Assembly: GCF_001282685.1 (NCBI RefSeq)
Contig: NZ_LN875035.1
Span: 2,404,001 to 2,468,000 of the forward strand
Reading direction: 5' to 3'
DNA length: 64,000 nt
From: Niameybacter massiliensis
Lineage (GTDB): Bacteria; Bacillota; Clostridia; Lachnospirales; Cellulosilyticaceae
The first letter of the stretch is position 1; each line of letters opens with the position of its first letter. Below the pieces are notes generated by a model, which did not search any database, was not told the DNA's origin, and saw nothing but the letters and a program-made list of their open reading frames with translations. The translations under genes and the position numbers were made by a program. This document shows positions 1-64,000 of this stretch, one piece after another.

Positions 1-38
1 TGCTGAGCCTTCATAATGAGTTTGATTGTATGATCCAT
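1..38 (-). CDS. sigF: RNA polymerase sigma-F factor, N-terminal fragment
   Basis: Only the first twelve codons are inside the window (reading MDHTIKLIMKAQ), preceded by a GGTGGGAG ribosome binding site. The gene follows spoIIAB by 33 bases on the same strand, which is the invariant order spoIIAA-spoIIAB-sigF. The short N-terminus resembles clostridial sigma-F proteins. The product would be the forespore-specific sigma factor held inactive by SpoIIAB. The identification rests on position plus a few residues. Confidence 0.75.
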   Translation of the reverse strand, partial: MDHTIKLIMKAQ

Positions 39-71
39 ATACTCCCACCTTTCTACCAAATGTGTGGGCCA

Positions 72-497
72 TCAATAGAAAGTCTTTGTCATAGTAACAC
101 ATGTGCCTTTTCCCTCTTCAGAATCTACTTGAACTTGATCCATCATAGACTGCATCACAGTAAAACCAAGTCCTGCTCTCTCGTCATCTTCTGAAGTGGT
201 ATAAAGTGCTTTCATCGCTTCATCAACATCTTTAATGCCTTTCCCCTTGTCGATAACTTGAATCGTGACCATACGACCTTCGTAGGTACATTTAATCCAA
301 ATGAGTTGATTAGGGTCTGCATTATAACCATGAATAATACTATTTGTTACAGCTTCTGAAACAGCCATCTTTACATCATAGAGCTCGTCCACAGTTGGGT
401 CAAGTTGTGATAAGAAAGCTGATACTGCAACACGTGCAAATGCTTCATTTAATGAATTGCTTGCAAACTCAACCTTCATTTCATTGGAATTTTGCAT
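72..497 (-). CDS. spoIIAB: Anti-sigma-F factor SpoIIAB (serine kinase)
   Basis: 141 aa, the usual length of SpoIIAB. It has a GHKL-type ATPase fold: the N box reads EAVTNSIIHGY (about residues 48-58), the G1 box IDKGKGI (about 82-88), and a later glycine-rich AGLGFTVM segment (about 108-116). In the known system it binds sigma-F and phosphorylates SpoIIAA with ATP, so that sigma-F becomes active only in the forespore. It sits 21 bases downstream of spoIIAA and just upstream of sigF. Family, length and context agree. Confidence 0.96.
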   Translation of the reverse strand: MQNSNEMKVEFASNSLNEAFARVAVSAFLSQLDPTVDELYDVKMAVSEAVTNSIIHGYNADPNQLIWIKCTYEGRMVTIQVIDKGKGIKDVDEAMKALYTTSEDDERAGLGFTVMQSMMDQVQVDSEEGKGTCVTMTKTFY

Positions 498-518
498 TTT
501 CTTTCCCCCTATTACACT

Positions 519-857
519 TTATGCCAAACATTTAAAAGCTTGTTCTCTGCTTTCATAAAGCCTCGTTAACTTATAAATTCCGGATATACTTAGTATTCGG
601 TCAACCTTTGATGAAACATTATAAAGTCCTACATATCCCCCACATATGGATACTGTTCTATAACGCCCCATAAGTAACCCAATTCCTGAACTATCCATAA
701 AAACTACTCTTTCAAAATCGAACAAAATATTTCTTGCACGTCTTTTATGATATTCTCTATCTACAGACTCTCGTATTTCTACAGAAGTATGATGGTCGAT
801 TTCCCCCGCTAAAGTAACAATTAATGTTGTATCTTGCATACAAAACTCTATATTCAC
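519..857 (-). CDS. spoIIAA: Anti-sigma-F factor antagonist SpoIIAA (STAS domain)
   Basis: 112 aa single STAS-domain protein. The signature FMDSSGIGLLMGRY (residues 53-66) carries the Ser-Ser pair (56/57) that aligns with the serine phosphorylated by SpoIIAB. Unphosphorylated SpoIIAA displaces sigma-F from SpoIIAB. Translation starts at a GTG behind an AGAGGTG ribosome binding site. It is the first gene of the three-gene spoIIA operon. In Bacillus this operon is sigma-H dependent; no convincing sigma-H site was seen here, but a sigma-A-like site lies upstream. Confidence 0.96.
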   Translation of the reverse strand: MNIEFCMQDTTLIVTLAGEIDHHTSVEIRESVDREYHKRRARNILFDFERVVFMDSSGIGLLMGRYRTVSICGGYVGLYNVSSKVDRILSISGIYKLTRLYESREQAFKCLA

Positions 858-890
858 AAGGCACCTCTTTTCTATATCCTGTACTCCTAT

Positions 891-919
891 AGAATAGTAT
901 ATTTTACAAATATTGTCAA
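891..919 (-). promoter_or_regulatory. Putative sigma-A-type promoter of the spoIIA operon
   Basis: On the minus strand TTGACA (914-919) and TATTCT (891-896) are separated by 17 bases, about 35 bases before the spoIIAA GTG start. The sequence shows a good vegetative-type promoter. Whether it is used is unknown, because the spoIIA operon is normally read by sigma-H. Confidence 0.5.
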
Positions 920-968
920 TGAATTTCTAATTTTTTACATTTGTTACGTTCCTTGTGAATTATCTTGC

Positions 969-2363
969 TTACTTTAGCTTTTCTGCACGATCTTTTGCTT
1001 TATAATAGGCATTTGTATCCTTATAATCTTCTAAAATAATATTATAAAACTGTAATGCTTTGGTTTTATTATTATTTTTTTCTTCAATTTGCCCCATATT
1101 ATAAAGGGCTTGTGCTGCGGTTCTTGTCCCTGGTGCAAAGATAAGTACCTTCTCGAAGTTCAACATAGCCTCTACATTGTTACCTTGTTTGAACAAATTG
1201 TTACCTAAATCATACAATCTATCACCAGCCTTTGGATATACCGTTTCTTTCAAAGACTGATACACCTTTTGATTTTCTTCTGACAAATCTTGAACAGCAA
1301 TATTATTAAGTATTTCAGCTGACTCTATCCATTTACTTTCTTCTTTATAAGCCTTTGCTTTTGCAAGTTTATTTTCTTGACTCACCTTATTATGCTGCTG
1401 CTTCAACAGCTCATTTTCTTCTGCTAACTTTTGATTATTACTTTCTAAAGCAAGTGCCTTTTGTGTTGCTTCTTCTACAAAGGTATCAAATTCTACTTTT
1501 AAGCTGGTATTTTCTGAGGTCATATCATAAACCTTTTTTTCTAATGAAGCGGTTTTACTTGGTACAATAAGCCCTATGCCTATTCCAAACATACATACTG
1601 CTCCAAATACAAAGTACATAGCATATCGTGAAAACAGCCCACCTCTATTAATAAACTTTTGTGGCACCACATCTGTTGAAATATCTATATCATTAATATG
1701 AGGTGCTGAAATAGTTTTTCTGCTTTCTTCATCTTCTATAACTACATTTTTACTTTCTATTTCTCTTAAATAACCTAATGCTTTTTTGTTACTTCTATCT
1801 TTTTTAAGAACATATAGTACTTGTGCTAACGCCTTATTCTCTTGCTTTTGTAACAAATAACAAAAAGCAAGTAAATTACGTGCTTCTAGAAAACTTGGAT
1901 TCAGATTAATTGCTTTTTTCAATCTTATAACAGCTACATCATCATCCTTTTTATGTACATAATGCAATGCTCTATTATAAAGCATTAAACTATCTTTATA
2001 AGCTTCTAATTGTTTAGGTTCTTTTTGTAGCTTCTCCATATATTCTACTGCGATATTATCTTCTTTACATAAGGCATCACTTAGAATCCACAACTTTAAT
2101 GCGGATGCCACTTCTCCCATTTCTAGATAAATGAGTCCTAATAAATTTTTTGCTTGGATATTATATTTATTAAAATATATGGCTTTTTTTAGATATTCTA
2201 CTGCCTCTGATAAATAACGCCCCTCGGCACATTCATAGGCTTTTATATAATAAAGCTCACTTTTTTCATAGATTTTTTCTACCCATCTTATATTTTCTCC
2301 ACAGGTCTCACATATAATAGCGCTATTTACCGAATGATTACAATACGGACATTTTACTTGCAT
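969..2363 (-). CDS. Zinc-ribbon and tetratricopeptide-repeat membrane protein
   Basis: 464 aa. The N-terminus has a zinc ribbon with two CxxC knuckles (CPYC and CETC, residues 5-20). Next come TPR-like helical repeats to about residue 200, one hydrophobic membrane segment (about 246-268), a Lys/Glu-rich coiled coil (about 275-345), and a second TPR block to the C-terminus. The layout suggests cytoplasmic TPRs, one membrane crossing, and an exported coiled coil plus TPRs, as in scaffold proteins of the cell envelope; the function is not known. Translation starts four bases after a 47-codon gene, so the two probably form an operon. No paralogue is present in the window. Confidence 0.8.
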   Translation of the reverse strand: MQVKCPYCNHSVNSAIICETCGENIRWVEKIYEKSELYYIKAYECAEGRYLSEAVEYLKKAIYFNKYNIQAKNLLGLIYLEMGEVASALKLWILSDALCKEDNIAVEYMEKLQKEPKQLEAYKDSLMLYNRALHYVHKKDDDVAVIRLKKAINLNPSFLEARNLLAFCYLLQKQENKALAQVLYVLKKDRSNKKALGYLREIESKNVVIEDEESRKTISAPHINDIDISTDVVPQKFINRGGLFSRYAMYFVFGAVCMFGIGIGLIVPSKTASLEKKVYDMTSENTSLKVEFDTFVEEATQKALALESNNQKLAEENELLKQQHNKVSQENKLAKAKAYKEESKWIESAEILNNIAVQDLSEENQKVYQSLKETVYPKAGDRLYDLGNNLFKQGNNVEAMLNFEKVLIFAPGTRTAAQALYNMGQIEEKNNNKTKALQFYNIILEDYKDTNAYYKAKDRAEKLK

Positions 2364-2366
2364 ACT

Positions 2367-2510
2367 TTAATTCCCCTGTTCACTTACTTGTTTCGTCATC
2401 TTAATTAAATCAATAATATCCTTAATCTCCTCATTTCCAATGTTCTGCTCTATATTTGCTACCTCTAAAATAGGCTTAAATTTTTCCAGTTCCTTTTCAA
2501 ATTGAATCAT
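2367..2510 (-). CDS. Small protein of unknown function (47 aa)
   Basis: A short open frame beginning MIQFEKELEKFKPILEVANI and ending in TAA, with an AGAGGGG ribosome binding site six bases before its ATG. Its stop lies four bases upstream of the TPR protein start. The composition (many Glu, Lys, Ile, Leu) predicts an amphipathic helix or coiled coil without a membrane segment or Cys motif. The tight spacing and good ribosome binding site argue for a real, translationally coupled gene. No family was recognised. A partner of the TPR protein is a guess. Confidence 0.6.
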   Translation of the reverse strand: MIQFEKELEKFKPILEVANIEQNIGNEEIKDIIDLIKMTKQVSEQGN

Positions 2511-2570
2511 GCTATACCCCTCTTCTCACTATATGATAATTTTCTCCTATTTTCATAGTACAACTAACTT

Positions 2571-2679
2571 TTATCTTAATCAACAATTATCTTAATGTGA
2601 TTATAATTTTTAGTAAACTTGACTTTTCTTCTCAATATGACTAACCTATAAATAAGGAATTACGGTTTACTAAAGGAGG
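2571..2679 (+). promoter_or_regulatory. Repeat-rich leader of the ArsR-family gene
   Basis: Two copies of TTATCTTAAT stand 16 bases apart (2571-2580, 2587-2596). A perfect 10-base inverted repeat follows: TTTAGTAAAC at 2609-2618 and GTTTACTAAA at 2665-2674, the right arm touching the AAAGGAGG ribosome binding site. ArsR/SmtB proteins bind dyads in their own promoters, so this is a candidate operator or a leader hairpin that masks the ribosome binding site. A TTGACT at 2619-2624 may be a -35, but no good -10 follows. Confidence 0.4.
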
Positions 2680-2689
2680 TTTATCCAAC

Positions 2690-3046
2690 ATGAAAGAAAT
2701 TGAAACCTGTACTTGCTCTATTATACATGATGACATCGTTCAAAAAGTTATACCTTCCATCTTAAATGATGATAAAGCCTCTGATTTAGCAAGCTTTTTT
2801 AAAGTTTTTTCAGATCCTACACGCATTAAGATTTTAAGTGCACTTTTTATCTCTGAAATGTGCGTATGTGATTTAGCTGCCTCACTGAATATGACCCACT
2901 CAGCTATTTCACATCAATTACGTACCTTTAAAGCTGCTAAGTTAGTTAAATCACGTAAAGAAGGCAAAGTTGTCTATTACGCATTAGCAGATACTCATAT
3001 TCAACAAATCTTCCACCAAGGCTATGAACATATATGTGAAGACTAA
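2690..3046 (+). CDS. ArsR/SmtB-family metal-sensing repressor (CadC/CzrA-like)
   Basis: 118 aa winged-helix protein. The recognition helix region reads LNMTHSAISHQLRTFKAAKL. The alpha-3 metal site is present as EMCVCDL, the CxC of CadC/ArsR proteins, with a further CTC at residues 7-9 that could complete an alpha-3N site. The C-terminal helix also carries DTHIQQIFHQGYEH, which fits the D-x-H...H alpha-5 zinc site of SmtB/CzrA. The protein thus appears to keep both metal sites. It has an excellent ribosome binding site (AAAGGAGG). No transporter is adjacent, so it is probably autoregulatory or controls distant genes. The metal is not predictable with certainty; Cd/Pb/Zn are the family ligands. 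Confidence 0.9.
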   Translation: MKEIETCTCSIIHDDIVQKVIPSILNDDKASDLASFFKVFSDPTRIKILSALFISEMCVCDLAASLNMTHSAISHQLRTFKAAKLVKSRKEGKVVYYALADTHIQQIFHQGYEHICED

Positions 3047-3050
3047 AATA

Positions 3051-3088
3051 AAAGCTTGCTTAATCCCTATGGTTTAAGCAAGCTTTTT
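3051..3088. terminator. Bidirectional rho-independent terminator
   Basis: A perfect 13-bp stem (AAAGCTTGCTTAA at 3051-3063 with its complement at 3074-3086) has a 10-base loop and T-rich tails on both strands. It ends the ArsR gene on the plus strand. The converging ATP-grasp gene has its stop codon inside the right arm. Confidence 0.9.
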
Positions 3089-3937
3089 CATTTCTTTTGC
3101 AATATATAAAATATATAACTTAGCTGTATCAATTTTGTTAAGATTATAAAGACTTCTGCTTCCTACTGCATCTTCTAATTCATTAAAAATAAATTTTCCC
3201 TCTTCATCCACAATAAAATCTATTCCTACATAATCACATTGTAAATGCACCAATATATGATTTACTAACCCTTTTTGCTCTTCCTTTAAAGTATAACTTT
3301 CAATTTGTCCTCCTAAGCAATAATTTGCTCTAAAATCAACATTTGAATAACGTCTTATAGCACCTATAATCTGATTGCCAATAACAAAAACTCGAACATC
3401 TTCACCTACATGCTTACACATTTCTTGTAAGAGCCATTGTTCTTTAGGATACGTTTCCAACAACTTTTTTAATTCATATTCACCCTCTACTTTAAAAACT
3501 TCCTCTCCTCCATGTCCATCTGGACTTTTAAGTACAAAAGGATACACAAACGGTATATTGGAAATGCTCATAAACTTAGGATAAAAAAACATGGTTTTTA
3601 AAGCTGGAAGTCCGAGTCCACTTACAAATTGATGGGTGCGTCCTTTATGATTGGCAATATAGGTCACTTCACTTGAGTTAAATACTCTGATTCCCATCTG
3701 CTCAAACTGTTTGCCTAAGATACTTTCTCTCGTACGATTGATTACAAATTCTATATTATGCACCTTTTGCATATTGGCATTTATCCATAATCCCTCTTGA
3801 TTTACACCCATTTGAATATCTTCATAACAAATACACTCTATTTCTAAACCTTCCTGTTTTCCATAATTCATTAACATATTGGCATAATTTGTGTTCTTGA
3901 GATAATCTTCTCTTTTATAAATCAATAATCCTTTCAT
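3074..3937 (-). CDS. RimK-like ATP-grasp ligase (second of a tandem pair)
   Basis: 287 aa. ATP-grasp features: the nucleotide-binding strand PFVLKSPDGHGGEEVF (about residues 130-146), QEMCKHVGEDVRVFVIG (about 172-188), and the metal-binding end FIVDEEGKFIFNELEDAVG (about 242-260). The order and length match RimK/LysX-type carboxylate-amine ligases that join amino acids to a carboxylate on a protein, peptide or small molecule. It overlaps the upstream ATP-grasp gene by 23 bases. The pair has diverged and may act on the same substrate. No precursor peptide gene is obvious. The substrate is unknown. Confidence 0.85.
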   Translation of the reverse strand: MKGLLIYKREDYLKNTNYANMLMNYGKQEGLEIECICYEDIQMGVNQEGLWINANMQKVHNIEFVINRTRESILGKQFEQMGIRVFNSSEVTYIANHKGRTHQFVSGLGLPALKTMFFYPKFMSISNIPFVYPFVLKSPDGHGGEEVFKVEGEYELKKLLETYPKEQWLLQEMCKHVGEDVRVFVIGNQIIGAIRRYSNVDFRANYCLGGQIESYTLKEEQKGLVNHILVHLQCDYVGIDFIVDEEGKFIFNELEDAVGSRSLYNLNKIDTAKLYILYIAKEMKKLA

Positions 3938-4832
3938 CCTTTGTTACTTCCTTTCCGATATAAGCCATAATTTTTTCTGCTATGTTAATACCTGTTAAGT
4001 CTAAAATATTTTTAATGTGTGCATTAGAGTTCACCTCACATAAAACAGGTTCATCTCCTTCTCCAAACATCAAATCTACACCTGCAAAATCTAGACCTAA
4101 CTTATCGCAAACTTGAACTGCCATATCTTGAAAAGCTTGATTTGGCTCATAGTGATGCATTGTACCTCCATTTGTAATATTGGCTCTAAAGTCACCTTGG
4201 TTGCAACGTAGCATACTTGCAACCACTTCTCCGCCTACAACATGAATGCGCACATCACGCCCTATACTTGTACGTACAAAGGATTGATATAAATGTGGTA
4301 TATCACCTATTTCTCCCCTAATCTCTCTTAACTCTTTTCGGTTATGTACTAAATGAACTTGCATTCCAAAAGATCCATAGCATTCTTTAACAACCATCGG
4401 GTAACCTAGTCTCTCTTCTAAATGGACCATATAACTATCTTTTTTAGTTTCATCGTACATCCCACGAAAAACTAGTGGCGCCAATATGGTTTGTGGACAT
4501 TTAATGCCACTATAAGCTAAATTTTCTATTGTCATCCCTTTATGATCACATATTTCAATAGCTCTTGCTGAATTAAATACTCTTAATCCAAGTCTTTCTA
4601 GTTGCCTTGCAAGCATTACATCTTTATCTAAAAACAGGACAAATTGTTTATCCTTTATTTCCTCATTGATAAAAGGTGTATGGTCTCCTTCAAAACCATA
4701 ACAAAGCTGGTCAGTATACCATACCTCTAACTCTATTCCCTGTGTTTTTGCAGCCTCTTCATAAAGCTCAGTTATCTCTTCAAATTTTGCGGTACGCATA
4801 TATCCATTTACTACAATTGCACCCTTTATCAT
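3915..4832 (-). CDS. RimK-like ATP-grasp ligase (first of a tandem pair)
   Basis: 305 aa. An N-terminal pre-ATP-grasp region (about 1-95, with ICDHKGMTIENL) precedes the ATP-binding strand YPMVVKECYGSFGMQVHLV, then SFVRTSIGRDVRIHVVGGEVVAS, and the metal-binding end FAGVDLMFGEGDEPVLCEVNSNAH. The final E-x-N is the classic Mg ligand. This is very close to the RimK/LysX family. The ribosome binding site is AAGGAGTG. The 23-base overlap with the next ATP-grasp gene indicates coupled translation. Substrate unknown; glutamylation or a pseudo-peptide bond are family possibilities only. Confidence 0.88.
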   Translation of the reverse strand: MIKGAIVVNGYMRTAKFEEITELYEEAAKTQGIELEVWYTDQLCYGFEGDHTPFINEEIKDKQFVLFLDKDVMLARQLERLGLRVFNSARAIEICDHKGMTIENLAYSGIKCPQTILAPLVFRGMYDETKKDSYMVHLEERLGYPMVVKECYGSFGMQVHLVHNRKELREIRGEIGDIPHLYQSFVRTSIGRDVRIHVVGGEVVASMLRCNQGDFRANITNGGTMHHYEPNQAFQDMAVQVCDKLGLDFAGVDLMFGEGDEPVLCEVNSNAHIKNILDLTGINIAEKIMAYIGKEVTKDERIIDL

Positions 4833-4865
4833 GTCAAATCACTCCTTCACAGTGCCTATTGTACA

Positions 4866-4896
4866 CAAAAAGAGGCTGTTCTTGCAACAGCCTCTT
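4866..4896 (-). terminator. Rho-independent terminator after the acidic membrane protein
   Basis: AAGAGGCTGTT (4870-4880) pairs perfectly with AACAGCCTCTT (4886-4896) around a five-base loop. On the minus strand the stem is followed by TTTTTG. It is one of five hairpins in the window with a GCTGTT/AACAGC core. Confidence 0.85.
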
Positions 4897-4899
4897 CTT

Positions 4900-5205
4900 C
4901 TATTTCTTTTCTTCAACTTCTTGAATTTCTTTGTCTACCTCATCTTCTTCTATGAAGTCTACCAACGGAATATTGAGTTCCACGTACTCTGGATCTTGAA
5001 TAAATATATCTTCTTCTAGTTCTTCGTTATCTTCATTGTCTTCAACATTATCTTCTTCATCTTGTTCTTCATAATCCTCTTCATACATAAATTCGTCCTC
5101 ATCATCAGGTAGTATAGGTGGGAACGTATGTGATTGCTGTTCTGAAAGAATAAAAATAATAATAATGCAAATTGCCAGCAAAACAATAAGAACTATAGGA
5201 CTCAT
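4900..5205 (-). CDS. Small membrane-anchored, highly acidic protein
   Basis: 101 aa. Residues 3-20 form one hydrophobic helix (PIVLIVLLAICIIIIFIL). The rest is dominated by Asp and Glu with almost no basic residues until the final lysines, and is predicted to be disordered. The ribosome binding site is GAGGGGG and a terminator follows at once. No family is recognised. It could be an envelope-anchored polyanion or a junction partner of a basic protein; neither is shown by the sequence. Confidence 0.7.
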   Translation of the reverse strand: MSPIVLIVLLAICIIIIFILSEQQSHTFPPILPDDEDEFMYEEDYEEQDEEDNVEDNEDNEELEEDIFIQDPEYVELNIPLVDFIEEDEVDKEIQEVEEKK

Positions 5206-5286
5206 AACAGCCCCCCTCGAAGATGCTTACTTATTATCAAGATATGATAATTTCATTCTAAACATACCTATTGACAAGCCCATAAT

Positions 5287-6240
5287 TTAAACAAGGCGAT
5301 TACGCATCTCTCCCCTTGTAAATGCTTCTATATTCCCCACTACTTCACGCACCAATGTTTGCCTAGCCTCTACACTTGCCCATGCAATATGAGGTGTTAC
5401 AAACCATTTAGATTCATCAACTTCATATAAAGGATGTGTTGCATGAATAGGTTCCTCAGCTAATACGTCAAGGGCCACACCACGAATCCTATCCTCTTTT
5501 AAGGCTTTTGCTAAATCTACTTCATCAATAATCTTACCGCGCCCTACATTAATCAAAATAGATGATGCTTTCATCTTACATAACGCTTCATACCCTATTA
5601 GATTTTCTGTCTTATTATTTAAAGGTGCATGAATAGAAATAACATCACTGCTAGTCAGTAAAGTCTCTAAATCTACACATTCATAACCTGTATTTTGATT
5701 ATGTCCTGATGTTGAATAATAGATTACTTTTGTACCAAATGCTTCTGCAAGGCGAGCCACCTCTTTTCCAATAGCCCCCATGCCAATAATTCCCCACGTT
5801 TTATCTGTAAGCTCATAAAATGGCTTAGCGATATACGCAAATGTATCACTCTGCGTATACGCTTTCGACTTTACATAGGAATCATAAAAACTTAATTGTT
5901 CCAATAAGTGGAATAACATGGCGAAAGTATGTTGAGCTACACTCTTACTTGAATAACCTGCAACATTAGCTACTCCAATTTCTCTTTTCTTGGCATATTC
6001 TAAATCAATATTATTAAACCCTGTAGCAAATAATGCAATAAGTTTAAGGTTCTTTGCACCTTCTAAATTAGATTGATTTAAAACCACTTTATTTACAATA
6101 ACTACATCTACATCTTCTATACGATCATAGACCTCTTCTGGTGCTGTAAGGTCATAAATAGCCACTTCTCCTAACGCTTCAATTGGACTTAAATCAATAT
6201 CAGCCCCTAACGTCTTAGCATCTAAAATAGCAATTTTCAT
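5287..6240 (-). CDS. D-2-hydroxyacid dehydrogenase (NAD-dependent)
   Basis: 317 aa from the chosen ATG; a longer in-frame start 39 bases upstream is rejected because GGGAGG lies seven bases before MKIAIL. The Rossmann motif WGIIGMGAIGKEVARL lies about residues 144-159. The catalytic triad is visible as Arg in NVGRGKIIDE, Glu in VLAEEP and His in TPHIAWAS. This is the glycerate/hydroxypyruvate/phosphoglycerate-type family (HprA-like); the absence of a C-terminal ACT domain argues against full-length SerA. It reduces a 2-keto acid with NADH, but the substrate cannot be read. The 5' side is the large structured RNA region. Confidence 0.92.
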   Translation of the reverse strand: MKIAILDAKTLGADIDLSPIEALGEVAIYDLTAPEEVYDRIEDVDVVIVNKVVLNQSNLEGAKNLKLIALFATGFNNIDLEYAKKREIGVANVAGYSSKSVAQHTFAMLFHLLEQLSFYDSYVKSKAYTQSDTFAYIAKPFYELTDKTWGIIGMGAIGKEVARLAEAFGTKVIYYSTSGHNQNTGYECVDLETLLTSSDVISIHAPLNNKTENLIGYEALCKMKASSILINVGRGKIIDEVDLAKALKEDRIRGVALDVLAEEPIHATHPLYEVDESKWFVTPHIAWASVEARQTLVREVVGNIEAFTRGEMRNRLV

Positions 6241-6311
6241 TTTGTATCCTCCCTTTATTTTCATATCATTATTAAACACTGTTGGATGGTCTAAAGAATA
6301 AATATTGGGTT

Positions 6312-6902
6312 AGGTGTGAGGGCATGTAGGCAAGCTTATTGTATTCCAACTTCTAGCCCTCGCCTTTTAAGACAGGCTAAGTTCATTCTATCAAACTAAC
6401 GGTCAAAACTCAGAAAAGAAGTTCACTTTTCTTCAAACATTTCCCTAAAACCAGTTTGATTCCATTCACTAAGCCTCTCTAAAAAGTCTGCGGTGAAAGT
6501 TTCCATACAATAACTCACCTTACAGCCCATCATATCATAGCCCTTCAGGTAGAGAGATAGCAAAAGACATTGAAATCTGCAAGTTTTTGCCTTCCAAAGA
6601 AGAGACGTTTGCTCTTCTTTCCTCTCAACGGCGTGTCACTGGAAGTGAAAACTTAACTTTCTGAGTAGAAAAGGGCAGTGATGCGTGGGTGACCTCCATG
6701 TAGCTTTTTTCGAGGATGGGCTTAGAAGGTGTTAGCGATTATAAAGAAAGGATTTTGTGCGAGTGTTTGAGCGCTAGCGAGTTTTCGCACATTCTGACTG
6801 AATAAGAGCTTACACCTTCTTAGTCCATTTGAGCAAAAGCGAAAAGGAGAACACACACGTAGTGCCGGCCGGACTACCTCACATAGTAAAAGTTTTCACT
6901 CC
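6312..6902. ncRNA. Candidate large structured RNA (about 600 nt), strand uncertain
   Basis: This 767-base gene-free stretch has no credible ORF but nested complementary segments: 6390-6397 with 6453-6460 (8 bp, plus GGT/ACC inside), 6412-6418 with 6426-6432 (7 bp), 6475-6481 with 6550-6556 (7 bp), 6596-6604 with 6612-6620 (9 bp), 6644-6654 with 6890-6900 (11 bp), 6716-6735 with 6809-6828 (17 Watson-Crick pairs of 20), 6756-6762 with 6785-6791 (7 bp) and 6859-6863 with 6873-6877. The 11-bp helix encloses the 20-position helix. In the latter one imperfection is G-U and two are U-U if read on plus, favouring plus; an extended -10 (TGATATGCT, 6927-6932) favours minus. No known family was recognised with certainty; OLE- or ROOL-like size only. 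Confidence 0.55.
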
Positions 6903-6979
6903 ATAAAATATTTATTTATTGCCTTAAGCATATCATATTTCCCCTTAAATATCTTTAATACAATTAGCCCAATCAATAA

Positions 6980-7010
6980 TTAAAGGGGCTGTTACCTACA
7001 ACAGCCCCTT
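6980..7010 (-). terminator. Terminator after the Tim44-like gene
   Basis: AAGGGGCTGTT (6983-6993) pairs with AACAGCCCCTT (7000-7010) around a six-base loop. The minus strand continues TTTAATTATT. It separates the Tim44-like/SPFH operon from the structured RNA region. Confidence 0.8.
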
Positions 7011-7046
7011 ACGTTCTATTTATTTGATGCTTAGCATCTTCAAAAT

Positions 7047-7973
7047 CTATTTATGTTGAGAAATCACTTCTATTTCTGATAATACCCAGTCAAAGTCTCC
7101 TTTAGTAACAATACTATCACAGTATTCACAACGTCCTGCTTGATTAATGGATAAATTAGCACCACAATTTGGGCAAGCTGTTGCTTCTACATGGGCATCA
7201 TTTGTAGGTACACCTTGTTTTCTTACAAGCTTCCATATGTACTGCATATGAACGGGGTGGAAACGATCTCCTTTTACAAGTTGACCTTTCTCATCTTCTA
7301 CGACATAATCTACAAAACGTGCTTTAATAGCTACATCTAGATATTCAAAGTCTCCTCTTGTATAGTACTTTAAAATATCGGTATTTAAAATTGCAATATC
7401 CTCGATACGATTGGTACGTTTATTAGCTATATATTGATCAAGTTGCATTTTATGAGTAGCAAAAAGTGCATCTGTTTCAAATGGTCTTGCTTCTTCCCAT
7501 TTTTTATTCATCCATGCTAACTGTAAACGCATAAACATATTGTTCACTTTGCTCACTAGCATCTGTTCTGAGAAGTTTGGATCTGCCTCAAATAAATGGT
7601 TAAGACTACCTTTTTGTGCTTGTGGCATGGCATCATAACTTCTATAATCCGGACGTGGTGCTTGTTGATACTGTCCACCTCTTGTACCACGATTAGAACG
7701 TACAACAAAGAATATTACAATGACTATAGGAATGAGTAACCATGGTTCACGTGCGATCCATCTAAACAATAGCATCATCGTATAAGGATCTACACTATAA
7801 CTATAAGAACTACTTCCACCACTGCTACTTCCACCGCCACCTGAACTATAATCTACATTATTTCCTACATCTGCCAAAATAGGTTGCGTAACTAATAATA
7901 CACATCCTATAAGCATACCTATTTTCATGACATTCCTCAATGTTTGTTCATGCCTGAGGATCCATTCCTTCAT
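7047..7973 (-). CDS. Tim44-like domain membrane protein with C-terminal zinc ribbon
   Basis: 308 aa. An N-terminal signal-anchor (about 14-35) is followed by a Gly/Ser-rich linker (about 42-56), a second hydrophobic segment (about 65-90, with WLLIPIVIVIFFVV), then a Tim44/MBA1-like alpha-beta domain (about 125-262) containing LFEADPNFSEQMLVSKV and a run of strands, and a zinc ribbon CPNCG...CEYC (about 268-286). The family is found in bacteria as membrane-anchored putative chaperone or lipid-binding modules. It is 18 bases downstream of an SPFH/zinc-ribbon gene, so the two probably act together at the membrane. Function not established. Confidence 0.8.
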   Translation of the reverse strand: MKEWILRHEQTLRNVMKIGMLIGCVLLVTQPILADVGNNVDYSSGGGGSSSGGSSSYSYSVDPYTMMLLFRWIAREPWLLIPIVIVIFFVVRSNRGTRGGQYQQAPRPDYRSYDAMPQAQKGSLNHLFEADPNFSEQMLVSKVNNMFMRLQLAWMNKKWEEARPFETDALFATHKMQLDQYIANKRTNRIEDIAILNTDILKYYTRGDFEYLDVAIKARFVDYVVEDEKGQLVKGDRFHPVHMQYIWKLVRKQGVPTNDAHVEATACPNCGANLSINQAGRCEYCDSIVTKGDFDWVLSEIEVISQHK

Positions 7974-7991
7974 GCTAAGTCCCCCAATAAT

Positions 7992-9116
7992 TTATAATTT
8001 TGTACCACACTCATTACAGAATTTAGCTCCATCCTCAGCTAATGTCCCACATTCAGGGCAGAATCTTTTCTTTGGAGTAGCTACTTCTACTTTTGTGCCA
8101 CATTCTGTACAAAACTTAGCCTGCTCACCAAGTATCTGACCGCAGTTAGTACAACGTCTACCCCCATCTATATTTTGTGGTTGTGTTGGCTGTTGTTGGC
8201 TAGTAGGTGCTGTTGCCCCACTTGATGCTTGTTGATTAAGGGTATTCATATTTTGCATGTTTTGGTTAAAAGCTTGCCCCATTTGCATACCCATAGTCAG
8301 CCCCATACCACTTTGCATCATACCATTAAGGCCTTTATTCTCTGTAGACTTCTCCATAATATCCATTTGTCTAATAGATTGAATGCGTGCAAGACGATCT
8401 GTATCTACACTTCCACGAATATTCATATCTGTAAGTTCTTGAAGTGACTTTTGAAGTTCTTCTGGGAGTGAAATATTATTAACTGTAAATGTATTAAGTT
8501 GTAGACCAAACATTTTAAACGCTTCACCTACATCTTGAATCATTTGTTTGCTAATTTCATTATATTGAGAAGCAATCTGTGCTACTGTAACATTTAGACT
8601 GCCAATTGCATCGCTAAAATGATTAATAATATAATCTTTTAACTGGGCATTAATAGACTCTTTTGTATACTTGTTATTTGTACTTGAAACCATTTCAATA
8701 AATTGCTTAGGATCACAAATACTAAAAGTATAAGTACCAAATGCACGTACTTGCACTTGACCAAACTGAGGATCTGGAATCCAAATTGGTCCTGGTGTTC
8801 CCCACTTATTATTCATCATTTCTTTTGTACTTACAAAGAATATATCTGACTTAAATGGAGATTTGAAGCCGTAAGCCCATCCTTTTAAGTCTCCTAAAAA
8901 CGGTAAGTTATCTGTTTCTAACTTGTATGTTCCTGGCCCAAATATATCTGCTATTTGTCCTTTATCTACAAATACAGCCATTTGCCCTGGTCTAACGATA
9001 AGCTGTGCACCATATTGAATTTCTTGGTCTTCCATTGGGTACATATAAACTAATGTATCATGGCTATTGTCAAGCCACTGAATAATGTCCAAAAGTTGTT
9101 TTTTAAAAAAGCCCAT
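7992..9116 (-). CDS. SPFH-domain protein with double C-terminal zinc ribbon (YdjI-like)
   Basis: 374 aa starting at MGFFKK; GAGGGAG stands eight bases before this ATG, and a GTG three codons upstream is less likely. An SPFH/band-7-type domain (about 1-270) includes YPMEDQEIQYGAQLIVRPGQMAVFVDKGQ and a helical NISLPEELQKSLQEL region. A Met/Gln-rich stretch (about 265-315) leads to two zinc ribbons, CTNCGQ...CTECG and CPECGT...CNECG. This is the YdjI/'virion core protein' type found in Firmicutes beside membrane-stress genes. It probably oligomerises at the membrane. It is the first gene of the pair with the Tim44-like protein. Confidence 0.85.
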   Translation of the reverse strand: MGFFKKQLLDIIQWLDNSHDTLVYMYPMEDQEIQYGAQLIVRPGQMAVFVDKGQIADIFGPGTYKLETDNLPFLGDLKGWAYGFKSPFKSDIFFVSTKEMMNNKWGTPGPIWIPDPQFGQVQVRAFGTYTFSICDPKQFIEMVSSTNNKYTKESINAQLKDYIINHFSDAIGSLNVTVAQIASQYNEISKQMIQDVGEAFKMFGLQLNTFTVNNISLPEELQKSLQELTDMNIRGSVDTDRLARIQSIRQMDIMEKSTENKGLNGMMQSGMGLTMGMQMGQAFNQNMQNMNTLNQQASSGATAPTSQQQPTQPQNIDGGRRCTNCGQILGEQAKFCTECGTKVEVATPKKRFCPECGTLAEDGAKFCNECGTKL

Positions 9117-9260
9117 CTTTTTCACTCCCTCGCTTCATAATAATTCTATCCTACCATAAGCAGATTAATTTTTCTATGTTCTATTTTTTATCTAATAAAC
9201 AAAGTTCAGATAGAGTAAAACTCCACCTGAACTCAATATTTTATTTACATACACCTTTTA

Positions 9261-10496
9261 TTAAATTGCCCAATTACCATCTTTAAGAATAGTTAATGCT
9301 TCACCATCTTCTGTTACACCTTCTATCGTTAGGTTTTTACCCCCTACCATAAAGTCTACATGTGTTAATGATGTGTTGGCACCTGCTGCTTCTAATTCCT
9401 CTTTTGTCATTTTAGTGCCTCCTTCAATCGTATCTGGATAAGCACTTCCAATAGCAAAGTGACAAGATGCATTTTCATCAAATAAGGTATTGAAGAAAAT
9501 AGTATTTGTATTAGAAACTGGTGAATTATCTGGTACAATCGCTACTTCTCCTAAATAATGAGAACCTTCATCTGTTTCCACTAGCCCTTTAAGTGTTTCA
9601 TAACCTTCTTCAGCACTGAAATCAACAATACGTCCTTTGTCAAAATGAAGTACAAAGCGATCAATTAAATTTCCACCATAACTTAAAGGTTTTGTAGAAG
9701 ATAGTTTACCATCTACACCATATTTAGAAGGCATTGTAAAGATTTCTTCTGTTGGCATATTGGCAACATAGTAAGTACCTGCTTTATTATAACTTCCACC
9801 ACCTTGCCATATATGACCTTTTGGTAATTCTACATAAAGATCTGTACCAGGTGCAATATAGTGAAGCTTAGTAAATTTCTTAGCTGTTAAGAAATCTGTT
9901 TTTTCTTTAAGATTTTCTGTATGTGCTTTCCAGCTTGCTACTGGATCTTCCTCATAAATACGTGTAGCAATAAAGATTTTGTCCCATAATTTATCTACTG
10001 CATCCTTATCATCTGTTGCCTCTGGGAATACTTTATGTGCCCATTCTACCGTTGGAATAGATGCAACACACCATGCTACATCACCATTTTGTGTATATCT
10101 TCTAAAAGCTTCAAGTGCCATCCCCGCTGTTTTTTGCATGGTTGCAATACGCTTTGGATCTACATCTTTAAGCAAATCTGGATTAGAAGCAGAAATACTA
10201 ATAAATGCGCAATTCTTCTCAGCTAACTTCTTCTTTCCTTCTGCTACCCATTCTGGATACTCTAAGAAAGCTTCATCTGGTGCATGCATATACTGAACTT
10301 TATTCAGTTCTTCATCTACATAATCTACATATACTTTTTTTGCGCCTACTTCATAAGCACATTTTGTAAGTGCTCTTGCAAAATAAGCTGTTTGGATTGG
10401 AGCGGTAATCATTAAGTATTGGTCTTTTTGGATATTTACACCTACCTCAACGATTAGTCTTGCGTATTGTTCAATATTATTTTCTTTTGTTCTCAT
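9261..10496 (-). CDS. Aminopeptidase, M29 family (AmpS/AmpT-like)
   Basis: 411 aa, the standard length of M29 cytosolic metallo-aminopeptidases. Conserved segments expected to carry the two-metal site are visible: DRFVLHFDKGRIVDFSAEEG (about 278-297), DEGSHYLGEVAIVP (about 311-324), CHFAIGSAYPDTIEGG (about 348-363) and LTHVDFMVG (about 379-387). It removes N-terminal amino acids from peptides in the cytoplasm. It starts 18 bases after a DUF4250 gene and both follow a near-perfect sigma-A promoter. A hydrophilic N-terminus without a signal peptide agrees with cytosolic location. Confidence 0.95.
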   Translation of the reverse strand: MRTKENNIEQYARLIVEVGVNIQKDQYLMITAPIQTAYFARALTKCAYEVGAKKVYVDYVDEELNKVQYMHAPDEAFLEYPEWVAEGKKKLAEKNCAFISISASNPDLLKDVDPKRIATMQKTAGMALEAFRRYTQNGDVAWCVASIPTVEWAHKVFPEATDDKDAVDKLWDKIFIATRIYEEDPVASWKAHTENLKEKTDFLTAKKFTKLHYIAPGTDLYVELPKGHIWQGGGSYNKAGTYYVANMPTEEIFTMPSKYGVDGKLSSTKPLSYGGNLIDRFVLHFDKGRIVDFSAEEGYETLKGLVETDEGSHYLGEVAIVPDNSPVSNTNTIFFNTLFDENASCHFAIGSAYPDTIEGGTKMTKEELEAAGANTSLTHVDFMVGGKNLTIEGVTEDGEALTILKDGNWAI

Positions 10497-10514
10497 ATAA
10501 AACTTCCTTTCTTC

Positions 10515-10700
10515 TTAAGAAATGAATTGATTAATAGATGCCTTATAAGTATACCCAATCGCATCCATTCTACCTAAAAGTTCTTCCATATCCATATCAT
10601 AGGTTTGACAAAGGTCCTCTAACGAACCACATTCATCACGTAATTTCATATTCACAATACTAAGCATCATATAAGGGTCTTTTCTGTTTAAACTTTCCAT
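10515..10700 (-). CDS. DUF4250 family small protein
   Basis: 61 aa. The sequence, with DPYMMLSIVNMKLRDECGSL and ending in GYTYKASINQF, matches my memory of the DUF4250 family of Clostridia, in which a short helix-turn-helix-like fold begins with a DPxMLLSxVNxKLRD signature. The role is unknown; a nucleic-acid-binding fold is a guess from the pattern of the second half. It is the first gene of an operon with the M29 aminopeptidase. Confidence 0.8.
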   Translation of the reverse strand: MESLNRKDPYMMLSIVNMKLRDECGSLEDLCQTYDMDMEELLGRMDAIGYTYKASINQFIS

Positions 10701-10751
10701 TATTATTTCCTTTCTTCTGTCAATTTAGGACATTTTCTAATAATTAAAGTC

Positions 10752-10780
10752 ATTATATCCCCTCCTTTTTAGAGTGTCAA
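10752..10780 (-). promoter_or_regulatory. Consensus sigma-A promoter of the DUF4250-aminopeptidase operon
   Basis: On the minus strand TTGACA (10775-10780) and TATAAT (10752-10757) both match the consensus exactly, with a 17-base spacer. The spacer contains an AAGGAGGGGA that mimics a ribosome binding site. Transcription should start near 10745, about 45 bases before the DUF4250 ATG. Confidence 0.85.
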
Positions 10781-10810
10781 CCAAACATGTCCTTTATAGC
10801 ATGTCTTGTA

Positions 10811-10838
10811 TTGTATCTTCGTAATTATCTGATATAAT
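10811..10838 (+). promoter_or_regulatory. Promoter of the THF-riboswitch/folT transcript
   Basis: TTGTAT (10811-10816) and an extended -10 TGATATAAT (hexamer 10833-10838) are 16 bases apart. They lie about 23 bases before the riboswitch aptamer, so the predicted start near 10845 places the whole aptamer in the leader. Confidence 0.75.
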
Positions 10839-10860
10839 ACTATTTATCACTATAGACAGT

Positions 10861-10960
10861 TGGCAGAGTAGATGTAAGTGCGTTAAGTGCTAGTTGGACG
10901 GGAAGTTGCCACTAGACGAAAAGCCTATGCTTGCGGTACTTACGTCGCATTCCGCTGCCA
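10861..10960 (+). promoter_or_regulatory. Tetrahydrofolate (THF) riboswitch
   Basis: The leader shows the class's conserved blocks in order: GGCAGAGTAGATG (10862-10874), GCGTTAAGTG (10880-10889), a variable hairpin (CTAGTTGGACG to CTAGACGAAAAG), GCGGTACTTACG, and GCATTCCGCTGCC closing the aptamer at 10947-10959. The closing GGCAG/CTGCC helix is perfect. THF riboswitches control folate transport and synthesis genes, and the next gene is a folate-type ECF transporter subunit. No clear terminator follows before the GGAGGTG ribosome binding site (10984-10990), so translational control is more likely. This would be an OFF switch lowering folate uptake when reduced folate is plentiful. Confidence 0.93.
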
Positions 10961-10998
10961 AGTCAGCGCTTTCTAAATTTATTGGAGGTGCTTTAAAA

Positions 10999-11517
10999 AT
11001 GAATAATAATAAAACGACTAAAATGGTGCTTCTTGCACTACTTATTGCACTCAATATCGTCTTAGTTCGATTTGGTGCAATCTATCTTGGTCCATCACTT
11101 CGTGTAACCTTTGGTTTTATTCCAATTGTTATGATGGGAATTTTATTTGGACCAATTTCTGCTGCCGTAGGAGCAGGTATTGCCGACTTTATCGGTGTGA
11201 TCCTTTTCCCAACAGGCGGTGCATTTTTCCCTGGATTTACCCTTAGTGCTATGGTAACAGGATTTATCTATGGGAAGATACTTTATGGTCATAAGCTGTC
11301 TATCAAAAGAATTGTTATAAGCAATCTGCTTGTTATTATGATTGTTCAGCTTCTAATGAACTCCTTATGGCTTACAATGCTTTATGATAAAGCATTCTTT
11401 GTACTTATTAGCACAAAAATCATCAAATCACTTGCTATGTTACCTATAGAAAGTTTTATGATTTTCCTTACTTATAAGTACATTTCGCCAGTGTTCGTTA
11501 AATACGCTGAACATTAA
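10999..11517 (+). CDS. folT: ECF transporter S component, folate type (FolT-like)
   Basis: 172 aa integral membrane protein with about six hydrophobic segments. It has the FolT/ECF features ALLIALNIVLVRFGAI at the N-terminus, LRVTFGFIPIVMMGILFGP in the second helix region, and GAGIADFIGVILFPTGGAFFPGF. The chosen ATG has GGAGGTG eight bases upstream; an in-frame ATG at 10894 lies inside the riboswitch and is rejected. S components bind the vitamin and need the shared energising module (EcfA, EcfA', EcfT), which is not in this window. The THF riboswitch supports folate as substrate. Confidence 0.93.
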   Translation: MNNNKTTKMVLLALLIALNIVLVRFGAIYLGPSLRVTFGFIPIVMMGILFGPISAAVGAGIADFIGVILFPTGGAFFPGFTLSAMVTGFIYGKILYGHKLSIKRIVISNLLVIMIVQLLMNSLWLTMLYDKAFFVLISTKIIKSLAMLPIESFMIFLTYKYISPVFVKYAEH

Positions 11518-11576
11518 CACATATATATTATCTTGATATCATAAACATATGCTTAGTCAATTGTTTATAGTGAATG

Positions 11577-11611
11577 AAAGGGGACTGTTCAAACAAACAG
11601 CCCCCTTTTTA
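11577..11611. terminator. Terminator between convergent folT and sensor kinase genes
   Basis: The arms AAAGGGGACTGTT (11577-11589) and AACAGCCCCCTTT (11596-11608) pair with one mismatch, followed by a T tract on the plus strand. A member of the GCTGTT/AACAGC hairpin set. Confidence 0.8.
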
Positions 11612-11624
11612 TAGTTTTAATCCA

Positions 11625-13058
11625 TTAAAATTTAAGTGAAATAGATTTAAGTGTTTTAGATTTTGTATAATGCATAAGCGGTAATTTAATTGTAAACTTA
11701 GCCCCTTTATTTTCTTCACTTTCTACTTCAATCTTGCCACCATGTTCTGTTACAAGCTTCTTCACCATTGTAAGACCTATACCACTACCTTCATATTTTT
11801 CACGGCTTTTATCACCTCGATACATCCGTTCAAATATATAAGGAATATCTTCTTTTGCAACGCCGATCCCTGTATCTTCTATGGTCATATAGACCATCTT
11901 ATCTTCTATTCTAGTAGCTACTGCAATACTTCCAGACTCTGTAAATTTAAAAGCATTTGAAAAGAGATTCATTAATATTTGTTTAATAGCATTGTAATCT
12001 GCCAAGACAGTTACACCATCTGTATCTTTTAAGTTAATACTAAAATGAATTTGTTTTTCTTTCGCTACAATTTTAAATACATTATAAACTTCTTTAATAC
12101 AACTATTAATATAAAGTTCTTGCTTATGGAGTTCGGTTGTACAGTCTTCTACATTTTTAAGTTTATCTAAATTATTAAGCATACTTCCAAAACGTACGAC
12201 CTCTTGATAAAGCACTTGCATTTGATCCTCATCTATAGGATAAATACCATCAATCATAGCTTCTAAATTACTTTGCAAAATATGAAGGGGTGTACGAATC
12301 TCATGAGATAAATCTGAGACAAGTTTTTTTCTTAATGTATCTTGCTCATCTAACTTTTGTGCTAAATAGTTCATACTATGACGCAAATTCTCAAGTTCTT
12401 TAATCTCACTTTTTTTGGTATATCTGGTTTGATATTTACCTTCCGCTAAGTCTACTGAGGTCCTTGCAATAGCATAAATAGGTTTGGTAAATAAGCGGGT
12501 AATATATGCCCCAATGGATGCAAAACAAAATAGTGCAATTAAGCCGCTCCAAATAATACTTCTACTAATACATCTTTGAAAAACTAAATCTGATGTAGAT
12601 AAAATACTTGATGGAAAATATCCGATCCTAGCATATCCTACTAGCCCATGCCCATCCGCTTCAATAGGAATATCTTGAACTGTATAAACCTTTTCTTTGT
12701 TTGGAAGTAACTTAGATAAATAAAAAGGATCTTCCATCCCTTCTACTTCTTCTTCAAGTTGTTCTTTGGTCTTTCCCCATATAAGATTTTTATTTGTATC
12801 TAAAAGTGCTAATGAAAATTTCCCACTATGGGTTGTAATAAGGAATTCCTCTTGAAACGTATTACTCCAACTACCTTCTTGCTCATAGGTATCCTCTAAT
12901 TGTTGTACAATAATAGTAGTAGTTCTTTCAATATTATCCTTAATATAGGCTTTAAATTCTTTATCAATAGTAATATTAACAAAACAAGCTGTTAGTAAAA
13001 TTGTAAAAGTCCCTACACTTAGTAACAGTGCAAAGAGCTGTTTACGCATAGAAATCAT
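11625..13058 (-). CDS. Sensor histidine kinase (OmpR-type partner)
   Basis: 477 aa. Two membrane helices (about 8-28 and 168-190) flank an extracytoplasmic sensor of about 140 residues. A HAMP domain follows (about 190-243), then HisKA with the phospho-accepting histidine in SDLSHEIRTPLHIL (about 250-263), and a HATPase domain with NLFSNAFKFT (N box), DTGIGVAKED (G1) and GSGIGLTMVKKL (G2). Its ATG overlaps the stop of the response regulator gene by four bases. The signal is unknown; the neighbours folT and ftsH do not suggest one. Confidence 0.93.
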   Translation of the reverse strand: MISMRKQLFALLLSVGTFTILLTACFVNITIDKEFKAYIKDNIERTTTIIVQQLEDTYEQEGSWSNTFQEEFLITTHSGKFSLALLDTNKNLIWGKTKEQLEEEVEGMEDPFYLSKLLPNKEKVYTVQDIPIEADGHGLVGYARIGYFPSSILSTSDLVFQRCISRSIIWSGLIALFCFASIGAYITRLFTKPIYAIARTSVDLAEGKYQTRYTKKSEIKELENLRHSMNYLAQKLDEQDTLRKKLVSDLSHEIRTPLHILQSNLEAMIDGIYPIDEDQMQVLYQEVVRFGSMLNNLDKLKNVEDCTTELHKQELYINSCIKEVYNVFKIVAKEKQIHFSINLKDTDGVTVLADYNAIKQILMNLFSNAFKFTESGSIAVATRIEDKMVYMTIEDTGIGVAKEDIPYIFERMYRGDKSREKYEGSGIGLTMVKKLVTEHGGKIEVESEENKGAKFTIKLPLMHYTKSKTLKSISLKF

Positions 13059-13741
13059 ACAAGCATCCCTTCAAACTTATAACCAATTCCTGTTACAGTC
13101 TTGATATATTTTGGATTTTTAGTATCTTCTTCTATTTTCTTACGTAAGTTTTTAATATGCACATCAATCGTACGGTCAAAACCATCAAAATCTATTCCCA
13201 TAACTGCCTCAATTAATTGTTCACGTGTAAAGACACGGCTAGGAGATGATGCAAGTTCATAAAGTAAGTCAAACTCATTTGGTGTAAGACCTACAATTTC
13301 ATTATTTACTTTTACCATACGTTCTTGTAGATAAATTTTAAGATGCCCTTTATCAAATACTAAGGTATCTTTATTTTCTTCTCTTTCTTTACGTACTTCT
13401 AATGCTTTCACACGTGCAACTAATTCTCTTGGGCTTACCGGCTTCACTAAGTATTCATCTGCTCCTATTTGGAATCCTTCAACTTTGTTATCTAAAGTAC
13501 CTTTAGCTGTAATCATAAAGATGTAAGCATTAGATACACCACGCATTTCTTTACAGATATCTTCTCCTTGAATATCTGGAAGCATTAAATCTAATAATAC
13601 AACATCTATCTTTTCTTTATAAAATAGATCTAAGCCATCTTTTCCTGTATAGGCACAAAACACCCTATAATTCTCTTTTTCTAGATATTTTGTCATAATA
13701 TCTGCTACGCGTACTTCATCCTCGATAATTAAAATATTCAT
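13055..13741 (-). CDS. OmpR/PhoB-family response regulator
   Basis: 228 aa. Receiver domain: acidic pocket IIEDEVRVA, phospho-acceptor Asp in VVLLDLMLPD (about residue 53), Thr in FMITAKG and Lys in EYLVKPVSP. The C-terminal winged helix includes LTPNEFDLLYELASSPSRVFTR and DRTIDVHIKNLRKKIEED. It is translationally coupled to the histidine kinase that follows. A gap of about 200 bases separates it from a divergent small HTH gene. Its regulon cannot be read. Confidence 0.95.
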   Translation of the reverse strand: MNILIIEDEVRVADIMTKYLEKENYRVFCAYTGKDGLDLFYKEKIDVVLLDLMLPDIQGEDICKEMRGVSNAYIFMITAKGTLDNKVEGFQIGADEYLVKPVSPRELVARVKALEVRKEREENKDTLVFDKGHLKIYLQERMVKVNNEIVGLTPNEFDLLYELASSPSRVFTREQLIEAVMGIDFDGFDRTIDVHIKNLRKKIEEDTKNPKYIKTVTGIGYKFEGMLV

Positions 13742-13861
13742 AGCTTGTAACCTCCACGTCTGTTTCCTTATTTTTCTTGAATTATAACCAATCTATGTGA
13801 AGAAAGATTGAAAAGCTTAATTACAATTATATTACATTATTTTTATATCTTTTATAAACAA

Positions 13862-13890
13862 TTGCCAAATTGAATAATATCATTTAAAAT
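13862..13890 (+). promoter_or_regulatory. Putative sigma-A promoter of the small HTH gene
   Basis: TTGCCA (13862-13867) and TAAAAT (13885-13890) are separated by 17 bases, about 60 bases ahead of the HTH gene start on the plus strand. Confidence 0.55.
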
Positions 13891-13949
13891 AGTCTTAAAG
13901 AGTTTATTTCTTCGTGGATTTGTCTTTCTACAGAGAGAGGGGTGCAAAT

Positions 13950-14162
13950 ATGGAATTTAATTTTAATAGCAAAGAACATTTAATTACTTTTATTCAGTCC
14001 GAAATCATTACCACCGCCGAAGCAACAACGTTGCTAAATTGCTCCAGACAATATCTTGATGAATTAGTTAGCAAGGGCAAAATTACTCCCGTAAAAACAA
14101 TTAATAGGGTACGCTTATATTGGAGAGATGATATCTCTGCCTTACATAAATCAAAATGTTAA
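13950..14162 (+). CDS. Small helix-turn-helix DNA-binding protein (excisionase/MerR-like)
   Basis: 70 aa from ATG 13950, which is preceded by GAGAGGGG; an upstream in-frame ATG (13914) lacks a ribosome binding site. The core IITTAEATTLLNCSRQYLDELVSKGKI followed by INRVRLYWRDDISAL has the pattern of the HTH_17/excisionase fold: helix, turn, helix, then a wing ending in YxxxDI. It stands alone between two minus-strand units and is closed by a strong terminator. No phage or integrase genes are near, so a regulator is more likely than a recombination factor. Target unknown. Confidence 0.75.
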   Translation: MEFNFNSKEHLITFIQSEIITTAEATTLLNCSRQYLDELVSKGKITPVKTINRVRLYWRDDISALHKSKC

Positions 14163-14196
14163 AAAAGGTTGCTAGTCTATACTAGCAACCTTTTTT
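14161..14196. terminator. Bidirectional terminator between HTH gene and ftsH
   Basis: A perfect 16-bp stem is formed by 14161-14176 with 14181-14196 around a CTAT loop, with A/T tails that serve both converging genes. Confidence 0.92.
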
Positions 14197-14224
14197 ATTA
14201 TATCCGTTTTATTTAAGTTGTAAT

Positions 14225-15982
14225 CTATGCACTTCTTAAAATTTCTTCAACATCACTATTTTCTAATGTTTCTCTTTCAAGTAAAGAATGAGCTAAACAT
14301 TCAAGACTTGCCCATTGCTCTTCAATTAATCTTAAAGTTTCTAAATAGAACACATTCATTTTTTCTTTGCATGCTTTGAGTAATTCAGGATTTGCACCAC
14401 CCGCTTCTCCAAACAGTACATTTAAGTTAATAAGTCCATACTGCTCATCCATTCCATAACGTGTCATATAGTCTCTTAGGTAAGCAGTTGCTTTCTCAAT
14501 ATCATTACTTGCACCTGTCGTAATATTTTCTTTCCCTAATAATATTTCTTCCGCAGCTCTACCTGCTAAGAGAATTTGGATTTGGCTAATAAAATCTTGT
14601 TTAGACATATACATTTTATCTTTTGGAATACTTAGGTTAAAGCCACCTGCCCCTTTTGTTGTAGGTGCAATCGTAACTTTCATAATACGTTGTTCTGGTG
14701 CTACTAAACGTGTAATAAGTGCGTGACCAGCTTCATGATAAGCTGTAATTTTACGTTCTTCATCACTAATATAGCTTGTATCTTTTTTCTTTGCTCCTGC
14801 AATAACTGTTGTAAAGGCTTGGCTTAAATGCGCTTTTGTAATTTGATTCCCGCCCTCTTTAGCCGCAATAATAGCAGCTTCATTCATTAAGTTTTCAAGC
14901 ATTGCCCCTGTAAAGCGAACGGTTTGTCTGGCAAGTTCTTTCATATCTACATCATCAGATAATGGTTTAGATTGAAGGTGTAAGCGTATCATCATTTCTC
15001 TCGCATTTTGATCTGGATAGCCTATTTCTACATGTCTATCAAAACGTCCTGGACGAAGTAAGGCATCATCTAATAATTCCAATCTATTTGTTGCTGCAAT
15101 AACGACAATGCTTTCACTGTCTTTAAATCCTGACATTTCTGTAAGTAACGCATTAAGTGTTTGATCTTTTTCTTCATTGCTTCCATTTGTATTATTACTA
15201 CGTTTCTTGCCTATAGCATCAATCTCATCTATAAAAATAACAGCCTTTTCATGTGCTCTTGCTGCTTTAAATAACTCTCTAATACGACTTGCCCCTACAC
15301 CTACATACATTTGGACAAAGTCTGACCCACTCATTGAGAAAAAGGGTACACCAGCTTCTTTAGCTATAGCCTTTGCCATAAGTGTTTTCCCTGTTCCTGG
15401 AGGTCCATAGAAAATAATCCCTTTTGGCATTCTTGCCCCTAACTTCACAAACTGCTCAGGATCTTTAATAAAGTTCACAATATCTGCAACTTGTTCTTTG
15501 GCTTCTACATTCCCAGCAATTTGGCTAAATCCTACTTTTAGCTGTTCTGCCTCAATAGGTTTTACACCTAATGCCATTGCACCTGTACTATTCGTTCCTT
15601 TTATATTTCTAAATACAATAAAGAATACACCTAAAAATACACTTCCACCTACTAGTGTTTGTAATAAATATAAGGTAGTATCTGGTCCACCTTCAGTCAC
15701 TTTGATATTATTCGTTAAAAGTTGTTCTTTAAAATTATCTTTTCTAGGATTGGCAGTCTCATAAAGTGTCTGATCGCCTAAAAGTGTAAATGTTACTGTA
15801 TCCCCTTGGCCTATTGTGACCTCTTTAACTTGTTTATTATTTACTGCTTCCATAAAAACATTATAATTCATATATTGAGCTAAATGATTCTTATTATAAG
15901 AAATCCCTAATACCAACACAATTAAAATACCTATAACTATACTCGGTACAATCCATTTTTTCTCTTTGATTTGTTGTTTCAT
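14225..15982 (-). CDS. ftsH: ATP-dependent zinc metalloprotease FtsH
   Basis: 585 aa from [10 protein letters not shown], chosen because GGAGGGG lies five bases upstream; a frame extension of 31 codons is rejected. Two N-terminal membrane helices flank a small exported domain. The AAA+ module shows Walker A GPPGTGKT, Walker B VIFIDEID and the second region of homology [20 protein letters not shown]. The zinc protease motif HEAGH follows in the C-terminal third. It degrades membrane and regulatory proteins. A TATAAT at 16016-16021 (minus strand) is a likely -10. The HflK/HflC modulators encoded at 28.7-30.7 kb are expected partners. Somewhat shorter than many FtsH proteins but complete. Confidence 0.95.
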
Positions 15983-16137
15983 GTGTCCCCTCCTTGTGTT
16001 AGGTTTACTATCACTATTATAAAGTAATCTGCCCCTAAGAACATTAGTATGTCTTTGGAAAATATATAACCTCAAAAAGGAAGGTAAACCTCATCCCCCT
16101 TCTTTATTTTCAAATAAATCAGACTTTTTTAGATATG

Positions 16138-16240
16138 AAAAAAGGAAAAGACAACGGGTCTTTTCCTTTGAGAGAAGGTATTTTATTCTAGGGGTAGCAA
16201 ATAATATTCTTATTTGCTGTAACATCTGGGGGAAGTTACA
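16138..16240 (-). ncRNA. Candidate small RNA with C-rich loop
   Basis: On the minus strand an extended -10, TGCTATAAT (hexamer 16246-16251), precedes a stretch of about 100 bases without an ORF. It begins with a 6-bp hairpin TGTAAC/GTTACA (16235-16240 with 16218-16223) whose loop is TTCCCCCAGAT. Then comes a 9-bp hairpin AGCAAATAA/TTATTTGCT, a second C-rich single strand (TACCCCTAG), and a terminator stem of 12 bp (16141-16152 with 16158-16169) followed by six T residues. Exposed C-rich loops are typical of Gram-positive sRNAs that pair with Shine-Dalgarno sequences (RsaE/CsfG-like). The rest of the gap before the next gene (16252-16471) shows nothing clear. Confidence 0.6.
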
Positions 16241-16471
16241 AGATTATTATAGCAACACCTTATGAAAAAGTGTGCCCTAACATTTATTTATTCTTAAAGC
16301 TTTTTTGGTGATTTTGCTATTTCCGTCTTATTTAATCGTCAAAGTGTTAAAAGACTTCTTGTTCCTCCTACCTTATACTTATAAAAACTGCTTATCTTCT
16401 TATGTATTTTATTAAACTAAAATTTAAACTTCGTCATTATTATCAGTTTTTACTTTATATTTACTCTCTCT

Positions 16472-17713
16472 CTATGCATTTTTTAAGTGAATGCTTTCTA
16501 ATCCATTAGCCAACATGAGCTTAATACGATTTTCTTGATTGACTTTTGCGCTCGATGGATCATAATCAATAGCTACAATATTAGAATTTGGATAAACTTC
16601 CTTTATTTTGCGCATCATCCCTTTTCCTACTATATGATTAGGTAAACACCCAAAAGGCTGTGCACAAATTACGTTTTCTACACCGCTCTCTACAAGTTCT
16701 AGCATTTCTGCTGTAAGGAGCCACCCTTCTCCCATTTTCACTCCAACGCCTATAAACTTTTGTACCAATGCTTTTACTTTTTCAAAATCAGTTGGTACAC
16801 GAAAACTGCTATAGTTCTTAATACACTTAATCATTTTCTTTTGCATGTAATGTATATACTTATAGCCCACTTGGCTACCAATTAGTCCCCAACCGTTATG
16901 TCCATAAAGATCATGATCAATCTTTTTATTAGAAAAACAGTACATCATAAAATCACTTAACCCTGCCATCACCACTTCTGCACCTTCTTGAATAAGAAAA
17001 TCTTCTAAATGATTGTTACCCATCGGTGCATATTTCACATAAATTTCTCCAACAATACCCACTTTTACACGCTCGACTACTTTCTTAGGTATTGCATCAA
17101 ATTCTTGTAAAATTTGCTTAGCCATTTTCGTCATACCAAGGAACTTAGGTGTACTAGATACTTCAGCCAAATAATCTACCCAATGATCAATAACAGCTTG
17201 TGTCGTTCCCTTAATCTTCTCATAGGGTCTGCACTGATTGCTCACCCACATAATGAGGTCACCATACCACATTGCTAGAACACATTTTCCAATTAAGCCA
17301 GGTGTTAATTTAAATCCTGGATGTTTTTCTAGTCCACTCATGTTCACAGAGATAACAGGTACTTGATCATAGCCACTATTTTTAAGCGCTTTTCTCAAAA
17401 GGTGAATATAGTTAGACGCTCGACATCCGCCACCTGTTTGTGTAATCATTAAAGCTGTTTTATTAGGATCATATTTGCCACTTTTTAATGCCGCCATCAA
17501 TTGCCCTATAACGATAATGGCAGGATAACACAAATCATTATGAACATTCTTTAATCCTTCTGTTATCATTTCTTTTGTATCACCTTCATAAAACTCTAGA
17601 TGGTAGCCATACTGAGCTAATACCTTCTTTATCATACCAAAATGGATTGGCAACATGGTTGGTGCAATAATGGTATAATCTTTTTTCATTTCCTCGGTGA
17701 ATAGTTTAGGCAT
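16472..17713 (-). CDS. Acyl-CoA dehydratase activase-associated protein (DUF2229-related, second half)
   Basis: 414 aa from MPKLFTEEMKK, with AGGAGG nine bases upstream; alternative starts at 17719 or further up are less likely. Recognisable segments are LCYPAIIVIGQLMAAL, MITQTGGGCRASNYIHLLRKAL and QPFGCLPNHIVGKGMMR, with conserved Cys that could bind an Fe-S cluster, as in 2-hydroxyglutaryl-CoA dehydratase-related proteins. It overlaps the activase gene by eight bases. In many Clostridia the two are fused into one protein of about 1,400 residues; here they are split. The substrate is unknown; no dehydratase or CoA transferase genes are adjacent. Confidence 0.85.
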   Translation of the reverse strand: MPKLFTEEMKKDYTIIAPTMLPIHFGMIKKVLAQYGYHLEFYEGDTKEMITEGLKNVHNDLCYPAIIVIGQLMAALKSGKYDPNKTALMITQTGGGCRASNYIHLLRKALKNSGYDQVPVISVNMSGLEKHPGFKLTPGLIGKCVLAMWYGDLIMWVSNQCRPYEKIKGTTQAVIDHWVDYLAEVSSTPKFLGMTKMAKQILQEFDAIPKKVVERVKVGIVGEIYVKYAPMGNNHLEDFLIQEGAEVVMAGLSDFMMYCFSNKKIDHDLYGHNGWGLIGSQVGYKYIHYMQKKMIKCIKNYSSFRVPTDFEKVKALVQKFIGVGVKMGEGWLLTAEMLELVESGVENVICAQPFGCLPNHIVGKGMMRKIKEVYPNSNIVAIDYDPSSAKVNQENRIKLMLANGLESIHLKNA

Positions 17714-20657
17714 TGACATTCTCCTCCTTGCTAGACTCTGCAATAGACTTAGCAAACATACTACGTATTCTAATCTTTGCAGCACCTAAATTGCTTGTTT
17801 CATCTATTTTTAGCTGGGTATAAAGTTTACCTGCTTTTGCAAGAATTTGACTCACTTCATCAGAAGTAATAGCATCTGTTCCACATCCAAAGGAAACGAG
17901 TTGTATAATATCTATATCCCTTTCTTTGATTGCTTCATAAGTTGCACTATAAAGTCTTGCTTGGTAAGTCCATTGATTAAGTACTTCTACCTCCGGTTTG
18001 TAAGATGTACTATAGAGTGCATCTTCACTTATTACTACTGCGTCTAAATGCCCCAATAAACTATCTATACCGTGATTAATCTCTGGATCAATATGATAAG
18101 GTCTTCCCAGCAAAGCAACAATGCGTTTCCCATGTGCTCTTGCATAATCTATTGCCCTCTTTCCTTCTTCTCTAATAACCCCTTTATAACTTTCTAATGC
18201 ACTATACCCTGCTTCTACTGCCTTTTTGACTTCCTTTTTATTTATGCCATCAAAGCGTTCTTTAAGTGCTTCATAGAGTGTTTTAGTAAGTTTTTTCTCA
18301 TAGTTTAGATCTACGTACGGACTTATAAACGACGTTGTTTTAAGACCTTCCACATTCGCTTTTAACACTTCTGGATAGTAAGCTACTATTGGGCAATTAA
18401 AGCAGTTATCAGATATACCTTCATTGATGTTATAACTCATACAAGGATAGAATATTGCATCTACATGACGTAATAATAAGCTTTCAATATGACCATGTGC
18501 CAACTTTGCAGGATAACATACTGTATCTGATGGAATCGAGTATTCTCCCATACGGTATAACTTTTTGTTAGATGGGTCAGAAAGTACTACATTAAAACCT
18601 AAATACTCAAAGAACTTACTCCAAAAAGGTAAAAGTTCATATAAGTTTAAAATCATGGGTAAGCCAATCGTTTCGTTTCTGGTTCCATTTTTTACATCCA
18701 TTTGACGCAATCTATCATATTTAAATGCATATAAATTAGGAAGCTTTTCTTTTAATTTACCTATAGGACGTTCGCAACGATTACCTGATATGTATTTTTC
18801 TTTATCATTAAAATAATTCACAATCAAATTACAATGATTCGTACATAAATTACATCGTGTCATTTTAGACATATGCCTAAAATTGGTGAGTTGTTCCCTA
18901 GTAATGAGCTGAGATTCTGCTTTCTTATTTTGTTTAGCATAGAGTGCTACACCAAAGGCACCCATTAAACCTGCTATATTCGGTCTAACCGTTTCTTTTT
19001 GTAATTCTATTTCAAGACTCCTTAATATAGCATCATTTAATAAGGTTCCCCCCTGTACAACAATATGTTCTCCAAGTTCCTCAACGTTATTAGTACGTAT
19101 CACTTTATATAAAGCATTTTTTACAACACTTATTGCAAGTCCTGCTGAAACATCTTCCATGGTAGCCCCTTCTTTTTGTGCTTCCTTTACGGAAGAATTC
19201 ATAAAGACTGTACACCTAGACCCTAAGTCTACTGGACTTTTTGCAAAAAGAGCCATTTTAGCAAATGCTTTAACATCATATCCCATTTGCAAAGCAAAGG
19301 TTTCAATAAAAGAACCGCATCCAGACGAACAGGCTTCATTAAGCATAATACTTTGTATACGCCCGCTAGCTACTTTAAAGCATTTAATATCCTGCCCCCC
19401 TATATCTAAAATAAAACTGACTTCTGGATCAAAATAGTGAGCAGCTGTAAAATGAGCAACTGTCTCAACAATACCATAATCTAGTTTGAAAGCATTTTTA
19501 ATAAGTTCTTCCCCATATCCTGTTACCCCACTTGCTTGTATATGTATTCTGTCACCACAGGCTTCGTATACCTTTATAAGCTGTTCTTTCACAATTTCTA
19601 CAGGATTCCCTTGATTAGAAGCGTAATACTCAAACAGTATCTCTTGATTCTTACCAATCAATACGATTTTAGTCGTTGTACTACCTGCATCAATTCCTAA
19701 GTAAGCCTCTCCTATATATGTACTCATATCTATCTTCTTAAGTTCATGAGTGGCATGTCTCTTTCTAAAACATTCATACTCATCTTCTGTCTTAAAGAGT
19801 GGTTCAAGACGGTTAACGACTTCATGAGTTGCTTCACTTTCTAGAAGTATTTGGCTTAGTGCTTCTAGTGTATAACACATTTTAGTTGTTTGACTAAACT
19901 TAGCACATCCTGTTGCAACAAAAAGTTGGCCATTTGCTGGGAAGATAGCATCTTCATCCTTAAGTCCTATCGTCTCTTGGAAACATTTTTTAAGTCCTTC
20001 ATAAAAATATAGAGGACCTCCTAAAAACATAACCTTTCCTTGTATTTTTCGTCCTTGTGCTAAACCTATAATGGTCTGATCAACAACAGCTTGAAAAATA
20101 CTTGCACTTATATCTTCTTTTGAAGCCCCTTGATTTAAGAGAGGTTGAATATCTGACTTTGCAAATACACCACATCTAGAAGCTATTGGGTAAATAGATT
20201 CATGCTTCAAGCTGAGTTTATCCAATGTTAAAGTATCAATATTCATTAAAGATGCCATTTGATCAATAAATGCGCCTGTTCCTCCTGCACAAGTAGAATT
20301 CATACGTTCTTCGAGTCCACCTGTTAAAAAAATAATTTTAGCATCTTCTCCTCCAAGTTCAATGACTACATCTATATTTAGTGCTTCTTCCTTAACAAGA
20401 TAAGCTGTAGCAAAAACCTCTTGTACAAACTGTATCCCTGTCTTTTTTGCTAGGCCATAGCCCGCTGAACCTGTAATAGCAATATGGATTTCTTCATCTT
20501 GAATAAGAGGTTTTATCTTGTCAATTTCTTCGAGCAGTTTCTCTAAAATTTTGGAATAATGTCTTTCATAACTTGAATAAATAACACTTTCCTGATTATC
20601 TATAACAACTACCTTTAAAGTTGTAGAACCTGCATCGATCCCCATTTTAAAAGCCAT
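17706..20657 (-). CDS. Tandem BadF/HgdC-type ATPase (acyl-CoA dehydratase activase) with DUF2229 domain
   Basis: 983 aa. Two ASKHA ATPase modules are visible: the first starts MGIDAGSTTLKVVVID (residue 5) with CAGGTGAFIDQMA and ASRCGVFAKSD; the second starts YLGIDAGSTTTKIVLIG (about 318) with ACSSGCGSFIETFA and GSRCTVFMNSS. The paired cysteines are the expected Fe-S ligands of activases. A C-terminal DUF2229-type region (about 590-970) has CNLCTNHCNLIVNYF and several CP motifs. Such proteins couple ATP hydrolysis to low-potential electron transfer. The large DUF2229 form has no firmly assigned client and is widespread in anaerobes, so a role distinct from hydroxyacyl-CoA fermentation is possible. 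Confidence 0.9.
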   Translation of the reverse strand: MAFKMGIDAGSTTLKVVVIDNQESVIYSSYERHYSKILEKLLEEIDKIKPLIQDEEIHIAITGSAGYGLAKKTGIQFVQEVFATAYLVKEEALNIDVVIELGGEDAKIIFLTGGLEERMNSTCAGGTGAFIDQMASLMNIDTLTLDKLSLKHESIYPIASRCGVFAKSDIQPLLNQGASKEDISASIFQAVVDQTIIGLAQGRKIQGKVMFLGGPLYFYEGLKKCFQETIGLKDEDAIFPANGQLFVATGCAKFSQTTKMCYTLEALSQILLESEATHEVVNRLEPLFKTEDEYECFRKRHATHELKKIDMSTYIGEAYLGIDAGSTTTKIVLIGKNQEILFEYYASNQGNPVEIVKEQLIKVYEACGDRIHIQASGVTGYGEELIKNAFKLDYGIVETVAHFTAAHYFDPEVSFILDIGGQDIKCFKVASGRIQSIMLNEACSSGCGSFIETFALQMGYDVKAFAKMALFAKSPVDLGSRCTVFMNSSVKEAQKEGATMEDVSAGLAISVVKNALYKVIRTNNVEELGEHIVVQGGTLLNDAILRSLEIELQKETVRPNIAGLMGAFGVALYAKQNKKAESQLITREQLTNFRHMSKMTRCNLCTNHCNLIVNYFNDKEKYISGNRCERPIGKLKEKLPNLYAFKYDRLRQMDVKNGTRNETIGLPMILNLYELLPFWSKFFEYLGFNVVLSDPSNKKLYRMGEYSIPSDTVCYPAKLAHGHIESLLLRHVDAIFYPCMSYNINEGISDNCFNCPIVAYYPEVLKANVEGLKTTSFISPYVDLNYEKKLTKTLYEALKERFDGINKKEVKKAVEAGYSALESYKGVIREEGKRAIDYARAHGKRIVALLGRPYHIDPEINHGIDSLLGHLDAVVISEDALYSTSYKPEVEVLNQWTYQARLYSATYEAIKERDIDIIQLVSFGCGTDAITSDEVSQILAKAGKLYTQLKIDETSNLGAAKIRIRSMFAKSIAESSKEENVNA

Positions 20658-20760
20658 AATGTCCTCTCCAATCTTGTAATATCTCTTCTTATTTTATTAC
20701 AACCTTATATTTTTTTCTATATTAATTAAATTATTTAATATAATATATCAATGTATATAA

Positions 20761-20795
20761 AAAGAACTACTTTCATTCTAAGAAAGTAGTTCTTT
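20761..20795 (-). terminator. Terminator after the 96-aa protein gene
   Basis: A perfect 14-bp stem (20761-20774 with 20782-20795) is followed on the minus strand by TTTTTATAT-type sequence. It isolates the small gene at 20815-21105 from the activase operon. Confidence 0.88.
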
Positions 20796-20814
20796 TTATA
20801 TGTATGTAAAATTA

Positions 20815-21105
20815 TTATATGCGAATAAGTGTGTGACTATCTGCTAAAATTTCATCTAATTCTGCCATCTTAGCTACATCCCAGTAAGCATCTCTATGAA
20901 ATGTCATATAAAGTGCTTTAAGTACAACAAGTACTTTTTTCTCTGGATGTACTTCATAAACTAATTCATCATCTGCTTTAATCTTAATTAATTTACCTCT
21001 TTTCTCTTTTGAAAAGATTTGTTCATTGTATGCAATGCTGTCTCTGCTATCTGTCAAAAATGTTGCAAAATCGCTTCTACTTGTAACTTGCTGTACAGAT
21101 CTCAT
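20815..21105 (-). CDS. Uncharacterised 96-aa soluble protein
   Basis: 96 aa without a membrane segment, Cys pair or recognised motif. The sequence alternates charged helices with a central strand-rich part (RGKLIKIKADDELVYEVHPE). It is monocistronic: an AT-rich gap lies upstream and a strong terminator downstream. The ribosome binding site is weak. I do not recognise the family; codon use looks like that of its neighbours. Confidence 0.65.
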   Translation of the reverse strand: MRSVQQVTSRSDFATFLTDSRDSIAYNEQIFSKEKRGKLIKIKADDELVYEVHPEKKVLVVLKALYMTFHRDAYWDVAKMAELDEILADSHTLIRI

Positions 21106-21251
21106 TTTCTATTACCTACCTTTTATAAGCTAATCGTGTATACAATATACAGTATACTGTATTCCTTAGATTATTATAGAATGATTTTTAGATAATTTCA
21201 AGATGGTATATCAATTTTTTATTTTTTTTTATTTTTTTTTATAGCCTTATT

Positions 21252-21304
21252 TAAAAAATAAATAAATGCCAGTAATCAACTGCTTTTTGGTACGTTGACT
21301 ACTG
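21252..21304 (-). terminator. Terminator of the VTC-DUF4956-cotH operon
   Basis: On the minus strand CAGTAGTCAAC (21294-21304) pairs with GTTGATTACTG (21270-21280), one pair being G-U, and is followed by a T-rich tract (21252-21268). The G-U pair fits transcription from the minus strand. Confidence 0.7.
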
Positions 21305-21321
21305 ACACTTTAATCTTTTAT

Positions 21322-23325
21322 CTATCTTTTTCGCTTTTTAAATGCCCAAACATACACTAATGCACCTAATAAAGCTGTCATAGCTACTACATTTATCATT
21401 AAACTACTCGCATCAGATTTAGCAGGTATTTGATTTGGCATAGGTCCACCCTTTTGTTGATCTACTGGACTTTGATTGATTTTGTTACTTATACTACCAT
21501 CTGTAGGCATTCCCATTAAGCGTCCACCACCATCTTTATCCATTCCACCACCTTGTGTTCCCATCACCTCTAGGTTAATTAAACTTGCATCTACAAGTAA
21601 ATGGTTCTTTTCTTTTTGTGTTTCTGTAGTAGATGGAATGGTTCCGTTTAGTTGTCCTTTAACGCTTTCTGCTCTTAAAATGCCAAATTGTTTTAGTCTA
21701 GCAACTGCTTCCACATATTCATCATAAGTATAAAATGCTGTAGGATCTTCCTTTACATACGGACTTATAAGGTTTTGAACCTGCTTAATCGTTTGAGCAT
21801 ATAGTCCACTGCCTATATATTCTTCTACAATCTGTTGCAAATAGGTATGATACTGTTCTTTATAAGCTTCTACCTCTAATAGCTTTCCTATAATAGGACG
21901 TTCTGATAAGTCTACCCCTGAAACGGGTGTATCTATTGGGAAGTTAACAGCTGAAGATGCTGTACCTGCTTGGAAACCGCCAAAAGCCAAATTATAATCC
22001 CAAGGTAACATACTTAACTGCCCATTGTCTTCATAAAGATAATAATTATGTTTCATACTGCTTACATAACTATCTAAATTGACAACAAAAGTATTTGCTG
22101 CAAAATACTTTAAAACACTTTCTACATTTATATATTGTTCTAAATCTGTTCCATCATTAAGATTTCTAAGAGCTGTAATCACGCGCTCTTCATCTTCTGA
22201 TGTAGTTTTAAATACTGCACTTTCAAAGATACTGCTATAGGTTTCAACTTGGTCATCGCTATAGACTAAGTCACTTCCACCACCATTTCCACCAAAACCG
22301 CCATTCCCTTGTGGCCTTCCCTCAAAGTCAGATGGCATCATTTGACCTTGGCTACCTTCTGGCATCGTTGGCCTATTATTCATTTGACCTTCACCACCTG
22401 CTGGTATTGTTGGTGTATTTCCCATTTGGCCTTCACTATCTTCTGGTATCGTTGGTGCGTTACTCTCTTGGCCTTCACCACCTGCTGGTATCGTTGGTCC
22501 GTTGCCCATTTGGCCTTCACTATCTTCTGGTATCGTTGGTCCGTTACTCATTTGGCCTTCACCACCTGCTGGTATCGTTGGTCCGTTGCCCATTTGGCCT
22601 TGACTGCCTTCTGGCATCTCCTGAACACCAGGTATTGGTTCCTGCCCATCAGGGCGTTCCATTTTACCCCCACCCTCTTTGCCTCCACCGCCCATTCCTA
22701 CTGTTTCTGGCTTATAAAGCTGTCCGTAATCACTACCAAAATTACGTTCTGCAAAAGATTGTTCTAGTGCCTCAACTGCTAAATAAAGCCCCCAAGGTTC
22801 ACCATTTACTGTAATTTGTGTATATGCATGTAATGGATTAACAACACCTATGTAATCCATAATCTCATAGGATAAATACTCTTTCATACTTGTGGCATCC
22901 ATAAAGTTGTTATTTAAAACAAATTTATCAAGTCCATAATAGTTTTGTCCTTTGACATATTTATCAAACTTAATCTTGAAACTTACTCGATCTGTATCTG
23001 GATCACTCGCTACTTGAGATAAACTGCTATTTCCTTTTGCTCGAATCCCTACATTATAGTATGTCTCACCATTTATAACTAAATTACATTTTACATAATT
23101 CTCCTCAAGTGCACTTTCTATCATCTCATCCCATTCAGATTGTTCAATTTGGACATCGATTATACTCACTTGATTTTGGTTAAATAGTTTAGTTTCATAT
23201 AGAGGTACTTCTAAACTTGTACTTACCTCTATACTTGGTTGATACAATATAGCTAACAATAGACAAAAGCATATAATGCATAGCCCTATTCCAATCCATC
23301 TATTTAAGTTTCGGTTGGTTATCAC
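21322..23325 (-). CDS. cotH: CotH-family kinase-like protein, membrane-anchored, with tandem repeats
   Basis: About 667 aa. A GTG at 23325 with AGGTGGGG six bases before it is preferred over a GTG four codons earlier. There is an N-terminal signal-anchor, then a CotH domain interrupted by a low-complexity insert: WGLYLAVEALEQSFAERNFG before it, and NYYLYEDNGQLSMLPWDYNLAFGG after it, with the acidic residues expected for the atypical kinase site. The insert has six 14-residue repeats plus Gly-rich flanks. A C-terminal hydrophobic helix precedes KKRKR, so both ends are probably anchored. CotH kinases phosphorylate spore coat proteins in Bacillus. Here the gene follows VTC-domain and DUF4956 genes in one operon. 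Confidence 0.9.
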   Translation of the reverse strand: MITNRNLNRWIGIGLCIICFCLLLAILYQPSIEVSTSLEVPLYETKLFNQNQVSIIDVQIEQSEWDEMIESALEENYVKCNLVINGETYYNVGIRAKGNSSLSQVASDPDTDRVSFKIKFDKYVKGQNYYGLDKFVLNNNFMDATSMKEYLSYEIMDYIGVVNPLHAYTQITVNGEPWGLYLAVEALEQSFAERNFGSDYGQLYKPETVGMGGGGKEGGGKMERPDGQEPIPGVQEMPEGSQGQMGNGPTIPAGGEGQMSNGPTIPEDSEGQMGNGPTIPAGGEGQESNAPTIPEDSEGQMGNTPTIPAGGEGQMNNRPTMPEGSQGQMMPSDFEGRPQGNGGFGGNGGGSDLVYSDDQVETYSSIFESAVFKTTSEDEERVITALRNLNDGTDLEQYINVESVLKYFAANTFVVNLDSYVSSMKHNYYLYEDNGQLSMLPWDYNLAFGGFQAGTASSAVNFPIDTPVSGVDLSERPIIGKLLEVEAYKEQYHTYLQQIVEEYIGSGLYAQTIKQVQNLISPYVKEDPTAFYTYDEYVEAVARLKQFGILRAESVKGQLNGTIPSTTETQKEKNHLLVDASLINLEVMGTQGGGMDKDGGGRLMGMPTDGSISNKINQSPVDQQKGGPMPNQIPAKSDASSLMINVVAMTALLGALVYVWAFKKRKR
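22348..22599 (-). repeat. Six 42-bp tandem repeats inside cotH
   Basis: Six consecutive 14-residue units of the form GQMGNGPTIPAGGE occur. Units ending AGGE and EDSE alternate, so there is a higher-order 84-bp period. The DNA copies are near-identical, which predicts length variation between strains. They are coding repeats, not a CRISPR array. Confidence 0.92.
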
Positions 23326-23340
23326 ACTTATCCCCACCTA

Positions 23341-24012
23341 TCATCCCATGTAGTCGCCGTTATAACTTACAAGAACTGCGCTTTTTACACCTGCGATTTC
23401 TGAAATTCTATTCACAAATTGTGTCGTAGCATCTTTTAAGCGTACTTCAATTGTAAGCTCGATTTGATGTGCGGTAACTGTTTTTGATTTAACCATATGT
23501 TTTTTAACACTCTCGGTAATTGCTTTTTGTACACATTCTTCTACTTGTTCATCATTACAATTTACAACTAAAATATAGGGGTTATCAGAAGTCTTTTTAT
23601 TCACAAATAAAATCATAATGATACCGATAAAAATCGACCCAAATACTGCAAGTGGAATAAGCCCTGCACCTAATACAATTCCTACAGTAATTGACCAAAA
23701 TAAAAATGCTATATCTAAAGGCTCTTTGATCGCTGTTCTAAAACGCACAATAGAAAGCGCACCTACCATTCCTAATGACAGTACAACATTTGATGTAACC
23801 GCTAGAATAATTAATGTGGTAATCATAGTCATCGCCATCAGTGATACCCCAAAGCTTGCTGAATACATTACACCATTAAAACTCTTCTTATAAACCATAA
23901 AAATAAATAATCCTAGTACAAAAGCAAGACTTAGTGCTAGCACCATATCCATCATTGAAAAAGATGATACCTTGTCTAAAAAGCTTGATTTAAAAACATC
24001 GTTAAATGTCAT
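23341..24012 (-). CDS. DUF4956 membrane protein
   Basis: 223 aa. Three to four hydrophobic helices in the first 135 residues (including LSLAFVLGLFIFMVY and AVFGSIFIGIIMILF) contain GALSIVRFRTAIKEPLDIAFLFWSITVGIVLGAGL, the signature of the DUF4956 family. A cytosolic alpha-beta tail (about 145-223) resembles an ACT/ferredoxin-like fold, as in MgtC/DUF4956 proteins. In many Firmicutes this gene stands between a VTC-domain gene and cotH, as here. Its role in that set is unknown. The ribosome binding site is AGGAGGG. Confidence 0.88.
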   Translation of the reverse strand: MTFNDVFKSSFLDKVSSFSMMDMVLALSLAFVLGLFIFMVYKKSFNGVMYSASFGVSLMAMTMITTLIILAVTSNVVLSLGMVGALSIVRFRTAIKEPLDIAFLFWSITVGIVLGAGLIPLAVFGSIFIGIIMILFVNKKTSDNPYILVVNCNDEQVEECVQKAITESVKKHMVKSKTVTAHQIELTIEVRLKDATTQFVNRISEIAGVKSAVLVSYNGDYMG

Positions 24013-24078
24013 TCTATTTCCCTCCTACATCCTATCTTTTTTATTCTCTAGCTCTTTACTTAACTCTTTTTTGTTTAA

Positions 24079-24771
24079 TCATCCATACATTCTACAGACT
24101 GCATATTTTGAAAAAGCGCCACTTCTTCTACTTTCTAGTTGTACAATATCTGTGATGATTTCTGGAATAAAATCATCATATTTGACTTCTAGAATAATCG
24201 TATCTTGTGTATCAGTATGAATCATAGGTGTTTCTAAATTGAATAGATCATTTGCATAAAGGCCTGTACGAATATCTTGATCAATAGTAATACGTACATT
24301 GCCTGGCTTATATATAAAAGGCTCTCTTTTATAATCTACTAATGTTTTAGGTTTAAGCTGTTGATAATGCATTTTGGTATAAAGCTCTAACATAAGTGGA
24401 TTTTGTGTATACTTCATCCATTCGATCTCTCCATCTAACAAATATTCACACTGTATCTTGGTAATAGATGTAGCTTGCTTATTACAAAGTCCATTTAACT
24501 TACTCTTTTTTTCTAGTTTAATATAGGAAAAATCGTCATTATAATAACGGATACGAAACTTCTCTCTATTATTCACGCCATCAATTTTTTCTCTTAAGGC
24601 TTTGTCATGAATATTATCAAAATAGAGGCTTCGAATCTTATAGCTACCATTCACATCTACATTGGCATCTGGTTTCGTCACAGCTCTTAGTCTACTTATA
24701 AGGGTATAATAGTCTACTCTATTAATTGTAAATTTTAATTCATGTCTAAATTTTAGCTTGTCTTGTTGCAT
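24079..24771 (-). CDS. VTC-domain protein (polyphosphate polymerase-like)
   Basis: 230 aa from MQQDKLKFRHELKF (ribosome binding site GGTGGTGAG); an in-frame extension of 21 codons is rejected. The triphosphate-tunnel-type VTC fold shows KFRHELKFTINRVDYY, YKIRSLYFDN, NREKFRIRYYN, IKLEKKSKLNGL and VDYKREPF, where the repeated Arg and Lys line the tunnel. LEVKYDDFIPEII near the end carries the acidic metal ligand. In yeast Vtc4 this domain makes polyphosphate; the bacterial homologues in CotH operons are not proved to do so. First gene of the operon. Confidence 0.88.
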   Translation of the reverse strand: MQQDKLKFRHELKFTINRVDYYTLISRLRAVTKPDANVDVNGSYKIRSLYFDNIHDKALREKIDGVNNREKFRIRYYNDDFSYIKLEKKSKLNGLCNKQATSITKIQCEYLLDGEIEWMKYTQNPLMLELYTKMHYQQLKPKTLVDYKREPFIYKPGNVRITIDQDIRTGLYANDLFNLETPMIHTDTQDTIILEVKYDDFIPEIITDIVQLESRRSGAFSKYAVCRMYG

Positions 24772-24911
24772 ACTCTCACCACCTTTCCTTGCTAGAAATA
24801 TTCTAACCTCCTTATGTGATGGTTGGCTGAACATATGCTGAAAATTACTTGTGTTACATATAGAACATCTTCTATCTTTATATAAAAAGTAAAAGACGCT
24901 TTCAAATCATA

Positions 24912-24945
24912 TAAAAGGAGCTGTTGCATTGATCACAACAGCTCC
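24912..24945 (-). terminator. Terminator after the sensor kinase at 24951-26423
   Basis: GGAGCTGTTG (24917-24926) pairs perfectly with CAACAGCTCC (24936-24945). The minus strand runs into TTTTAT. A near copy of the stem at 58016-58042. Confidence 0.88.
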
Positions 24946-24950
24946 CTATC

Positions 24951-26423
24951 TTATCTTATTCGATTGAGTTCAAACCAAAATGTACTGCCTTCTCCAACAT
25001 GACTTATGACACCATACCTTGCATCATGGGCTTCTAAGATATTTTTAACAATAGATAAGCCTAGTCCTGTACCAATAGCCGCACGTTTGTGTGTTTTATC
25101 TACCTTGTAATAGCGTTCCCATATATAAGGCAATTGACTTTCTTCTATTCCTTCTCCTGTATCAATAACTTCTATTCTCACCCTCTCCTCACTAATTATT
25201 TGTCTAACTTGAATCTTTTTATCTTTTCCTGTATAAGTAATGGCATTGTTAATCAGATTATAAATAACCTGGGTCAGTTTGATTTCATCCCCTTCTATAT
25301 CAATAGCTCCATCATAATCAAACTGAATATCGTATCCTTCTTGTTCTGTTAACTTTTCATATCTTTTCATAATATGTTTGATGCTTTCTGTTAAATTAAA
25401 TGGTTCCATTGTCAATTGCATGGTTCCAGCTTGTAACTTAGAAAGATCCAAAATATCATTGACTAAAATGTTTAGTCTAGTTGCTTCATCAATAATAATT
25501 TGTACATTCTCAGGTGTATTTTCTCCTGGTAAGTCACGCATCATTTCACCATAACCTATAATCATTGTAAGAGGTGTCTTCAAGTCATGAGATACATTGG
25601 CAATGAGTTCTCTTCTTAATCCTTCTACTTTTGATAACTCCGTCGCTGCATAGTTGAGCGTATTGCTAAGCTCTTGTATCTCTAAATAGCCGTTACCTTC
25701 AAAACGGGTTTCATATTTCCCTGCTGCTAAATCATGAGCTGATTCATTAATCTGTATAATAGGTTTAGAAATTTTCTTTGAAATCCATAGTGCTAACCCA
25801 ACAGCTATAAAGAGTAAGATTATCGTAATATAAATAAGTTGAATGCGTAATGTATCTACTGTTGCATCGATAGGTGTAATATTGGTATTAAGCAAGGCGA
25901 CAACTTGGCTTCCATCCTTTCTTGTAATCAATTGTGAATATAAAATGCTCTCAAACATTTGCTGCTTTTTAGGAGGAGGAAAATTTTGTATAGTTCCTTT
26001 CTTTTCATCTATAAATACCCCATGATTTTTCATAAAGTCTTCTTTTGTAAAATATTTAAGATTACTTCCCCCATCATTTTCGAGCGCTTGGTAATACTCA
26101 TATAACTCCGCTCTTGACATATGAGTCAGTATAGAATCTGGGCTTCCATCTGCTCCGTAGAGTACATTACCACTTTTATCAACAATTTTGATGACTATAT
26201 CATTTTGCCTTGCTAATTGCCTAATTAAGGTTTCTAAATCTTCATGTTCAATATTTTTTGAGATAGTGTCTGCTGATTTCTTAATGCTTTGTATTTTTAT
26301 CATTTTATAAAAGCGTTCTAGAGAAACCACTTGGAACATCCATAAGATGCCAATCATAACAGCTACAAATCCTACTAAATAGCCATAAAGTTTCCATTTA
26401 ATACTGTGTTGTTTATGCTTCAA
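24951..26423 (-). CDS. Sensor histidine kinase next to the cotH operon
   Basis: 490 aa. Translation probably starts at a TTG that overlaps the end of the response regulator gene by 11 bases; no closer ATG exists. Two membrane helices (about 12-30 and 193-213) flank a sensor of about 160 residues. HAMP (about 213-265) and HisKA (NVSHDLKTPLTMIIGYGEM) follow, then HATPase with NLINNAITYT, DTGEGI and GTGLGLSIVKNI. It is a classic OmpR-partner kinase. Its place upstream of VTC-DUF4956-cotH suggests control of that operon, but a terminator lies between them. Confidence 0.93.
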   Translation of the reverse strand: MKHKQHSIKWKLYGYLVGFVAVMIGILWMFQVVSLERFYKMIKIQSIKKSADTISKNIEHEDLETLIRQLARQNDIVIKIVDKSGNVLYGADGSPDSILTHMSRAELYEYYQALENDGGSNLKYFTKEDFMKNHGVFIDEKKGTIQNFPPPKKQQMFESILYSQLITRKDGSQVVALLNTNITPIDATVDTLRIQLIYITIILLFIAVGLALWISKKISKPIIQINESAHDLAAGKYETRFEGNGYLEIQELSNTLNYAATELSKVEGLRRELIANVSHDLKTPLTMIIGYGEMMRDLPGENTPENVQIIIDEATRLNILVNDILDLSKLQAGTMQLTMEPFNLTESIKHIMKRYEKLTEQEGYDIQFDYDGAIDIEGDEIKLTQVIYNLINNAITYTGKDKKIQVRQIISEERVRIEVIDTGEGIEESQLPYIWERYYKVDKTHKRAAIGTGLGLSIVKNILEAHDARYGVISHVGEGSTFWFELNRIR

Positions 26424-27087
26424 AACGATATCCCACTCCTCTAAGGGTTACTATATAATGACTATATGTACCCAAGCTTTTGCGTAAAAGTTTAATATGT
26501 GTATCTAATGTTCTATCATCCCCATAGAAGTCATACCCCCATACTTGATTGATGAGTTGCTCTCTTTTTAAGGCAATTCCTCTATTTCTTACTAAGTAAA
26601 AAAATAACTCATACTCTTTAGGAGACATTTCTATTTTCTCTCCATCTATATAGACTAGACGCCCAGTAAAGTCTACGGTTAGACCTTCAAACTTAATGAT
26701 TTCTTTTTGTGTATCTACTTGTGTAGCCTGACTACGTTTAATAATGGCTTGCACACGCATCATTAATTCTTTTGGGGAAAAAGGTTTCACTACATAGTCA
26801 TCTATCCCTATTTCGAAACCATGAATTTTATCATATTCTTCGCCACGTGCAGAAAGCATCAGAACTGGTGTATTTGAAAACTTACGAATCGCCTTACATG
26901 CAGAAAAACCATCTAATTCAGGCATCATAATATCCATAACAATAAGATCAAAGGTTTCTTGCTTACATTTTTCAACAGCTTCCATCCCATCACTTGCTTC
27001 TATAACATCATAACCTTCAAAAATAGCATATTTTTTTATAATCTCACGAATTTTCATCTCATCATCTACTACTAATAACTTATACAT
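26413..27087 (-). CDS. OmpR/PhoB-family response regulator next to the cotH operon
   Basis: 224 aa from MYKLLVVDDE; AGAGGAAAG lies before this ATG, while the longer frame would start at TTG. The receiver has LIVMDIMMPELDG with the phospho-acceptor Asp, MLSARGEEYDK and DDYVVKPFSPKELM. The winged helix has MSPKEYELFFYLVRNRGIAL and DDRTLDTHIKLLRKSLG. It is coupled to the kinase downstream. Target genes are not shown by the sequence. Confidence 0.94.
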   Translation of the reverse strand: MYKLLVVDDEMKIREIIKKYAIFEGYDVIEASDGMEAVEKCKQETFDLIVMDIMMPELDGFSACKAIRKFSNTPVLMLSARGEEYDKIHGFEIGIDDYVVKPFSPKELMMRVQAIIKRSQATQVDTQKEIIKFEGLTVDFTGRLVYIDGEKIEMSPKEYELFFYLVRNRGIALKREQLINQVWGYDFYGDDRTLDTHIKLLRKSLGTYSHYIVTLRGVGYRFEA

Positions 27088-27266
27088 CACACTTTCCTCT
27101 TTCTTCAAATCTCTTTTCTTTATTATACAATAAGAAAAAAAGTTTATGTGATGATTGTGTGAAGCTTTGTCGAACGCTTCTAGAAGTTTTCTTATTTCTC
27201 AAATCCACTTATCAAGCTAAGCATTCTATAAAAGCATCTATACAACACATCATTCTCTATCTTCTT

Positions 27267-27318
27267 AATATATAGCAAAGGGACGCTACCAGAAGGTAAC
27301 GTCCCTTTGCTATATATT
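27267..27318 (-). terminator. Long 24-bp hairpin at the 3' end of the 68-aa gene
   Basis: Positions 27267-27290 and 27295-27318 form a 24-bp stem with a four-base loop. The only imperfection is a G-U pair when read on the minus strand. The stop codon of the small gene lies at the stem base. No T tract follows, so this may be an RNA-stabilising or processing hairpin rather than a simple terminator. Confidence 0.6.
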
Positions 27319-27523
27319 ATTGAAAACGGTCTTTAAATTCTTGTTTCACTTCTTCTTTAAGTTCATGATAAGCTTCTTGAACATTATCCATTTTATTTTG
27401 AATACGTTCTTTGTTAAGCTCATGTTTTACTTCATAGCTTAAGTTTTCAGCTGTAAGTTTAGTTGCATCTACAGCATCTTTTAAGCCTTTTTTTGCGGTT
27501 TTTTTCATATCATCAAATGTCAT
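27317..27523 (-). CDS. Small charged helical protein (68 aa)
   Basis: 68 aa from MTFDDMKKTAKKG; AAGGAT six bases upstream favours this ATG over one three codons earlier that overlaps the ribosome binding site. It is rich in Lys, Glu and Ala with heptad-like spacing (NKERIQNKMDNVQEAYHELK), and predicted to be one long amphipathic helix. There is no membrane segment or Cys. It resembles small stress or YtxH-like soluble helices, but I do not assign it. Confidence 0.65.
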   Translation of the reverse strand: MTFDDMKKTAKKGLKDAVDATKLTAENLSYEVKHELNKERIQNKMDNVQEAYHELKEEVKQEFKDRFQ

Positions 27524-27571
27524 AGCAATCATCCTTTGAGTAGAGTTTTAGATGACACTATTATACACATT

Positions 27572-27883
27572 CTATCGCTTTTTTATACTCATTTGAATAT
27601 AACCTTCTTCTTTTTGCAAAGATAATTGATGGTCTTTTAATTCTAACTCGAAATTTGCAAAGCTCGAACGCAAATCTACGTCTCTCATAATATGCACCGT
27701 TACTTTACTACTATAAGGTGATGTACGTATCAAAACAGCACGTGACATGGGAAACTGAATTCTAGAAGTGAGTGCATGATCCATTTCAAGATTTAATGGA
27801 TAAGAAAAGGTTTCTATAAAATAATCTGTATCCTCACCTCTTTTAATCGGTCTTGCTTCTAGATTCGTCTCAAATACTTTCAT
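27572..27883 (-). CDS. Uncharacterised 103-aa protein coupled to the transglycosylase
   Basis: 103 aa. It looks beta-rich, without signal or membrane helix (for example SRAVLIRTSPYSSKVTVHIMRDVDL and a final EEGYIQMSIKKR). Its start lies 15 bases after the stop of the monofunctional transglycosylase gene, with AAGGAGAA as ribosome binding site, so the two share a transcript. The family was not recognised and no catalytic motif was seen. Confidence 0.6.
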   Translation of the reverse strand: MKVFETNLEARPIKRGEDTDYFIETFSYPLNLEMDHALTSRIQFPMSRAVLIRTSPYSSKVTVHIMRDVDLRSSFANFELELKDHQLSLQKEEGYIQMSIKKR

Positions 27884-27898
27884 CTATTTTATTCTCCT

Positions 27899-28558
27899 TT
27901 ATAATCCATAATCACTTAAACACGCAATTACTTGACTTTGTCTCTTTTTAGCTTCTGTATAATTGGTACTTAAAGCATAACGGCTAGGTGCTTGTGGAAG
28001 CCCTGCAAGTAAAGTAGCTTCATCAAAACTTAACTCTTTTGGCATTTTCTGAAAATACCCTTCACAAGCTTCTTTGATACCTGTATAACCATCCCCATAG
28101 TAAATAATATTGACATACATTTCAAGTATTTCTTTTTTACTATAGTCTCTTTCTAAATTAAAAGCCATAAAAAGTTCTTCTATTTTACGCATCACTGTCT
28201 TATCACTTGAAAAATACATATTCTTTGCAAGTTGTTGCGTAATCGTACTGCCACCTTGTACAAATTTACCTTCTACTAAATTGGTCAGTACTGCACGCGT
28301 CAGTGAAATGACATCCATTGCACCATGGTTATAAAAACGTCTATCTTCAGTTGCCACTATGGCATTCAAAAATTGCTCATCTATCTGGTCAAGTGTTACA
28401 TAGTCTGGGTCTTGTTGGATCGTTTTAACTTTTTCTTGTAAGGGTATTTCTTCTATTTTATCTGTATAGCCTACATAGCCTGCACTCATTAATAAAAAGA
28501 TAAGACTAAGTCCTAAAATCATGCTCATTTTAAATAAACGTCCTATTATTTTTCTCAC
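27899..28558 (-). CDS. mgt: Monofunctional peptidoglycan glycosyltransferase (GT51)
   Basis: 219 aa if translation begins at GTG 28558; an ATG at 28573 is in frame, but the GGAGGGG ribosome binding site lies inside its first codons and is well placed for the GTG. One N-terminal membrane helix (about 10-32) precedes the GT51 domain. Motif 1 is VATEDRRFYNHGAMD (catalytic Glu), then QGGSTITQQLAKNMY, ERDYSKKEILEMYVNIIYYG and LLAGLPQAPSRY. It polymerises lipid II into glycan strands outside the membrane. There is no transpeptidase domain, so it is monofunctional. Confidence 0.92.
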   Translation of the reverse strand: MRKIIGRLFKMSMILGLSLIFLLMSAGYVGYTDKIEEIPLQEKVKTIQQDPDYVTLDQIDEQFLNAIVATEDRRFYNHGAMDVISLTRAVLTNLVEGKFVQGGSTITQQLAKNMYFSSDKTVMRKIEELFMAFNLERDYSKKEILEMYVNIIYYGDGYTGIKEACEGYFQKMPKELSFDEATLLAGLPQAPSRYALSTNYTEAKKRQSQVIACLSDYGL

Positions 28559-28658
28559 GTAACCCCTCCTCATTTTTAGGATAAATTTATTATATCAATT
28601 AATTCTTAAAAATCAGCCTTATTTATCTAACAAAAACCTTACATTTTCTTAAGATTAG

Positions 28659-28687
28659 TTTACTGAAATTAATAAATACTTTATAAT
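28659..28687 (+). promoter_or_regulatory. Sigma-A promoter of hflK-hflC
   Basis: TTTACT (28659-28664) and TATAAT (28682-28687) lie 17 bases apart, about 45 bases before the hflK ATG. A second TATAAT at 28695-28700 has no good -35. Confidence 0.65.
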
Positions 28688-28733
28688 CTTACCCTATAAT
28701 TTATATTATTAAACAATTAAAGGAGATGATTCT

Positions 28734-29747
28734 ATGCAAGAGGAAGATAATATCATCATTGATATTCCAAATCCTAAACCGCCTAAAGATTTTATGAAGC
28801 CTATTACTCACATTGCAATGATTTTAGCCACTGTATTTATAGGTGCTATTCTTATTCTTGGTTCTGTTTATCGACTTTCAACAGGTACAGTAGCCGTTAT
28901 TACACGCTTTGGTGCCATTACTGGTGTAAATGAACAAGCCGGTATTCACTTTAAGGTACCTTTCATTGATAAAGTCCAAAAAGTCGATGTACAGAGCATA
29001 CATAAAATGGAATATGGCTATCGTACAGCTCAACCTGGCACGCCCCTGCAAGATCCTACTTATGCAGATGAAAACGCTGAGGAACAAGTTATTATAGAAG
29101 CTAAAAGCAACAATGCTTCTATTATTTTACTTAATCTGATTGTACGTTACCAAGTAAATGATCCCATCAACTATCTCTACGAAGTAGATGATATTGAAGG
29201 AACCATGCGTCTTGCTTTAGAGGATGTCATTCGTAATACCCTTCCAAGCTTCTCTATTAATGAAGCACTTCAAAACAAAGAATTGATTGATGAAGCCATT
29301 CTACCTAAATTCCAAAGAAAATTGGATAAATACAACACTGGGATCAAGATTGTCCAAGTAACCACTCAAAACGTTTCTCTTCTTCCCGCTGTAGAAGAAA
29401 CACGTCAAAAAGTCGAAGAATCTAATCAGTACAAACAAGGTCGTGAAGAAGAGGCGCAAAAATATGCAAACACAGTCCTTCCGACAGCCAAAGCCGAAGC
29501 TACTAAATTATATGAAGATGCTAAAGGGTATAGTGCTGAAGTGATTGCTAATGCCAATGCAGATGTAGCAGAATTTGAAGCCCTTTATAGCCAATATGTA
29601 AAAAATCCAGAGATTGTTAAAGAAAAATACTATCTGGATGCCATGCAAGAAATTCTAAAAAATAATAAACTTGTTATTGACCAAACACAAGATAATAATC
29701 TACTCAAATTCTACAATATCCCAACAGAGGGAGGTGAGGGACAATGA
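28734..29747 (+). CDS. hflK: FtsH protease activity modulator HflK
   Basis: 337 aa SPFH protein. A cytoplasmic N-tail is followed by one membrane helix (about 25-45), then the SPFH core starting TGTVAVITRFGAITGVNEQAGIHFKVPFIDKV, and a long Glu/Ala-rich helix (about 215-300). The HflK hallmarks QVNDPINYLYEVDD and NVSLLPAVEETRQKV are present. With HflC it forms a large membrane cage around FtsH. Stop and the next start overlap by four bases. The ribosome binding site AAAGGAGA is strong. Confidence 0.92.
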   Translation: MQEEDNIIIDIPNPKPPKDFMKPITHIAMILATVFIGAILILGSVYRLSTGTVAVITRFGAITGVNEQAGIHFKVPFIDKVQKVDVQSIHKMEYGYRTAQPGTPLQDPTYADENAEEQVIIEAKSNNASIILLNLIVRYQVNDPINYLYEVDDIEGTMRLALEDVIRNTLPSFSINEALQNKELIDEAILPKFQRKLDKYNTGIKIVQVTTQNVSLLPAVEETRQKVEESNQYKQGREEEAQKYANTVLPTAKAEATKLYEDAKGYSAEVIANANADVAEFEALYSQYVKNPEIVKEKYYLDAMQEILKNNKLVIDQTQDNNLLKFYNIPTEGGEGQ

Positions 29748-30679
29748 AAACTAAACTCAAAGTAACACTTGGTATAATTGGCGCTGTTTTACTCATTGGA
29801 CTCGCTAATAGCATCTATATCATAGAACCTGATGAAGTTGCAACTATTGAATGCTTTGGTGCCCTTAAAGCAACTGTTATTCGTACAGAAAAGCAAGATG
29901 TTGTTTCAAAAGGACTTAATACCTATGAATCCTTAAAAGATGTAAAAATGATTACCGAACGTGGCCTACTTTTCAAATTACCTTTTATTGATGAAGTAGA
30001 AAAATATATTGCCAAATACCTCACTTATACTTCTACGCCTGAAACCATCAATACAAGCGATAGTAGAAAATTAGACATTCAAATGTATGCTCAATACCGT
30101 ATTGAAAACCCTGCTGTATACAAAATGAAAGTTGGCTCTTTGAATAAGCTTAATCAGCTTATGGACGATAATGTCTATCCTGTTGTTATTCAATCTGCTA
30201 ATAAACTCACTTTTGACCAATTCTTTGATGACGAGATTATGTCTAAGATGATGGAAGAACGCCGTCAGGAATTAAATAAAACACTCGTTGTTCAATATGG
30301 TATAGAAGTTGCTGATATCGGAATCTACCGCAAAAACTTCCCTCAATCCAATATTGCAAGTATAGAAGACAAAATGAGTAAAGAAATTCAAAAAGAAAGC
30401 GAACGCCTACGTGCTGAAGGGGATGCCTACTATACTAAATCCACTTCTGAAACCAATCGTATTGAAAAAGAAATCATTGCAAAAGCTGTAGAAGAAAGTG
30501 CGGTTATCCGTGCTGAAGCTGAAAAGCAAGCCCTTGAAATCTACCAAGCTTCTTTAACAAAAGATCTAGACTTCTATCGCTTTATCCAACGTATGAATGC
30601 ATATAAAGATTTAAAAAATCAAACAATCTTCATTGGTCAAGAGAATGAATTCTTAGATTATATCAACGGCTATCGCTAA
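29744..30679 (+). CDS. hflC: FtsH protease activity modulator HflC
   Basis: 311 aa SPFH protein. An N-terminal membrane helix (about 5-24) precedes YIIEPDEVATIECFGALK and RGLLFKLPFIDEVEKY. The central region has QYGIEVADIGIYRKNFPQSN, and the coiled-coil tail includes RLRAEGDAYYTKSTSETNRIEKE, close to the HflC signature RxxAQGxxxA. The gene overlaps hflK by four bases and ends at a long terminator. The two genes are far from ftsH (14.2 kb), so the complex is not encoded in one operon here. Confidence 0.92.
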   Translation: MKTKLKVTLGIIGAVLLIGLANSIYIIEPDEVATIECFGALKATVIRTEKQDVVSKGLNTYESLKDVKMITERGLLFKLPFIDEVEKYIAKYLTYTSTPETINTSDSRKLDIQMYAQYRIENPAVYKMKVGSLNKLNQLMDDNVYPVVIQSANKLTFDQFFDDEIMSKMMEERRQELNKTLVVQYGIEVADIGIYRKNFPQSNIASIEDKMSKEIQKESERLRAEGDAYYTKSTSETNRIEKEIIAKAVEESAVIRAEAEKQALEIYQASLTKDLDFYRFIQRMNAYKDLKNQTIFIGQENEFLDYINGYR

Positions 30680-30690
30680 ATGTTAAATAT

Positions 30691-30739
30691 AAAAAGAATG
30701 CTCCAATGAGTCTCATGTACTCATTGGAGCATTCTTTTT
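30691..30739 (+). terminator. Terminator of hflKC
   Basis: A perfect 20-bp stem (30691-30710 with 30720-30739) has a nine-base loop and ends in a T tract. Confidence 0.93.
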
Positions 30740-30818
30740 ATATAGTATATCTTCTTTAAAGTTATCTTAGTGAACAGCTTGCATATATTTAAATATATTG
30801 ATTTAAAGGAGTTTACAT

Positions 30819-31997
30819 ATGCTTTATAACAACATTCTATTACAAACATACTCTCCTGAGGGGCTAAATGCCTCTCTTATCTCTTTTTATTCTGAGTGGA
30901 AAGAACGTTACCTTCGTACAGTGTCTAATACTTATCCAACTCAACAATATCTCTTTTACACCTTGGATCAACCTAATCTTCTACCTGCTGTCACTTGTTC
31001 AGAAGCTATGGGATATGGCATGTTCATTTTCCCTATGATGAGTATCTTTGATCCTAATGCAAAACATCATTTTCATGCCCTATATCGTTATATTCAACAC
31101 TATCCTAGCTTCTACAATCCTCATCTTATGGCCTGGCAACAGATTATGACACCTGATGGCCATATTATCAATGCAACTTCAGATACTTCATCCGCCACTG
31201 ATGGAGATATGGATATCAGTTACGGACTCCTCTTAGCACATAGACTCTGGGAACAAGATAAGGACATAGATTACCTCCAGGAAGCACGTCTTCATATCCA
31301 GGCCTTGATGACAAGTTGTGTCAGTCCAAAGGATTCTATTCTCTACCTTGGTGATTGGGTCTCTGGTCTCCAAGAAAATGACTTTAAATATGTTACAAGA
31401 AGTTCTGACTTTATGGGTTACCTTATTAAAATTTTTGCTCAAGTAGACCGCAAAAATAAACGTCGCTGGCTACAGGTCCTTTCTTGTATAAACCATATTA
31501 TCGACAGTCAACTTACAAGACAAAGTAAAACAAATGGTCTTATGCCTGACTTCTTTAAAAAGGAAGGAAAAAGTTATATGGCTCCTACATCACAAGTCCT
31601 CGAATCTCTTCATGACGGTGATTACTTCTATAATAGTTGTCGTACGCCTTGGCGGTATGCTATGAACTCTATCCTCTTCCACTCGCCTACCTCTTACGAA
31701 GTTCATCTACTTAATCAATGGATAAAAAAGAAAACCAAAGGCATGCCTTCACAAATTGTATCAGGTTATTACATTGCAAATGGTATACCAGGTGAGGGCT
31801 TTGGTGAACCAAATAACCTTGCCTTTATTGCACCTTTTTTAGTCAGTGCTATCGCTGAAAAAGGTAATGATGCGTGGATTTTGTCTCTCTGGAATACTCT
31901 TCTAGCTAAACCTATAGATGAATGTACTTTTTATGAAAATACCCTTAAACTTATTGCCATGATTATTGCAACAGGGAATTGGTTATCTCCTATATAA
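30819..31997 (+). CDS. Glycoside hydrolase family 8 protein, no signal peptide
   Basis: 392 aa. The GH8 signatures are AVTCSEAMGYGMFI, with the catalytic acid Glu at residue 62, and SATDGDMDISYGLLLAHRLW (about 125-144), whose Asp residues match the family's substrate-binding and base region. The (alpha/alpha)6 pattern of paired helices fits the length. There is no signal peptide, dockerin or carbohydrate-binding module, so the enzyme should be cytoplasmic. That fits an oligosaccharide-processing role (GH8 includes intracellular exo-oligoxylanases) or a glucan such as the bcs-type GH8. Monocistronic, with a strong ribosome binding site (AAAGGAG). Confidence 0.88.
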   Translation: MLYNNILLQTYSPEGLNASLISFYSEWKERYLRTVSNTYPTQQYLFYTLDQPNLLPAVTCSEAMGYGMFIFPMMSIFDPNAKHHFHALYRYIQHYPSFYNPHLMAWQQIMTPDGHIINATSDTSSATDGDMDISYGLLLAHRLWEQDKDIDYLQEARLHIQALMTSCVSPKDSILYLGDWVSGLQENDFKYVTRSSDFMGYLIKIFAQVDRKNKRRWLQVLSCINHIIDSQLTRQSKTNGLMPDFFKKEGKSYMAPTSQVLESLHDGDYFYNSCRTPWRYAMNSILFHSPTSYEVHLLNQWIKKKTKGMPSQIVSGYYIANGIPGEGFGEPNNLAFIAPFLVSAIAEKGNDAWILSLWNTLLAKPIDECTFYENTLKLIAMIIATGNWLSPI

Positions 31998-32004
31998 ATA
32001 CCTT

Positions 32005-32577
32005 TTATCCCTTATTCAAAAATTTAAATTTTCCTTTTAAAAAGGTGATGTAGTCTTGTCTATCTTGATGCTGCATAAAATCCTCCTGTATCACCTTTTC
32101 TATCCACTCTAACTTTTCTTTAGAATGGGCTTCATACCTTTTGATGATTATCTCACCCAATTGTTCTAGCCTTAGCATTTCTTCATAGACATCAGATATG
32201 TATTCAAAACTTGTAACAGCTACCGGCTGTTCACTTATAAAGGCAAAAGGAATGTCTTCTTGTTTACTATAATTTTGAACTGAATCTACGCAATAAATAA
32301 ATCCTTCTTCACCTTTATACGTTTCTTCAGTAGCCTGTGGGTAGTATTCTTCTATAACTAAAATACCTTCTTTATTAAATCCATAACTTGCCCATGTATA
32401 AAATTTCCCTTTATGCTCTATTTTCTGCTCTATATGGAACTTTTCAACTGCATTGCTCAAATAGACAAGTGTATTGGCTCTTCTACTAGTCAAGTACACC
32501 CATGGCTTGCCATGATTTGAAATACTTGGTTTGAGTACCTCAATGTCTGGAACCTTAGATCCATGGTAAAATCTCAT
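32005..32577 (-). CDS. Uncharacterised 190-aa protein with an HGS-type N-terminus
   Basis: 190 aa from MRFYHGSK; AGGAGAGAG before this ATG decides the start against one 15 codons earlier. The first third reads FYHGSKVPDIEVLKPSISNHG...WVYLTSRRANTLVYL, a pattern seen in small ADP-ribosyltransferase-like proteins (a beta strand ending H-G-S/T, then a Y-L-T-S strand). I infer only a possible ART-like fold. The last 70 residues are charged helices. There is no signal or membrane segment, and it converges on the GH8 gene. Function unknown. Confidence 0.6.
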   Translation of the reverse strand: MRFYHGSKVPDIEVLKPSISNHGKPWVYLTSRRANTLVYLSNAVEKFHIEQKIEHKGKFYTWASYGFNKEGILVIEEYYPQATEETYKGEEGFIYCVDSVQNYSKQEDIPFAFISEQPVAVTSFEYISDVYEEMLRLEQLGEIIIKRYEAHSKEKLEWIEKVIQEDFMQHQDRQDYITFLKGKFKFLNKG

Positions 32578-32647
32578 ATGCTCTCTCCTAACTTTCATGT
32601 ATCTTATCATACTAAGTACCACAAAATTACTTAATATACTGTTACTT

Positions 32648-33547
32648 TTAGTATTTTTTTATCAATCCTATTTGCTTCAATTGTTGCTCTATTTCATATT
32701 CATTAATTGTGCAACGTGTTTCACCTAACTCAATAGCTGACTTTGTCTTACCATGATAATCACTGCCACATGTTATCAACAAATGAGATGATTTCCCTTT
32801 ATCTAAGAAAAATCTAATAGTCTCTTCATCATGATAGTTACTAAATACTTCTACGCCTTGTATCCCCTTTGTAACTAGCTCATCAAACACTTCATAGTGT
32901 CCTTTTAAGTTTTGTCCAGGATGAGCAAGTACAGCAACACCACCATTCTTTTTAATAAGTCCCAAAGTTTCTTCTAATGTAGGATAAATAATTTCTTTAT
33001 AGCAAGGTTTGTCTTTAGCATAATAATCCCAGTAAAAATTCACATAAGGGTTATCGCTTCTTATACCTTCTCTACGATAAGGCTTTAATAACTCATTTTC
33101 TCTATATCTCACATCATTGAGTAAAACTTCTGCAAACATTTCTCCTGTATAAATACCGTTGCTACTTAACTTATCTAAGTCTTCTTGATGAATATTAAAC
33201 CCTAACTGATTGGTTAATTCAAGCTTCTTCCTAGAACTTTTTAATTCTTGCTGTATTACATTTTCTTCTATTTTAATAAAGTCCTCACCAGTCGTATCTA
33301 TACCATATCCTAAAATATGTAGATTGATTGCTTTGTAAGTACAATCTATCTCTATTCCTGTAATATATTGAATCCCATGAGTCTTTGCTACCTCTTTTGC
33401 CTCATGTACACCCCTTACGCTATTATGGTCTGCAATAGCCATAATACGTATGCCCTTATCCTTACATTTTCTCACTAATTCACTGGGTGAAAATTCACCA
33501 TCATCACTATAAAGGCTATGCATATGTAAATCAATAAATTTATTCAT
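32648..33547 (-). CDS. PHP-domain phosphoesterase (TrpH/YciV-like)
   Basis: 299 aa. Metal-binding PHP motifs: DLHMHSLYSDD (residues 6-16), IADHNSVRG (about 39-47), TGIEIDC, AVLAHPGQN and CGSDYHG near the end. The length and the insertion match bacterial YciV/RNase AM-type nucleases acting on 5' ends of RNA or on pAp, but TrpH-like phosphoesterases vary in substrate. The start has AAGGAG. The gene lies 70 bases upstream of the HGS-type gene on the same strand. Confidence 0.88.
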   Translation of the reverse strand: MNKFIDLHMHSLYSDDGEFSPSELVRKCKDKGIRIMAIADHNSVRGVHEAKEVAKTHGIQYITGIEIDCTYKAINLHILGYGIDTTGEDFIKIEENVIQQELKSSRKKLELTNQLGFNIHQEDLDKLSSNGIYTGEMFAEVLLNDVRYRENELLKPYRREGIRSDNPYVNFYWDYYAKDKPCYKEIIYPTLEETLGLIKKNGGVAVLAHPGQNLKGHYEVFDELVTKGIQGVEVFSNYHDEETIRFFLDKGKSSHLLITCGSDYHGKTKSAIELGETRCTINEYEIEQQLKQIGLIKKY

Positions 33548-33653
33548 CTTCCAATCTCCTTACTTTTCGTTTGCACATCATACTCTATCTTATCTACTTC
33601 ATGCTATAATAATAACCTAGGTTTATTCAAATAAATATAAATAAATAAACTAA

Positions 33654-33684
33654 AGGCAAGGAAACTTCTTAAGCTTCCTTGCCT
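33654..33684 (-). terminator. Terminator after the Cys-tailed protein gene
   Basis: AGGCAAGGAAACTT (33654-33667) pairs with AAGCTTCCTTGCCT (33671-33684) with one mismatch. The minus strand then has a T-rich run. Confidence 0.8.
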
Positions 33685-33704
33685 CTTTATTGCTTATATA
33701 TTTT

Positions 33705-34487
33705 CTAGTAACAGCACTTACAGCAACAACATTTACCACAACAATTATTATAGCAGTCATTGCATACATTTTCCTGACTTATGTCATTATCTAATACTAT
33801 AACACCAAAAGCAAAACCTTCTCTTCCACCTTCTGTAGTTGTATTTGCAACAATAGTAGTTGGATTTTGCGTCATAAAAATATTAGAAGAAGTTGTGCTG
33901 GCATTGGTTGGTTGCCCTGTTTCTAATACCGTCTTAGTAGACTGCCCTGTTACCTTTGGTCCCGCTGTTATATTACCATTTTCTGAGGGAATGATCTGAA
34001 TCCATGACCATACCGTTCCATTAGTCGTTACACTCCATGTTTCTGCTATACTTTTAGCACCTTTATTTGTTGTTTCAGCATCTGCTGCAAAAAATAAAAA
34101 GTTGTTAACTCCATTTCCACACCTATCACTCAAAATAATATTACTTAATACTATTTTGATAGCCACTGGTACTGTTATTGGCTCATTGATAGCTGTGTAT
34201 AATGCCACATTTCCCCTAATCCCCGTATATGCTTTTGTTCCAAATGGAGCTGCACTAAAAGTAGGTACTGGGAATCCAGAATATACAACTTCTGATGCAT
34301 AAGGCTCTTCTGCTGTTACTGCAATAGAAGCATCAAAACTAATTCTATATCCTCCAGGGATTATGTTTGTTATTGTAGCATGGGGGTGTGCATTACTAAG
34401 TTGTAAGTTAGTACCATAGTTAATCCAGCCTATAGATTGAGCAAGTACACCTGCGCTAGTCTTACTCGCATATTGAACAGATAACAT
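33705..34487 (-). CDS. Putative surface or spore-layer protein with Cys-rich tail
   Basis: 260 aa. The body (1-235) is Thr/Ala/Ile-rich and beta-like, with no signal peptide, repeats of short strands and few charged residues (for example NIIPGGYRISFDASIAVTAE). The last 22 residues contain a dense Cys cluster ending CCGKCCCCKCCY. Such a tail is typical of proteins that cross-link in spore coat or exosporium, so I infer a spore surface protein; no family is recognised. AGAGGTGG is the ribosome binding site. A hairpin terminator follows. Confidence 0.65.
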   Translation of the reverse strand: MLSVQYASKTSAGVLAQSIGWINYGTNLQLSNAHPHATITNIIPGGYRISFDASIAVTAEEPYASEVVYSGFPVPTFSAAPFGTKAYTGIRGNVALYTAINEPITVPVAIKIVLSNIILSDRCGNGVNNFLFFAADAETTNKGAKSIAETWSVTTNGTVWSWIQIIPSENGNITAGPKVTGQSTKTVLETGQPTNASTTSSNIFMTQNPTTIVANTTTEGGREGFAFGVIVLDNDISQENVCNDCYNNCCGKCCCCKCCY

Positions 34488-34578
34488 ATCAAACCACCTC
34501 TATAACTATTTATATAGTATATAAAGGTGCATTATTTTGTTCCCTATTTGTCCATCTTTTATCTTTATTTTAATATTA

Positions 34579-34776
34579 CTACTTTCTAGGTCTTTTAAAT
34601 ACCATAAAACTTTCATCCAATTTGTTAGGTTGCCCATAAGCTTGCATTTTAGGTTCATGCATATTGACAAGTTCCCATTCTTCTTTTCCGTATGCATTTA
34701 AATGCTCTTCAATACTTAACTCATTCTTCTCGTTCACAAATTGATCAAAGGCTATTGTTTTGTATTCCCATTCCAT
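34579..34776 (-). CDS. DUF4177-like small protein
   Basis: 65 aa. It starts MEWEYKTIAFDQF and ends DESFMVFKRPRK, with YGKEEWELVNM in the middle. This is the shape of the DUF4177 family: a strand, a helix ending in E-W-E-L-V and a final strand F-x-F-K-R. The AAGGAAGGAG ribosome binding site is strong. Monocistronic, between the Cys-tailed gene and the copper-type locus. Function unknown. Confidence 0.75.
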   Translation of the reverse strand: MEWEYKTIAFDQFVNEKNELSIEEHLNAYGKEEWELVNMHEPKMQAYGQPNKLDESFMVFKRPRK

Positions 34777-34904
34777 TTTGATTGCTCCTTCCTTTTATTT
34801 AGGGACACTATACTACTTAATCTCTCATACTTCATATTTTAGTGTCAGCAATCTAGAATCTATTTATACCTTAATCTATCTTATATATTGTATACAACTT
34901 TAAT

Positions 34905-35564
34905 TTATTTATCTTCCATTCTATAGCCATATCTATAGATTGTCTCTACCTGAAGCCTTGGCATTTTCTTTCTTAACCTTCTCATCAAATCATCAACTAC
35001 GCGGTCACTTCCAAAGTAGTCTCTTTCCCAAATGTTATTCAAAATTTCGTCGCGCGTAAAAGGTCTTCCTATATTATTGTACATCAACACGAGTAACTTA
35101 TACTCTCTACTAGATAAATCTAAGAGTGCCTCTTGGTCATATACTTTATGGGTATTAAAGTCTATTTTGTATCCAGCAATAATTCCTGTATCTTCTGACT
35201 TATAGCATCGATCGATAATTTTTTTGACACGTAGTACAAGCTCTTTAGGCGAAAAAGGTTTGGCAATATAGTCTTCTGCACCTTTTTCTAACCCTAGTAT
35301 TTTGTCAAAATCTTGGTCTCTCGCTGAAATCAGTATAATGGGTAATTTAGGATCTATTTGCTTGAGTTCATCCATCAATTCAAAACCACTTTTACCTGGT
35401 AACATAATATCTAAGATCCATATATGCATGTCCTCTTCTATTACTTCACTAACGGCTTCTGCACTATTAAAAGCAAAAACTTTATAATTTTCTTTTTCTA
35501 AATAACTCTTGATAATATCATTTAGATTTTTTTCATCTTCCACTAATCCAATACGAATTTCCAT
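34905..35564 (-). CDS. OmpR-family response regulator of the copper-type locus
   Basis: 219 aa. The receiver has GLVEDEKNLND, WILDIMLPGKSG (phospho-acceptor Asp), ILISARDQDFDK and DYIAKPFSPKELV. The winged helix has LSSREYKLLVLMYNNIGRPFTRDEIL and DRVVDDLMRRLRKKMP. It is the last gene of the set after the HMA-UreH-cupredoxin gene (12 bases apart) and the histidine kinase. Direct repeats before two genes of the locus (38796-38816 and 36915-36946) are candidate binding sites. Confidence 0.93.
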   Translation of the reverse strand: MEIRIGLVEDEKNLNDIIKSYLEKENYKVFAFNSAEAVSEVIEEDMHIWILDIMLPGKSGFELMDELKQIDPKLPIILISARDQDFDKILGLEKGAEDYIAKPFSPKELVLRVKKIIDRCYKSEDTGIIAGYKIDFNTHKVYDQEALLDLSSREYKLLVLMYNNIGRPFTRDEILNNIWERDYFGSDRVVDDLMRRLRKKMPRLQVETIYRYGYRMEDK

Positions 35565-35576
35565 CAGAACTTCCTC

Positions 35577-36860
35577 CTACTCCACAACTGTAATGGTATT
35601 TCTAATCATTCCCATCCAACATGAATACATAAAGGTCCCTTCTTCTGTTGGCATAAACTCAAATACATTTTCTCCTTCTTGAAGTGAAGCAAATATTTCG
35701 TACTCTGGAATATTAACTGCATAGTTACAGCCTGTTAAATTTCCAGGTTTTACATTCATTTTAAGTCTTACAGGGATATCCTTTTGTACCACAATATCCT
35801 CATACCTTCTAGGACCTACATCAACATTTACAACCTGATAACCATCTTCCATGATAACATTACGATTAGCTAAACTATTTCCACTAGCTAGGGCTGTATT
35901 AATACCTGCTGTTGTTAATCCATTTAACATCATACTTATACCTAAGACTACAACTAAATAGCCTCCCATTTTAAAGACCAATGCTTTTGCTCCAACAGAT
36001 AACTTGTTAATAAATACACCCAATCCTAACATAAGTGGCACTGTACCTAAACTAAAAGCTAACATCGCTAATGCACCTTGTATAAAACTTCCTATACCAA
36101 GGGCATAAATCTGCATCATCTGAAGAGGCCCACAAGGCATAAGCCCGTTTACAATCCCTAATATAAATGGCCCTCTATCATGACTGAGCTGATACTTTAT
36201 CTTTGACAATTTTAAGTTCAAGTGTTGCATCAACTTAAGATTTGTTAACGCTACAACTCCTGCATTATTTAACCCTATTATAACCATAAGGCAACCAAGT
36301 ACAATGGGTACGACTGCAAAAAAAGTATTCCCTAAAGTTATCCCTGCCCCAACGGCTCCTACTATACCTCCTAGAAGTGTATAAGAAATAATTCTTCCTA
36401 TATTATATAAGATATTTCTTTTAATATTGTCCTTTTCGTTTGTTACTTGAGATAATGCAATCCCCCCACACATGGATATACAATGAAAAGAGGTTGTCAT
36501 ACCTATAATAAATAACATGATCAGACTTAGGCTATTACCTCCTGTTAAAAGTGTAGAAAAATCAGGAACAATGCTACTTATGATTAAGAACAGGAGTATT
36601 GCTATTCCCGCTAACATCCATACCTTTTTAGGCTTTTTCTCCTGACTTTCTAGCTCTTCCACAAGTTCATAACCAAGTACTTCTAAAATCTTTTTGATTT
36701 CTTGTAACCGAATTTGACGTGGGGCATAATCTATCTCTAAACTTTTAGTTTTCAAATGCACTTGTGCCTTTTGAATCCCTTTTTTATTACTTAAATTTTT
36801 TTCTATCTTTTCTTTGCACTGGCTACACGTTATGCCACATACTTTATACACCTTATTCAT
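35577..36860 (-). CDS. HMA - UreH/SafE membrane - cupredoxin fusion (copper handling)
   Basis: 427 aa with three parts. Residues 1-66 are a heavy-metal-associated domain with the metal site GITCSQC (Cys 12 and 15). About 75-325 is a six-helix membrane domain of the UreH/SafE (COG2836, DsbD-like) type with SFHCISMCGGIAL and GLMPCGPLQMMQ. About 335-427 is a cupredoxin-like domain whose end FMYSCWMGMIRNTITV carries the Cys and Met expected as Cu ligands. Proteins of this design are thought to move copper or reductant across the membrane. The gene sits between a sensor kinase and its regulator, so metal- or redox-responsive expression is likely. Confidence 0.88.
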   Translation of the reverse strand: MNKVYKVCGITCSQCKEKIEKNLSNKKGIQKAQVHLKTKSLEIDYAPRQIRLQEIKKILEVLGYELVEELESQEKKPKKVWMLAGIAILLFLIISSIVPDFSTLLTGGNSLSLIMLFIIGMTTSFHCISMCGGIALSQVTNEKDNIKRNILYNIGRIISYTLLGGIVGAVGAGITLGNTFFAVVPIVLGCLMVIIGLNNAGVVALTNLKLMQHLNLKLSKIKYQLSHDRGPFILGIVNGLMPCGPLQMMQIYALGIGSFIQGALAMLAFSLGTVPLMLGLGVFINKLSVGAKALVFKMGGYLVVVLGISMMLNGLTTAGINTALASGNSLANRNVIMEDGYQVVNVDVGPRRYEDIVVQKDIPVRLKMNVKPGNLTGCNYAVNIPEYEIFASLQEGENVFEFMPTEEGTFMYSCWMGMIRNTITVVE

Positions 36861-36914
36861 TGTTTCACCTCAACTATTATTGGATTGAATAGAGCTATTC
36901 TAACAAAATAGTTT

Positions 36915-36946
36915 GGTGTAATTACTAAGTAAATATGGAATAATTA
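36915..36946 (-). promoter_or_regulatory. Candidate response-regulator box before the HMA-UreH-cupredoxin gene
   Basis: On the minus strand TAATTATTCC (36937-36946) and TAATTACACC (36915-36924) are 22 bases apart, twice 11. The first matches the box at 38796-38805 over GGAATAATTA. It overlaps the kinase stop codon and lies just upstream of a possible extended -10 (TGTTAGAAT). Confidence 0.45.
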
Positions 36947-38260
36947 TGTGATTTGCTTAGTAATCTTAAATGTTACCCCACCTCGTTCATTGACAAAGGT
37001 AATCTCATATTGATAGAGTTCTACAGTCTTTTTCACAATGGAAAGCCCAAGACCTGTTACGCCACCTTTGCCTACCTCAAAGGGATTAAATAAACTTCCA
37101 TTCATACTCGCTTCAATAGGTGGACCATCATTATACATAGAAAAAACACCTTCTCTAACCATAATCCTAATTTGGCTCTTCGCATAGCGTTTGGCATTAT
37201 CTAACAAATTTTCTATGACAATGCGCCACTTTTCTGTATCTCCAAGGAAATAGGACTCATCTAAATCACTTTCAATACATAAAGGCTCCTCTCGGTCTTG
37301 CATATACCCTACAACTTCAAGGACCAAGTCTTTCATTTTTAAAGTATCAGGAATCTCCTTTTGACTTTTAATATATTCTAAGCGATTTAAATAGAGAAGA
37401 CTTTGGACTCTTCTTTGCAAGCGGTCTGCTTGATCATAGATAACATGAGCTGTTTCTTCTACTGTACCATAAGGATAAACTGCATCAATAATCCCTTCTG
37501 CATAGTTTTTGATCACCGATAATGGCGTCTTTAAATCATGAGATATATTGTGAATCATATCTTGCTTTACTTGGTCATTCTCATAAAGTTTTTGACGCAT
37601 CGTTTCTAGTGAGGTCATCACTTCTTGAAACTCAGCAGTATAATGATCTGTTTTTATAGGATTATTTAAATTTCCCTCACCAATTTCATCTAGCTTAAAT
37701 TGAATATCTTTAAGATTATTAATCAGTCTAGCATTCCATTTGTAAAAGATCACCAAGATAATACCTATAGTGATACCAATAATCATAAGTACATTCATAA
37801 AGAGCTGATTAGATAGCATGGAATAATTAGTCTCTATTTTATATGAAATAAGGATATCTCCTTTATATTGGGTATTAATCACATAATAAATCACTTCATG
37901 CCCTTGTACATACTTATACATTCCAAGTGGTTTCTGCTCGGCAACTGCTTTTTCATCCATCTGTAAAAAGAATTCTTTATACATCAATCTTTGATGCAAT
38001 AAATCTTCTGTTATATCTTCATCAATATTTGTTTCTAATTGACTATATAAAATATGATAGATGCCATCATATCCATTATACTTTTCAAGTCCTTCTTGAC
38101 CTAGCTGACTTTGGACTTCTACTATATGATTAAATATTCTATTATCAAAAAAGTATCGCATTGTGCTTGGTAAGATGGTACAAAAGACAACAATACTTCC
38201 TATAATAATTACACAAACCGTCAAAAACAACTGATAGTTTAATCTTGTTATCTTTTTCAT
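36944..38260 (-). CDS. Sensor histidine kinase of the copper-type locus
   Basis: 438 aa. Two membrane helices (about 10-30 and 150-170) flank a sensor of about 120 residues rich in Tyr and acidic residues, without an obvious His/Met copper motif. HAMP follows (about 170-220), then HisKA with NISHDLKTPLSVIKNYAEG, and HATPase with NLLDNAKRYAKS, NDGPPIEA (a degenerate G1 box) and GLGLSIVKKTVELY. The partner is most likely the regulator at 34905, separated by the fusion gene. A terminator precedes this gene, so it may have its own weak promoter or depend on read-through. Confidence 0.9.
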   Translation of the reverse strand: MKKITRLNYQLFLTVCVIIIGSIVVFCTILPSTMRYFFDNRIFNHIVEVQSQLGQEGLEKYNGYDGIYHILYSQLETNIDEDITEDLLHQRLMYKEFFLQMDEKAVAEQKPLGMYKYVQGHEVIYYVINTQYKGDILISYKIETNYSMLSNQLFMNVLMIIGITIGIILVIFYKWNARLINNLKDIQFKLDEIGEGNLNNPIKTDHYTAEFQEVMTSLETMRQKLYENDQVKQDMIHNISHDLKTPLSVIKNYAEGIIDAVYPYGTVEETAHVIYDQADRLQRRVQSLLYLNRLEYIKSQKEIPDTLKMKDLVLEVVGYMQDREEPLCIESDLDESYFLGDTEKWRIVIENLLDNAKRYAKSQIRIMVREGVFSMYNDGPPIEASMNGSLFNPFEVGKGGVTGLGLSIVKKTVELYQYEITFVNERGGVTFKITKQIT

Positions 38261-38345
38261 TTATTTAGCTTCCTTTTACTTATTATTATTGGGGATATGG
38301 CTTAGTATACCAATCATGGCTATTATAACACCTTTTAACACATAC

Positions 38346-38384
38346 AAAAAATCAGTTAATGCCTCTCTATGACATTAACTGATT
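38346..38384 (-). terminator. Terminator after the small exported protein
   Basis: AATCAGTTAATG (38350-38361) pairs perfectly with 38373-38384. The minus strand continues in a run of T residues. It partly insulates the kinase gene from the gene before it. Confidence 0.88.
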
Positions 38385-38395
38385 CTACCTACTTT

Positions 38396-38722
38396 TTAAT
38401 GGCAACCGAAGCCATTTCTACCTCTATTAGAACCATTGTTACTCATACGCTCTATACAGTAGTTGAACATCTCTTTTACTTGTTCTTCTGTAAGGTTACC
38501 TAACTCAATTTGTTGCTCCATCATATCTCTCATTTCATCATAGATGTTGCTATAAGTATCCTCACCTGCTGATAGCGTTACTGCTTGATTATTTACTGTA
38601 GCTGTAAGTTCTACCGGTACTGTACCTGTGTTATTTATAGTGGTTGGTCCTTTTGCAAATAATGAAAAACTTCCTACTGCCATTATCCCAACAACTAATA
38701 CACCTAAATATTTTGCTTTCAT
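38396..38722 (-). CDS. Small exported protein of the copper-type locus (DUF2680-like)
   Basis: 108 aa from MKAKYLGVLVVG (ribosome binding site GGAGGG); a longer frame of seven codons is rejected. An N-terminal signal peptide (about 1-22, ending SLFAKG) precedes a Thr/Asn-rich stretch and an acidic helix (MRDMMEQQIELGNLTEEQVKEMFNYC). The tail is rich in Asn, Gly and Arg and ends in GCH. The EEQ-type helix resembles DUF2680/YckD-like exported proteins. One Cys in the helix and Cys-His at the end could bind metal. The direct repeat and TATAAT upstream suggest control by the adjacent regulator. Confidence 0.75.
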   Translation of the reverse strand: MKAKYLGVLVVGIMAVGSFSLFAKGPTTINNTGTVPVELTATVNNQAVTLSAGEDTYSNIYDEMRDMMEQQIELGNLTEEQVKEMFNYCIERMSNNGSNRGRNGFGCH

Positions 38723-38766
38723 ATTGTCCCTCCATCTATTCACTAAATTTGCTAGTGCATAATAGG

Positions 38767-38816
38767 ATTATATAAGACGGCTATCTGAGAATGATGGAAT
38801 AATTACGGAAGAATTA
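38767..38816 (-). promoter_or_regulatory. Response-regulator-type promoter of the small exported protein gene
   Basis: An 11-bp tandem direct repeat, GGAATAATTA (38796-38805) and GGAAGAATTA (38807-38816) as read on plus, abuts the -35 position of a TATAAT (38767-38772, minus). The -35 itself is poor. This is the arrangement of an activator-dependent OmpR/PhoB-type promoter. A matching box lies before the fusion gene. Confidence 0.6.
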
Positions 38817-38857
38817 TGTGTTTTTACTTCTGTCTTAAAATAACTACTTGCATTAGT

Positions 38858-39361
38858 ACAACAAAAGCCAACCTAAGTTGCCCTCCCCTCCAAAATCACG
38901 GGCAGACTTAAGCTGGCTTTATAGGTGACATATTTATTCGGATTCTTAGTCTAATTTCATCAATAGGGTTTTGTGTAAGTCGTTGTTAGGTCCCTTCCTA
39001 GCCGATTCTCGTCCTTACGAAAGCGCCTGGTAACCCTGCCGGTGAAAGAGGTCGCAGTCACTTTACACCATTAATCGTCTGGCCACTTGTAACACATAAG
39101 AGGTACTATACGGTTCCACTTAACGTTTTACACAGTATGTATTATTGACTCCATTATAAGATTTGAATCCTCATTTATGCTTTCATCCTCCACCCTAGTG
39201 TCACCGCTAAAGTGGGAATGCCTAAGAAAAAAGTGTTCTTTTGGGAAGGGAGGCAAAAGTTAACTTGCTTCTTTCTTAGTGGTATAAGATCCTGAGTATC
39301 TAGAATATCAATCTCCTATACTTTTATATTAAGTGTTACTTGATACTGCATGTCTTTTGAT
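38858..39361 (-). ncRNA. Candidate large structured RNA (about 500 nt) with own promoter and terminator
   Basis: No credible ORF is present. A consensus-like promoter starts it and a 20-bp imperfect stem with T-rich tail (38864-38883 with 38900-38920) ends it. Internal helices: 38972-38984 with 39122-39134 (7 and 4 bp around a 2x2 loop, spanning 137 nt), 39190-39198 with 39207-39215 (9 bp with two G-U pairs only on minus), 39007-39012 with 39017-39022 (6 bp, one G-U on minus, loop AAGG), 39041-39048 with 39061-39069, and 39222-39229 with 39272-39279 (8 bp). The G-U pairs fix the strand. It lacks signatures of RNase P, tmRNA, SRP or known riboswitches, and the family is unassigned. Confidence 0.75.
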
Positions 39362-39367
39362 ACATTT

Positions 39368-39396
39368 AGTATACTCCTTTGAAACTTTTCTTTCAA
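39368..39396 (-). promoter_or_regulatory. Sigma-A promoter of the ~500-nt RNA
   Basis: On the minus strand TTGAAA (39391-39396) and TATACT (39368-39373) are exactly 17 bases apart. The start would be near 39361. No ribosome binding site or ORF follows. Confidence 0.8.
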
Positions 39397-39495
39397 TTGA
39401 CAGAATTAACAAAATATTAATTTTCAATTTTTATCTTTTATAAGGGTTTGTAAAATAACTCTTCTTCATTCGTACTAGAATTTGTATACTTTTAT

Positions 39496-39543
39496 AAAAA
39501 TAGGGTATAGAATAATGAACCCATTATTCTATACCCTATTTTT
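39496..39543 (-). terminator. Terminator after the SpoIID-like gene
   Basis: A perfect 22-bp stem (39496-39517 with 39522-39543) has a four-base loop. The gene's stop codon touches the first arm. Confidence 0.92.
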
Positions 39544-42067
39544 ATATTTTTTCTATACTAATCCCACTATAATAATGTCTTAAAATTTCCTTGTAAGTAT
39601 AGCCTCTTTCTGCCATACCTTGTGCACCGTTTTGGCTCATGCCCACACCATGTCCATATCCACCACCATATAGATCTATTTCACTAATCAACTCTGAGTC
39701 ATCATAGTGGATATCCATGCTGAAGAAAGCACTTGGTAATAAAGACATATTTTTGATTTCGCTGCCATCTGCACGGGTAACGACAATAGCTTCTTTAGTC
39801 GCATCCTTTTGTGTCGGTGCAAAGAGTGAGCGTACAAGATATTCGGTTCCTACACGTATGGTTGCTTCTTCACCTTCTATAACCATCTCCATAATATTGC
39901 CGCCTTCTCCGCGTTTTGTTACTTGAATTTGCTTGATTGCACCAATATTATTGAGCTCGCCAACGACCCAGTCATTGCCCTTTTTCACCTTGACCATGTT
40001 TGGATAATTGGTGGAAAGGTTATAAATGTTGCTATTAACTATATGTTCTAACTGCTTCGCATCCATATGTACTTGCCATCTAAACCAAGGTGCATCTTGG
40101 TCAAAGGCATCTAATTCTTTAGCTGATTTAGTAAAGAAGCTATAAGCATTCTTTTCACTAGATAAGTCTTCAACAGCTCTTTCACCTATATATTGTTGTC
40201 TTGCTACAAGGTAGCTTGGTGTATTACTAGGGAAAATCTCACCAATAGCCCACGTCTCACCGTAGTTTGCAGTATATCCTGCTGACGTTGAGAAGAAGTT
40301 ACCATTTACAATGCGGTCGTTATACATCATGACCTCACCTTTAGTTTCATTCACTGCGTTATAAGCAGCTTCATCTGCTGGCACTTGGTTATACACTTGA
40401 CTTGCTACTGTGTCATCTAATTGGGCACCATATTTTAGGTACTTATTACTTTTTTGTTGTGATCTTGTAAAGCTTCTTGCGGCAATAGCTTGTGCCTTTA
40501 GTGCTTCTTTATCATAGCTTGTTGGCATTTCACTTGGAATTACCCCTGCAATATAGTCTTCTATGTTGACTTCATTAACAAGTGTATAGCCTTCTTCTTC
40601 CTTATAGACTTCTAAAGCACCTTTATAAGAGGGATTAGTATCTTTTCTCTTCATAGATACAACCTTCAAAATCCCCTCTCCTTTGGGTGTTAAAGTTACT
40701 TTATTTTTTCCAATTTCCCAAGTCATCTCCTTAGCATCCCAAGTCTTGTCTGCTTCAAAATGAGTCTGCTTATCCCCATAGGTGACTGTAAAACCTGTTT
40801 CACAGCTTATCTGTACATTTTCTTGATTATAGCCCGATGTACCATCTGTTGATAACAAAATACGTACATCTTGTGACAAGGTGTCGTCAATAACCTTAAG
40901 GGTTTGTATGCAATCATTTTCCATTGTATAGGTTACCTTAATACCTGAAAAAAGTTGACCTGGTTGCTTATAGACCTCATTACCTGTGCCATCATAAATG
41001 GTTAACTTTTGAAAAGGTAGCCTCCCCGCTTTTGCAAGCTCAACATATTCATCTGTCATTCTCACCACCGTATCGCCTACATCTTCTTTAACTTGTTGAT
41101 AATTAGTAATCGTATTATTTTGTATATTTACAGAACAAATCTTACCTACTTCTTCTGCTGGGATGATTTGATTGTTATAGGTAAGTTCATATTCTCCTAC
41201 ACGAAGTGTTGCCTTTCCATCTTCTACAGATACAACATAGCATTCATTAATACTACTTGTTGCACTCATTGTATCTACAATACCTAGTATTTCATTGTTT
41301 TTTACAATGGCTTGCAACGTATAGCCTACGCATGGGTCTAAGATTAAACCTTCAAATCCATAAACCCCTTTATCAGTAAGTACTTGCCATGCACCAAGCT
41401 TACTATCTGTAAGAGAAGTTGCCAAAATACTTAACTCTTCGTATTGTAAAATTTCCTTTTTCCCTGCATGTTCTAAGGCTTGTTCAAAACCTTTTAAAAA
41501 CTGTTTAAGGGTCAAGTCTTTCTCTGATACATCTTGTGTACCATTAACATTCACTGAATATCCATCACCTAATATATCTGCAAAGAACTGACTTGCTTCT
41601 TGATAAGTCATAACTTCCATCGCTTCTTCTTCATTAAAAAAACTAAACTTAGCATCTTCCTTTAAACGTGTGTAGTATTTACTGTACCACACCTCACCAT
41701 TAGCTCCTTGTTTTAAATCTGCATCATCCATTAAGGTATAAGCAACAATTTTAGCAATATTTGCTTTGGTACAAGGTGTCATATTTGAAGGTAATGTTGT
41801 TTCTTCTTCACTTGGCACAACACCCTTACTAATAGCTTGCTGTGCTTTATTCATCCACTCTCCTAAATACCCCTTGCCTTTTTCTAGAAATTCTTTCCCT
41901 GATTGTCCACTTGCCAAGTACATTCCAATAGCAATTACAAAGAGGAGAACTAATATTGTCACACCTTGACCTCCACTTTCTTCATATCTTCCTCTTCTAC
42001 TATGTCTTGTATTTCTGCTGCTTCTGTAATCTCTACTACTCCTGTACCCTCTATCGTATCTACTCAT
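39542..42067 (-). CDS. SpoIID/LytB-domain protein
   Basis: 841 aa. An Arg/Ser/Tyr-rich cytoplasmic N-tail (1-33), one membrane helix (about 35-53), and a long exported region. The SpoIID domain occupies about 475-841: VNIEDYIAGVIPSEMPTSYDKEALKAQAIAARSFT, with the Glu expected to be catalytic in PSEMP, and HGVGMSQNGAQGMAERGYTYKEILRHYY at the C-terminus. SpoIID is a lytic transglycosylase needed for engulfment; LytB-type relatives modify vegetative peptidoglycan. The N-terminal 450 residues are not in SpoIID of Bacillus and their role is unknown. The ribosome binding site is AAGGAGGAGG. Confidence 0.9.
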   Translation of the reverse strand: MSRYDRGYRSSRDYRSSRNTRHSRRGRYEESGGQGVTILVLLFVIAIGMYLASGQSGKEFLEKGKGYLGEWMNKAQQAISKGVVPSEEETTLPSNMTPCTKANIAKIVAYTLMDDADLKQGANGEVWYSKYYTRLKEDAKFSFFNEEEAMEVMTYQEASQFFADILGDGYSVNVNGTQDVSEKDLTLKQFLKGFEQALEHAGKKEILQYEELSILATSLTDSKLGAWQVLTDKGVYGFEGLILDPCVGYTLQAIVKNNEILGIVDTMSATSSINECYVVSVEDGKATLRVGEYELTYNNQIIPAEEVGKICSVNIQNNTITNYQQVKEDVGDTVVRMTDEYVELAKAGRLPFQKLTIYDGTGNEVYKQPGQLFSGIKVTYTMENDCIQTLKVIDDTLSQDVRILLSTDGTSGYNQENVQISCETGFTVTYGDKQTHFEADKTWDAKEMTWEIGKNKVTLTPKGEGILKVVSMKRKDTNPSYKGALEVYKEEEGYTLVNEVNIEDYIAGVIPSEMPTSYDKEALKAQAIAARSFTRSQQKSNKYLKYGAQLDDTVASQVYNQVPADEAAYNAVNETKGEVMMYNDRIVNGNFFSTSAGYTANYGETWAIGEIFPSNTPSYLVARQQYIGERAVEDLSSEKNAYSFFTKSAKELDAFDQDAPWFRWQVHMDAKQLEHIVNSNIYNLSTNYPNMVKVKKGNDWVVGELNNIGAIKQIQVTKRGEGGNIMEMVIEGEEATIRVGTEYLVRSLFAPTQKDATKEAIVVTRADGSEIKNMSLLPSAFFSMDIHYDDSELISEIDLYGGGYGHGVGMSQNGAQGMAERGYTYKEILRHYYSGISIEKI

Positions 42068-42181
42068 AGTCCTCCTCCTTATTTATTCTCACCTTTTGTA
42101 TGGCACTACTTTAGCTTGTACTATATATATTCTCCCTTGTCCCTAAAAATACCAAAAGTAAGTAATATTTGATTTAAAAAT

Positions 42182-42212
42182 AAAAAAGCCTTGAGATTAC
42201 TCAAGACTTTTC
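42182..42212 (-). terminator. Terminator overlapping the 3' end of secDF
   Basis: CTTGAG-core arms (42182-42195 and 42200-42212) form a stem of about 12 bp with one mismatch. The secDF stop codon lies in the loop, and the minus strand then shows six T residues. Confidence 0.82.
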
Positions 42213-44371
42213 TTCTTACTTTTTCTATTTTCCCAACTTACCCAAAGTTGACCTGCAATAAATATAGTTGAATAACATCCACTGATTACACCAACCATCA
42301 TAGGTAATGCAAAAATTTCTATAGCATGAATGCCGTAGTACATTGCAAAGACATACATAATAAGGACACTAATAAATGTGGTTAAACTTGTATTAATTGA
42401 TCTTGTAAGAGACTGAGTAATACTTAAATTCACTACATCTTGTAGTGGCCATTTAGCTTTATCTTTAATCTCTTCTCTAATACGGTCATAGATAACAATG
42501 GTATCGTTAATGGAATAACCAATAATGGTTAATGTAATGGCCACAAATGTATCATTGAGAGGATTCCCTAGTACGACAAAGGCAAAAAAGACAATACACA
42601 CATCATGTATTAAGGCAACCATAGCCATCATCCCTGCTGATAGGCCTCCAATATGTTTAAATCTTATCCATACATAGACAACGATCATCAAAAATGAAAG
42701 TGCAATGGCTATAGCTGAATTGATCATAGCCTTTTGACCAATGTATGGTTCTACCATATAAGACTCTGCAAGTTGAATATTTGCCTCTTTAAAATGTGTC
42801 TGTAAGGTATTGCCGAGCTGCTCTTGTTCTTCTGGAAGTAACCCCTGATTACCTGCTAAGGTCACATTTAATTTTTTCTCTTTACTTCCTAAGTCACTTG
42901 TTATCTGAACTGTTACAGGTCTCTCTAGAACAGGTGCCAGTATCTTTTCTACTTCTTTTGCATTAATTTCTCCTATGTAGGTATACTTTAATACTGCTCC
43001 ACCTTTAAATTGGATATCTAGTTGCACCCCTTTAGTCAAGCAAGTGATCATTCCTCCAGCTAAGAGCATAATAGATAATGCAAACGCAATCCATCTTTTC
43101 TCATAGAAAGGTACCATCTTATAAGATTTTCCTCTACTAAAAAGACAAGGTGCTTGCATCTTTTTAAATCTAACAAGAGATAAAAGCATAATTTTAGAAG
43201 AGAAAATTCCTGCTACAAAGTTTAGAACCATCCCTACTAGTAACGTATACCCAAAGGAAAGCATGGTTCCTGAGCCGAAAATCATTAAAATCACAGCTAC
43301 TATTGCACTGGTTACATTCCCATCAAATACTGCTGAAAAAGCTCTGTGATATCCATTACGAATAGCCTTTTCTAAACGCATGTCTTTCCTTAACTCTTCT
43401 CCTATACGCTCACCAATAATAACATTTGCATCTACACTCATACCTAATGATAAAATAATCCCTGCTATCCCCGGTAAAGTTAAGGTGATTTGTGGAATAG
43501 ACAAGGCTAAGAGTTCTGCTGCTAACTGCATGGCTAATACAATGGAACTAATAACCCCTACAAGTCTATATCTGATAATCATAAAGAGACAAATAAGAAC
43601 AAATGCTACAGCACCTGCTACAACCATCACATCCAGTGCACCATTGCCAAGTGTAGGACTGATTGTACTATGATTTTTTGTTGCCATTGAGAAAGGTAAT
43701 GCCCCTGCATTGATTTGATCTGCCAATGCACTGGCTTCTTGATCCGTAAAATTGCCTGAAATCATGGCATTGCCATCTGTTATAGCTTCATGGACATTTG
43801 CTGCTGAAATCAAATTCTCATCCATAAAAATATAAATAGGCTGACCAATCAACCTTTGTGTCGCCTCTCCAAAGAGCTTTGTGCCTTCTGTATCAAAGCT
43901 TAATTGTACAACATATTGACCATGTTCTAGATCAGCTTGAGGTGCGCTTTGTTTAACATGTTTACCTTCCACTAAGATATTATTATTTGCATCTCTAAAG
44001 GTAAGTTTTGCTGTTTGACCAAGTTCTGCTATAGCCTTCTCTGGGTTAAAATCCTTTTCATCAGATTTCCAGGGAAATCTGACAAGTACCCTGCCATTTT
44101 GTGCATCTATCGTCACTTCTCGGTCTAGAATTTTCTTTGCATCTAGCCTTGCTTCTATAATAGACCTTGCTGCATTCATTTCCTCTACAGTTGGCTGACG
44201 CTCTAAGTCTACAGGCTCATAAATTGCCTCTACACCCCCACGAATATCTATACCATAGCGCATTTGATTGGCACCTTTTATACTACCTATTCCAAAAAAC
44301 GCTACATAACTTAATAGAATAATTCCTATTAAGAAAATAAAAAATGCACTCTTTTTAACATGTCTCTCCAC
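42197..44371 (-). CDS. secDF: Protein translocase subunit SecDF (fused)
   Basis: 724 aa fusion of SecD and SecF. SecD part: the first helix, GIDIRGGVEAIYEP, an exported P1-like region, then five helices with ITLPGIAGIILSLGMSVDANVIIGERIGEEL. SecF part (about 405 on): QFKGGAVLKYTYIGEIN, then GYSINDTIVIYDRIREE with LTTFISVLIMYVFAMYY. The fused form is usual in Firmicutes. It uses proton or sodium motive force to help pull proteins out of SecYEG. The start is a GTG with GGAGG eight bases upstream. Confidence 0.96.
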   Translation of the reverse strand: MERHVKKSAFFIFLIGIILLSYVAFFGIGSIKGANQMRYGIDIRGGVEAIYEPVDLERQPTVEEMNAARSIIEARLDAKKILDREVTIDAQNGRVLVRFPWKSDEKDFNPEKAIAELGQTAKLTFRDANNNILVEGKHVKQSAPQADLEHGQYVVQLSFDTEGTKLFGEATQRLIGQPIYIFMDENLISAANVHEAITDGNAMISGNFTDQEASALADQINAGALPFSMATKNHSTISPTLGNGALDVMVVAGAVAFVLICLFMIIRYRLVGVISSIVLAMQLAAELLALSIPQITLTLPGIAGIILSLGMSVDANVIIGERIGEELRKDMRLEKAIRNGYHRAFSAVFDGNVTSAIVAVILMIFGSGTMLSFGYTLLVGMVLNFVAGIFSSKIMLLSLVRFKKMQAPCLFSRGKSYKMVPFYEKRWIAFALSIMLLAGGMITCLTKGVQLDIQFKGGAVLKYTYIGEINAKEVEKILAPVLERPVTVQITSDLGSKEKKLNVTLAGNQGLLPEEQEQLGNTLQTHFKEANIQLAESYMVEPYIGQKAMINSAIAIALSFLMIVVYVWIRFKHIGGLSAGMMAMVALIHDVCIVFFAFVVLGNPLNDTFVAITLTIIGYSINDTIVIYDRIREEIKDKAKWPLQDVVNLSITQSLTRSINTSLTTFISVLIMYVFAMYYGIHAIEIFALPMMVGVISGCYSTIFIAGQLWVSWENRKSKKKSLE

Positions 44372-44405
44372 GTTTCATTCCTCCAAATTTTTAAAATATA
44401 TTAAT

Positions 44406-44792
44406 TTAAATTGGAGAAATAAACCCTTTTGGTCCATCCTTATGATGTATGTAAGAAATAATTCTAATAAAACTACTGATTACAAATCCTATCAATATTA
44501 CTCTCATATATAATAAATAGCACAGTTGCACTTGAATACTTTGTAATAGTATCCGTAAGATCTCAATGCGGTCTATTTTCACCTCTTGCCTCATCATTGT
44601 AAGTCTCATACTACTTATAACAGGTACACTCATAGACTCCCACTCTACTACATTTGAGACTTGATGCCTGAAATCTTGCTTTTCTATTTTTAAGCTTTGT
44701 AACTGCTTTATGCCAAGTCCTAAAGAGAATAGCATACATAAAATCATGCACAAACTTATAGTTTTTTTGAAATAATACTTTTGGTGATCCAC
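44406..44792 (-). CDS. Small membrane protein upstream of secDF
   Basis: 128 aa starting at GTG behind AAGGGGGAG. It has two hydrophobic helices, about 10-28 (TISLCMILCMLFSLGLG) and about 93-112 (YLLYMRVILIGFVISSFI), with an exported loop of about 65 residues between them. The stop is 35 bases before secDF, so the genes are cotranscribed. I know no family name; a partner or regulator of SecDF is only suggested by position. Confidence 0.65.
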   Translation of the reverse strand: MDHQKYYFKKTISLCMILCMLFSLGLGIKQLQSLKIEKQDFRHQVSNVVEWESMSVPVISSMRLTMMRQEVKIDRIEILRILLQSIQVQLCYLLYMRVILIGFVISSFIRIISYIHHKDGPKGFISPI

Positions 44793-44914
44793 TGCTATTT
44801 CTCCCCCTTCTTATCTAGTTTCATCATAGTCAGTTTAAGAGGTTACGTCAATATTTATTTTAAATATTTTAGTATATTATAAACACTAAAATGAAACACT
44901 TATTCTAGGTACGC

Positions 44915-44944
44915 AAAAAAGCACTAACCGTTTGGTTAGTGCTT
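44915..44944 (-). terminator. Terminator of the 6S RNA gene
   Basis: AAGCACTAACC (44919-44929) pairs perfectly with GGTTAGTGCTT (44934-44944), followed on minus by six T residues. Confidence 0.92.
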
Positions 44945-45155
44945 GATTTTCAACTTTGTCCCAAAATGCCGTTCCTGGTATTTTGACGCCCTAGCTTAGC
45001 TAGGTGGGAAACTAGCTATTGAAGTCCTGTTGTCCGCTGCCCAAAGGGAATTAGCTTGCGGCCTAACATTTGCTTCATAGCGCGATATCGTCTCCCGAAC
45101 GTAAATTGTAGGTTCAAAATAACAGGGTCTCGAACATTACAGGAGTCATTTAAGT
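44945..45155 (-). ncRNA. ssrS: Probable 6S RNA
   Basis: About 210 nt, no ORF, strong own promoter and terminator. The 5' half reads CTCCTGTAATGTTCGAGACC, then ATTTTGAACCTAC and GTTCGGGAG; the 3' half reads CCAGGAACGGCATTTTGGGA. The pairs ATGTTCG/CGGCAT and CCTG-TATTTTGA/TCAAAATA-CAGG form the long closing stem, as in bacterial 6S RNAs, with an AT/GC-mixed central bulge. An extra hairpin (CCTAGC/GCTAGG) lies near the 3' part. 6S RNA mimics an open promoter and traps sigma-A RNA polymerase in stationary phase. The assignment is from remembered motifs and fold, not from a covariance model. Confidence 0.75.
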
Positions 45156-45162
45156 TATCTTT

Positions 45163-45190
45163 ATTATATCACTTCTCTCCTCTTTTGCAA
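45163..45190 (-). promoter_or_regulatory. Promoter of the 6S RNA gene
   Basis: On minus, TTGCAA (45185-45190) and an extended -10 TGATATAAT (hexamer 45163-45168) are separated by 16 bases. The predicted start is near 45155. Confidence 0.78.
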
Positions 45191-45218
45191 GGGAAAAATT
45201 AAAGTAATATTTTTCTTA

Positions 45219-45824
45219 TTATTTCTTAATTTTTTTAAGTCTAAAGAAATCTTCACGTTCCTTTTCTTCAAGAACTTCTTGAATATATTTCACTTGTTCT
45301 TTGTATTTAGGAATCTGAATATGTTGAAGTGCATTGGTACGTTTTTGAGTTTTCTCAATTTCTTTAGCAAGCTTAAAAATGGAGTTTTCAATTTCTGCTA
45401 CTTCATACATTAAATATTTCACTTCTCTAAACTGTTCACATGCTCTATCTAATGCTGGATTAGTGTTATGAAACCCATAAGTAGGAAATATAGGTGCTTT
45501 ATCATATTTAACAGTAGGAATATCTACACCCATAACGCTTTTTAAAAGGATCTCAAAGTTTTCGTCCTTTGGAATACTTCTTGCGATATCTTCTACTTGA
45601 GCAATCCCCATTGTAATATTCACTGTTTGGAGTGCTGCATAAGCTTCATCTAATATATCATAAATCTTATTTTGAATATCTCTTGCCTTATCTACAAGAA
45701 GCATCATCTCACGAATGAGTACATTACGCTTCTTATCTAAAAGTTCAAAACCCTTTTGTGAAAGTTCAAGTGAGGACTTTGCTTTAATCAAATTGGATTT
45801 GGTTGGTGCTACAAGTAGTGCCAT
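45219..45824 (-). CDS. ntpD: V-type ATP synthase subunit D (central stalk)
   Basis: 201 aa. It starts MALLVAPTKSNLIKAKSSLELSQKGFELLDKKR, the family hallmark of the D subunit, and ends in a Lys/Glu coiled coil (KRTNALQHIQIPKYKEQVKYIQEVLEEKERE). The two long helices form the rotating axle inside the A3B3 head. Last gene of the nine-gene V-ATPase operon; it starts five bases after the stop of subunit B. Confidence 0.96.
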   Translation of the reverse strand: MALLVAPTKSNLIKAKSSLELSQKGFELLDKKRNVLIREMMLLVDKARDIQNKIYDILDEAYAALQTVNITMGIAQVEDIARSIPKDENFEILLKSVMGVDIPTVKYDKAPIFPTYGFHNTNPALDRACEQFREVKYLMYEVAEIENSIFKLAKEIEKTQKRTNALQHIQIPKYKEQVKYIQEVLEEKEREDFFRLKKIKK

Positions 45825-45829
45825 AACAT

Positions 45830-47215
45830 CTACTCCTTACGAGCTTTATAGTATTTTTTAATCATATCTTGTGGAATACGATCAAGTTCATTCGCTGGTA
45901 AGATAGATAAAATTTCCCAACCTAAATCTAATGTCTCTGTCATTGAACGATTTTCATTTGGTCGTTGTGCCACAAAGCTTTCTTCAAATTCACGACCAAA
46001 TTGTAAATAAAGTTTGTCTATATCACTTAAGTCATCTTCACCTATAATTTGTGAAAGGGCACGAATATCTTGAACTTTTGAATAGGCAGAGAAGATTTGG
46101 TTTGAAAGATCCGCATGATCTTCTCTTGTATATTCTTCCCCAATACCATCTTTCATCAAACGTGAAAGTGATGGTAAAACAGCAATTGGTGGATAAATAT
46201 TTTTTTGGTTGAGTTCACGGCTTAGAACGATTTGTCCTTCGGTGATGAACCCTGTAAGGTCAGGAATTGGATGTGTAATATCATCATTTGGCATAGTAAG
46301 GATAGGAATAAGTGTAATAGAACCATCCCTATCTTCTAACATGCCTGCACGTTCATAAATGGTAGAAAGGTCACTATAAAGGTATCCTGGATAACCTTTA
46401 CGTGAAGGTACTTCCTCACGTGTAGAAGAAATTTCACGGAGTGCTTCTGCGTAACTTGTCATATCTGTCAAGATAACGAGTACATGCATATTATGTTCAA
46501 AAGCTAAATACTCTGCCGCTGTTAAAGCACAACGTGGTGTAGAAATCCTTTCTACAATAGGGTCATCTGCCATATTAAGGTACATAACAACGTGATCAAG
46601 TACACCTGCTGCTTCAAAGCTACGAATGAAATAGCTTGCATCATCATGACGCACACCCATCGCACCAAAGATAACAGCAAAGTTATCTGCATTGGCCCCT
46701 TCAATTTTAGCTTGCTTTACAATTTGTACAGCAAGTTCATTATGTGCAATACCGTTTCCTGAGAAAATTGGAAGCTTTTGACCACGAATAAGTGTCATTA
46801 AACTATCTATTGCTGAAATACCTGTTTGAATAAAGTTTCTTGGGTATTTACGTGCTACTGGATTAATAGGTCGCCCATTTGTATTGGCTCTTACATTTGA
46901 AACAATTTGATACGCACCATCAATTGGTTCGCCTACCCCATTAAAAGTTCTTCCTAAAATTTCTTTTGAAAGAGGAATTTCAAGAGGTTTTCCTGTAAAT
47001 TGTACAGAAGTATTATCGGTAGAGATACCTGCAGTTCCTTCAAAGACTTGGATAATTACTTTATCCCCTTCTATTTTGATGACTTTCCCTTTACGAGTTT
47101 CTTGGCCTCCATCTACTTTGATGTTGACAATCTCACCATAGGAAACATCTTGAATATCTGAAAGAACAATAAGAGGGCCGTCTACGCGCTCTAATTTTAA
47201 GTATTCTTTTCTCAT
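45830..47215 (-). CDS. ntpB: V-type ATP synthase subunit B
   Basis: 461 aa from [16 protein letters not shown] precedes this ATG and overlaps a start three codons earlier. It is the non-catalytic head subunit: [42 protein letters not shown], with no intact GxxxxGKT P-loop, as expected. Near the C-terminus are [21 protein letters not shown] and [12 protein letters not shown]. Length is normal. It follows subunit A by 17 bases and precedes D. Confidence 0.97.
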
Positions 47216-47232
47216 TTTGACCATCCTAACTG

Positions 47233-49002
47233 TTATTCATATTTTTCCCTTAAGCTTCTATAAGTGTCCACAATTTTCTTCTCAAGCTCATCAAGAAGAT
47301 AAACTTGATCATTAGGCACATCATATTTCATCTTCACAACATCATCAAAGACTCTTTCTTTCCTAATTGTAGATAAAGGTATACCTTTCTTTACACAAGC
47401 AAGTGCACTTGTATAAAGAGTGTCAATAACGCGCAACATTTTATATTGCTTTTCTAATGACACATAGGTGTCGTCTTTATGGAGCGCATTTTGTTGTAGG
47501 AAACCTTTCTTGATTGTTCTTGCAATCTCAAGTACAAGATGTTGGTCATTTGGAAGAACATCTTCCCCTACTAATTGTACAATTTCATTTAACTTTTCTT
47601 CTTCTTGAAGTAAACGAATCATCTTTGCACGAAGTGGAAGCATTTCTGGTGATACATTTTCACGATACCATTCATCTAGCATGGTTACATAACCGCTATA
47701 ACTTGTTAGATAGTTGATAGCAGGATAGTGTCTTGCATAAGCAAGTTTTTTATCAAGGGCTAAGAACGCACTTACGAAACGTTTTGTATTTTCTGTAACA
47801 GGCTCAGAGAAGTCACCACCAGCTGGGGATACCGCTCCGATAATTGTAACCGATGCTTCTTTATTATTAAGTGTTGTTACACACCCCGCACGTTCATAGA
47901 ACTGAGCAAGTCTTGATGGTAAATAAGCTGGATAACCTTCTTCTGCTGGCATCTCTTCAAGACGACCTGAGATTTCACGAAGTGCCTCCGCCCATCTAGA
48001 TGTGGAGTCAGCCATGATTGCAACGTCATAACCCATATCTCTAAAGTATTCAGCCATTGTAATACCTGTATAAATACTTGCTTCACGGGCTGCTACTGGC
48101 ATGTTAGAAGTATTAGCAATCAAGATCGTACGTTCCATCAGTGGTCTATTGGTACGTGGGTCAATAAGTGCTGGGAACTCTTCAAGTACGTTAGTCATCT
48201 CATTACCACGCTCACCACAACCAATGTAAACAATAATATCTGCATCAGACCATTTTGCAAGCTGATGCTGTGTGACTGTTTTTCCTGTACCAAATCCTCC
48301 TGGAAGACCAACTGTTCCTCCTTTTGCAACTGGGAAGAAACTATCAATAACACGTTGTCCTGTAATCAGTGGTTTGTAAATTGGAATACGTTTTTGGATA
48401 GGTCTTGGGCGTCTAACTGGCCATTTTTGTGCCAATGTTAGCTCATGTACCTCTCCAGCTTCTGTCTCTATTTTTACAACTGTATCATTTAAAGTATAAA
48501 TACCATTAGGTTTGACTTCGATAACTTTACCTGAAAGATTTGGTGGTACCATTAAACGATGTTCAATACTAAGTGTTTCTTGAACTGTTGCATAAATCCC
48601 ACCCGGTGTAAGCACATCACCTACTTGGGCAACAACTTTAACTTCCCAAGGTGCTGTTGGATCAATAGAAAGAAGACCTATACCTTCTGGGATAAAGTTT
48701 TTAGAGATTTTTTCGATTTGTTTAAGTGGTCTTTGAATACCATCAAACATATTTCCAAGCATCCCAGGTCCTAAGGTCAGTGAGAGAGGTGCACCTGTTG
48801 GGTACACTTCCTCTCCTGCTCTAAGTCCTTCTGTTTCTTCATAAACTTGGATAGTTGCCGCATCTCCTTCAAGAGATACAACTTCACCAATCAATTGTTG
48901 TCTACCTACTGTTACCATTTCATTAACTTTAAAACTTGCCATTTTGCTTCCTTCAACAACAGGGCCGTTGACAAGCTCTACAATTCCTACTGCCTTACTC
49001 AT
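47233..49002 (-). CDS. ntpA: V-type ATP synthase subunit A (catalytic)
   Basis: 589 aa. The P-loop [11 protein letters not shown] lies about residue 230, preceded by the A-type non-homologous region ([25 protein letters not shown]). [44 protein letters not shown] and [17 protein letters not shown] follow. It hydrolyses or makes ATP in the A3B3 head. The gene overlaps subunit E by eight bases. Normal length; no intein. Confidence 0.98.
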
Positions 49003-49636
49003 CTAGTCCACCAACCTCTCCAATAGCTTGAAAGAGCATCTCTACGATTTCATCACGGTGGTCATCGATTAATGTAGCAATAGATAAATCAATTCTAAGA
49101 TTTTTTAGCGGACTATCTAAAATAATCCCACCGATCATACTGTCCTCTTTAACAGCTGGTGTAAATTTATCTCTACTTATACCAGTTGCTTCAAGTTGAG
49201 TTAATACATATTCACCATATTGTGCTTGGTCTTCCTTTGTCATATAAAGAACAAAGTCTGTATCATAACTTCTTAAATCATCTAATTTACTCATGCTATT
49301 TTCTAAAAACTTCTTGTACTCAGGTGTTGCCTTAAATGCCACAACACGTGCTTTAAGGTGTTCCATAAATACACCAATATATTTTTCCTTAGTAAGCATT
49401 GTTTGCTTTTTAGTTTGCATTTTTGCTTTACTGATTAATTCTAATCTTTTAATTTCACCTTTTTTTCTAGCATTTTCTATTATATCATCTGCATCTTTGT
49501 CAACTTTGCGCTTGTGCTCAGACATAATCTCTGCATATTCTTTTTCCATGCCTTCGATTTTTTCACCGATTTCTGCTTTGATATCTTGTTGGAGCAGCTT
49601 AGAAAATAAGGATAATTTTTGCTCTATAGTTACCAT
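48995..49636 (-). CDS. ntpE: V-type ATP synthase subunit E (peripheral stalk)
   Basis: 213 aa starting at MVTIEQKLSLF; GAGGTG lies six bases before this ATG, while a GTG three codons up is less likely. The N-terminal 100 residues are a charged coiled coil (IEGMEKEYAEIMSEHKRKVDKDADDII), and the C-terminal domain (about 110-213, with MIGGIILDSPLKNLRIDLSI) binds the head. It pairs with the small H/G subunit to make the stator stalks. Overlaps the start of subunit A. Confidence 0.92.
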   Translation of the reverse strand: MVTIEQKLSLFSKLLQQDIKAEIGEKIEGMEKEYAEIMSEHKRKVDKDADDIIENARKKGEIKRLELISKAKMQTKKQTMLTKEKYIGVFMEHLKARVVAFKATPEYKKFLENSMSKLDDLRSYDTDFVLYMTKEDQAQYGEYVLTQLEATGISRDKFTPAVKEDSMIGGIILDSPLKNLRIDLSIATLIDDHRDEIVEMLFQAIGEVGGLDE

Positions 49637-49646
49637 TGTTTTCACC

Positions 49647-49955
49647 TCATATACGAATACCGACTGATTCTCTTATATAATTGGTAATGGCATTTTCACT
49701 GCGCATCGTTCCATGTCTATCTGGAATTTCCATTATAAGAGGTCTTGCTACTTTTAATTTCATATCCATAATCTCTTCTTTTGCTAAATCCATTGTACGT
49801 TCTGTGACAATGACAAGACCAATTTCTTCATCTTTCATTGCAGTCTGTAGCGCTTCAAGGAGTTCTTCTTTCTCATGTACAATGACTCCTCCTATACCTG
49901 CTAAGCGCATACCTACCCAGGTATCTCTATTATCGCTAATTAAAAAAGATTTCAT
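49647..49955 (-). CDS. V-type ATP synthase subunit F
   Basis: 102 aa. It has the F-subunit fold: FLISDNRDTWVGMRLAGIGGVIV at the N-terminus, then GLVIVTERTMDLAKEEI and RPLIMEIPDRHG. This is the small central-stalk subunit that binds D (called NtpG in Enterococcus). Spacing to subunit E is 10 bases, so expression is coupled. The ribosome binding site is weak. Confidence 0.93.
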   Translation of the reverse strand: MKSFLISDNRDTWVGMRLAGIGGVIVHEKEELLEALQTAMKDEEIGLVIVTERTMDLAKEEIMDMKLKVARPLIMEIPDRHGTMRSENAITNYIRESVGIRI

Positions 49956-49982
49956 AGCTTCTACTCTTTTCTAAAAAGATTT

Positions 49983-50417
49983 TTATACAAAAAGAATTAA
50001 GATAGAAATAATCATACCGTAGATTGCGATACCTTCTGCCATACCTACGAAGATTAATGTTTTACCTAAGATAGATGAATCTTCTGATACTGCTCCAATT
50101 GCTGAAGAACCTACTGCACCTACCGCACGACCTGTACCCATTGTTGCAAGACCTGTACTTAAAGCTGCTGCAACATATTTAAGACCATCACCAAATGAAG
50201 CACCTACTGTAGCTGCCGCTGTTCCTGCTTCTGCAGCAAATACTGGGCTACTCATTAACATAAATACAAATGCACCTGCAAGAACAAATGAGAAAGCTGA
50301 AAGTGAAGTTGTTGTTGCATGTTTTAAATTTACTCTTTTATTTTGACGCATAATACGAACTCCATAACCAATTGTACTTACTGCAATTACTGCTGCTAAA
50401 ATAACCATAATTTCCAT
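49983..50417 (-). CDS. ntpK: V-type ATP synthase subunit K (membrane rotor)
   Basis: 144 aa. Four hydrophobic segments. The second hairpin (about 75-144) is a full rotor hairpin: LKYVAAALSTGLATMGTGRAVGAVG then LIFVGMAEGIAIYGMIISILIL, with the ion-binding Glu in GMAEGIAIYG (about residue 127). The first pair (about 3-23 and 37-60) is shorter, lacks a carboxylate, and is separated by an Ala-rich loop. This fits a doubled rotor subunit whose first copy has decayed, as in NtpK. Whether Na or H is moved cannot be told; no clear Gln ligand is seen in the third helix. Confidence 0.92.
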   Translation of the reverse strand: MEIMVILAAVIAVSTIGYGVRIMRQNKRVNLKHATTTSLSAFSFVLAGAFVFMLMSSPVFAAEAGTAAATVGASFGDGLKYVAAALSTGLATMGTGRAVGAVGSSAIGAVSEDSSILGKTLIFVGMAEGIAIYGMIISILILFV

Positions 50418-50456
50418 TTTAAATGTCTCCTTTTCGTGTTTCCTTATATTGATTTA

Positions 50457-52433
50457 TTAATCTTCTATTTTAATTGGTGCGTACATTTCGCCGTCACCTG
50501 TAAAATACTTACTAAACATTTCGTAGTATTGAAGTCTTAGACCTTGTATAAATACAACTAAGCCCTCAAGGGTTAAAATCAAGATATTACCAATAATTAA
50601 AATAATAAATTTTAATATAAAACTACTTGTCATCTCTGACATTACTAAGAATGCCATAAATAATCCAGCATGGTTAAGTGCAAAAGCACCTACACGGATG
50701 AATGAAATCCCATTACTCAAAGCACCTAAGATAGTTTCAACACCTTCAAAAATACTTTCAATAAAGTAAGATCCTACTTCACCATGAATATATGGTTTTT
50801 CTCTTTTGATCATGTTGGTAAGTGGCTCTTTTAATATCATAATAATGAGCATAAGTGCCATAATACCTAGCGGTACAAAAGGTGATACTGGGATAAGTTT
50901 AAAGATTGCAACCAATGTTCCTACAAATCCCATAAAGAAAATATATCCTGCGATACCATTCTTACCAAATATACCATCCTCAATGTCACCTCTTCTAAGT
51001 GAATTGATAATTCCAATGATATATGAAACTGAAAGTACTACTACCCCAAATACAACACCTGAAATAAGAACAGGCATAATATTAACTTTTGAAAGTGGGC
51101 TACCTACAATATGTGGCAACCAAGGGAGTTGTTCATGTTCAAGTCCAAATAAACTACCATAGACAAAACCAAAGGTAATAGAACTTAGTCCAAGTCTTGT
51201 TAAAATACCTCCAGCCACTTTGCTCTTCTTAGCAATCAAAATTCCTGCTAGGAAGTAGATAAATCCTTGACCAATATCTCCAAACATAATCCCAAACATA
51301 AGCATAAATGTAATAGCTAAAAATGGTGTTGGATCTATTTCATGATAAGATGGTAGGCCATATAGCTCTACAATCATTTCAAACGGCTTAAACAGCCAGT
51401 TATTTTTTAATTTTGTTGGTGGAATCACTTTCTTATCTAATTCATTTGCATCTTTGGCTATAACAACAAATTTATCTGTGATATCTCCAATTTTTTCTTC
51501 AATATGAAGCTGGTCTTTTTTACTCACCCAGACATTCATCACAAACAAGTTATTACCATGAACAATTTCTTCTTTTATTTTAAGTATCTTTTCTTCAATC
51601 TTAATTCTTGTATAAATCTTATTTAATGCTAAGGTTTTGATTTGTAGATTGTTAAGAAGTACTTTTTCAATTTGTGCTACTTCATTCTGAATTTCATTAA
51701 TTTTTTCTGTTGTTGACTCAACTAAAGTACCAGGCATTGTAATAATATCATCTGGTATTCTAAGTGGTGTCCAGTTTAAAGATTTAAGCAATCTTTTAGT
51801 TTCTTTCTTAAATTGCTTTGGATAAAGAACCAAGTAGATATCTTCTCTTGAATCTTCTATATCCCCAATCTTTAGTACAATTGCACTGATATTTTCATAG
51901 TTTTTCTTAATTTGGATTTTATTATCGTACGATAACATCCCTACTTGGAAATCAAAATAATTAAGATCATGTAAATCATTAAAATTACACCATTGATCTT
52001 TAATACAACTTACTTTTTGCTTGAAGTTTTGAAGCTCTTTAAGACGTGCTTTTTTATTATTGACAGCCTCTATATTCTCCCATAGTTCTGTCTTTAAGTT
52101 TACTAAATCACTCTTTGCTTCAGCTAACTGGTACTTGCGCCCCACATTGACTTTATCTAGTTTTAATGTAAGTCCCATACCACTTGCGATGGTTTTAACC
52201 TCTTCAAGCATCTCACCATAATCTGCTTCCATATGTGCATAATTTTCAATAACAGGTAGTGCATCTTGCGGCATCATTGCTTCATATTGATGAACCATAT
52301 AATTATTGTCATATACATCATTATGTTCTAAGTTTAGGTGAATACTTTCACTGAGTACTAACTCTTCTAATATTGCATGCTCATCTTCGAGTGAGCCTAC
52401 CAGATTGAGCAAGACCATTTTTTCAATAGCCAT
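50457..52433 (-). CDS. ntpI: V-type ATP synthase subunit I (membrane stator, a-like)
   Basis: 658 aa. The soluble N-terminal half (1-360) with long coiled coils (for example ATEKINEIQNEVAQIEKVLLNNLQ) is followed by about eight membrane helices. ITFMLMFGIMFGDIGQGFIYFLAGI and SFIRVGAFALNHAGLFMAFLVM are family signatures, the Arg in SFIRVGAFALNHAG being the essential ion-path residue. The domain order is that of NtpI/Vph1. It forms the ion half-channels facing the K ring. Confidence 0.95.
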   Translation of the reverse strand: MAIEKMVLLNLVGSLEDEHAILEELVLSESIHLNLEHNDVYDNNYMVHQYEAMMPQDALPVIENYAHMEADYGEMLEEVKTIASGMGLTLKLDKVNVGRKYQLAEAKSDLVNLKTELWENIEAVNNKKARLKELQNFKQKVSCIKDQWCNFNDLHDLNYFDFQVGMLSYDNKIQIKKNYENISAIVLKIGDIEDSREDIYLVLYPKQFKKETKRLLKSLNWTPLRIPDDIITMPGTLVESTTEKINEIQNEVAQIEKVLLNNLQIKTLALNKIYTRIKIEEKILKIKEEIVHGNNLFVMNVWVSKKDQLHIEEKIGDITDKFVVIAKDANELDKKVIPPTKLKNNWLFKPFEMIVELYGLPSYHEIDPTPFLAITFMLMFGIMFGDIGQGFIYFLAGILIAKKSKVAGGILTRLGLSSITFGFVYGSLFGLEHEQLPWLPHIVGSPLSKVNIMPVLISGVVFGVVVLSVSYIIGIINSLRRGDIEDGIFGKNGIAGYIFFMGFVGTLVAIFKLIPVSPFVPLGIMALMLIIMILKEPLTNMIKREKPYIHGEVGSYFIESIFEGVETILGALSNGISFIRVGAFALNHAGLFMAFLVMSEMTSSFILKFIILIIGNILILTLEGLVVFIQGLRLQYYEMFSKYFTGDGEMYAPIKIED

Positions 52434-52451
52434 CTACTGTTCCTCCACTCA

Positions 52452-53483
52452 TCATAATGTATAAACAAGGTATTTTTTAATCTCTTCTTTATCAAGACCA
52501 TAACGGATGCCTTCTGTAACAGCTATAAGGTCTTGAGTCTCAATTTCTAAGACAAAAATATATCTAAGAGCGAGTGCAATAGAATCTTCATCATTTATTT
52601 TATGAATCGTCTCATAAATGACGTTATCCATATTTCTCTCTAACAGGATATCCCCTCTTCTGCTGAATACATCAGCCTTTAAATGTTTTTCTGCTAAGCT
52701 TTCGAATTCGCTTAATGACTTAGCATAAACTAGTTTTTTGAGGCCATTATAAGAAATGTTTCCTCCTGGCAAACTATAAACCATAATTTCTTCTCTCGAA
52801 ATGTCATAATACTTCATTCCACGATAAATCCATTGAATATTTAAGCAGTCGATCTTAAGTCCTATAATTTGTTTAACCACCTTGTAGTCATTTGGACTAA
52901 GTTTTTCAGCTTTTTTCATCAATAGCCTATAGTACAGGAGATAAAGTTTCATTTCCATATGGAATTCGCGTGTCACTACATCTTCTTGTGTCATTGTTTT
53001 TAAGTCTTCATAAAAAACCGTACCTTTAAGTGCTTCAACGAATCCTGCAACGGATTGACATGCGATCAGCTTATCATAGGATAATTTAGTATGTGCTTCT
53101 GAATGTACAAAGTGTCTTTGAAAATCATTAATACTTTCATTTCTTGCAATCGCCCGTAATATAAGTTGTAAGTCACTGATGTCATATTGCAAAAGTAATG
53201 CTTTTACAAAGTCTTTGTATGGTCCTGAAAAATAATGAAGCATCTTTTCTATTTCACCTACTACATAACGCTCTAAGATCATTTCAAGTTCACCACGATG
53301 AATATCTTCTGGCTTGTTATTGTCTAGGTGAACACTATATCCATAGCGTTTTTTAAGGAACTCAGTAAACTGTGCAACAGATGTATAATCTAGCACCTTG
53401 TTCCAATCTTCTCGTGTCAATAAATTTTTCTTTCTTGTATGCAACTTGCTATTAATTGCATTATAAGATGCATAAGCATTCAT
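52452..53483 (-). CDS. ntpC: V-type ATP synthase subunit C (AC39/NtpC-like)
   Basis: 343 aa, mostly helical. It starts MNAYASYNAINSKLHTRKKNLL and has LLQYDISDLQLILRAIARNESI and LKIDCLNIQWIYRGMKYYDI, the repeated three-helix pattern of the AC39 family. This subunit is the socket that joins the central stalk to the membrane ring. It lies one base after the small stalk subunit and before subunit I. Confidence 0.93.
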   Translation of the reverse strand: MNAYASYNAINSKLHTRKKNLLTREDWNKVLDYTSVAQFTEFLKKRYGYSVHLDNNKPEDIHRGELEMILERYVVGEIEKMLHYFSGPYKDFVKALLLQYDISDLQLILRAIARNESINDFQRHFVHSEAHTKLSYDKLIACQSVAGFVEALKGTVFYEDLKTMTQEDVVTREFHMEMKLYLLYYRLLMKKAEKLSPNDYKVVKQIIGLKIDCLNIQWIYRGMKYYDISREEIMVYSLPGGNISYNGLKKLVYAKSLSEFESLAEKHLKADVFSRRGDILLERNMDNVIYETIHKINDEDSIALALRYIFVLEIETQDLIAVTEGIRYGLDKEEIKKYLVYTL

Positions 53484-53484
53484 A

Positions 53485-53802
53485 TTACGCCTCCACTAGA
53501 AAAAGTTTGTTAAACACCTGTTCAAGTAGGGGACCTTCCACTTGTAAATATTTATTTTCAATAAGAAGAACCTGTTTCTTAGCTTTCTCTTCTTCAAATT
53601 TGTATTGCTCATCGGCAGCTTTTATGACACTCTGATATGTTTCTTCCGCCTTCTCTTTCGCACTCGCCAGTCGTTCCTTTTCATATGCTTCCATCTGGGC
53701 TTCATAGTAGGCTTTACGTTCATTAATCCGACTTTCCTGTTGCTTCTTGTTTTCAAGTGCATTGGAATCGATTTTAATGATCTCTTTTATAATATCTTCC
53801 AT
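53485..53802 (-). CDS. V-type ATP synthase subunit G/H (peripheral stalk coiled coil)
   Basis: 105 aa from MEDIIKEIIKID; AAGGAGTG precedes the ATG, while a GTG three codons upstream overlaps it. Nearly the whole chain is a Glu/Lys/Ala coiled coil (NERKAYYEAQMEAYEKERLASAKEKAEETYQ), the stator partner of subunit E (NtpF in Enterococcus). It is the first gene of the operon. The chain is diverged, as is usual, so identity rests on position and coiled-coil form. Confidence 0.82.
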   Translation of the reverse strand: MEDIIKEIIKIDSNALENKKQQESRINERKAYYEAQMEAYEKERLASAKEKAEETYQSVIKAADEQYKFEEEKAKKQVLLIENKYLQVEGPLLEQVFNKLFLVEA

Positions 53803-54024
53803 GCCTTTCACTCCTTACTGTCCATTTATTCTTTTTATGAATCACCATTCATTATATATCACATTCTTTATTCTATCACCATATAAAAAAAAAGAAAGTG
53901 GTATTTTTGTTAATTAGACATTTTTAACAAAAACTACTAATTTATCTTCGCATTTTCTAATTAGTCTATTATTATTATACAGTTATATATTCCATTTTTT
54001 CCCTATTAATAAATAAAAACAAAA

Positions 54025-54056
54025 AAAAGAGAAACCTTTTCTAAGGTTTCTCTTTT
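54025..54056 (-). terminator. Terminator after the 164-aa membrane protein
   Basis: A perfect 14-bp stem (54025-54038 with 54043-54056) has loop TTCT and is flanked on minus by a T run. It overlaps the gene's stop codon. Confidence 0.9.
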
Positions 54057-54549
54057 AAATTTGTTCTATTTGCTCAATGAAAAGTTGTCTATTCTTACCG
54101 AATAAATAAAATTCCATTCCTTGATAACCATTCATCTCTTCATTAAAAAGTATGGTACAAGTTACTTTTCTTTTACCTTCTTTAATTTTAATATCTTTAA
54201 TATTAGATTCTTCTAATTCATATCCAGAAATATTAAAATGTTTGTCTTCATTTAAAGCGACAAAGCTCATGCCACTTAATAAGCACATTGTAATAAGTAG
54301 AATTGTCATCACAATACTTGAAACATTTAAACGGCTATGACCATATACGGTCATAACATTAATAATAATTGTACATATGGTTGCAATTTTAGCTACAGTA
54401 AAGAAAAAGTCTTTCTTAAAGATTACATATTTCTTACCACTTGGATACTCTTCCATAAAATTTTTCAAGATCTTATTATTAATAAGTCTGATGATAACAA
54501 GTACCAGTGTAATAATTGCTACTAAGCAATATGACCAAATGATATCCAT
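54055..54549 (-). CDS. Uncharacterised three-helix membrane protein (164 aa)
   Basis: 164 aa. Hydrophobic segments lie about 3-21 (IIWSYCLVAIITLVLVIIR), 48-70 and 78-98, and a soluble C-terminal region (about 100-164) is beta-like (DIKIKEGKRKVTCTILFNEEMNGYQGMEFYLFGK). The family is not recognised. Its AAGGAGAG ribosome binding site is strong. It lies downstream of a SEC-C protein with a terminator between, so it probably has its own promoter. Confidence 0.65.
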   Translation of the reverse strand: MDIIWSYCLVAIITLVLVIIRLINNKILKNFMEEYPSGKKYVIFKKDFFFTVAKIATICTIIINVMTVYGHSRLNVSSIVMTILLITMCLLSGMSFVALNEDKHFNISGYELEESNIKDIKIKEGKRKVTCTILFNEEMNGYQGMEFYLFGKNRQLFIEQIEQI

Positions 54550-54584
54550 TCTACTCTCTCCTTATCTAAAAACCATTTTAAAAA

Positions 54585-54608
54585 AATAACTGCCCAGAGG
54601 CAGTTATT
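54585..54608 (-). terminator. Terminator after the SEC-C protein gene
   Basis: AATAACTGCC (54585-54594) pairs with GGCAGTTATT (54599-54608) around a short loop; the stop codon lies in the second arm. The minus strand continues with T residues. Confidence 0.8.
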
Positions 54609-55116
54609 ATTTATTCATGCAGCATTGTTTGTACTTTTTGCCACTACCGCATGGGCATGCGTCATTACGTCCAACTTTTTTACCAATAACAACTGTTTTT
54701 GATTTTTTGAAGTCTCTTTTAACTTCTTGACGTTCTTCTTTTGTAAGAAGGTTTTCCCATTGTGGTAAGTTATATAACCAATCAGCTTGAGCATCAAGCA
54801 TATTCCAGTATAATTTTTTAAGATCAAATTCTAATCTTACTGTTGATTCTGCTGTTAAAGTATCTAAATCGTATGTGCCAGCTTTAAGACTTTCATTGAT
54901 TCCATCTACGAAACCTACGAATTCTACTTCTGTCATATTGAAACGTTTAGCAAGGTCAGCTACTGTACCTTCAACGATTGTTTCTATATCTGAAAGAATT
55001 TCAGCATATACGTTTCTTTCCATTGTTAAATATCTTTCAACTACTTTTTTGTATTCTTCTGTTGAGCGTGCTTTCGCATCTTCACCATAATTGTCCCATT
55101 GTTGATATAATGTCAT
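54607..55116 (-). CDS. SEC-C motif protein
   Basis: About 169 aa; the start is an ATG at 55116, or a TTG two codons earlier, since the AAGGAG site fits either. The first 130 residues are helical and charged. The end VGRNDACPCGSGKKYKQCC is the SEC-C metal-binding motif (CxCx8CC type), which binds zinc and can interact with SecB-like or ribosomal partners. In Lachnospiraceae such 170-aa SEC-C proteins are common and of unknown role. Monocistronic. Confidence 0.85.
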   Translation of the reverse strand: MTLYQQWDNYGEDAKARSTEEYKKVVERYLTMERNVYAEILSDIETIVEGTVADLAKRFNMTEVEFVGFVDGINESLKAGTYDLDTLTAESTVRLEFDLKKLYWNMLDAQADWLYNLPQWENLLTKEERQEVKRDFKKSKTVVIGKKVGRNDACPCGSGKKYKQCCMNK

Positions 55117-55297
55117 AATCAATAACTCTCCTTTTTCTTTTAACGTATGTTAGTACTATTTTCTATAGCATAAACGTCTTGATTAAGCATATCTATTATA
55201 CATTATTTTCGACATTTTTACTACACCTATTTTTTATAACCTATCCTTAATACAATAGCACATTTTTATGGTATTTTACAAGCCCTCACACAAAAGC

Positions 55298-56785
55298 TCA
55301 GTCTAAGAACGCTCTTACAACTTGCTTCATTTCATCTACTTCACATATGGTTTTATGCTTAATTTCCATAGTTTCTAGATCCCGAATAGTCGATGGCATT
55401 TTTTCATTTAAAAGTTTTTCCATCTCTTTTAATAAGATGAAATCATCTTGTGCTTTATACTGGTTGTCTATTGCTCCCATAACACTTCCTGTAAATTTAT
55501 AAGGACTTGCTGTAGATGCAATCACGGTTGGTGTCATATCTTGTGTACGATTTTTGTAATCCTCATAGACTGCATAAGCAACAGCTGTATGTGTATCCAT
55601 TAAATAATTTTCTTCATCGTAAACTTTTCTAATTGTCTTTGCTGTTACTTCATCATCTGCATAACCTGCTGCAAATAATCCCATATTTTGCTTCATATCT
55701 TTTGGAATTTCATACATGCCTTGATCTTTAAGTGCACCCATTAATTCATTTACAAGTTCAGCATTCTCATTACTCATATGGTACAGGAAGCGTTCTAAGT
55801 TACTAGAAATTAAAATATCCATTGAAGGTGAGTTGGTAATATGGAAGTCACGTCTTCTATCATAGATCCCCTTTTCAAAGAAATCTGTCAGTACTTTATT
55901 CTTGTTGGATGCACAGATAAATTTATGTATTGGAAGACCCATTTCTTTTGCATAGTAGGCTGCTAAAATATTACCAAAGTTACCTGTTGGTACAACTACA
56001 TTCATTGGCTCCCCAACCTTAATACTACCTTCTTTTACAAGTTGACCATATGCATAGAAGTAGTAGACTACTTGAGGTACAAGACGTCCAATATTGATAG
56101 AGTTAGCTGAAGAGAACACATAACCCTTTTCTGCTAATTCTTTTTCAAGTTCTGCATCTGCAAAAATCTGTTTAACCCCTGTTTGCGCATCATCAAAATT
56201 CCCTTTAATTCCCACAACAAAAGTATTGTCACCTTTTTGTGTAGTCATTTGACGCTTTTGTACATCACTTACACCATCTTCTGGGAAGAATACAATAATT
56301 CTTGTACCTACAACATCTGCAAATCCTTCTAAAGCAGCTTTACCCGTATCTCCTGATGTTGCGGTTAAAATAACAATTTCTTTATCTTCTTGCTGATAAG
56401 TTTTACTTGTGGTCATAAGATAAGGTAAAATAGAAAGAGCCATATCTTTAAAAGCTAATGTTGGACCATGGAATAACTCTAAAAAGTGCGCTGATGGAAT
56501 AGTTTTTAATGGTACAATTACTGATGTATCAAATTTTTCATCATAAGCTTTATTAATACATTCCTTTAAATCTTCTACTTTAAAATCATCAAAGAATAAA
56601 CGCATCACACGATAAGCTAATGTTTGATAGTCAAATTCTAATATGTTTTCTAAAGTAAAGTCCATTTTAGGTAATGCCTTTGGCACAAATAATCCACCTT
56701 CTTTAGAAATCCCCTGCAAAATTGCTTCTGTACATGTAATATTTATATCCCTGTTTCTTGTGCTTTGGTATTCACTCACATTCAT
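55298..56785 (-). CDS. thrC: Threonine synthase
   Basis: 495 aa PLP enzyme. The Schiff-base lysine lies in GPTLAFKDMALSILPYL (about residue 113), and the phosphate and cofactor loops appear as TATSGDTGKAALEG and VVPTGNFGNILAAYYAKEMG. It converts O-phosphohomoserine to threonine. The length is that of the long class used in yeast and many anaerobes. The start is ambiguous: GTG, ATG or a further GTG within four codons of AAGGAG. No other thr genes are adjacent. Confidence 0.95.
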   Translation of the reverse strand: MNVSEYQSTRNRDINITCTEAILQGISKEGGLFVPKALPKMDFTLENILEFDYQTLAYRVMRLFFDDFKVEDLKECINKAYDEKFDTSVIVPLKTIPSAHFLELFHGPTLAFKDMALSILPYLMTTSKTYQQEDKEIVILTATSGDTGKAALEGFADVVGTRIIVFFPEDGVSDVQKRQMTTQKGDNTFVVGIKGNFDDAQTGVKQIFADAELEKELAEKGYVFSSANSINIGRLVPQVVYYFYAYGQLVKEGSIKVGEPMNVVVPTGNFGNILAAYYAKEMGLPIHKFICASNKNKVLTDFFEKGIYDRRRDFHITNSPSMDILISSNLERFLYHMSNENAELVNELMGALKDQGMYEIPKDMKQNMGLFAAGYADDEVTAKTIRKVYDEENYLMDTHTAVAYAVYEDYKNRTQDMTPTVIASTASPYKFTGSVMGAIDNQYKAQDDFILLKEMEKLLNEKMPSTIRDLETMEIKHKTICEVDEMKQVVRAFLD

Positions 56786-56922
56786 CACTCCTTCACATAC
56801 GTTATAAATAAATCCCTGTATAAATCTATACCTAGGATTATACCATACTTAAACTTAAAACATATGCAAAATATTATTCCCATTCCCTTCATTTTTTTGA
56901 ATAAATTATACAACACTTCTGT

Positions 56923-56951
56923 CACATTCTGTCGCAATAGGGCATAGCCTA
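56923..56951 (+). promoter_or_regulatory. Sigma-K/sigma-E-type sporulation promoter of the coat-like operon
   Basis: The -10 element CATAGCCTA (56943-56951) matches CATAnnnTA, and the -35 element cACa (56923-56926) stands 16 bases upstream, the sigma-K pattern. A hairpin in the leader follows (56955-56964 with 56981-56990), then GGGAGG and the first ATG at 57015. Confidence 0.6.
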
Positions 56952-57014
56952 TAGTAGGGAATTTATAGAAAGAGATAAAAAATTTCCCTATTATGTTTTA
57001 TGGGAGGAATGTTT

Positions 57015-57209
57015 ATGTCATTTTGTTATTCAGATAGTCTATGCCATCTTGTTGGTCAAAAAGCTATTATCCATAGTGGCAACTGCCGCTACAAGGTTTT
57101 CATATGCAATATTACACCTAGCTATGTAAAAGCTATAGAGATTTGTTCTGGGAACATTAAAATCTTCAATATGTGTCATATTGACTTTATTGAACCTTGT
57201 TGTTGTTAG
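57015..57209 (+). CDS. Small Cys-rich coat-like protein
   Basis: 64 aa starting MSFCYSDSLC behind GGGAGG; an upstream frame start lies inside the ribosome binding site. The pattern L-x-x-L-x-G-x-K...V-K-A-I-x-I-x-S-G-x-I-K-I...F-I-E, ending CCC, matches the C-terminal domain of the next protein almost position by position. A five-strand barrel (SH3- or Sm-like) is inferred. Many Cys suggest cross-linking. The sigma-K-type promoter supports a late spore coat role. Eleven bases separate it from the next gene. Confidence 0.7.
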   Translation: MSFCYSDSLCHLVGQKAIIHSGNCRYKVFICNITPSYVKAIEICSGNIKIFNMCHIDFIEPCCC

Positions 57210-57220
57210 GAGGATTGAAA

Positions 57221-57997
57221 ATGAGTGCATATCGTAGAGATTATGATGCATATGATGAATCTTTCTTTGGTAGACCTGCTCCATGCCCACCATCAAGACC
57301 TATTCCTTGCTATGAGGAATCTTGGGAATGCCAACCATCTTGTAGTAGACCTTGTCCACGCCCAAGACCTAATCCTTGCTGTGAGGAACCTTGTGGATGC
57401 GAACCTTGCTTTGGCAGGCCTAATCCTTGCCCACCTCCAAGACCTGTTCCTTGTTGCGAGGAACCTTGTGGATGCGAACCTTGCTTTGGTAGGCCTAATC
57501 CTTGCCCACCTCCAAGACCTATTCCTTGTTGTGAAGAACCTTGTGGATGTGAACCTTGCTTTGGCAGGCCTAATCCTTGCCCACCTTCAAGGCCTATGCC
57601 TTGTTGTGAGGAACCTTGTGGATGTGAACCCTGTCATTGTACACCACCTTGTGGAAGGCCTCATAGACCTTGCTGTGATCCTGAAAATGTATATTCACCC
57701 TGCAGGCCAGTACCACCACTTAATCCTTGCCCATGTGAATGTCCTTGTAATAAAGGACCTGAAAATTTATATGGACCATGTGATAGAAGACCATGTCATC
57801 ACCCATGTGAATGTTCTATGGCCTCTGAGCTCCGTAGGTTAATTGGTAAAAAGGTTATGTTATGTCTTACTCACAAACGAGGTCCTGCATGTATTTTGGA
57901 TGTAGATGAAAAATGTGTAAAGGCCATGGCAATAGGATCTGGTAAAATCATTTATATCAATATAGATAGCATTGTAAGCTTTAAAGAGATTTGTTGA
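57221..57997 (+). CDS. Cys/Pro-rich repeat protein with coat-like C-terminal domain
   Basis: 258 aa from MSAYRRDYDAYDE (AGGAGG ribosome binding site). Residues 16-190 are Pro/Cys-rich; units of 25 residues with PCCEEPCGCEPC and FGRPNPCPPPRP repeat three and a half times. By my count about 45 Cys (17%) occur. The last 60 residues (MASELRRLIGKKVML...VKAMAIGSGKIIYINIDSIV) are homologous to the whole preceding protein. Such a chain should be heavily disulphide- or metal-linked, as in spore coat or exosporium proteins. Function in the coat is inferred from composition, promoter and neighbour. Confidence 0.75.
   Translation: MSAYRRDYDAYDESFFGRPAPCPPSRPIPCYEESWECQPSCSRPCPRPRPNPCCEEPCGCEPCFGRPNPCPPPRPVPCCEEPCGCEPCFGRPNPCPPPRPIPCCEEPCGCEPCFGRPNPCPPSRPMPCCEEPCGCEPCHCTPPCGRPHRPCCDPENVYSPCRPVPPLNPCPCECPCNKGPENLYGPCDRRPCHHPCECSMASELRRLIGKKVMLCLTHKRGPACILDVDEKCVKAMAIGSGKIIYINIDSIVSFKEIC
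57374..57634 (+). repeat. 75-bp tandem repeats in the Cys/Pro-rich gene
   Basis: Three full 75-bp copies and a partial fourth encode the 25-residue Cys/Pro unit. DNA identity between copies is very high, suggesting recent expansion and possible strain variation in number. Confidence 0.92.
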
Positions 57998-58015
57998 TGA
58001 GAGAATATATAGATT

Positions 58016-58048
58016 GGAGCTGTTGCAGTTAGCAACAGCTCCTTTTTT
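58016..58048 (+). terminator. Terminator of the coat-like operon
   Basis: GGAGCTGTTGC (58016-58026) pairs perfectly with GCAACAGCTCC (58032-58042), followed by six T residues. Almost the same stem as at 24917-24945. Confidence 0.95.
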
Positions 58049-58057
58049 ATATGTAAT

Positions 58058-58128
58058 AAGGCCTTACCCAATTCTTTAAGCACATGAGTGGAACGACTGC
58101 ATGAGATAAGAATATTGGATAAGGCCTT
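58058..58128. repeat. Imperfect inverted repeat of about 70 bp in a convergent spacer
   Basis: AAGGCCTTACCCAAT plus TCTT (58058-58076) pairs with 58108-58128, with one mismatch and a two-base bulge. About 30 bases lie between the arms. It lies between the ends of two convergent genes and lacks a T tract. A structured 3' region or a decayed small element are both possible. Confidence 0.5.
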
Positions 58129-58234
58129 CATAAAAGCACTTTTTGATATTTAAAATTTGGAATGGTTTATATATCTATAAGTTTAGGAATTATATGTTAG
58201 GTTGAGTATAAGGTTATTGACATTATTTTTACGT

Positions 58235-59572
58235 TTATTTTTCAAGTGCTTTTAATGCTACTAAGTTTAATAGACTCCATGGTTTATTGAAGTGTGGTTG
58301 GAAGAAGAAGTCTGTCATTGCTAACTCTTCTACCGTCATGTTATTTTGAACCACTACTGAAAGTGTATTCATAAGTTGTGTTAAGTCATATTTAGAAAGA
58401 ATTTGACCACCAAGTACACGGTGTGTTCCTTCTTCATATACAAGTTTGATCATTGCTTCTTCATGAGTAGGCATGAATTCTGGTCTATAAGCATCTGTAA
58501 TTGTTACAGATTGTACTTTTAAATCAGTTGTTGCTTTTGCAGCTTCTTCTGTAAGACCTGTTGAAGCAATATTATAATCATAAATCTTAATACCTGATGT
58601 ACCTTGTGTACCCATGTATTTTAAAGTTGGTTGAACTAAATTCATTGCAACAAGAGTTCCCATACGTACAGCATTTGTTGCAAGTGGGATATAACGGCTT
58701 TCACCTGCTGGATTGTAGTTAACTACACAGCAATCCCCTGCTGCAAATACATCTTCTACACTTGTGTGCATATATTCATCAATGATGATTGCACCGTTTG
58801 GTAACATATCTACTTGACCTTGTAATAATGTAGTGTTTGGTTTGAATCCAATACAAAGTACTACTAAATCTGCTTCATAAGTACCTTTATCTGTTACAAC
58901 AGCATTTACTTTGCCATCTGTTCCTTCAAAACGTACAACTTTTTCGCCAGTTGCAAGTTTTACACCATGCTCTGTAAAAGCTTCTTCTGCTTTATCTGTG
59001 AATGGTGCATCTAAATATTTACTCATGATACGTGTTTCAGCATCAATAAGTACTGTTTCTTTCCCAAGAATTTCAAAAGCTTCTGCTAATTCTACACCAA
59101 TGTATCCCGCACCGATTACGACGATACGATTTACTTGTTTAGCTTTCTCAATAATTGCTTGAGAATGGTTATAGTTTTTAGAAAGTACAATATTTTCAAG
59201 TTCAATGCCAGGGATTGGAGGAACGATTGGCCAAGAACCTAATGTAACGATAAGTTTATCGTATGTGTCTTCAAATGTTTCACCTGTGTTTAAGTCTTTT
59301 ACTTCTACACATTTATTTTTCACGTCTACTTTAATAACGTCATGTTCCATCTTTGTTACAACGCCAAGTTCACTTAATCCTTCTGGTGAATTATAGAAAA
59401 GTCCTTTTGGATCTTTTACTACATCAGCAACGTGAAGGGCAATACCACAAGATAAGAAAGAAATGTTGTTATTTCTTTCATAAACTGTTACCTCAGCATC
59501 TGGATAGAGTTTTTTAGTATTTACAATAGCTGCAGTCCCTGCATGGGTGCATCCAATTACAATAACTTTCAT
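58235..59572 (-). CDS. nox: NADH oxidase / CoA-disulfide-reductase-family flavoprotein
   Basis: 445 aa. The FAD site is VIVIGCTHAGTAAI, then the redox-active Cys42 in SFLSCGIALHV, the NAD site VVIGAGYIGVELAEAFEILG (about 148-167), and GDCCVVNYNPAGE for FAD. The single active Cys and length place it in the Nox/CoADR group. H2O-forming NADH oxidase is favoured because the N-terminal region resembles lactobacillal Nox, but CoA or polysulfide reduction cannot be excluded. For an anaerobe it would be an O2-detoxifying enzyme. Monocistronic, ribosome binding site GGGAGG. Confidence 0.88.
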   Translation of the reverse strand: MKVIVIGCTHAGTAAIVNTKKLYPDAEVTVYERNNNISFLSCGIALHVADVVKDPKGLFYNSPEGLSELGVVTKMEHDVIKVDVKNKCVEVKDLNTGETFEDTYDKLIVTLGSWPIVPPIPGIELENIVLSKNYNHSQAIIEKAKQVNRIVVIGAGYIGVELAEAFEILGKETVLIDAETRIMSKYLDAPFTDKAEEAFTEHGVKLATGEKVVRFEGTDGKVNAVVTDKGTYEADLVVLCIGFKPNTTLLQGQVDMLPNGAIIIDEYMHTSVEDVFAAGDCCVVNYNPAGESRYIPLATNAVRMGTLVAMNLVQPTLKYMGTQGTSGIKIYDYNIASTGLTEEAAKATTDLKVQSVTITDAYRPEFMPTHEEAMIKLVYEEGTHRVLGGQILSKYDLTQLMNTLSVVVQNNMTVEELAMTDFFFQPHFNKPWSLLNLVALKALEK

Positions 59573-59698
59573 AGTTTAAACCTCCCTTAGAAGTTCTTTT
59601 TTGCTCACCATTATTATATTACATCTCTTATAGATAATCAACTAATAATTATTATTTGTTGTTAAAAATTTATTTTGATAGATTTTTAATGATAAAAC

Positions 59699-59755
59699 AA
59701 AAAGAATCTTAATGTTTAATCCTAACTAGAGTTAGTTTGACATCAAGATTCTTTT
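59699..59755. terminator. Long hairpin terminator between hpt and nox
   Basis: The arms 59699-59716 and 59740-59755 pair with few mismatches, and an inner CTAACT/AGTTAG hairpin stands in the loop. After the stem the minus strand shows TTTTTGTTTT, ending hpt. Confidence 0.82.
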
Positions 59756-59769
59756 CTTATACTTATTTA

Positions 59770-60312
59770 TTATTTGTTTTCATAGACTTCTGGTTTTAAG
59801 ATTCCTACGAAAGGTAAGTTACGATAATACTCAGCATAATCAATACCATAACCTACAATAAATTCATCTGGCATTTCAAAACCAATGTAATCTACATCTA
59901 CATTTTCTTTACGTCTTGCTGGTTTATCTAAAAGTGTACAAAGTTTAATGCTAGCTGGCTTTCTTGTGTTAAGCATTTCTGTTAAATACTTAAGTGTTAA
60001 GCCACTATCAATAATATCTTCAACAATAAGTACATGTTTGTCACTAATACTTTGTTCAATATCTTTCATAATTTTAACTACACCTGTAGATTCTGTAGCA
60101 TTACCATAACTTGAAACAATCATAAAATCTATGTTTAAAGGCATATTTATTTGTCTAATTAAATCACTCATAAAAACATTAGACCCTTTTAAAATTCCAA
60201 CTACAAGTAGTTCTTTTCCTTTGTAATCAGCCGTAATGGCTTCACCTAATGCTTTTACTCTTTCATGAAGTTCTTCTTCTGTTAGTAAAACACGTGCGAT
60301 ATCGTTTTGCAT
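59770..60312 (-). CDS. hpt: Hypoxanthine phosphoribosyltransferase
   Basis: 180 aa from MQNDIARVLLTEEE; GAGGTGG precedes it by six bases and a longer frame is rejected. The PRPP motif VLIVEDIIDSGLTLKYL (about 94-110) and SYGNATESTG are diagnostic, with DFMIVSSYG before and VDYIGFEMPDEFIVGYGIDYAEYYRNLPFVG at the end. It salvages hypoxanthine and guanine to IMP and GMP. Often linked to ftsH in Firmicutes; here it is not. Confidence 0.97.
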   Translation of the reverse strand: MQNDIARVLLTEEELHERVKALGEAITADYKGKELLVVGILKGSNVFMSDLIRQINMPLNIDFMIVSSYGNATESTGVVKIMKDIEQSISDKHVLIVEDIIDSGLTLKYLTEMLNTRKPASIKLCTLLDKPARRKENVDVDYIGFEMPDEFIVGYGIDYAEYYRNLPFVGILKPEVYENK

Positions 60313-60426
60313 CTTCGTCCACCTCATATTTGTCTATTCATGATTATATTATAACAAATACACATCTCAAACTCAAACAAAATTTAATTTACACGTTAAA
60401 ATGTTCGAGTTTTAAAGATATTCCTT

Positions 60427-61230
60427 TTATAACTGTCTAAAAATCGGTTTACGTTTTTCAAAAGTTGTATAGTGTGTAAAACCTATATTTTTAAGCATTT
60501 TAGCTGCTTCTTCCCACAAAAAAGCTACGTGCTCATTTTGGTGACTATCTGAACCAATTGTGATTATCTTACCGCCTAATTCTAAATAACGCCTTAATAT
60601 AGGGATTTGTGGATTGAAATGCCCTAGTCCATAGCGTATACCTGAAGTATTAATCTCTAACCCCTTTTCCTTCTTAATAAGGTATTTTAAGATTTTATCA
60701 ATTTGTTCCCTATAAAGTTGTGTATCTAGATACTTCACTTCATATTCACCATAGCGACTAATATAATCTAAATGCCCGTAAACATCAAAGTTATCAAAAT
60801 GCTCTAATGTATCGATTATATGATTAAAGTATCCTCTATAAGCTTCCTCTGAAGTTTTCCCTATAAAATATTCGCCATAAAAAAGTTCTGTATCTTCACA
60901 TGTATGCGTTGAACAAATAATAAAGTCAAAGGGTTTATCCTGAAGAAGTGCTTCAATTTCTTTTTTATAGCGAGTTTCAAAGCCTACTTCCACACCTATA
61001 CGTATAGAAATTTGATCTTTATACTTTTCTCTATAGCCTTGTAGTGTTTGGATGTATTCGTCTACATGAGGTGATAGATTCCATTTGCCTTCTACCAAAT
61101 CCATTTCAAAATGGTCTGTTATTGCTATTTCATCCATTCCTTTTTGTATTGCTGTTTCTATTTGACTTTCAATACTTGTGTTGCAGTCTGTAGACATCGC
61201 TGTATGCATATGATAGTCTGCTTTATACAT
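60427..61230 (-). CDS. Histidinol-phosphatase-family PHP protein (HisJ/HisK-type)
   Basis: 267 aa. The PHP metal motifs are YHMHTAMSTDC (His 7 and 9), AITDHFEMD, GVEVGFE, CSTHTCED, GHLDYISRYG and TIGSDSHQNE near the end, which with the length place it with HisK-type histidinol-phosphate phosphatases. It would remove phosphate in histidine synthesis. No his genes are near, so another phosphomonoester cannot be excluded. Strong ribosome binding site GGGAGG. Confidence 0.85.
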   Translation of the reverse strand: MYKADYHMHTAMSTDCNTSIESQIETAIQKGMDEIAITDHFEMDLVEGKWNLSPHVDEYIQTLQGYREKYKDQISIRIGVEVGFETRYKKEIEALLQDKPFDFIICSTHTCEDTELFYGEYFIGKTSEEAYRGYFNHIIDTLEHFDNFDVYGHLDYISRYGEYEVKYLDTQLYREQIDKILKYLIKKEKGLEINTSGIRYGLGHFNPQIPILRRYLELGGKIITIGSDSHQNEHVAFLWEEAAKMLKNIGFTHYTTFEKRKPIFRQL

Positions 61231-61296
61231 CTTTTTCCTCCCATCCTCATCCTATTCTACGTTTATAGCTTATCACCCTTATGCTCTATTTATAAC

Positions 61297-62892
61297 CTAT
61301 GCCTTGCTAAAAGGCTTATACACTTGAATAATAGCTTCAGCTACTTCTATACCATCTACGCCTGCTGATGTAATACCACCAGCATAGCCTGCACCTTCAC
61401 CTGCTGGATAAATTCCTTTAATATTACATTCATAAGCTTCATCACGTCTTATACGAATAGGTGAAGAGCTTCTTGTTTCAAATCCTGTTAATATAGCATC
61501 TGGATGGTCAAAGTTCTTGATTTTCTTACCAAATACACCGAGTGCCTCTACAATAGCTTCTCCCATAAATGTAGGAATTGCTTCTCGTAAATTGCTAAAA
61601 ACTACACCTGGTTCATAAGTTGGCTTCACAATGCCAAGTTCTGTCGTTATTTTACCTTCTATAAAATCACCTACGCGTTGAAGAGGTGCTTTGTAAGTTT
61701 TATTTCCTAGCTCATAAGCTAATACTTCTAATTTTCTTTGAAGCTCTACCCCTGCTAATGGATGCTCTGAGCCAAAATCTTCTGGACTAATATTAACAAG
61801 GACTGCACTATTAGCATTTACAGCATCACGTGCATATTCACTCATGCCGTTTGTAACAACCATACCTTCTTCTGAAGCCGAAGCAACAACATAGCCGCCT
61901 GGACACATACAAAATGTATATACTGCACGTCCATTACTTGCATGATGTACAAGCTTGTATTCTGCTGCACCTAGCTTTGGATCATCCTTATGGGTGTCAC
62001 CATACTGAGAGCTATTGATCCAATCTTGTAAATGTTCAATACGCATCCCCATAGCAAAAGGTTTTTGAACCATATTCACACTGTGTTCATAAAGCATTTT
62101 AAATGTGTCTCTTGCACTATGTCCTAATGCAAGTACACAAACCTCTGTTTCAATCCACTCATTATCATTGACTTGTACTGCCTTCAACTCACCTTCTTCA
62201 ATACGAAGTGCTGTAAGTTTAGTTTCAAAACGGTAACTTCCACCAAGCCTTTCAATTTCATGACGAATATTCTTAACAACATCCCTTAATACATCCGTTC
62301 CAATGTGTGGTTTGTTTTTGTAGCGAATTTCTTCTGGTCCACCGAACCTAGCTAATTCTTCAAGTACTTTATGACAACGAACATTTTTAATTTGTGTAGT
62401 AAGCTTTCCATCTGAAAAGGTTCCTGCCCCACCTTCTCCAAATTGAACATTAGAGATTGGACTAAACTTGCCTTCTTTCCAAAAAGCTTCTATATCTTGC
62501 ACACGTGCATCAACTGCTTTTCCACGTTCAATGACGATAGGCTTATATCCCATCTGAGCAAGTATAAGTGCCGCAAACATACCACAAGGTCCACTACCAA
62601 CTATAACTGGACGATGCTTAAGTACTTTATCTCCTACTTCTGGATAATAATAATTAAGATCTGGTGTTTTTAAATTAGAAAACTTCTTAAGAAGTTCTTT
62701 TTCTTTTTTTGTTTCTACATCTACTGTATAAACAATTTTTATATCTTGCTTTTTACGTGCATCTATCGCTTTTTTAAAAATACGATACTGTTGAATATCT
62801 GCTTCTCCTATACGAAGCTTTTTTGCTATTTTATTTTTTAATACACTTTCATCTTCTTTTAAAGTGAGAGAAAGGTCTTGTACTCGAATCAT
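61297..62892 (-). CDS. FAD-dependent oxidoreductase, COG2509 type
   Basis: 531 aa. A small N-terminal alpha-beta domain (1-85, with IRVQDLSLTLKEDE) precedes the FAD site HRPVIVGSGPCGMFAALILAQMGY (about 93-116), then NVQFGEGGAGTFSDGKLTT (about 148-166), MCPGGYVVASASEEG (about 331-345) and GIYPAGEGAGYAGGITSAGVDG near the end. This is the widespread family of predicted NAD(FAD)-dependent dehydrogenases without a proven substrate. The next gene upstream on the same strand is another flavoprotein (gap 31 bases), so the two are probably cotranscribed. Confidence 0.9.
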   Translation of the reverse strand: MIRVQDLSLTLKEDESVLKNKIAKKLRIGEADIQQYRIFKKAIDARKKQDIKIVYTVDVETKKEKELLKKFSNLKTPDLNYYYPEVGDKVLKHRPVIVGSGPCGMFAALILAQMGYKPIVIERGKAVDARVQDIEAFWKEGKFSPISNVQFGEGGAGTFSDGKLTTQIKNVRCHKVLEELARFGGPEEIRYKNKPHIGTDVLRDVVKNIRHEIERLGGSYRFETKLTALRIEEGELKAVQVNDNEWIETEVCVLALGHSARDTFKMLYEHSVNMVQKPFAMGMRIEHLQDWINSSQYGDTHKDDPKLGAAEYKLVHHASNGRAVYTFCMCPGGYVVASASEEGMVVTNGMSEYARDAVNANSAVLVNISPEDFGSEHPLAGVELQRKLEVLAYELGNKTYKAPLQRVGDFIEGKITTELGIVKPTYEPGVVFSNLREAIPTFMGEAIVEALGVFGKKIKNFDHPDAILTGFETRSSSPIRIRRDEAYECNIKGIYPAGEGAGYAGGITSAGVDGIEVAEAIIQVYKPFSKA

Positions 62893-62923
62893 ATTTGTTT
62901 CCTCAAGCTTTCTAATTTTTGTT

Positions 62924-64000
62924 CTAATTTTGTACGACAGATTCGCCCGCTACAAGGCCTGTAGACCATGCCCATTGTAAGTTATACCCACCACAATCAC
63001 CATCTACATCTAGTACTTCTCCTGTTATATAAAGGCCTGGTGCCTTTAAAGATTCCATCGTTTCTAAATTCACTTCATCTAAAGTAATACCACCAACTGT
63101 AGCTTGTGCAAACTTAAATCCTCTTGTGCCTTTAACTTCAAACACTAATTTTTTCATGGTCTCAGCTAATGCTTCTACCATTTCATAGTCTAAATTTTCA
63201 CATGGTGCAACTGGGCTTCCTACATCAGCTTGTTTAATAATTGCCATAACGGCACGCTTATTTAACCAACCTATAAAAAGTTCCTCTATTGTTTTATGTG
63301 CCCCATTACCTATACGTTCGTAAATCGTTGCTACTAAATCTTCCTTAGTTGCCTCTGGCATAAAGTCCATATGAATCTCACATGCTTGCTTCTTCGCGAA
63401 ACTATCTGCTGCAATACGACTTAATTGAAAAATCGGTGGTCCAGATAAACCATCTTCAGTAAAGAGCACTTCTCCTCTTTCTGTACGAACCTTTGTGCCC
63501 TCTACCAAAATACTGACTTCACTTTTAAAACGCATGCCTTGCATCATCTTACAGTATTTTGTTGGTGATACAATATGAACAAGTGTTGGAAGTGTTGGGA
63601 CTTGATGGTGTCCTAAAGCTTTTAATAAACCATAACCTGTTTCATCACAACCGAGCTGTGGTGCTGCAAGTCCTCCCGTTGCTACGATGATGCGTTCAAA
63701 AGTATACTTGTCATTAGCTTCTGTTAAGACATTCCACTTTACGCCTTCTGGTTTAAGTTTCGTCACTTTAGTATCTACTAAAACCTCTATACCTAGTCGT
63801 TCTACTTCCATACGTAGAACATCTACTACACTACTTGCTTGCTCTGAAGCTGGGTAGACTTTTGTCTTTTCTATAAGTCTTTCAATGCCAAGTGTTTTAA
63901 AGAATGCAAGTGTAGTCTCTACATTTTTACTCACAACAGGCTGATAGCAGTCTTTCTTGCTTGCTGTGTGGAAACGCTCTGCTCCCATATCTATATTGGT
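62924..64000 (-). CDS. HI0933/YhiN-family flavoprotein, 5' end beyond the window
   Basis: The frame is open to the window edge (reads TNIDMGAERFHTASK at 64000-63956), so the true start and the FAD-binding N-terminus lie outside. About 358 residues are present. Family signs: VYPASEQASSVVDVLRMEVERLG, GVKWNVLTEANDKY, ATGGLAAPQLGCDETGYGLLKALGH, LFTEDGLSGPPIFQLSR and the end ITGEVLDVDGDCGGYNLQWAWSTGLVAG. It is the BaiN/HI0933-like group of predicted reductases; the bile-acid-type reaction is known for one relative only. Confidence 0.9.
   Translation of the reverse strand, partial: TNIDMGAERFHTASKKDCYQPVVSKNVETTLAFFKTLGIERLIEKTKVYPASEQASSVVDVLRMEVERLGIEVLVDTKVTKLKPEGVKWNVLTEANDKYTFERIIVATGGLAAPQLGCDETGYGLLKALGHHQVPTLPTLVHIVSPTKYCKMMQGMRFKSEVSILVEGTKVRTERGEVLFTEDGLSGPPIFQLSRIAADSFAKKQACEIHMDFMPEATKEDLVATIYERIGNGAHKTIEELFIGWLNKRAVMAIIKQADVGSPVAPCENLDYEMVEALAETMKKLVFEVKGTRGFKFAQATVGGITLDEVNLETMESLKAPGLYITGEVLDVDGDCGGYNLQWAWSTGLVAGESVVQN

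Follow-up and report, generated by a model that had tools for sequence, protein, structure and literature searches.

The window analysed here, a stretch of 64,000 nucleotides from Niameybacter massiliensis, carries on its minus strand (39361–38858) a predicted RNA of ~500 nt that, judged by sequence comparison, belongs to a family of large folded RNAs not described before. In at least 25 paralogues, compensatory changes preserve a three-hairpin 5' domain, the terminator and two long-range contacts. The RNA appears to represent a new class, outside every Rfam family tested, and the family most likely consists of trans-acting, compact structural RNAs with phage-like ancestry.

The predicted transcription unit and its fold

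The RNA is predicted to start at ~39361. Homology between the copies, of which covariance models gave 25, begins some tens to 250 nt 5' of the RNA, upstream of the promoter, and ends at the end of the terminator. The sigma-A-like promoter TTGAAA-17-TATACT, which the earlier note had described, was located at 39396–39368 on the minus strand. Sites of this type are not unusual by themselves (14 promoter-like sites compared to 12.7 in shuffled sequences), and a consensus match alone is not significant; the window promoter carries weight because other A-type copies have equivalent boxes in the same place. The stretch had also been called free of open reading frames. This held, as no ORF that overlaps the RNA reaches 60 aa and the three minus-strand frames contain 9, 10 and 16 stops. 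The intrinsic terminator, a hairpin followed by a short U-rich tail (38920–38864, minus strand), is where homology between copies usually stops. Its stem, AAAGCCAGCUUAAGU/ACUUAGGUUGGCUUU, has 15 contiguous pairs and then 4–5 more past a bulge, close to the ~20 bp claimed for it, and it was not caught by a consensus scan because its loop is long. The analysis thus confirmed 39361–38858 as a predicted stand-alone unit of transcription, free of ORFs and equipped with its own sigma-A-like promoter and intrinsic terminator.

The unit is flanked by a SpoIID-like gene on one side and on the other by a gene for a 115-aa protein, putatively exported and with weak SurA_N similarity, that lies directly 3' of the RNA on the same strand (38743–38396). 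A perfect 20-pair terminator-like hairpin at 39498–39541, 3' of the SpoIID-like gene and just 5' of the RNA promoter, is U-rich on either strand and possibly bidirectional. When compared with its own shuffles, the minus strand of the RNA folded better (z = –3.18) whereas the plus strand hardly did (z = –1.30), which agrees with the earlier observation that G-U pairs in two hairpins form on the minus strand only. The earlier interpretation of the stretch as a large structured ncRNA with its own predicted promoter is supported by these comparisons and by those that follow.

The 5' domain consists of hairpins H1 (39321–39282, with a conserved AUUCUAGAU/AUCCUAGGC tip), H2 (39279–39222, an outer helix of 12 bp and an inner one of 6 bp below a C-rich loop) and H3 (39220–39184, with a GGUGACA loop), all on the minus strand. 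All three covary, H1 in 19 copies. A central hairpin, GGUGUAAAG...CUUUCACC (39069–39041, minus strand), is the equivalent of a conserved GUGAUA...CUUUCAC element in other copies. The 13-position helix that the earlier note had drawn between segments 137 nt apart was found, in that GUGUAAAACGUU (39133–39122, minus strand) pairs with AACGACUUACAC ~136 nt downstream and the pairs covary in the four closest copies, one of them seen as CG, GU, GC and AU, but the helix is interrupted.

Changes on both sides of a pair numbered 86 in ten copies (34 in shuffled and 15–29 in slid controls) and 224 in 19 copies (77 when shuffled, 39–71 for slid structures); because the alignment was fitted to the model these counts lean towards the model, and the slid and shuffled controls nevertheless fall far short of them. 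In the same 19 copies 86.8% of the cells were paired, compared to 58.6% after shuffling, all 41 pairs varied, and the covariation score was 0.755 against 0.229 for the control. Full-length alignments within A1, A2, B and C (MAFFT/RNAalifold) gave the same picture. A model of the homologues had been proposed as a check, and the homologues keep helices through compensatory base changes and not a reading frame, as would be expected of a trans-acting structured ncRNA.

Two long-range loop contacts, PK1 and PK2, link the 3' end of the RNA with its 5' domain. In PK2 the strand CCUCCCUUCC of the H2 loop (39253–39244, minus strand) forms 10 pairs with GGAGGGGAGG in the terminator loop (38891–38882, minus strand), and the two strands covary across copies. 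The C-rich H2 loop and the G-rich terminator loop share 7–14 contiguous complementary pairs in every copy, and sequences such as CCUCCCCUCC and GGAGGGGAGG are present and still complementary in all of them. For 11 distinct octamer pairs, which were put in register by eye, 97.7% of positions paired with the copy's own partner compared to 82.4% with permuted partners, and none of 20000 permutations reached as high a value. The PK2 sequences, complementary and covarying as they are, fit pairing in cis and in trans alike. In PK1 the H3 loop sequence GGUGACA (39205–39199, minus strand) complements UGUCACC just 5' of the terminator (38930–38924, minus strand). This pair is found in the closest copies and is replaced in most others by GUGGCAA with UUGCCAC; the partner was read directly from the sequences where the script had picked the terminator's own AGCCAC. 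Copy A04, which has lost its 5' half, has a degenerate PK1 3' strand (UAUUACU) and an intact PK2 strand.

Paralogues, promoters and sigma-factor cassettes

A BLAST search of the whole genome with the window copy returned four further copies and a weaker sixth. A covariance model of the 5' domain, first built from five copies, gave ten strong matches, and successive models brought the number to 25, of which the weakest scored E = 0.064. This one genome thus has no fewer than 25 intact copies, diverged from one another, along with one 5'-truncated copy (A04, L004) and two 3' fragments. The later matches were all read individually and have the 5' hairpins, the C-rich H2 loop, a GUGGCA (or GUGACA) H3 loop whose partner stands 5' of the terminator, and a G-rich loop in the terminator itself. 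RNA length across the family is ~500–560 nt. On the strand opposite to copy A05 (L005/L045, C11:2075843–2076316) and adjoining it is an apparent gene for RNase P RNA, recognised by eye. The window also has a 767-base gap (6280–7046) in which no ORF reaches 90 aa, perhaps the other large ncRNA of the earlier note; a search of this gap with covariance model R1 found no copy of the family.

The copies fall by sequence and promoter into at least three subgroups. Group A comprises ten intact copies, including the window copy, with sigma-A-like promoters; group B has seven copies, and group C has eight, among them A12 and the outlier B15, which has a canonical sigma-A promoter (both keep the labels first given to them despite their placement in C). 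Eleven B/C-type copies have the unusual, non-sigma-A promoter pattern GASGRA-N16/17-GTATRTA, and B17, B18 and C24 match it loosely. The pattern is missing from B15 and from the A-type copies, including the window copy, which has TTGAAA-17-TATACT instead. The 16 sites in the whole genome are accounted for by 11 RNA copies, four cassette genes and one site elsewhere, compared to six sites for the reversed pattern; the pattern was drawn from these very sites, so this count is not independent of the RNA sites. We consider the near-absence of sites elsewhere informative. For the B/C-type copies, the 15 of 16 sites that fall at an RNA copy or a cassette gene indicate a promoter common to the RNA and the operon next to a sigma-factor gene.

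This operon belongs to a small cassette at B19, C22 and C25, in which DUF1659-like, DUF2922, YvrJ-like and sigma-70/ECF-like genes come first, followed by a gene like those of phage replication initiators and then by the RNA. The names DUF1659 and YvrJ come from our reading of the sequences. The three sigma-DUF1659-DUF2922-YvrJ cassettes of this genome lie at L210 6922–8277, L208 11929–13229 and L211 3083–4282, and their sigma proteins are single-chain, sigma-70/ECF-like and 184–189 aa long. An Amidase_2 endolysin gene follows the RNA in the B19 and C25 cassettes; at C24 the endolysin alone follows it. The B-type RNAs and the DUF1659 gene of the B cassette have one and the same promoter, and the C-cassette promoters match those of the C-type RNAs. 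The link between sigma factor and operon is supported by the SigO-RsoA sigma pair of Bacillus subtilis, which transcribes yvrJ (PMC8103513). Our search of the literature on sigma-DUF1659-DUF2922-YvrJ cassettes found almost none.

Distribution and origin

When the window copy was searched against the Rfam 15 covariance models, no family matched meaningfully at E values up to 10, and only sub-threshold chance matches were seen; the earlier note had set the RNA apart from RNase P, tmRNA, SRP and 6S by motif, and none of these models matched even at permissive E. Seven loci with copies of the other subgroups likewise gave chance matches only at E up to 0.5, and the ROOL, GOLLD and OLE models did not match the family copies tested. 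Elsewhere in the window, a THF riboswitch (RF01831) scored 92.5 bits at 10862–10959 on the plus strand.

No copy was found in 23 genomes of the same family by DNA search with two different queries, in 38 near relatives with covariance model R2, or among the top candidates scored from each of 392 genomes of the order and 391 of the class. Searches by blastn of a phage collection (both subtypes as query) and a plasmid collection (B-type query) found no relative. Three weak BLAST matches in order genomes were inspected and sit in or between unrelated genes without the family elements; the others have single-genome E-values equal to chance expectation over 392 genomes. DNA patterns in viral contigs gave one unrelated match and three without a model match, one pattern being too loose for use, and the three matches of one core pattern in GTDB-r220 contigs fell in unrelated phyla and were taken as chance. 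The family thus appears lineage-restricted, found so far in this single genome among those searched.

Neighbouring genes vary from copy to copy and lie in both orientations, apart from the cassette common to three copies. A replication-initiator-like gene lies 5' of the RNA in 3 of the 25 copies and an endolysin-type amidase 3' of it in three. We noticed no capsid or tail genes, and most copies lie among ordinary genes. Each copy having its own predicted promoter and terminator and the copies having no common downstream gene, the arrangement points to trans-acting ncRNAs. At the solitary copy B20, the 3' end of the cassette replication-initiator gene remains upstream of the RNA, which indicates that at least some solitary copies derive from cassette copies. 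Two prophage-like regions (L245 and L246, at C11:505495 and C11:2162626) have no RNA by model, and their replication-initiator genes share an N-terminal domain with the cassette gene. The recognised truncated pieces, L194 (C11:1347123–1347377), C11:2601280–2601372 and C11:1361840–1361906, have lost the 5' part and kept the 3' end.

The many scattered copies, absent from relatives, could also be explained if the RNA units were mobile, perhaps by means of a phage-like cassette, and kept their structure in order to propagate and not to serve the host. The cassette remnant at a solitary copy fits this explanation, as do the three 5'-truncated pieces (A04 and the two 3' fragments) beside no 3'-truncated piece found in the genome, possibly a detection bias, and multicopy motifs are routinely suspected of mobility (PMC11109978). 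However, the copy flanks inspected showed no transposase, no convincing terminal repeats and no obvious target-site duplications; every intact unit has its own promoter and terminator, the subgroups have diverged while each maintains the structure, and the B/C promoters match a resident regulator. We consider such a selfish repeat the strongest of the alternatives, though improbable.

A base-pairing regulator, in which the H2 and terminator loops engage mRNAs or 16S rRNA and PK2 in cis locks both until they are required, seems to us rather doubtful. The two loops, the C-rich one of H2 resembling an anti-Shine-Dalgarno and the G-rich one of the terminator a Shine-Dalgarno sequence, occur in every copy with their complementarity kept, but mutual pairing explains the loop-loop covariation, and an antisense RNA would need neither this size nor so elaborate a central domain. 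It is very unlikely that the RNA is a cis-acting leader or attenuator for the 115-aa gene, which lies downstream on the same strand at the window copy, since the unit is closed by a terminator and the genes beside other copies are unrelated and lie in either orientation. A decayed protein gene, which length alone would favour, is practically negligible given 9–16 stops per frame and the compensatory changes.

Interpretation and comparison with known systems

We find it moderately probable that this is a new lineage-restricted family of trans-acting RNAs of ~500–560 nt, descended from a phage-like cassette, with the B and C copies transcribed by the cassette sigma factor and the RNA in a scaffold or particle role. 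The ancestor would have been a phage-like cassette whose sigma factor, when active, would transcribe the B and C copies. Much like ROOL, GOLLD and OLE, the RNA may form particles or act as a stable scaffold, with C-rich/G-rich kissing loops that compact it in cis or join RNAs in trans. For such a role we argue from the kissing loops and by analogy with these three RNAs, which form RNA-only multimers with kissing loops among their contacts (PMC12286853). Counting against the explanation, relatives have the sigma-DUF1659-DUF2922 cassette without a model-detectable RNA, and the sigma-cassette promoter is missing from the A-type copies and from B15. The DUF2922 gene scores above its curated cut-off in 14 of 24 genomes of the bacterial family, most of the DUF2922 genes read adjoin a DUF1659-like gene that has a box similar to AGGGAA...ACATATATA, and the relatives have the same operon behind a similar box; the model found no RNA in those relatives that have either the replication-initiator-like gene or a DUF2922 cassette.

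A bolder version is speculative and improbable: a dedicated alternative sigma factor, SigO-like or phage-like in origin, would drive ~14 diverged RNAs, with about eleven under the housekeeping sigma factor, and copy-matched kissing loops would build oligomeric RNA particles. If it is true, hetero- or homo-oligomeric particles would form a genome-encoded repertoire of RNA building blocks with no known counterpart. Bacterial large structured RNAs without an assigned function are few, and the three with solved structures all form RNA-only complexes. With 25 or more natural variants in its genome, one organism by itself yields strong covariation data, and the sigma-factor link would make induction and function directly testable, which was an obstacle for ROOL, GOLLD and OLE.

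ROOL (Rumen-Originating, Ornate, Large) resembles the family in length, elaborate structure, kissing loops and an equally obscure function, and perhaps in a phage- or prophage-related genomic association. The ROOL covariance model does not match the family, however, and ROOL lies near tRNA islands whereas a few copies here adjoin endolysin, replication-initiator and sigma genes; the present RNAs also occur as 25 diverged paralogues in one genome and have a terminator loop that joins a long-range contact. GOLLD is another large RNA of obscure function; it is phage-associated, assembles into cages made of RNA only and is induced upon lysis (PMC12286853), but its model does not match, its helices differ, and many GOLLD RNAs exceed 800 nt compared to ~500 nt here. 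OLE, which dimerises, is likewise large and structured and occurs in Gram-positive anaerobes and extremophiles. It also differs in that its model does not match and in that paralogue amplification and association with a sigma cassette lie outside its definition. The SigO-RsoA (YvrI-YvrHa) system of B. subtilis is similar in that an alternative sigma factor transcribes yvrJ (PMC8103513) and the sigma gene here adjoins a DUF1659-DUF2922-YvrJ operon; here, though, the sigma factor is a single sigma-70/ECF-like chain of 184–189 aa, and the promoter also precedes large RNAs. The family thus appears to be like the large ornate RNAs in kind, and unlike them in its amplification within a single genome and in sharing a promoter with a sigma-factor cassette.
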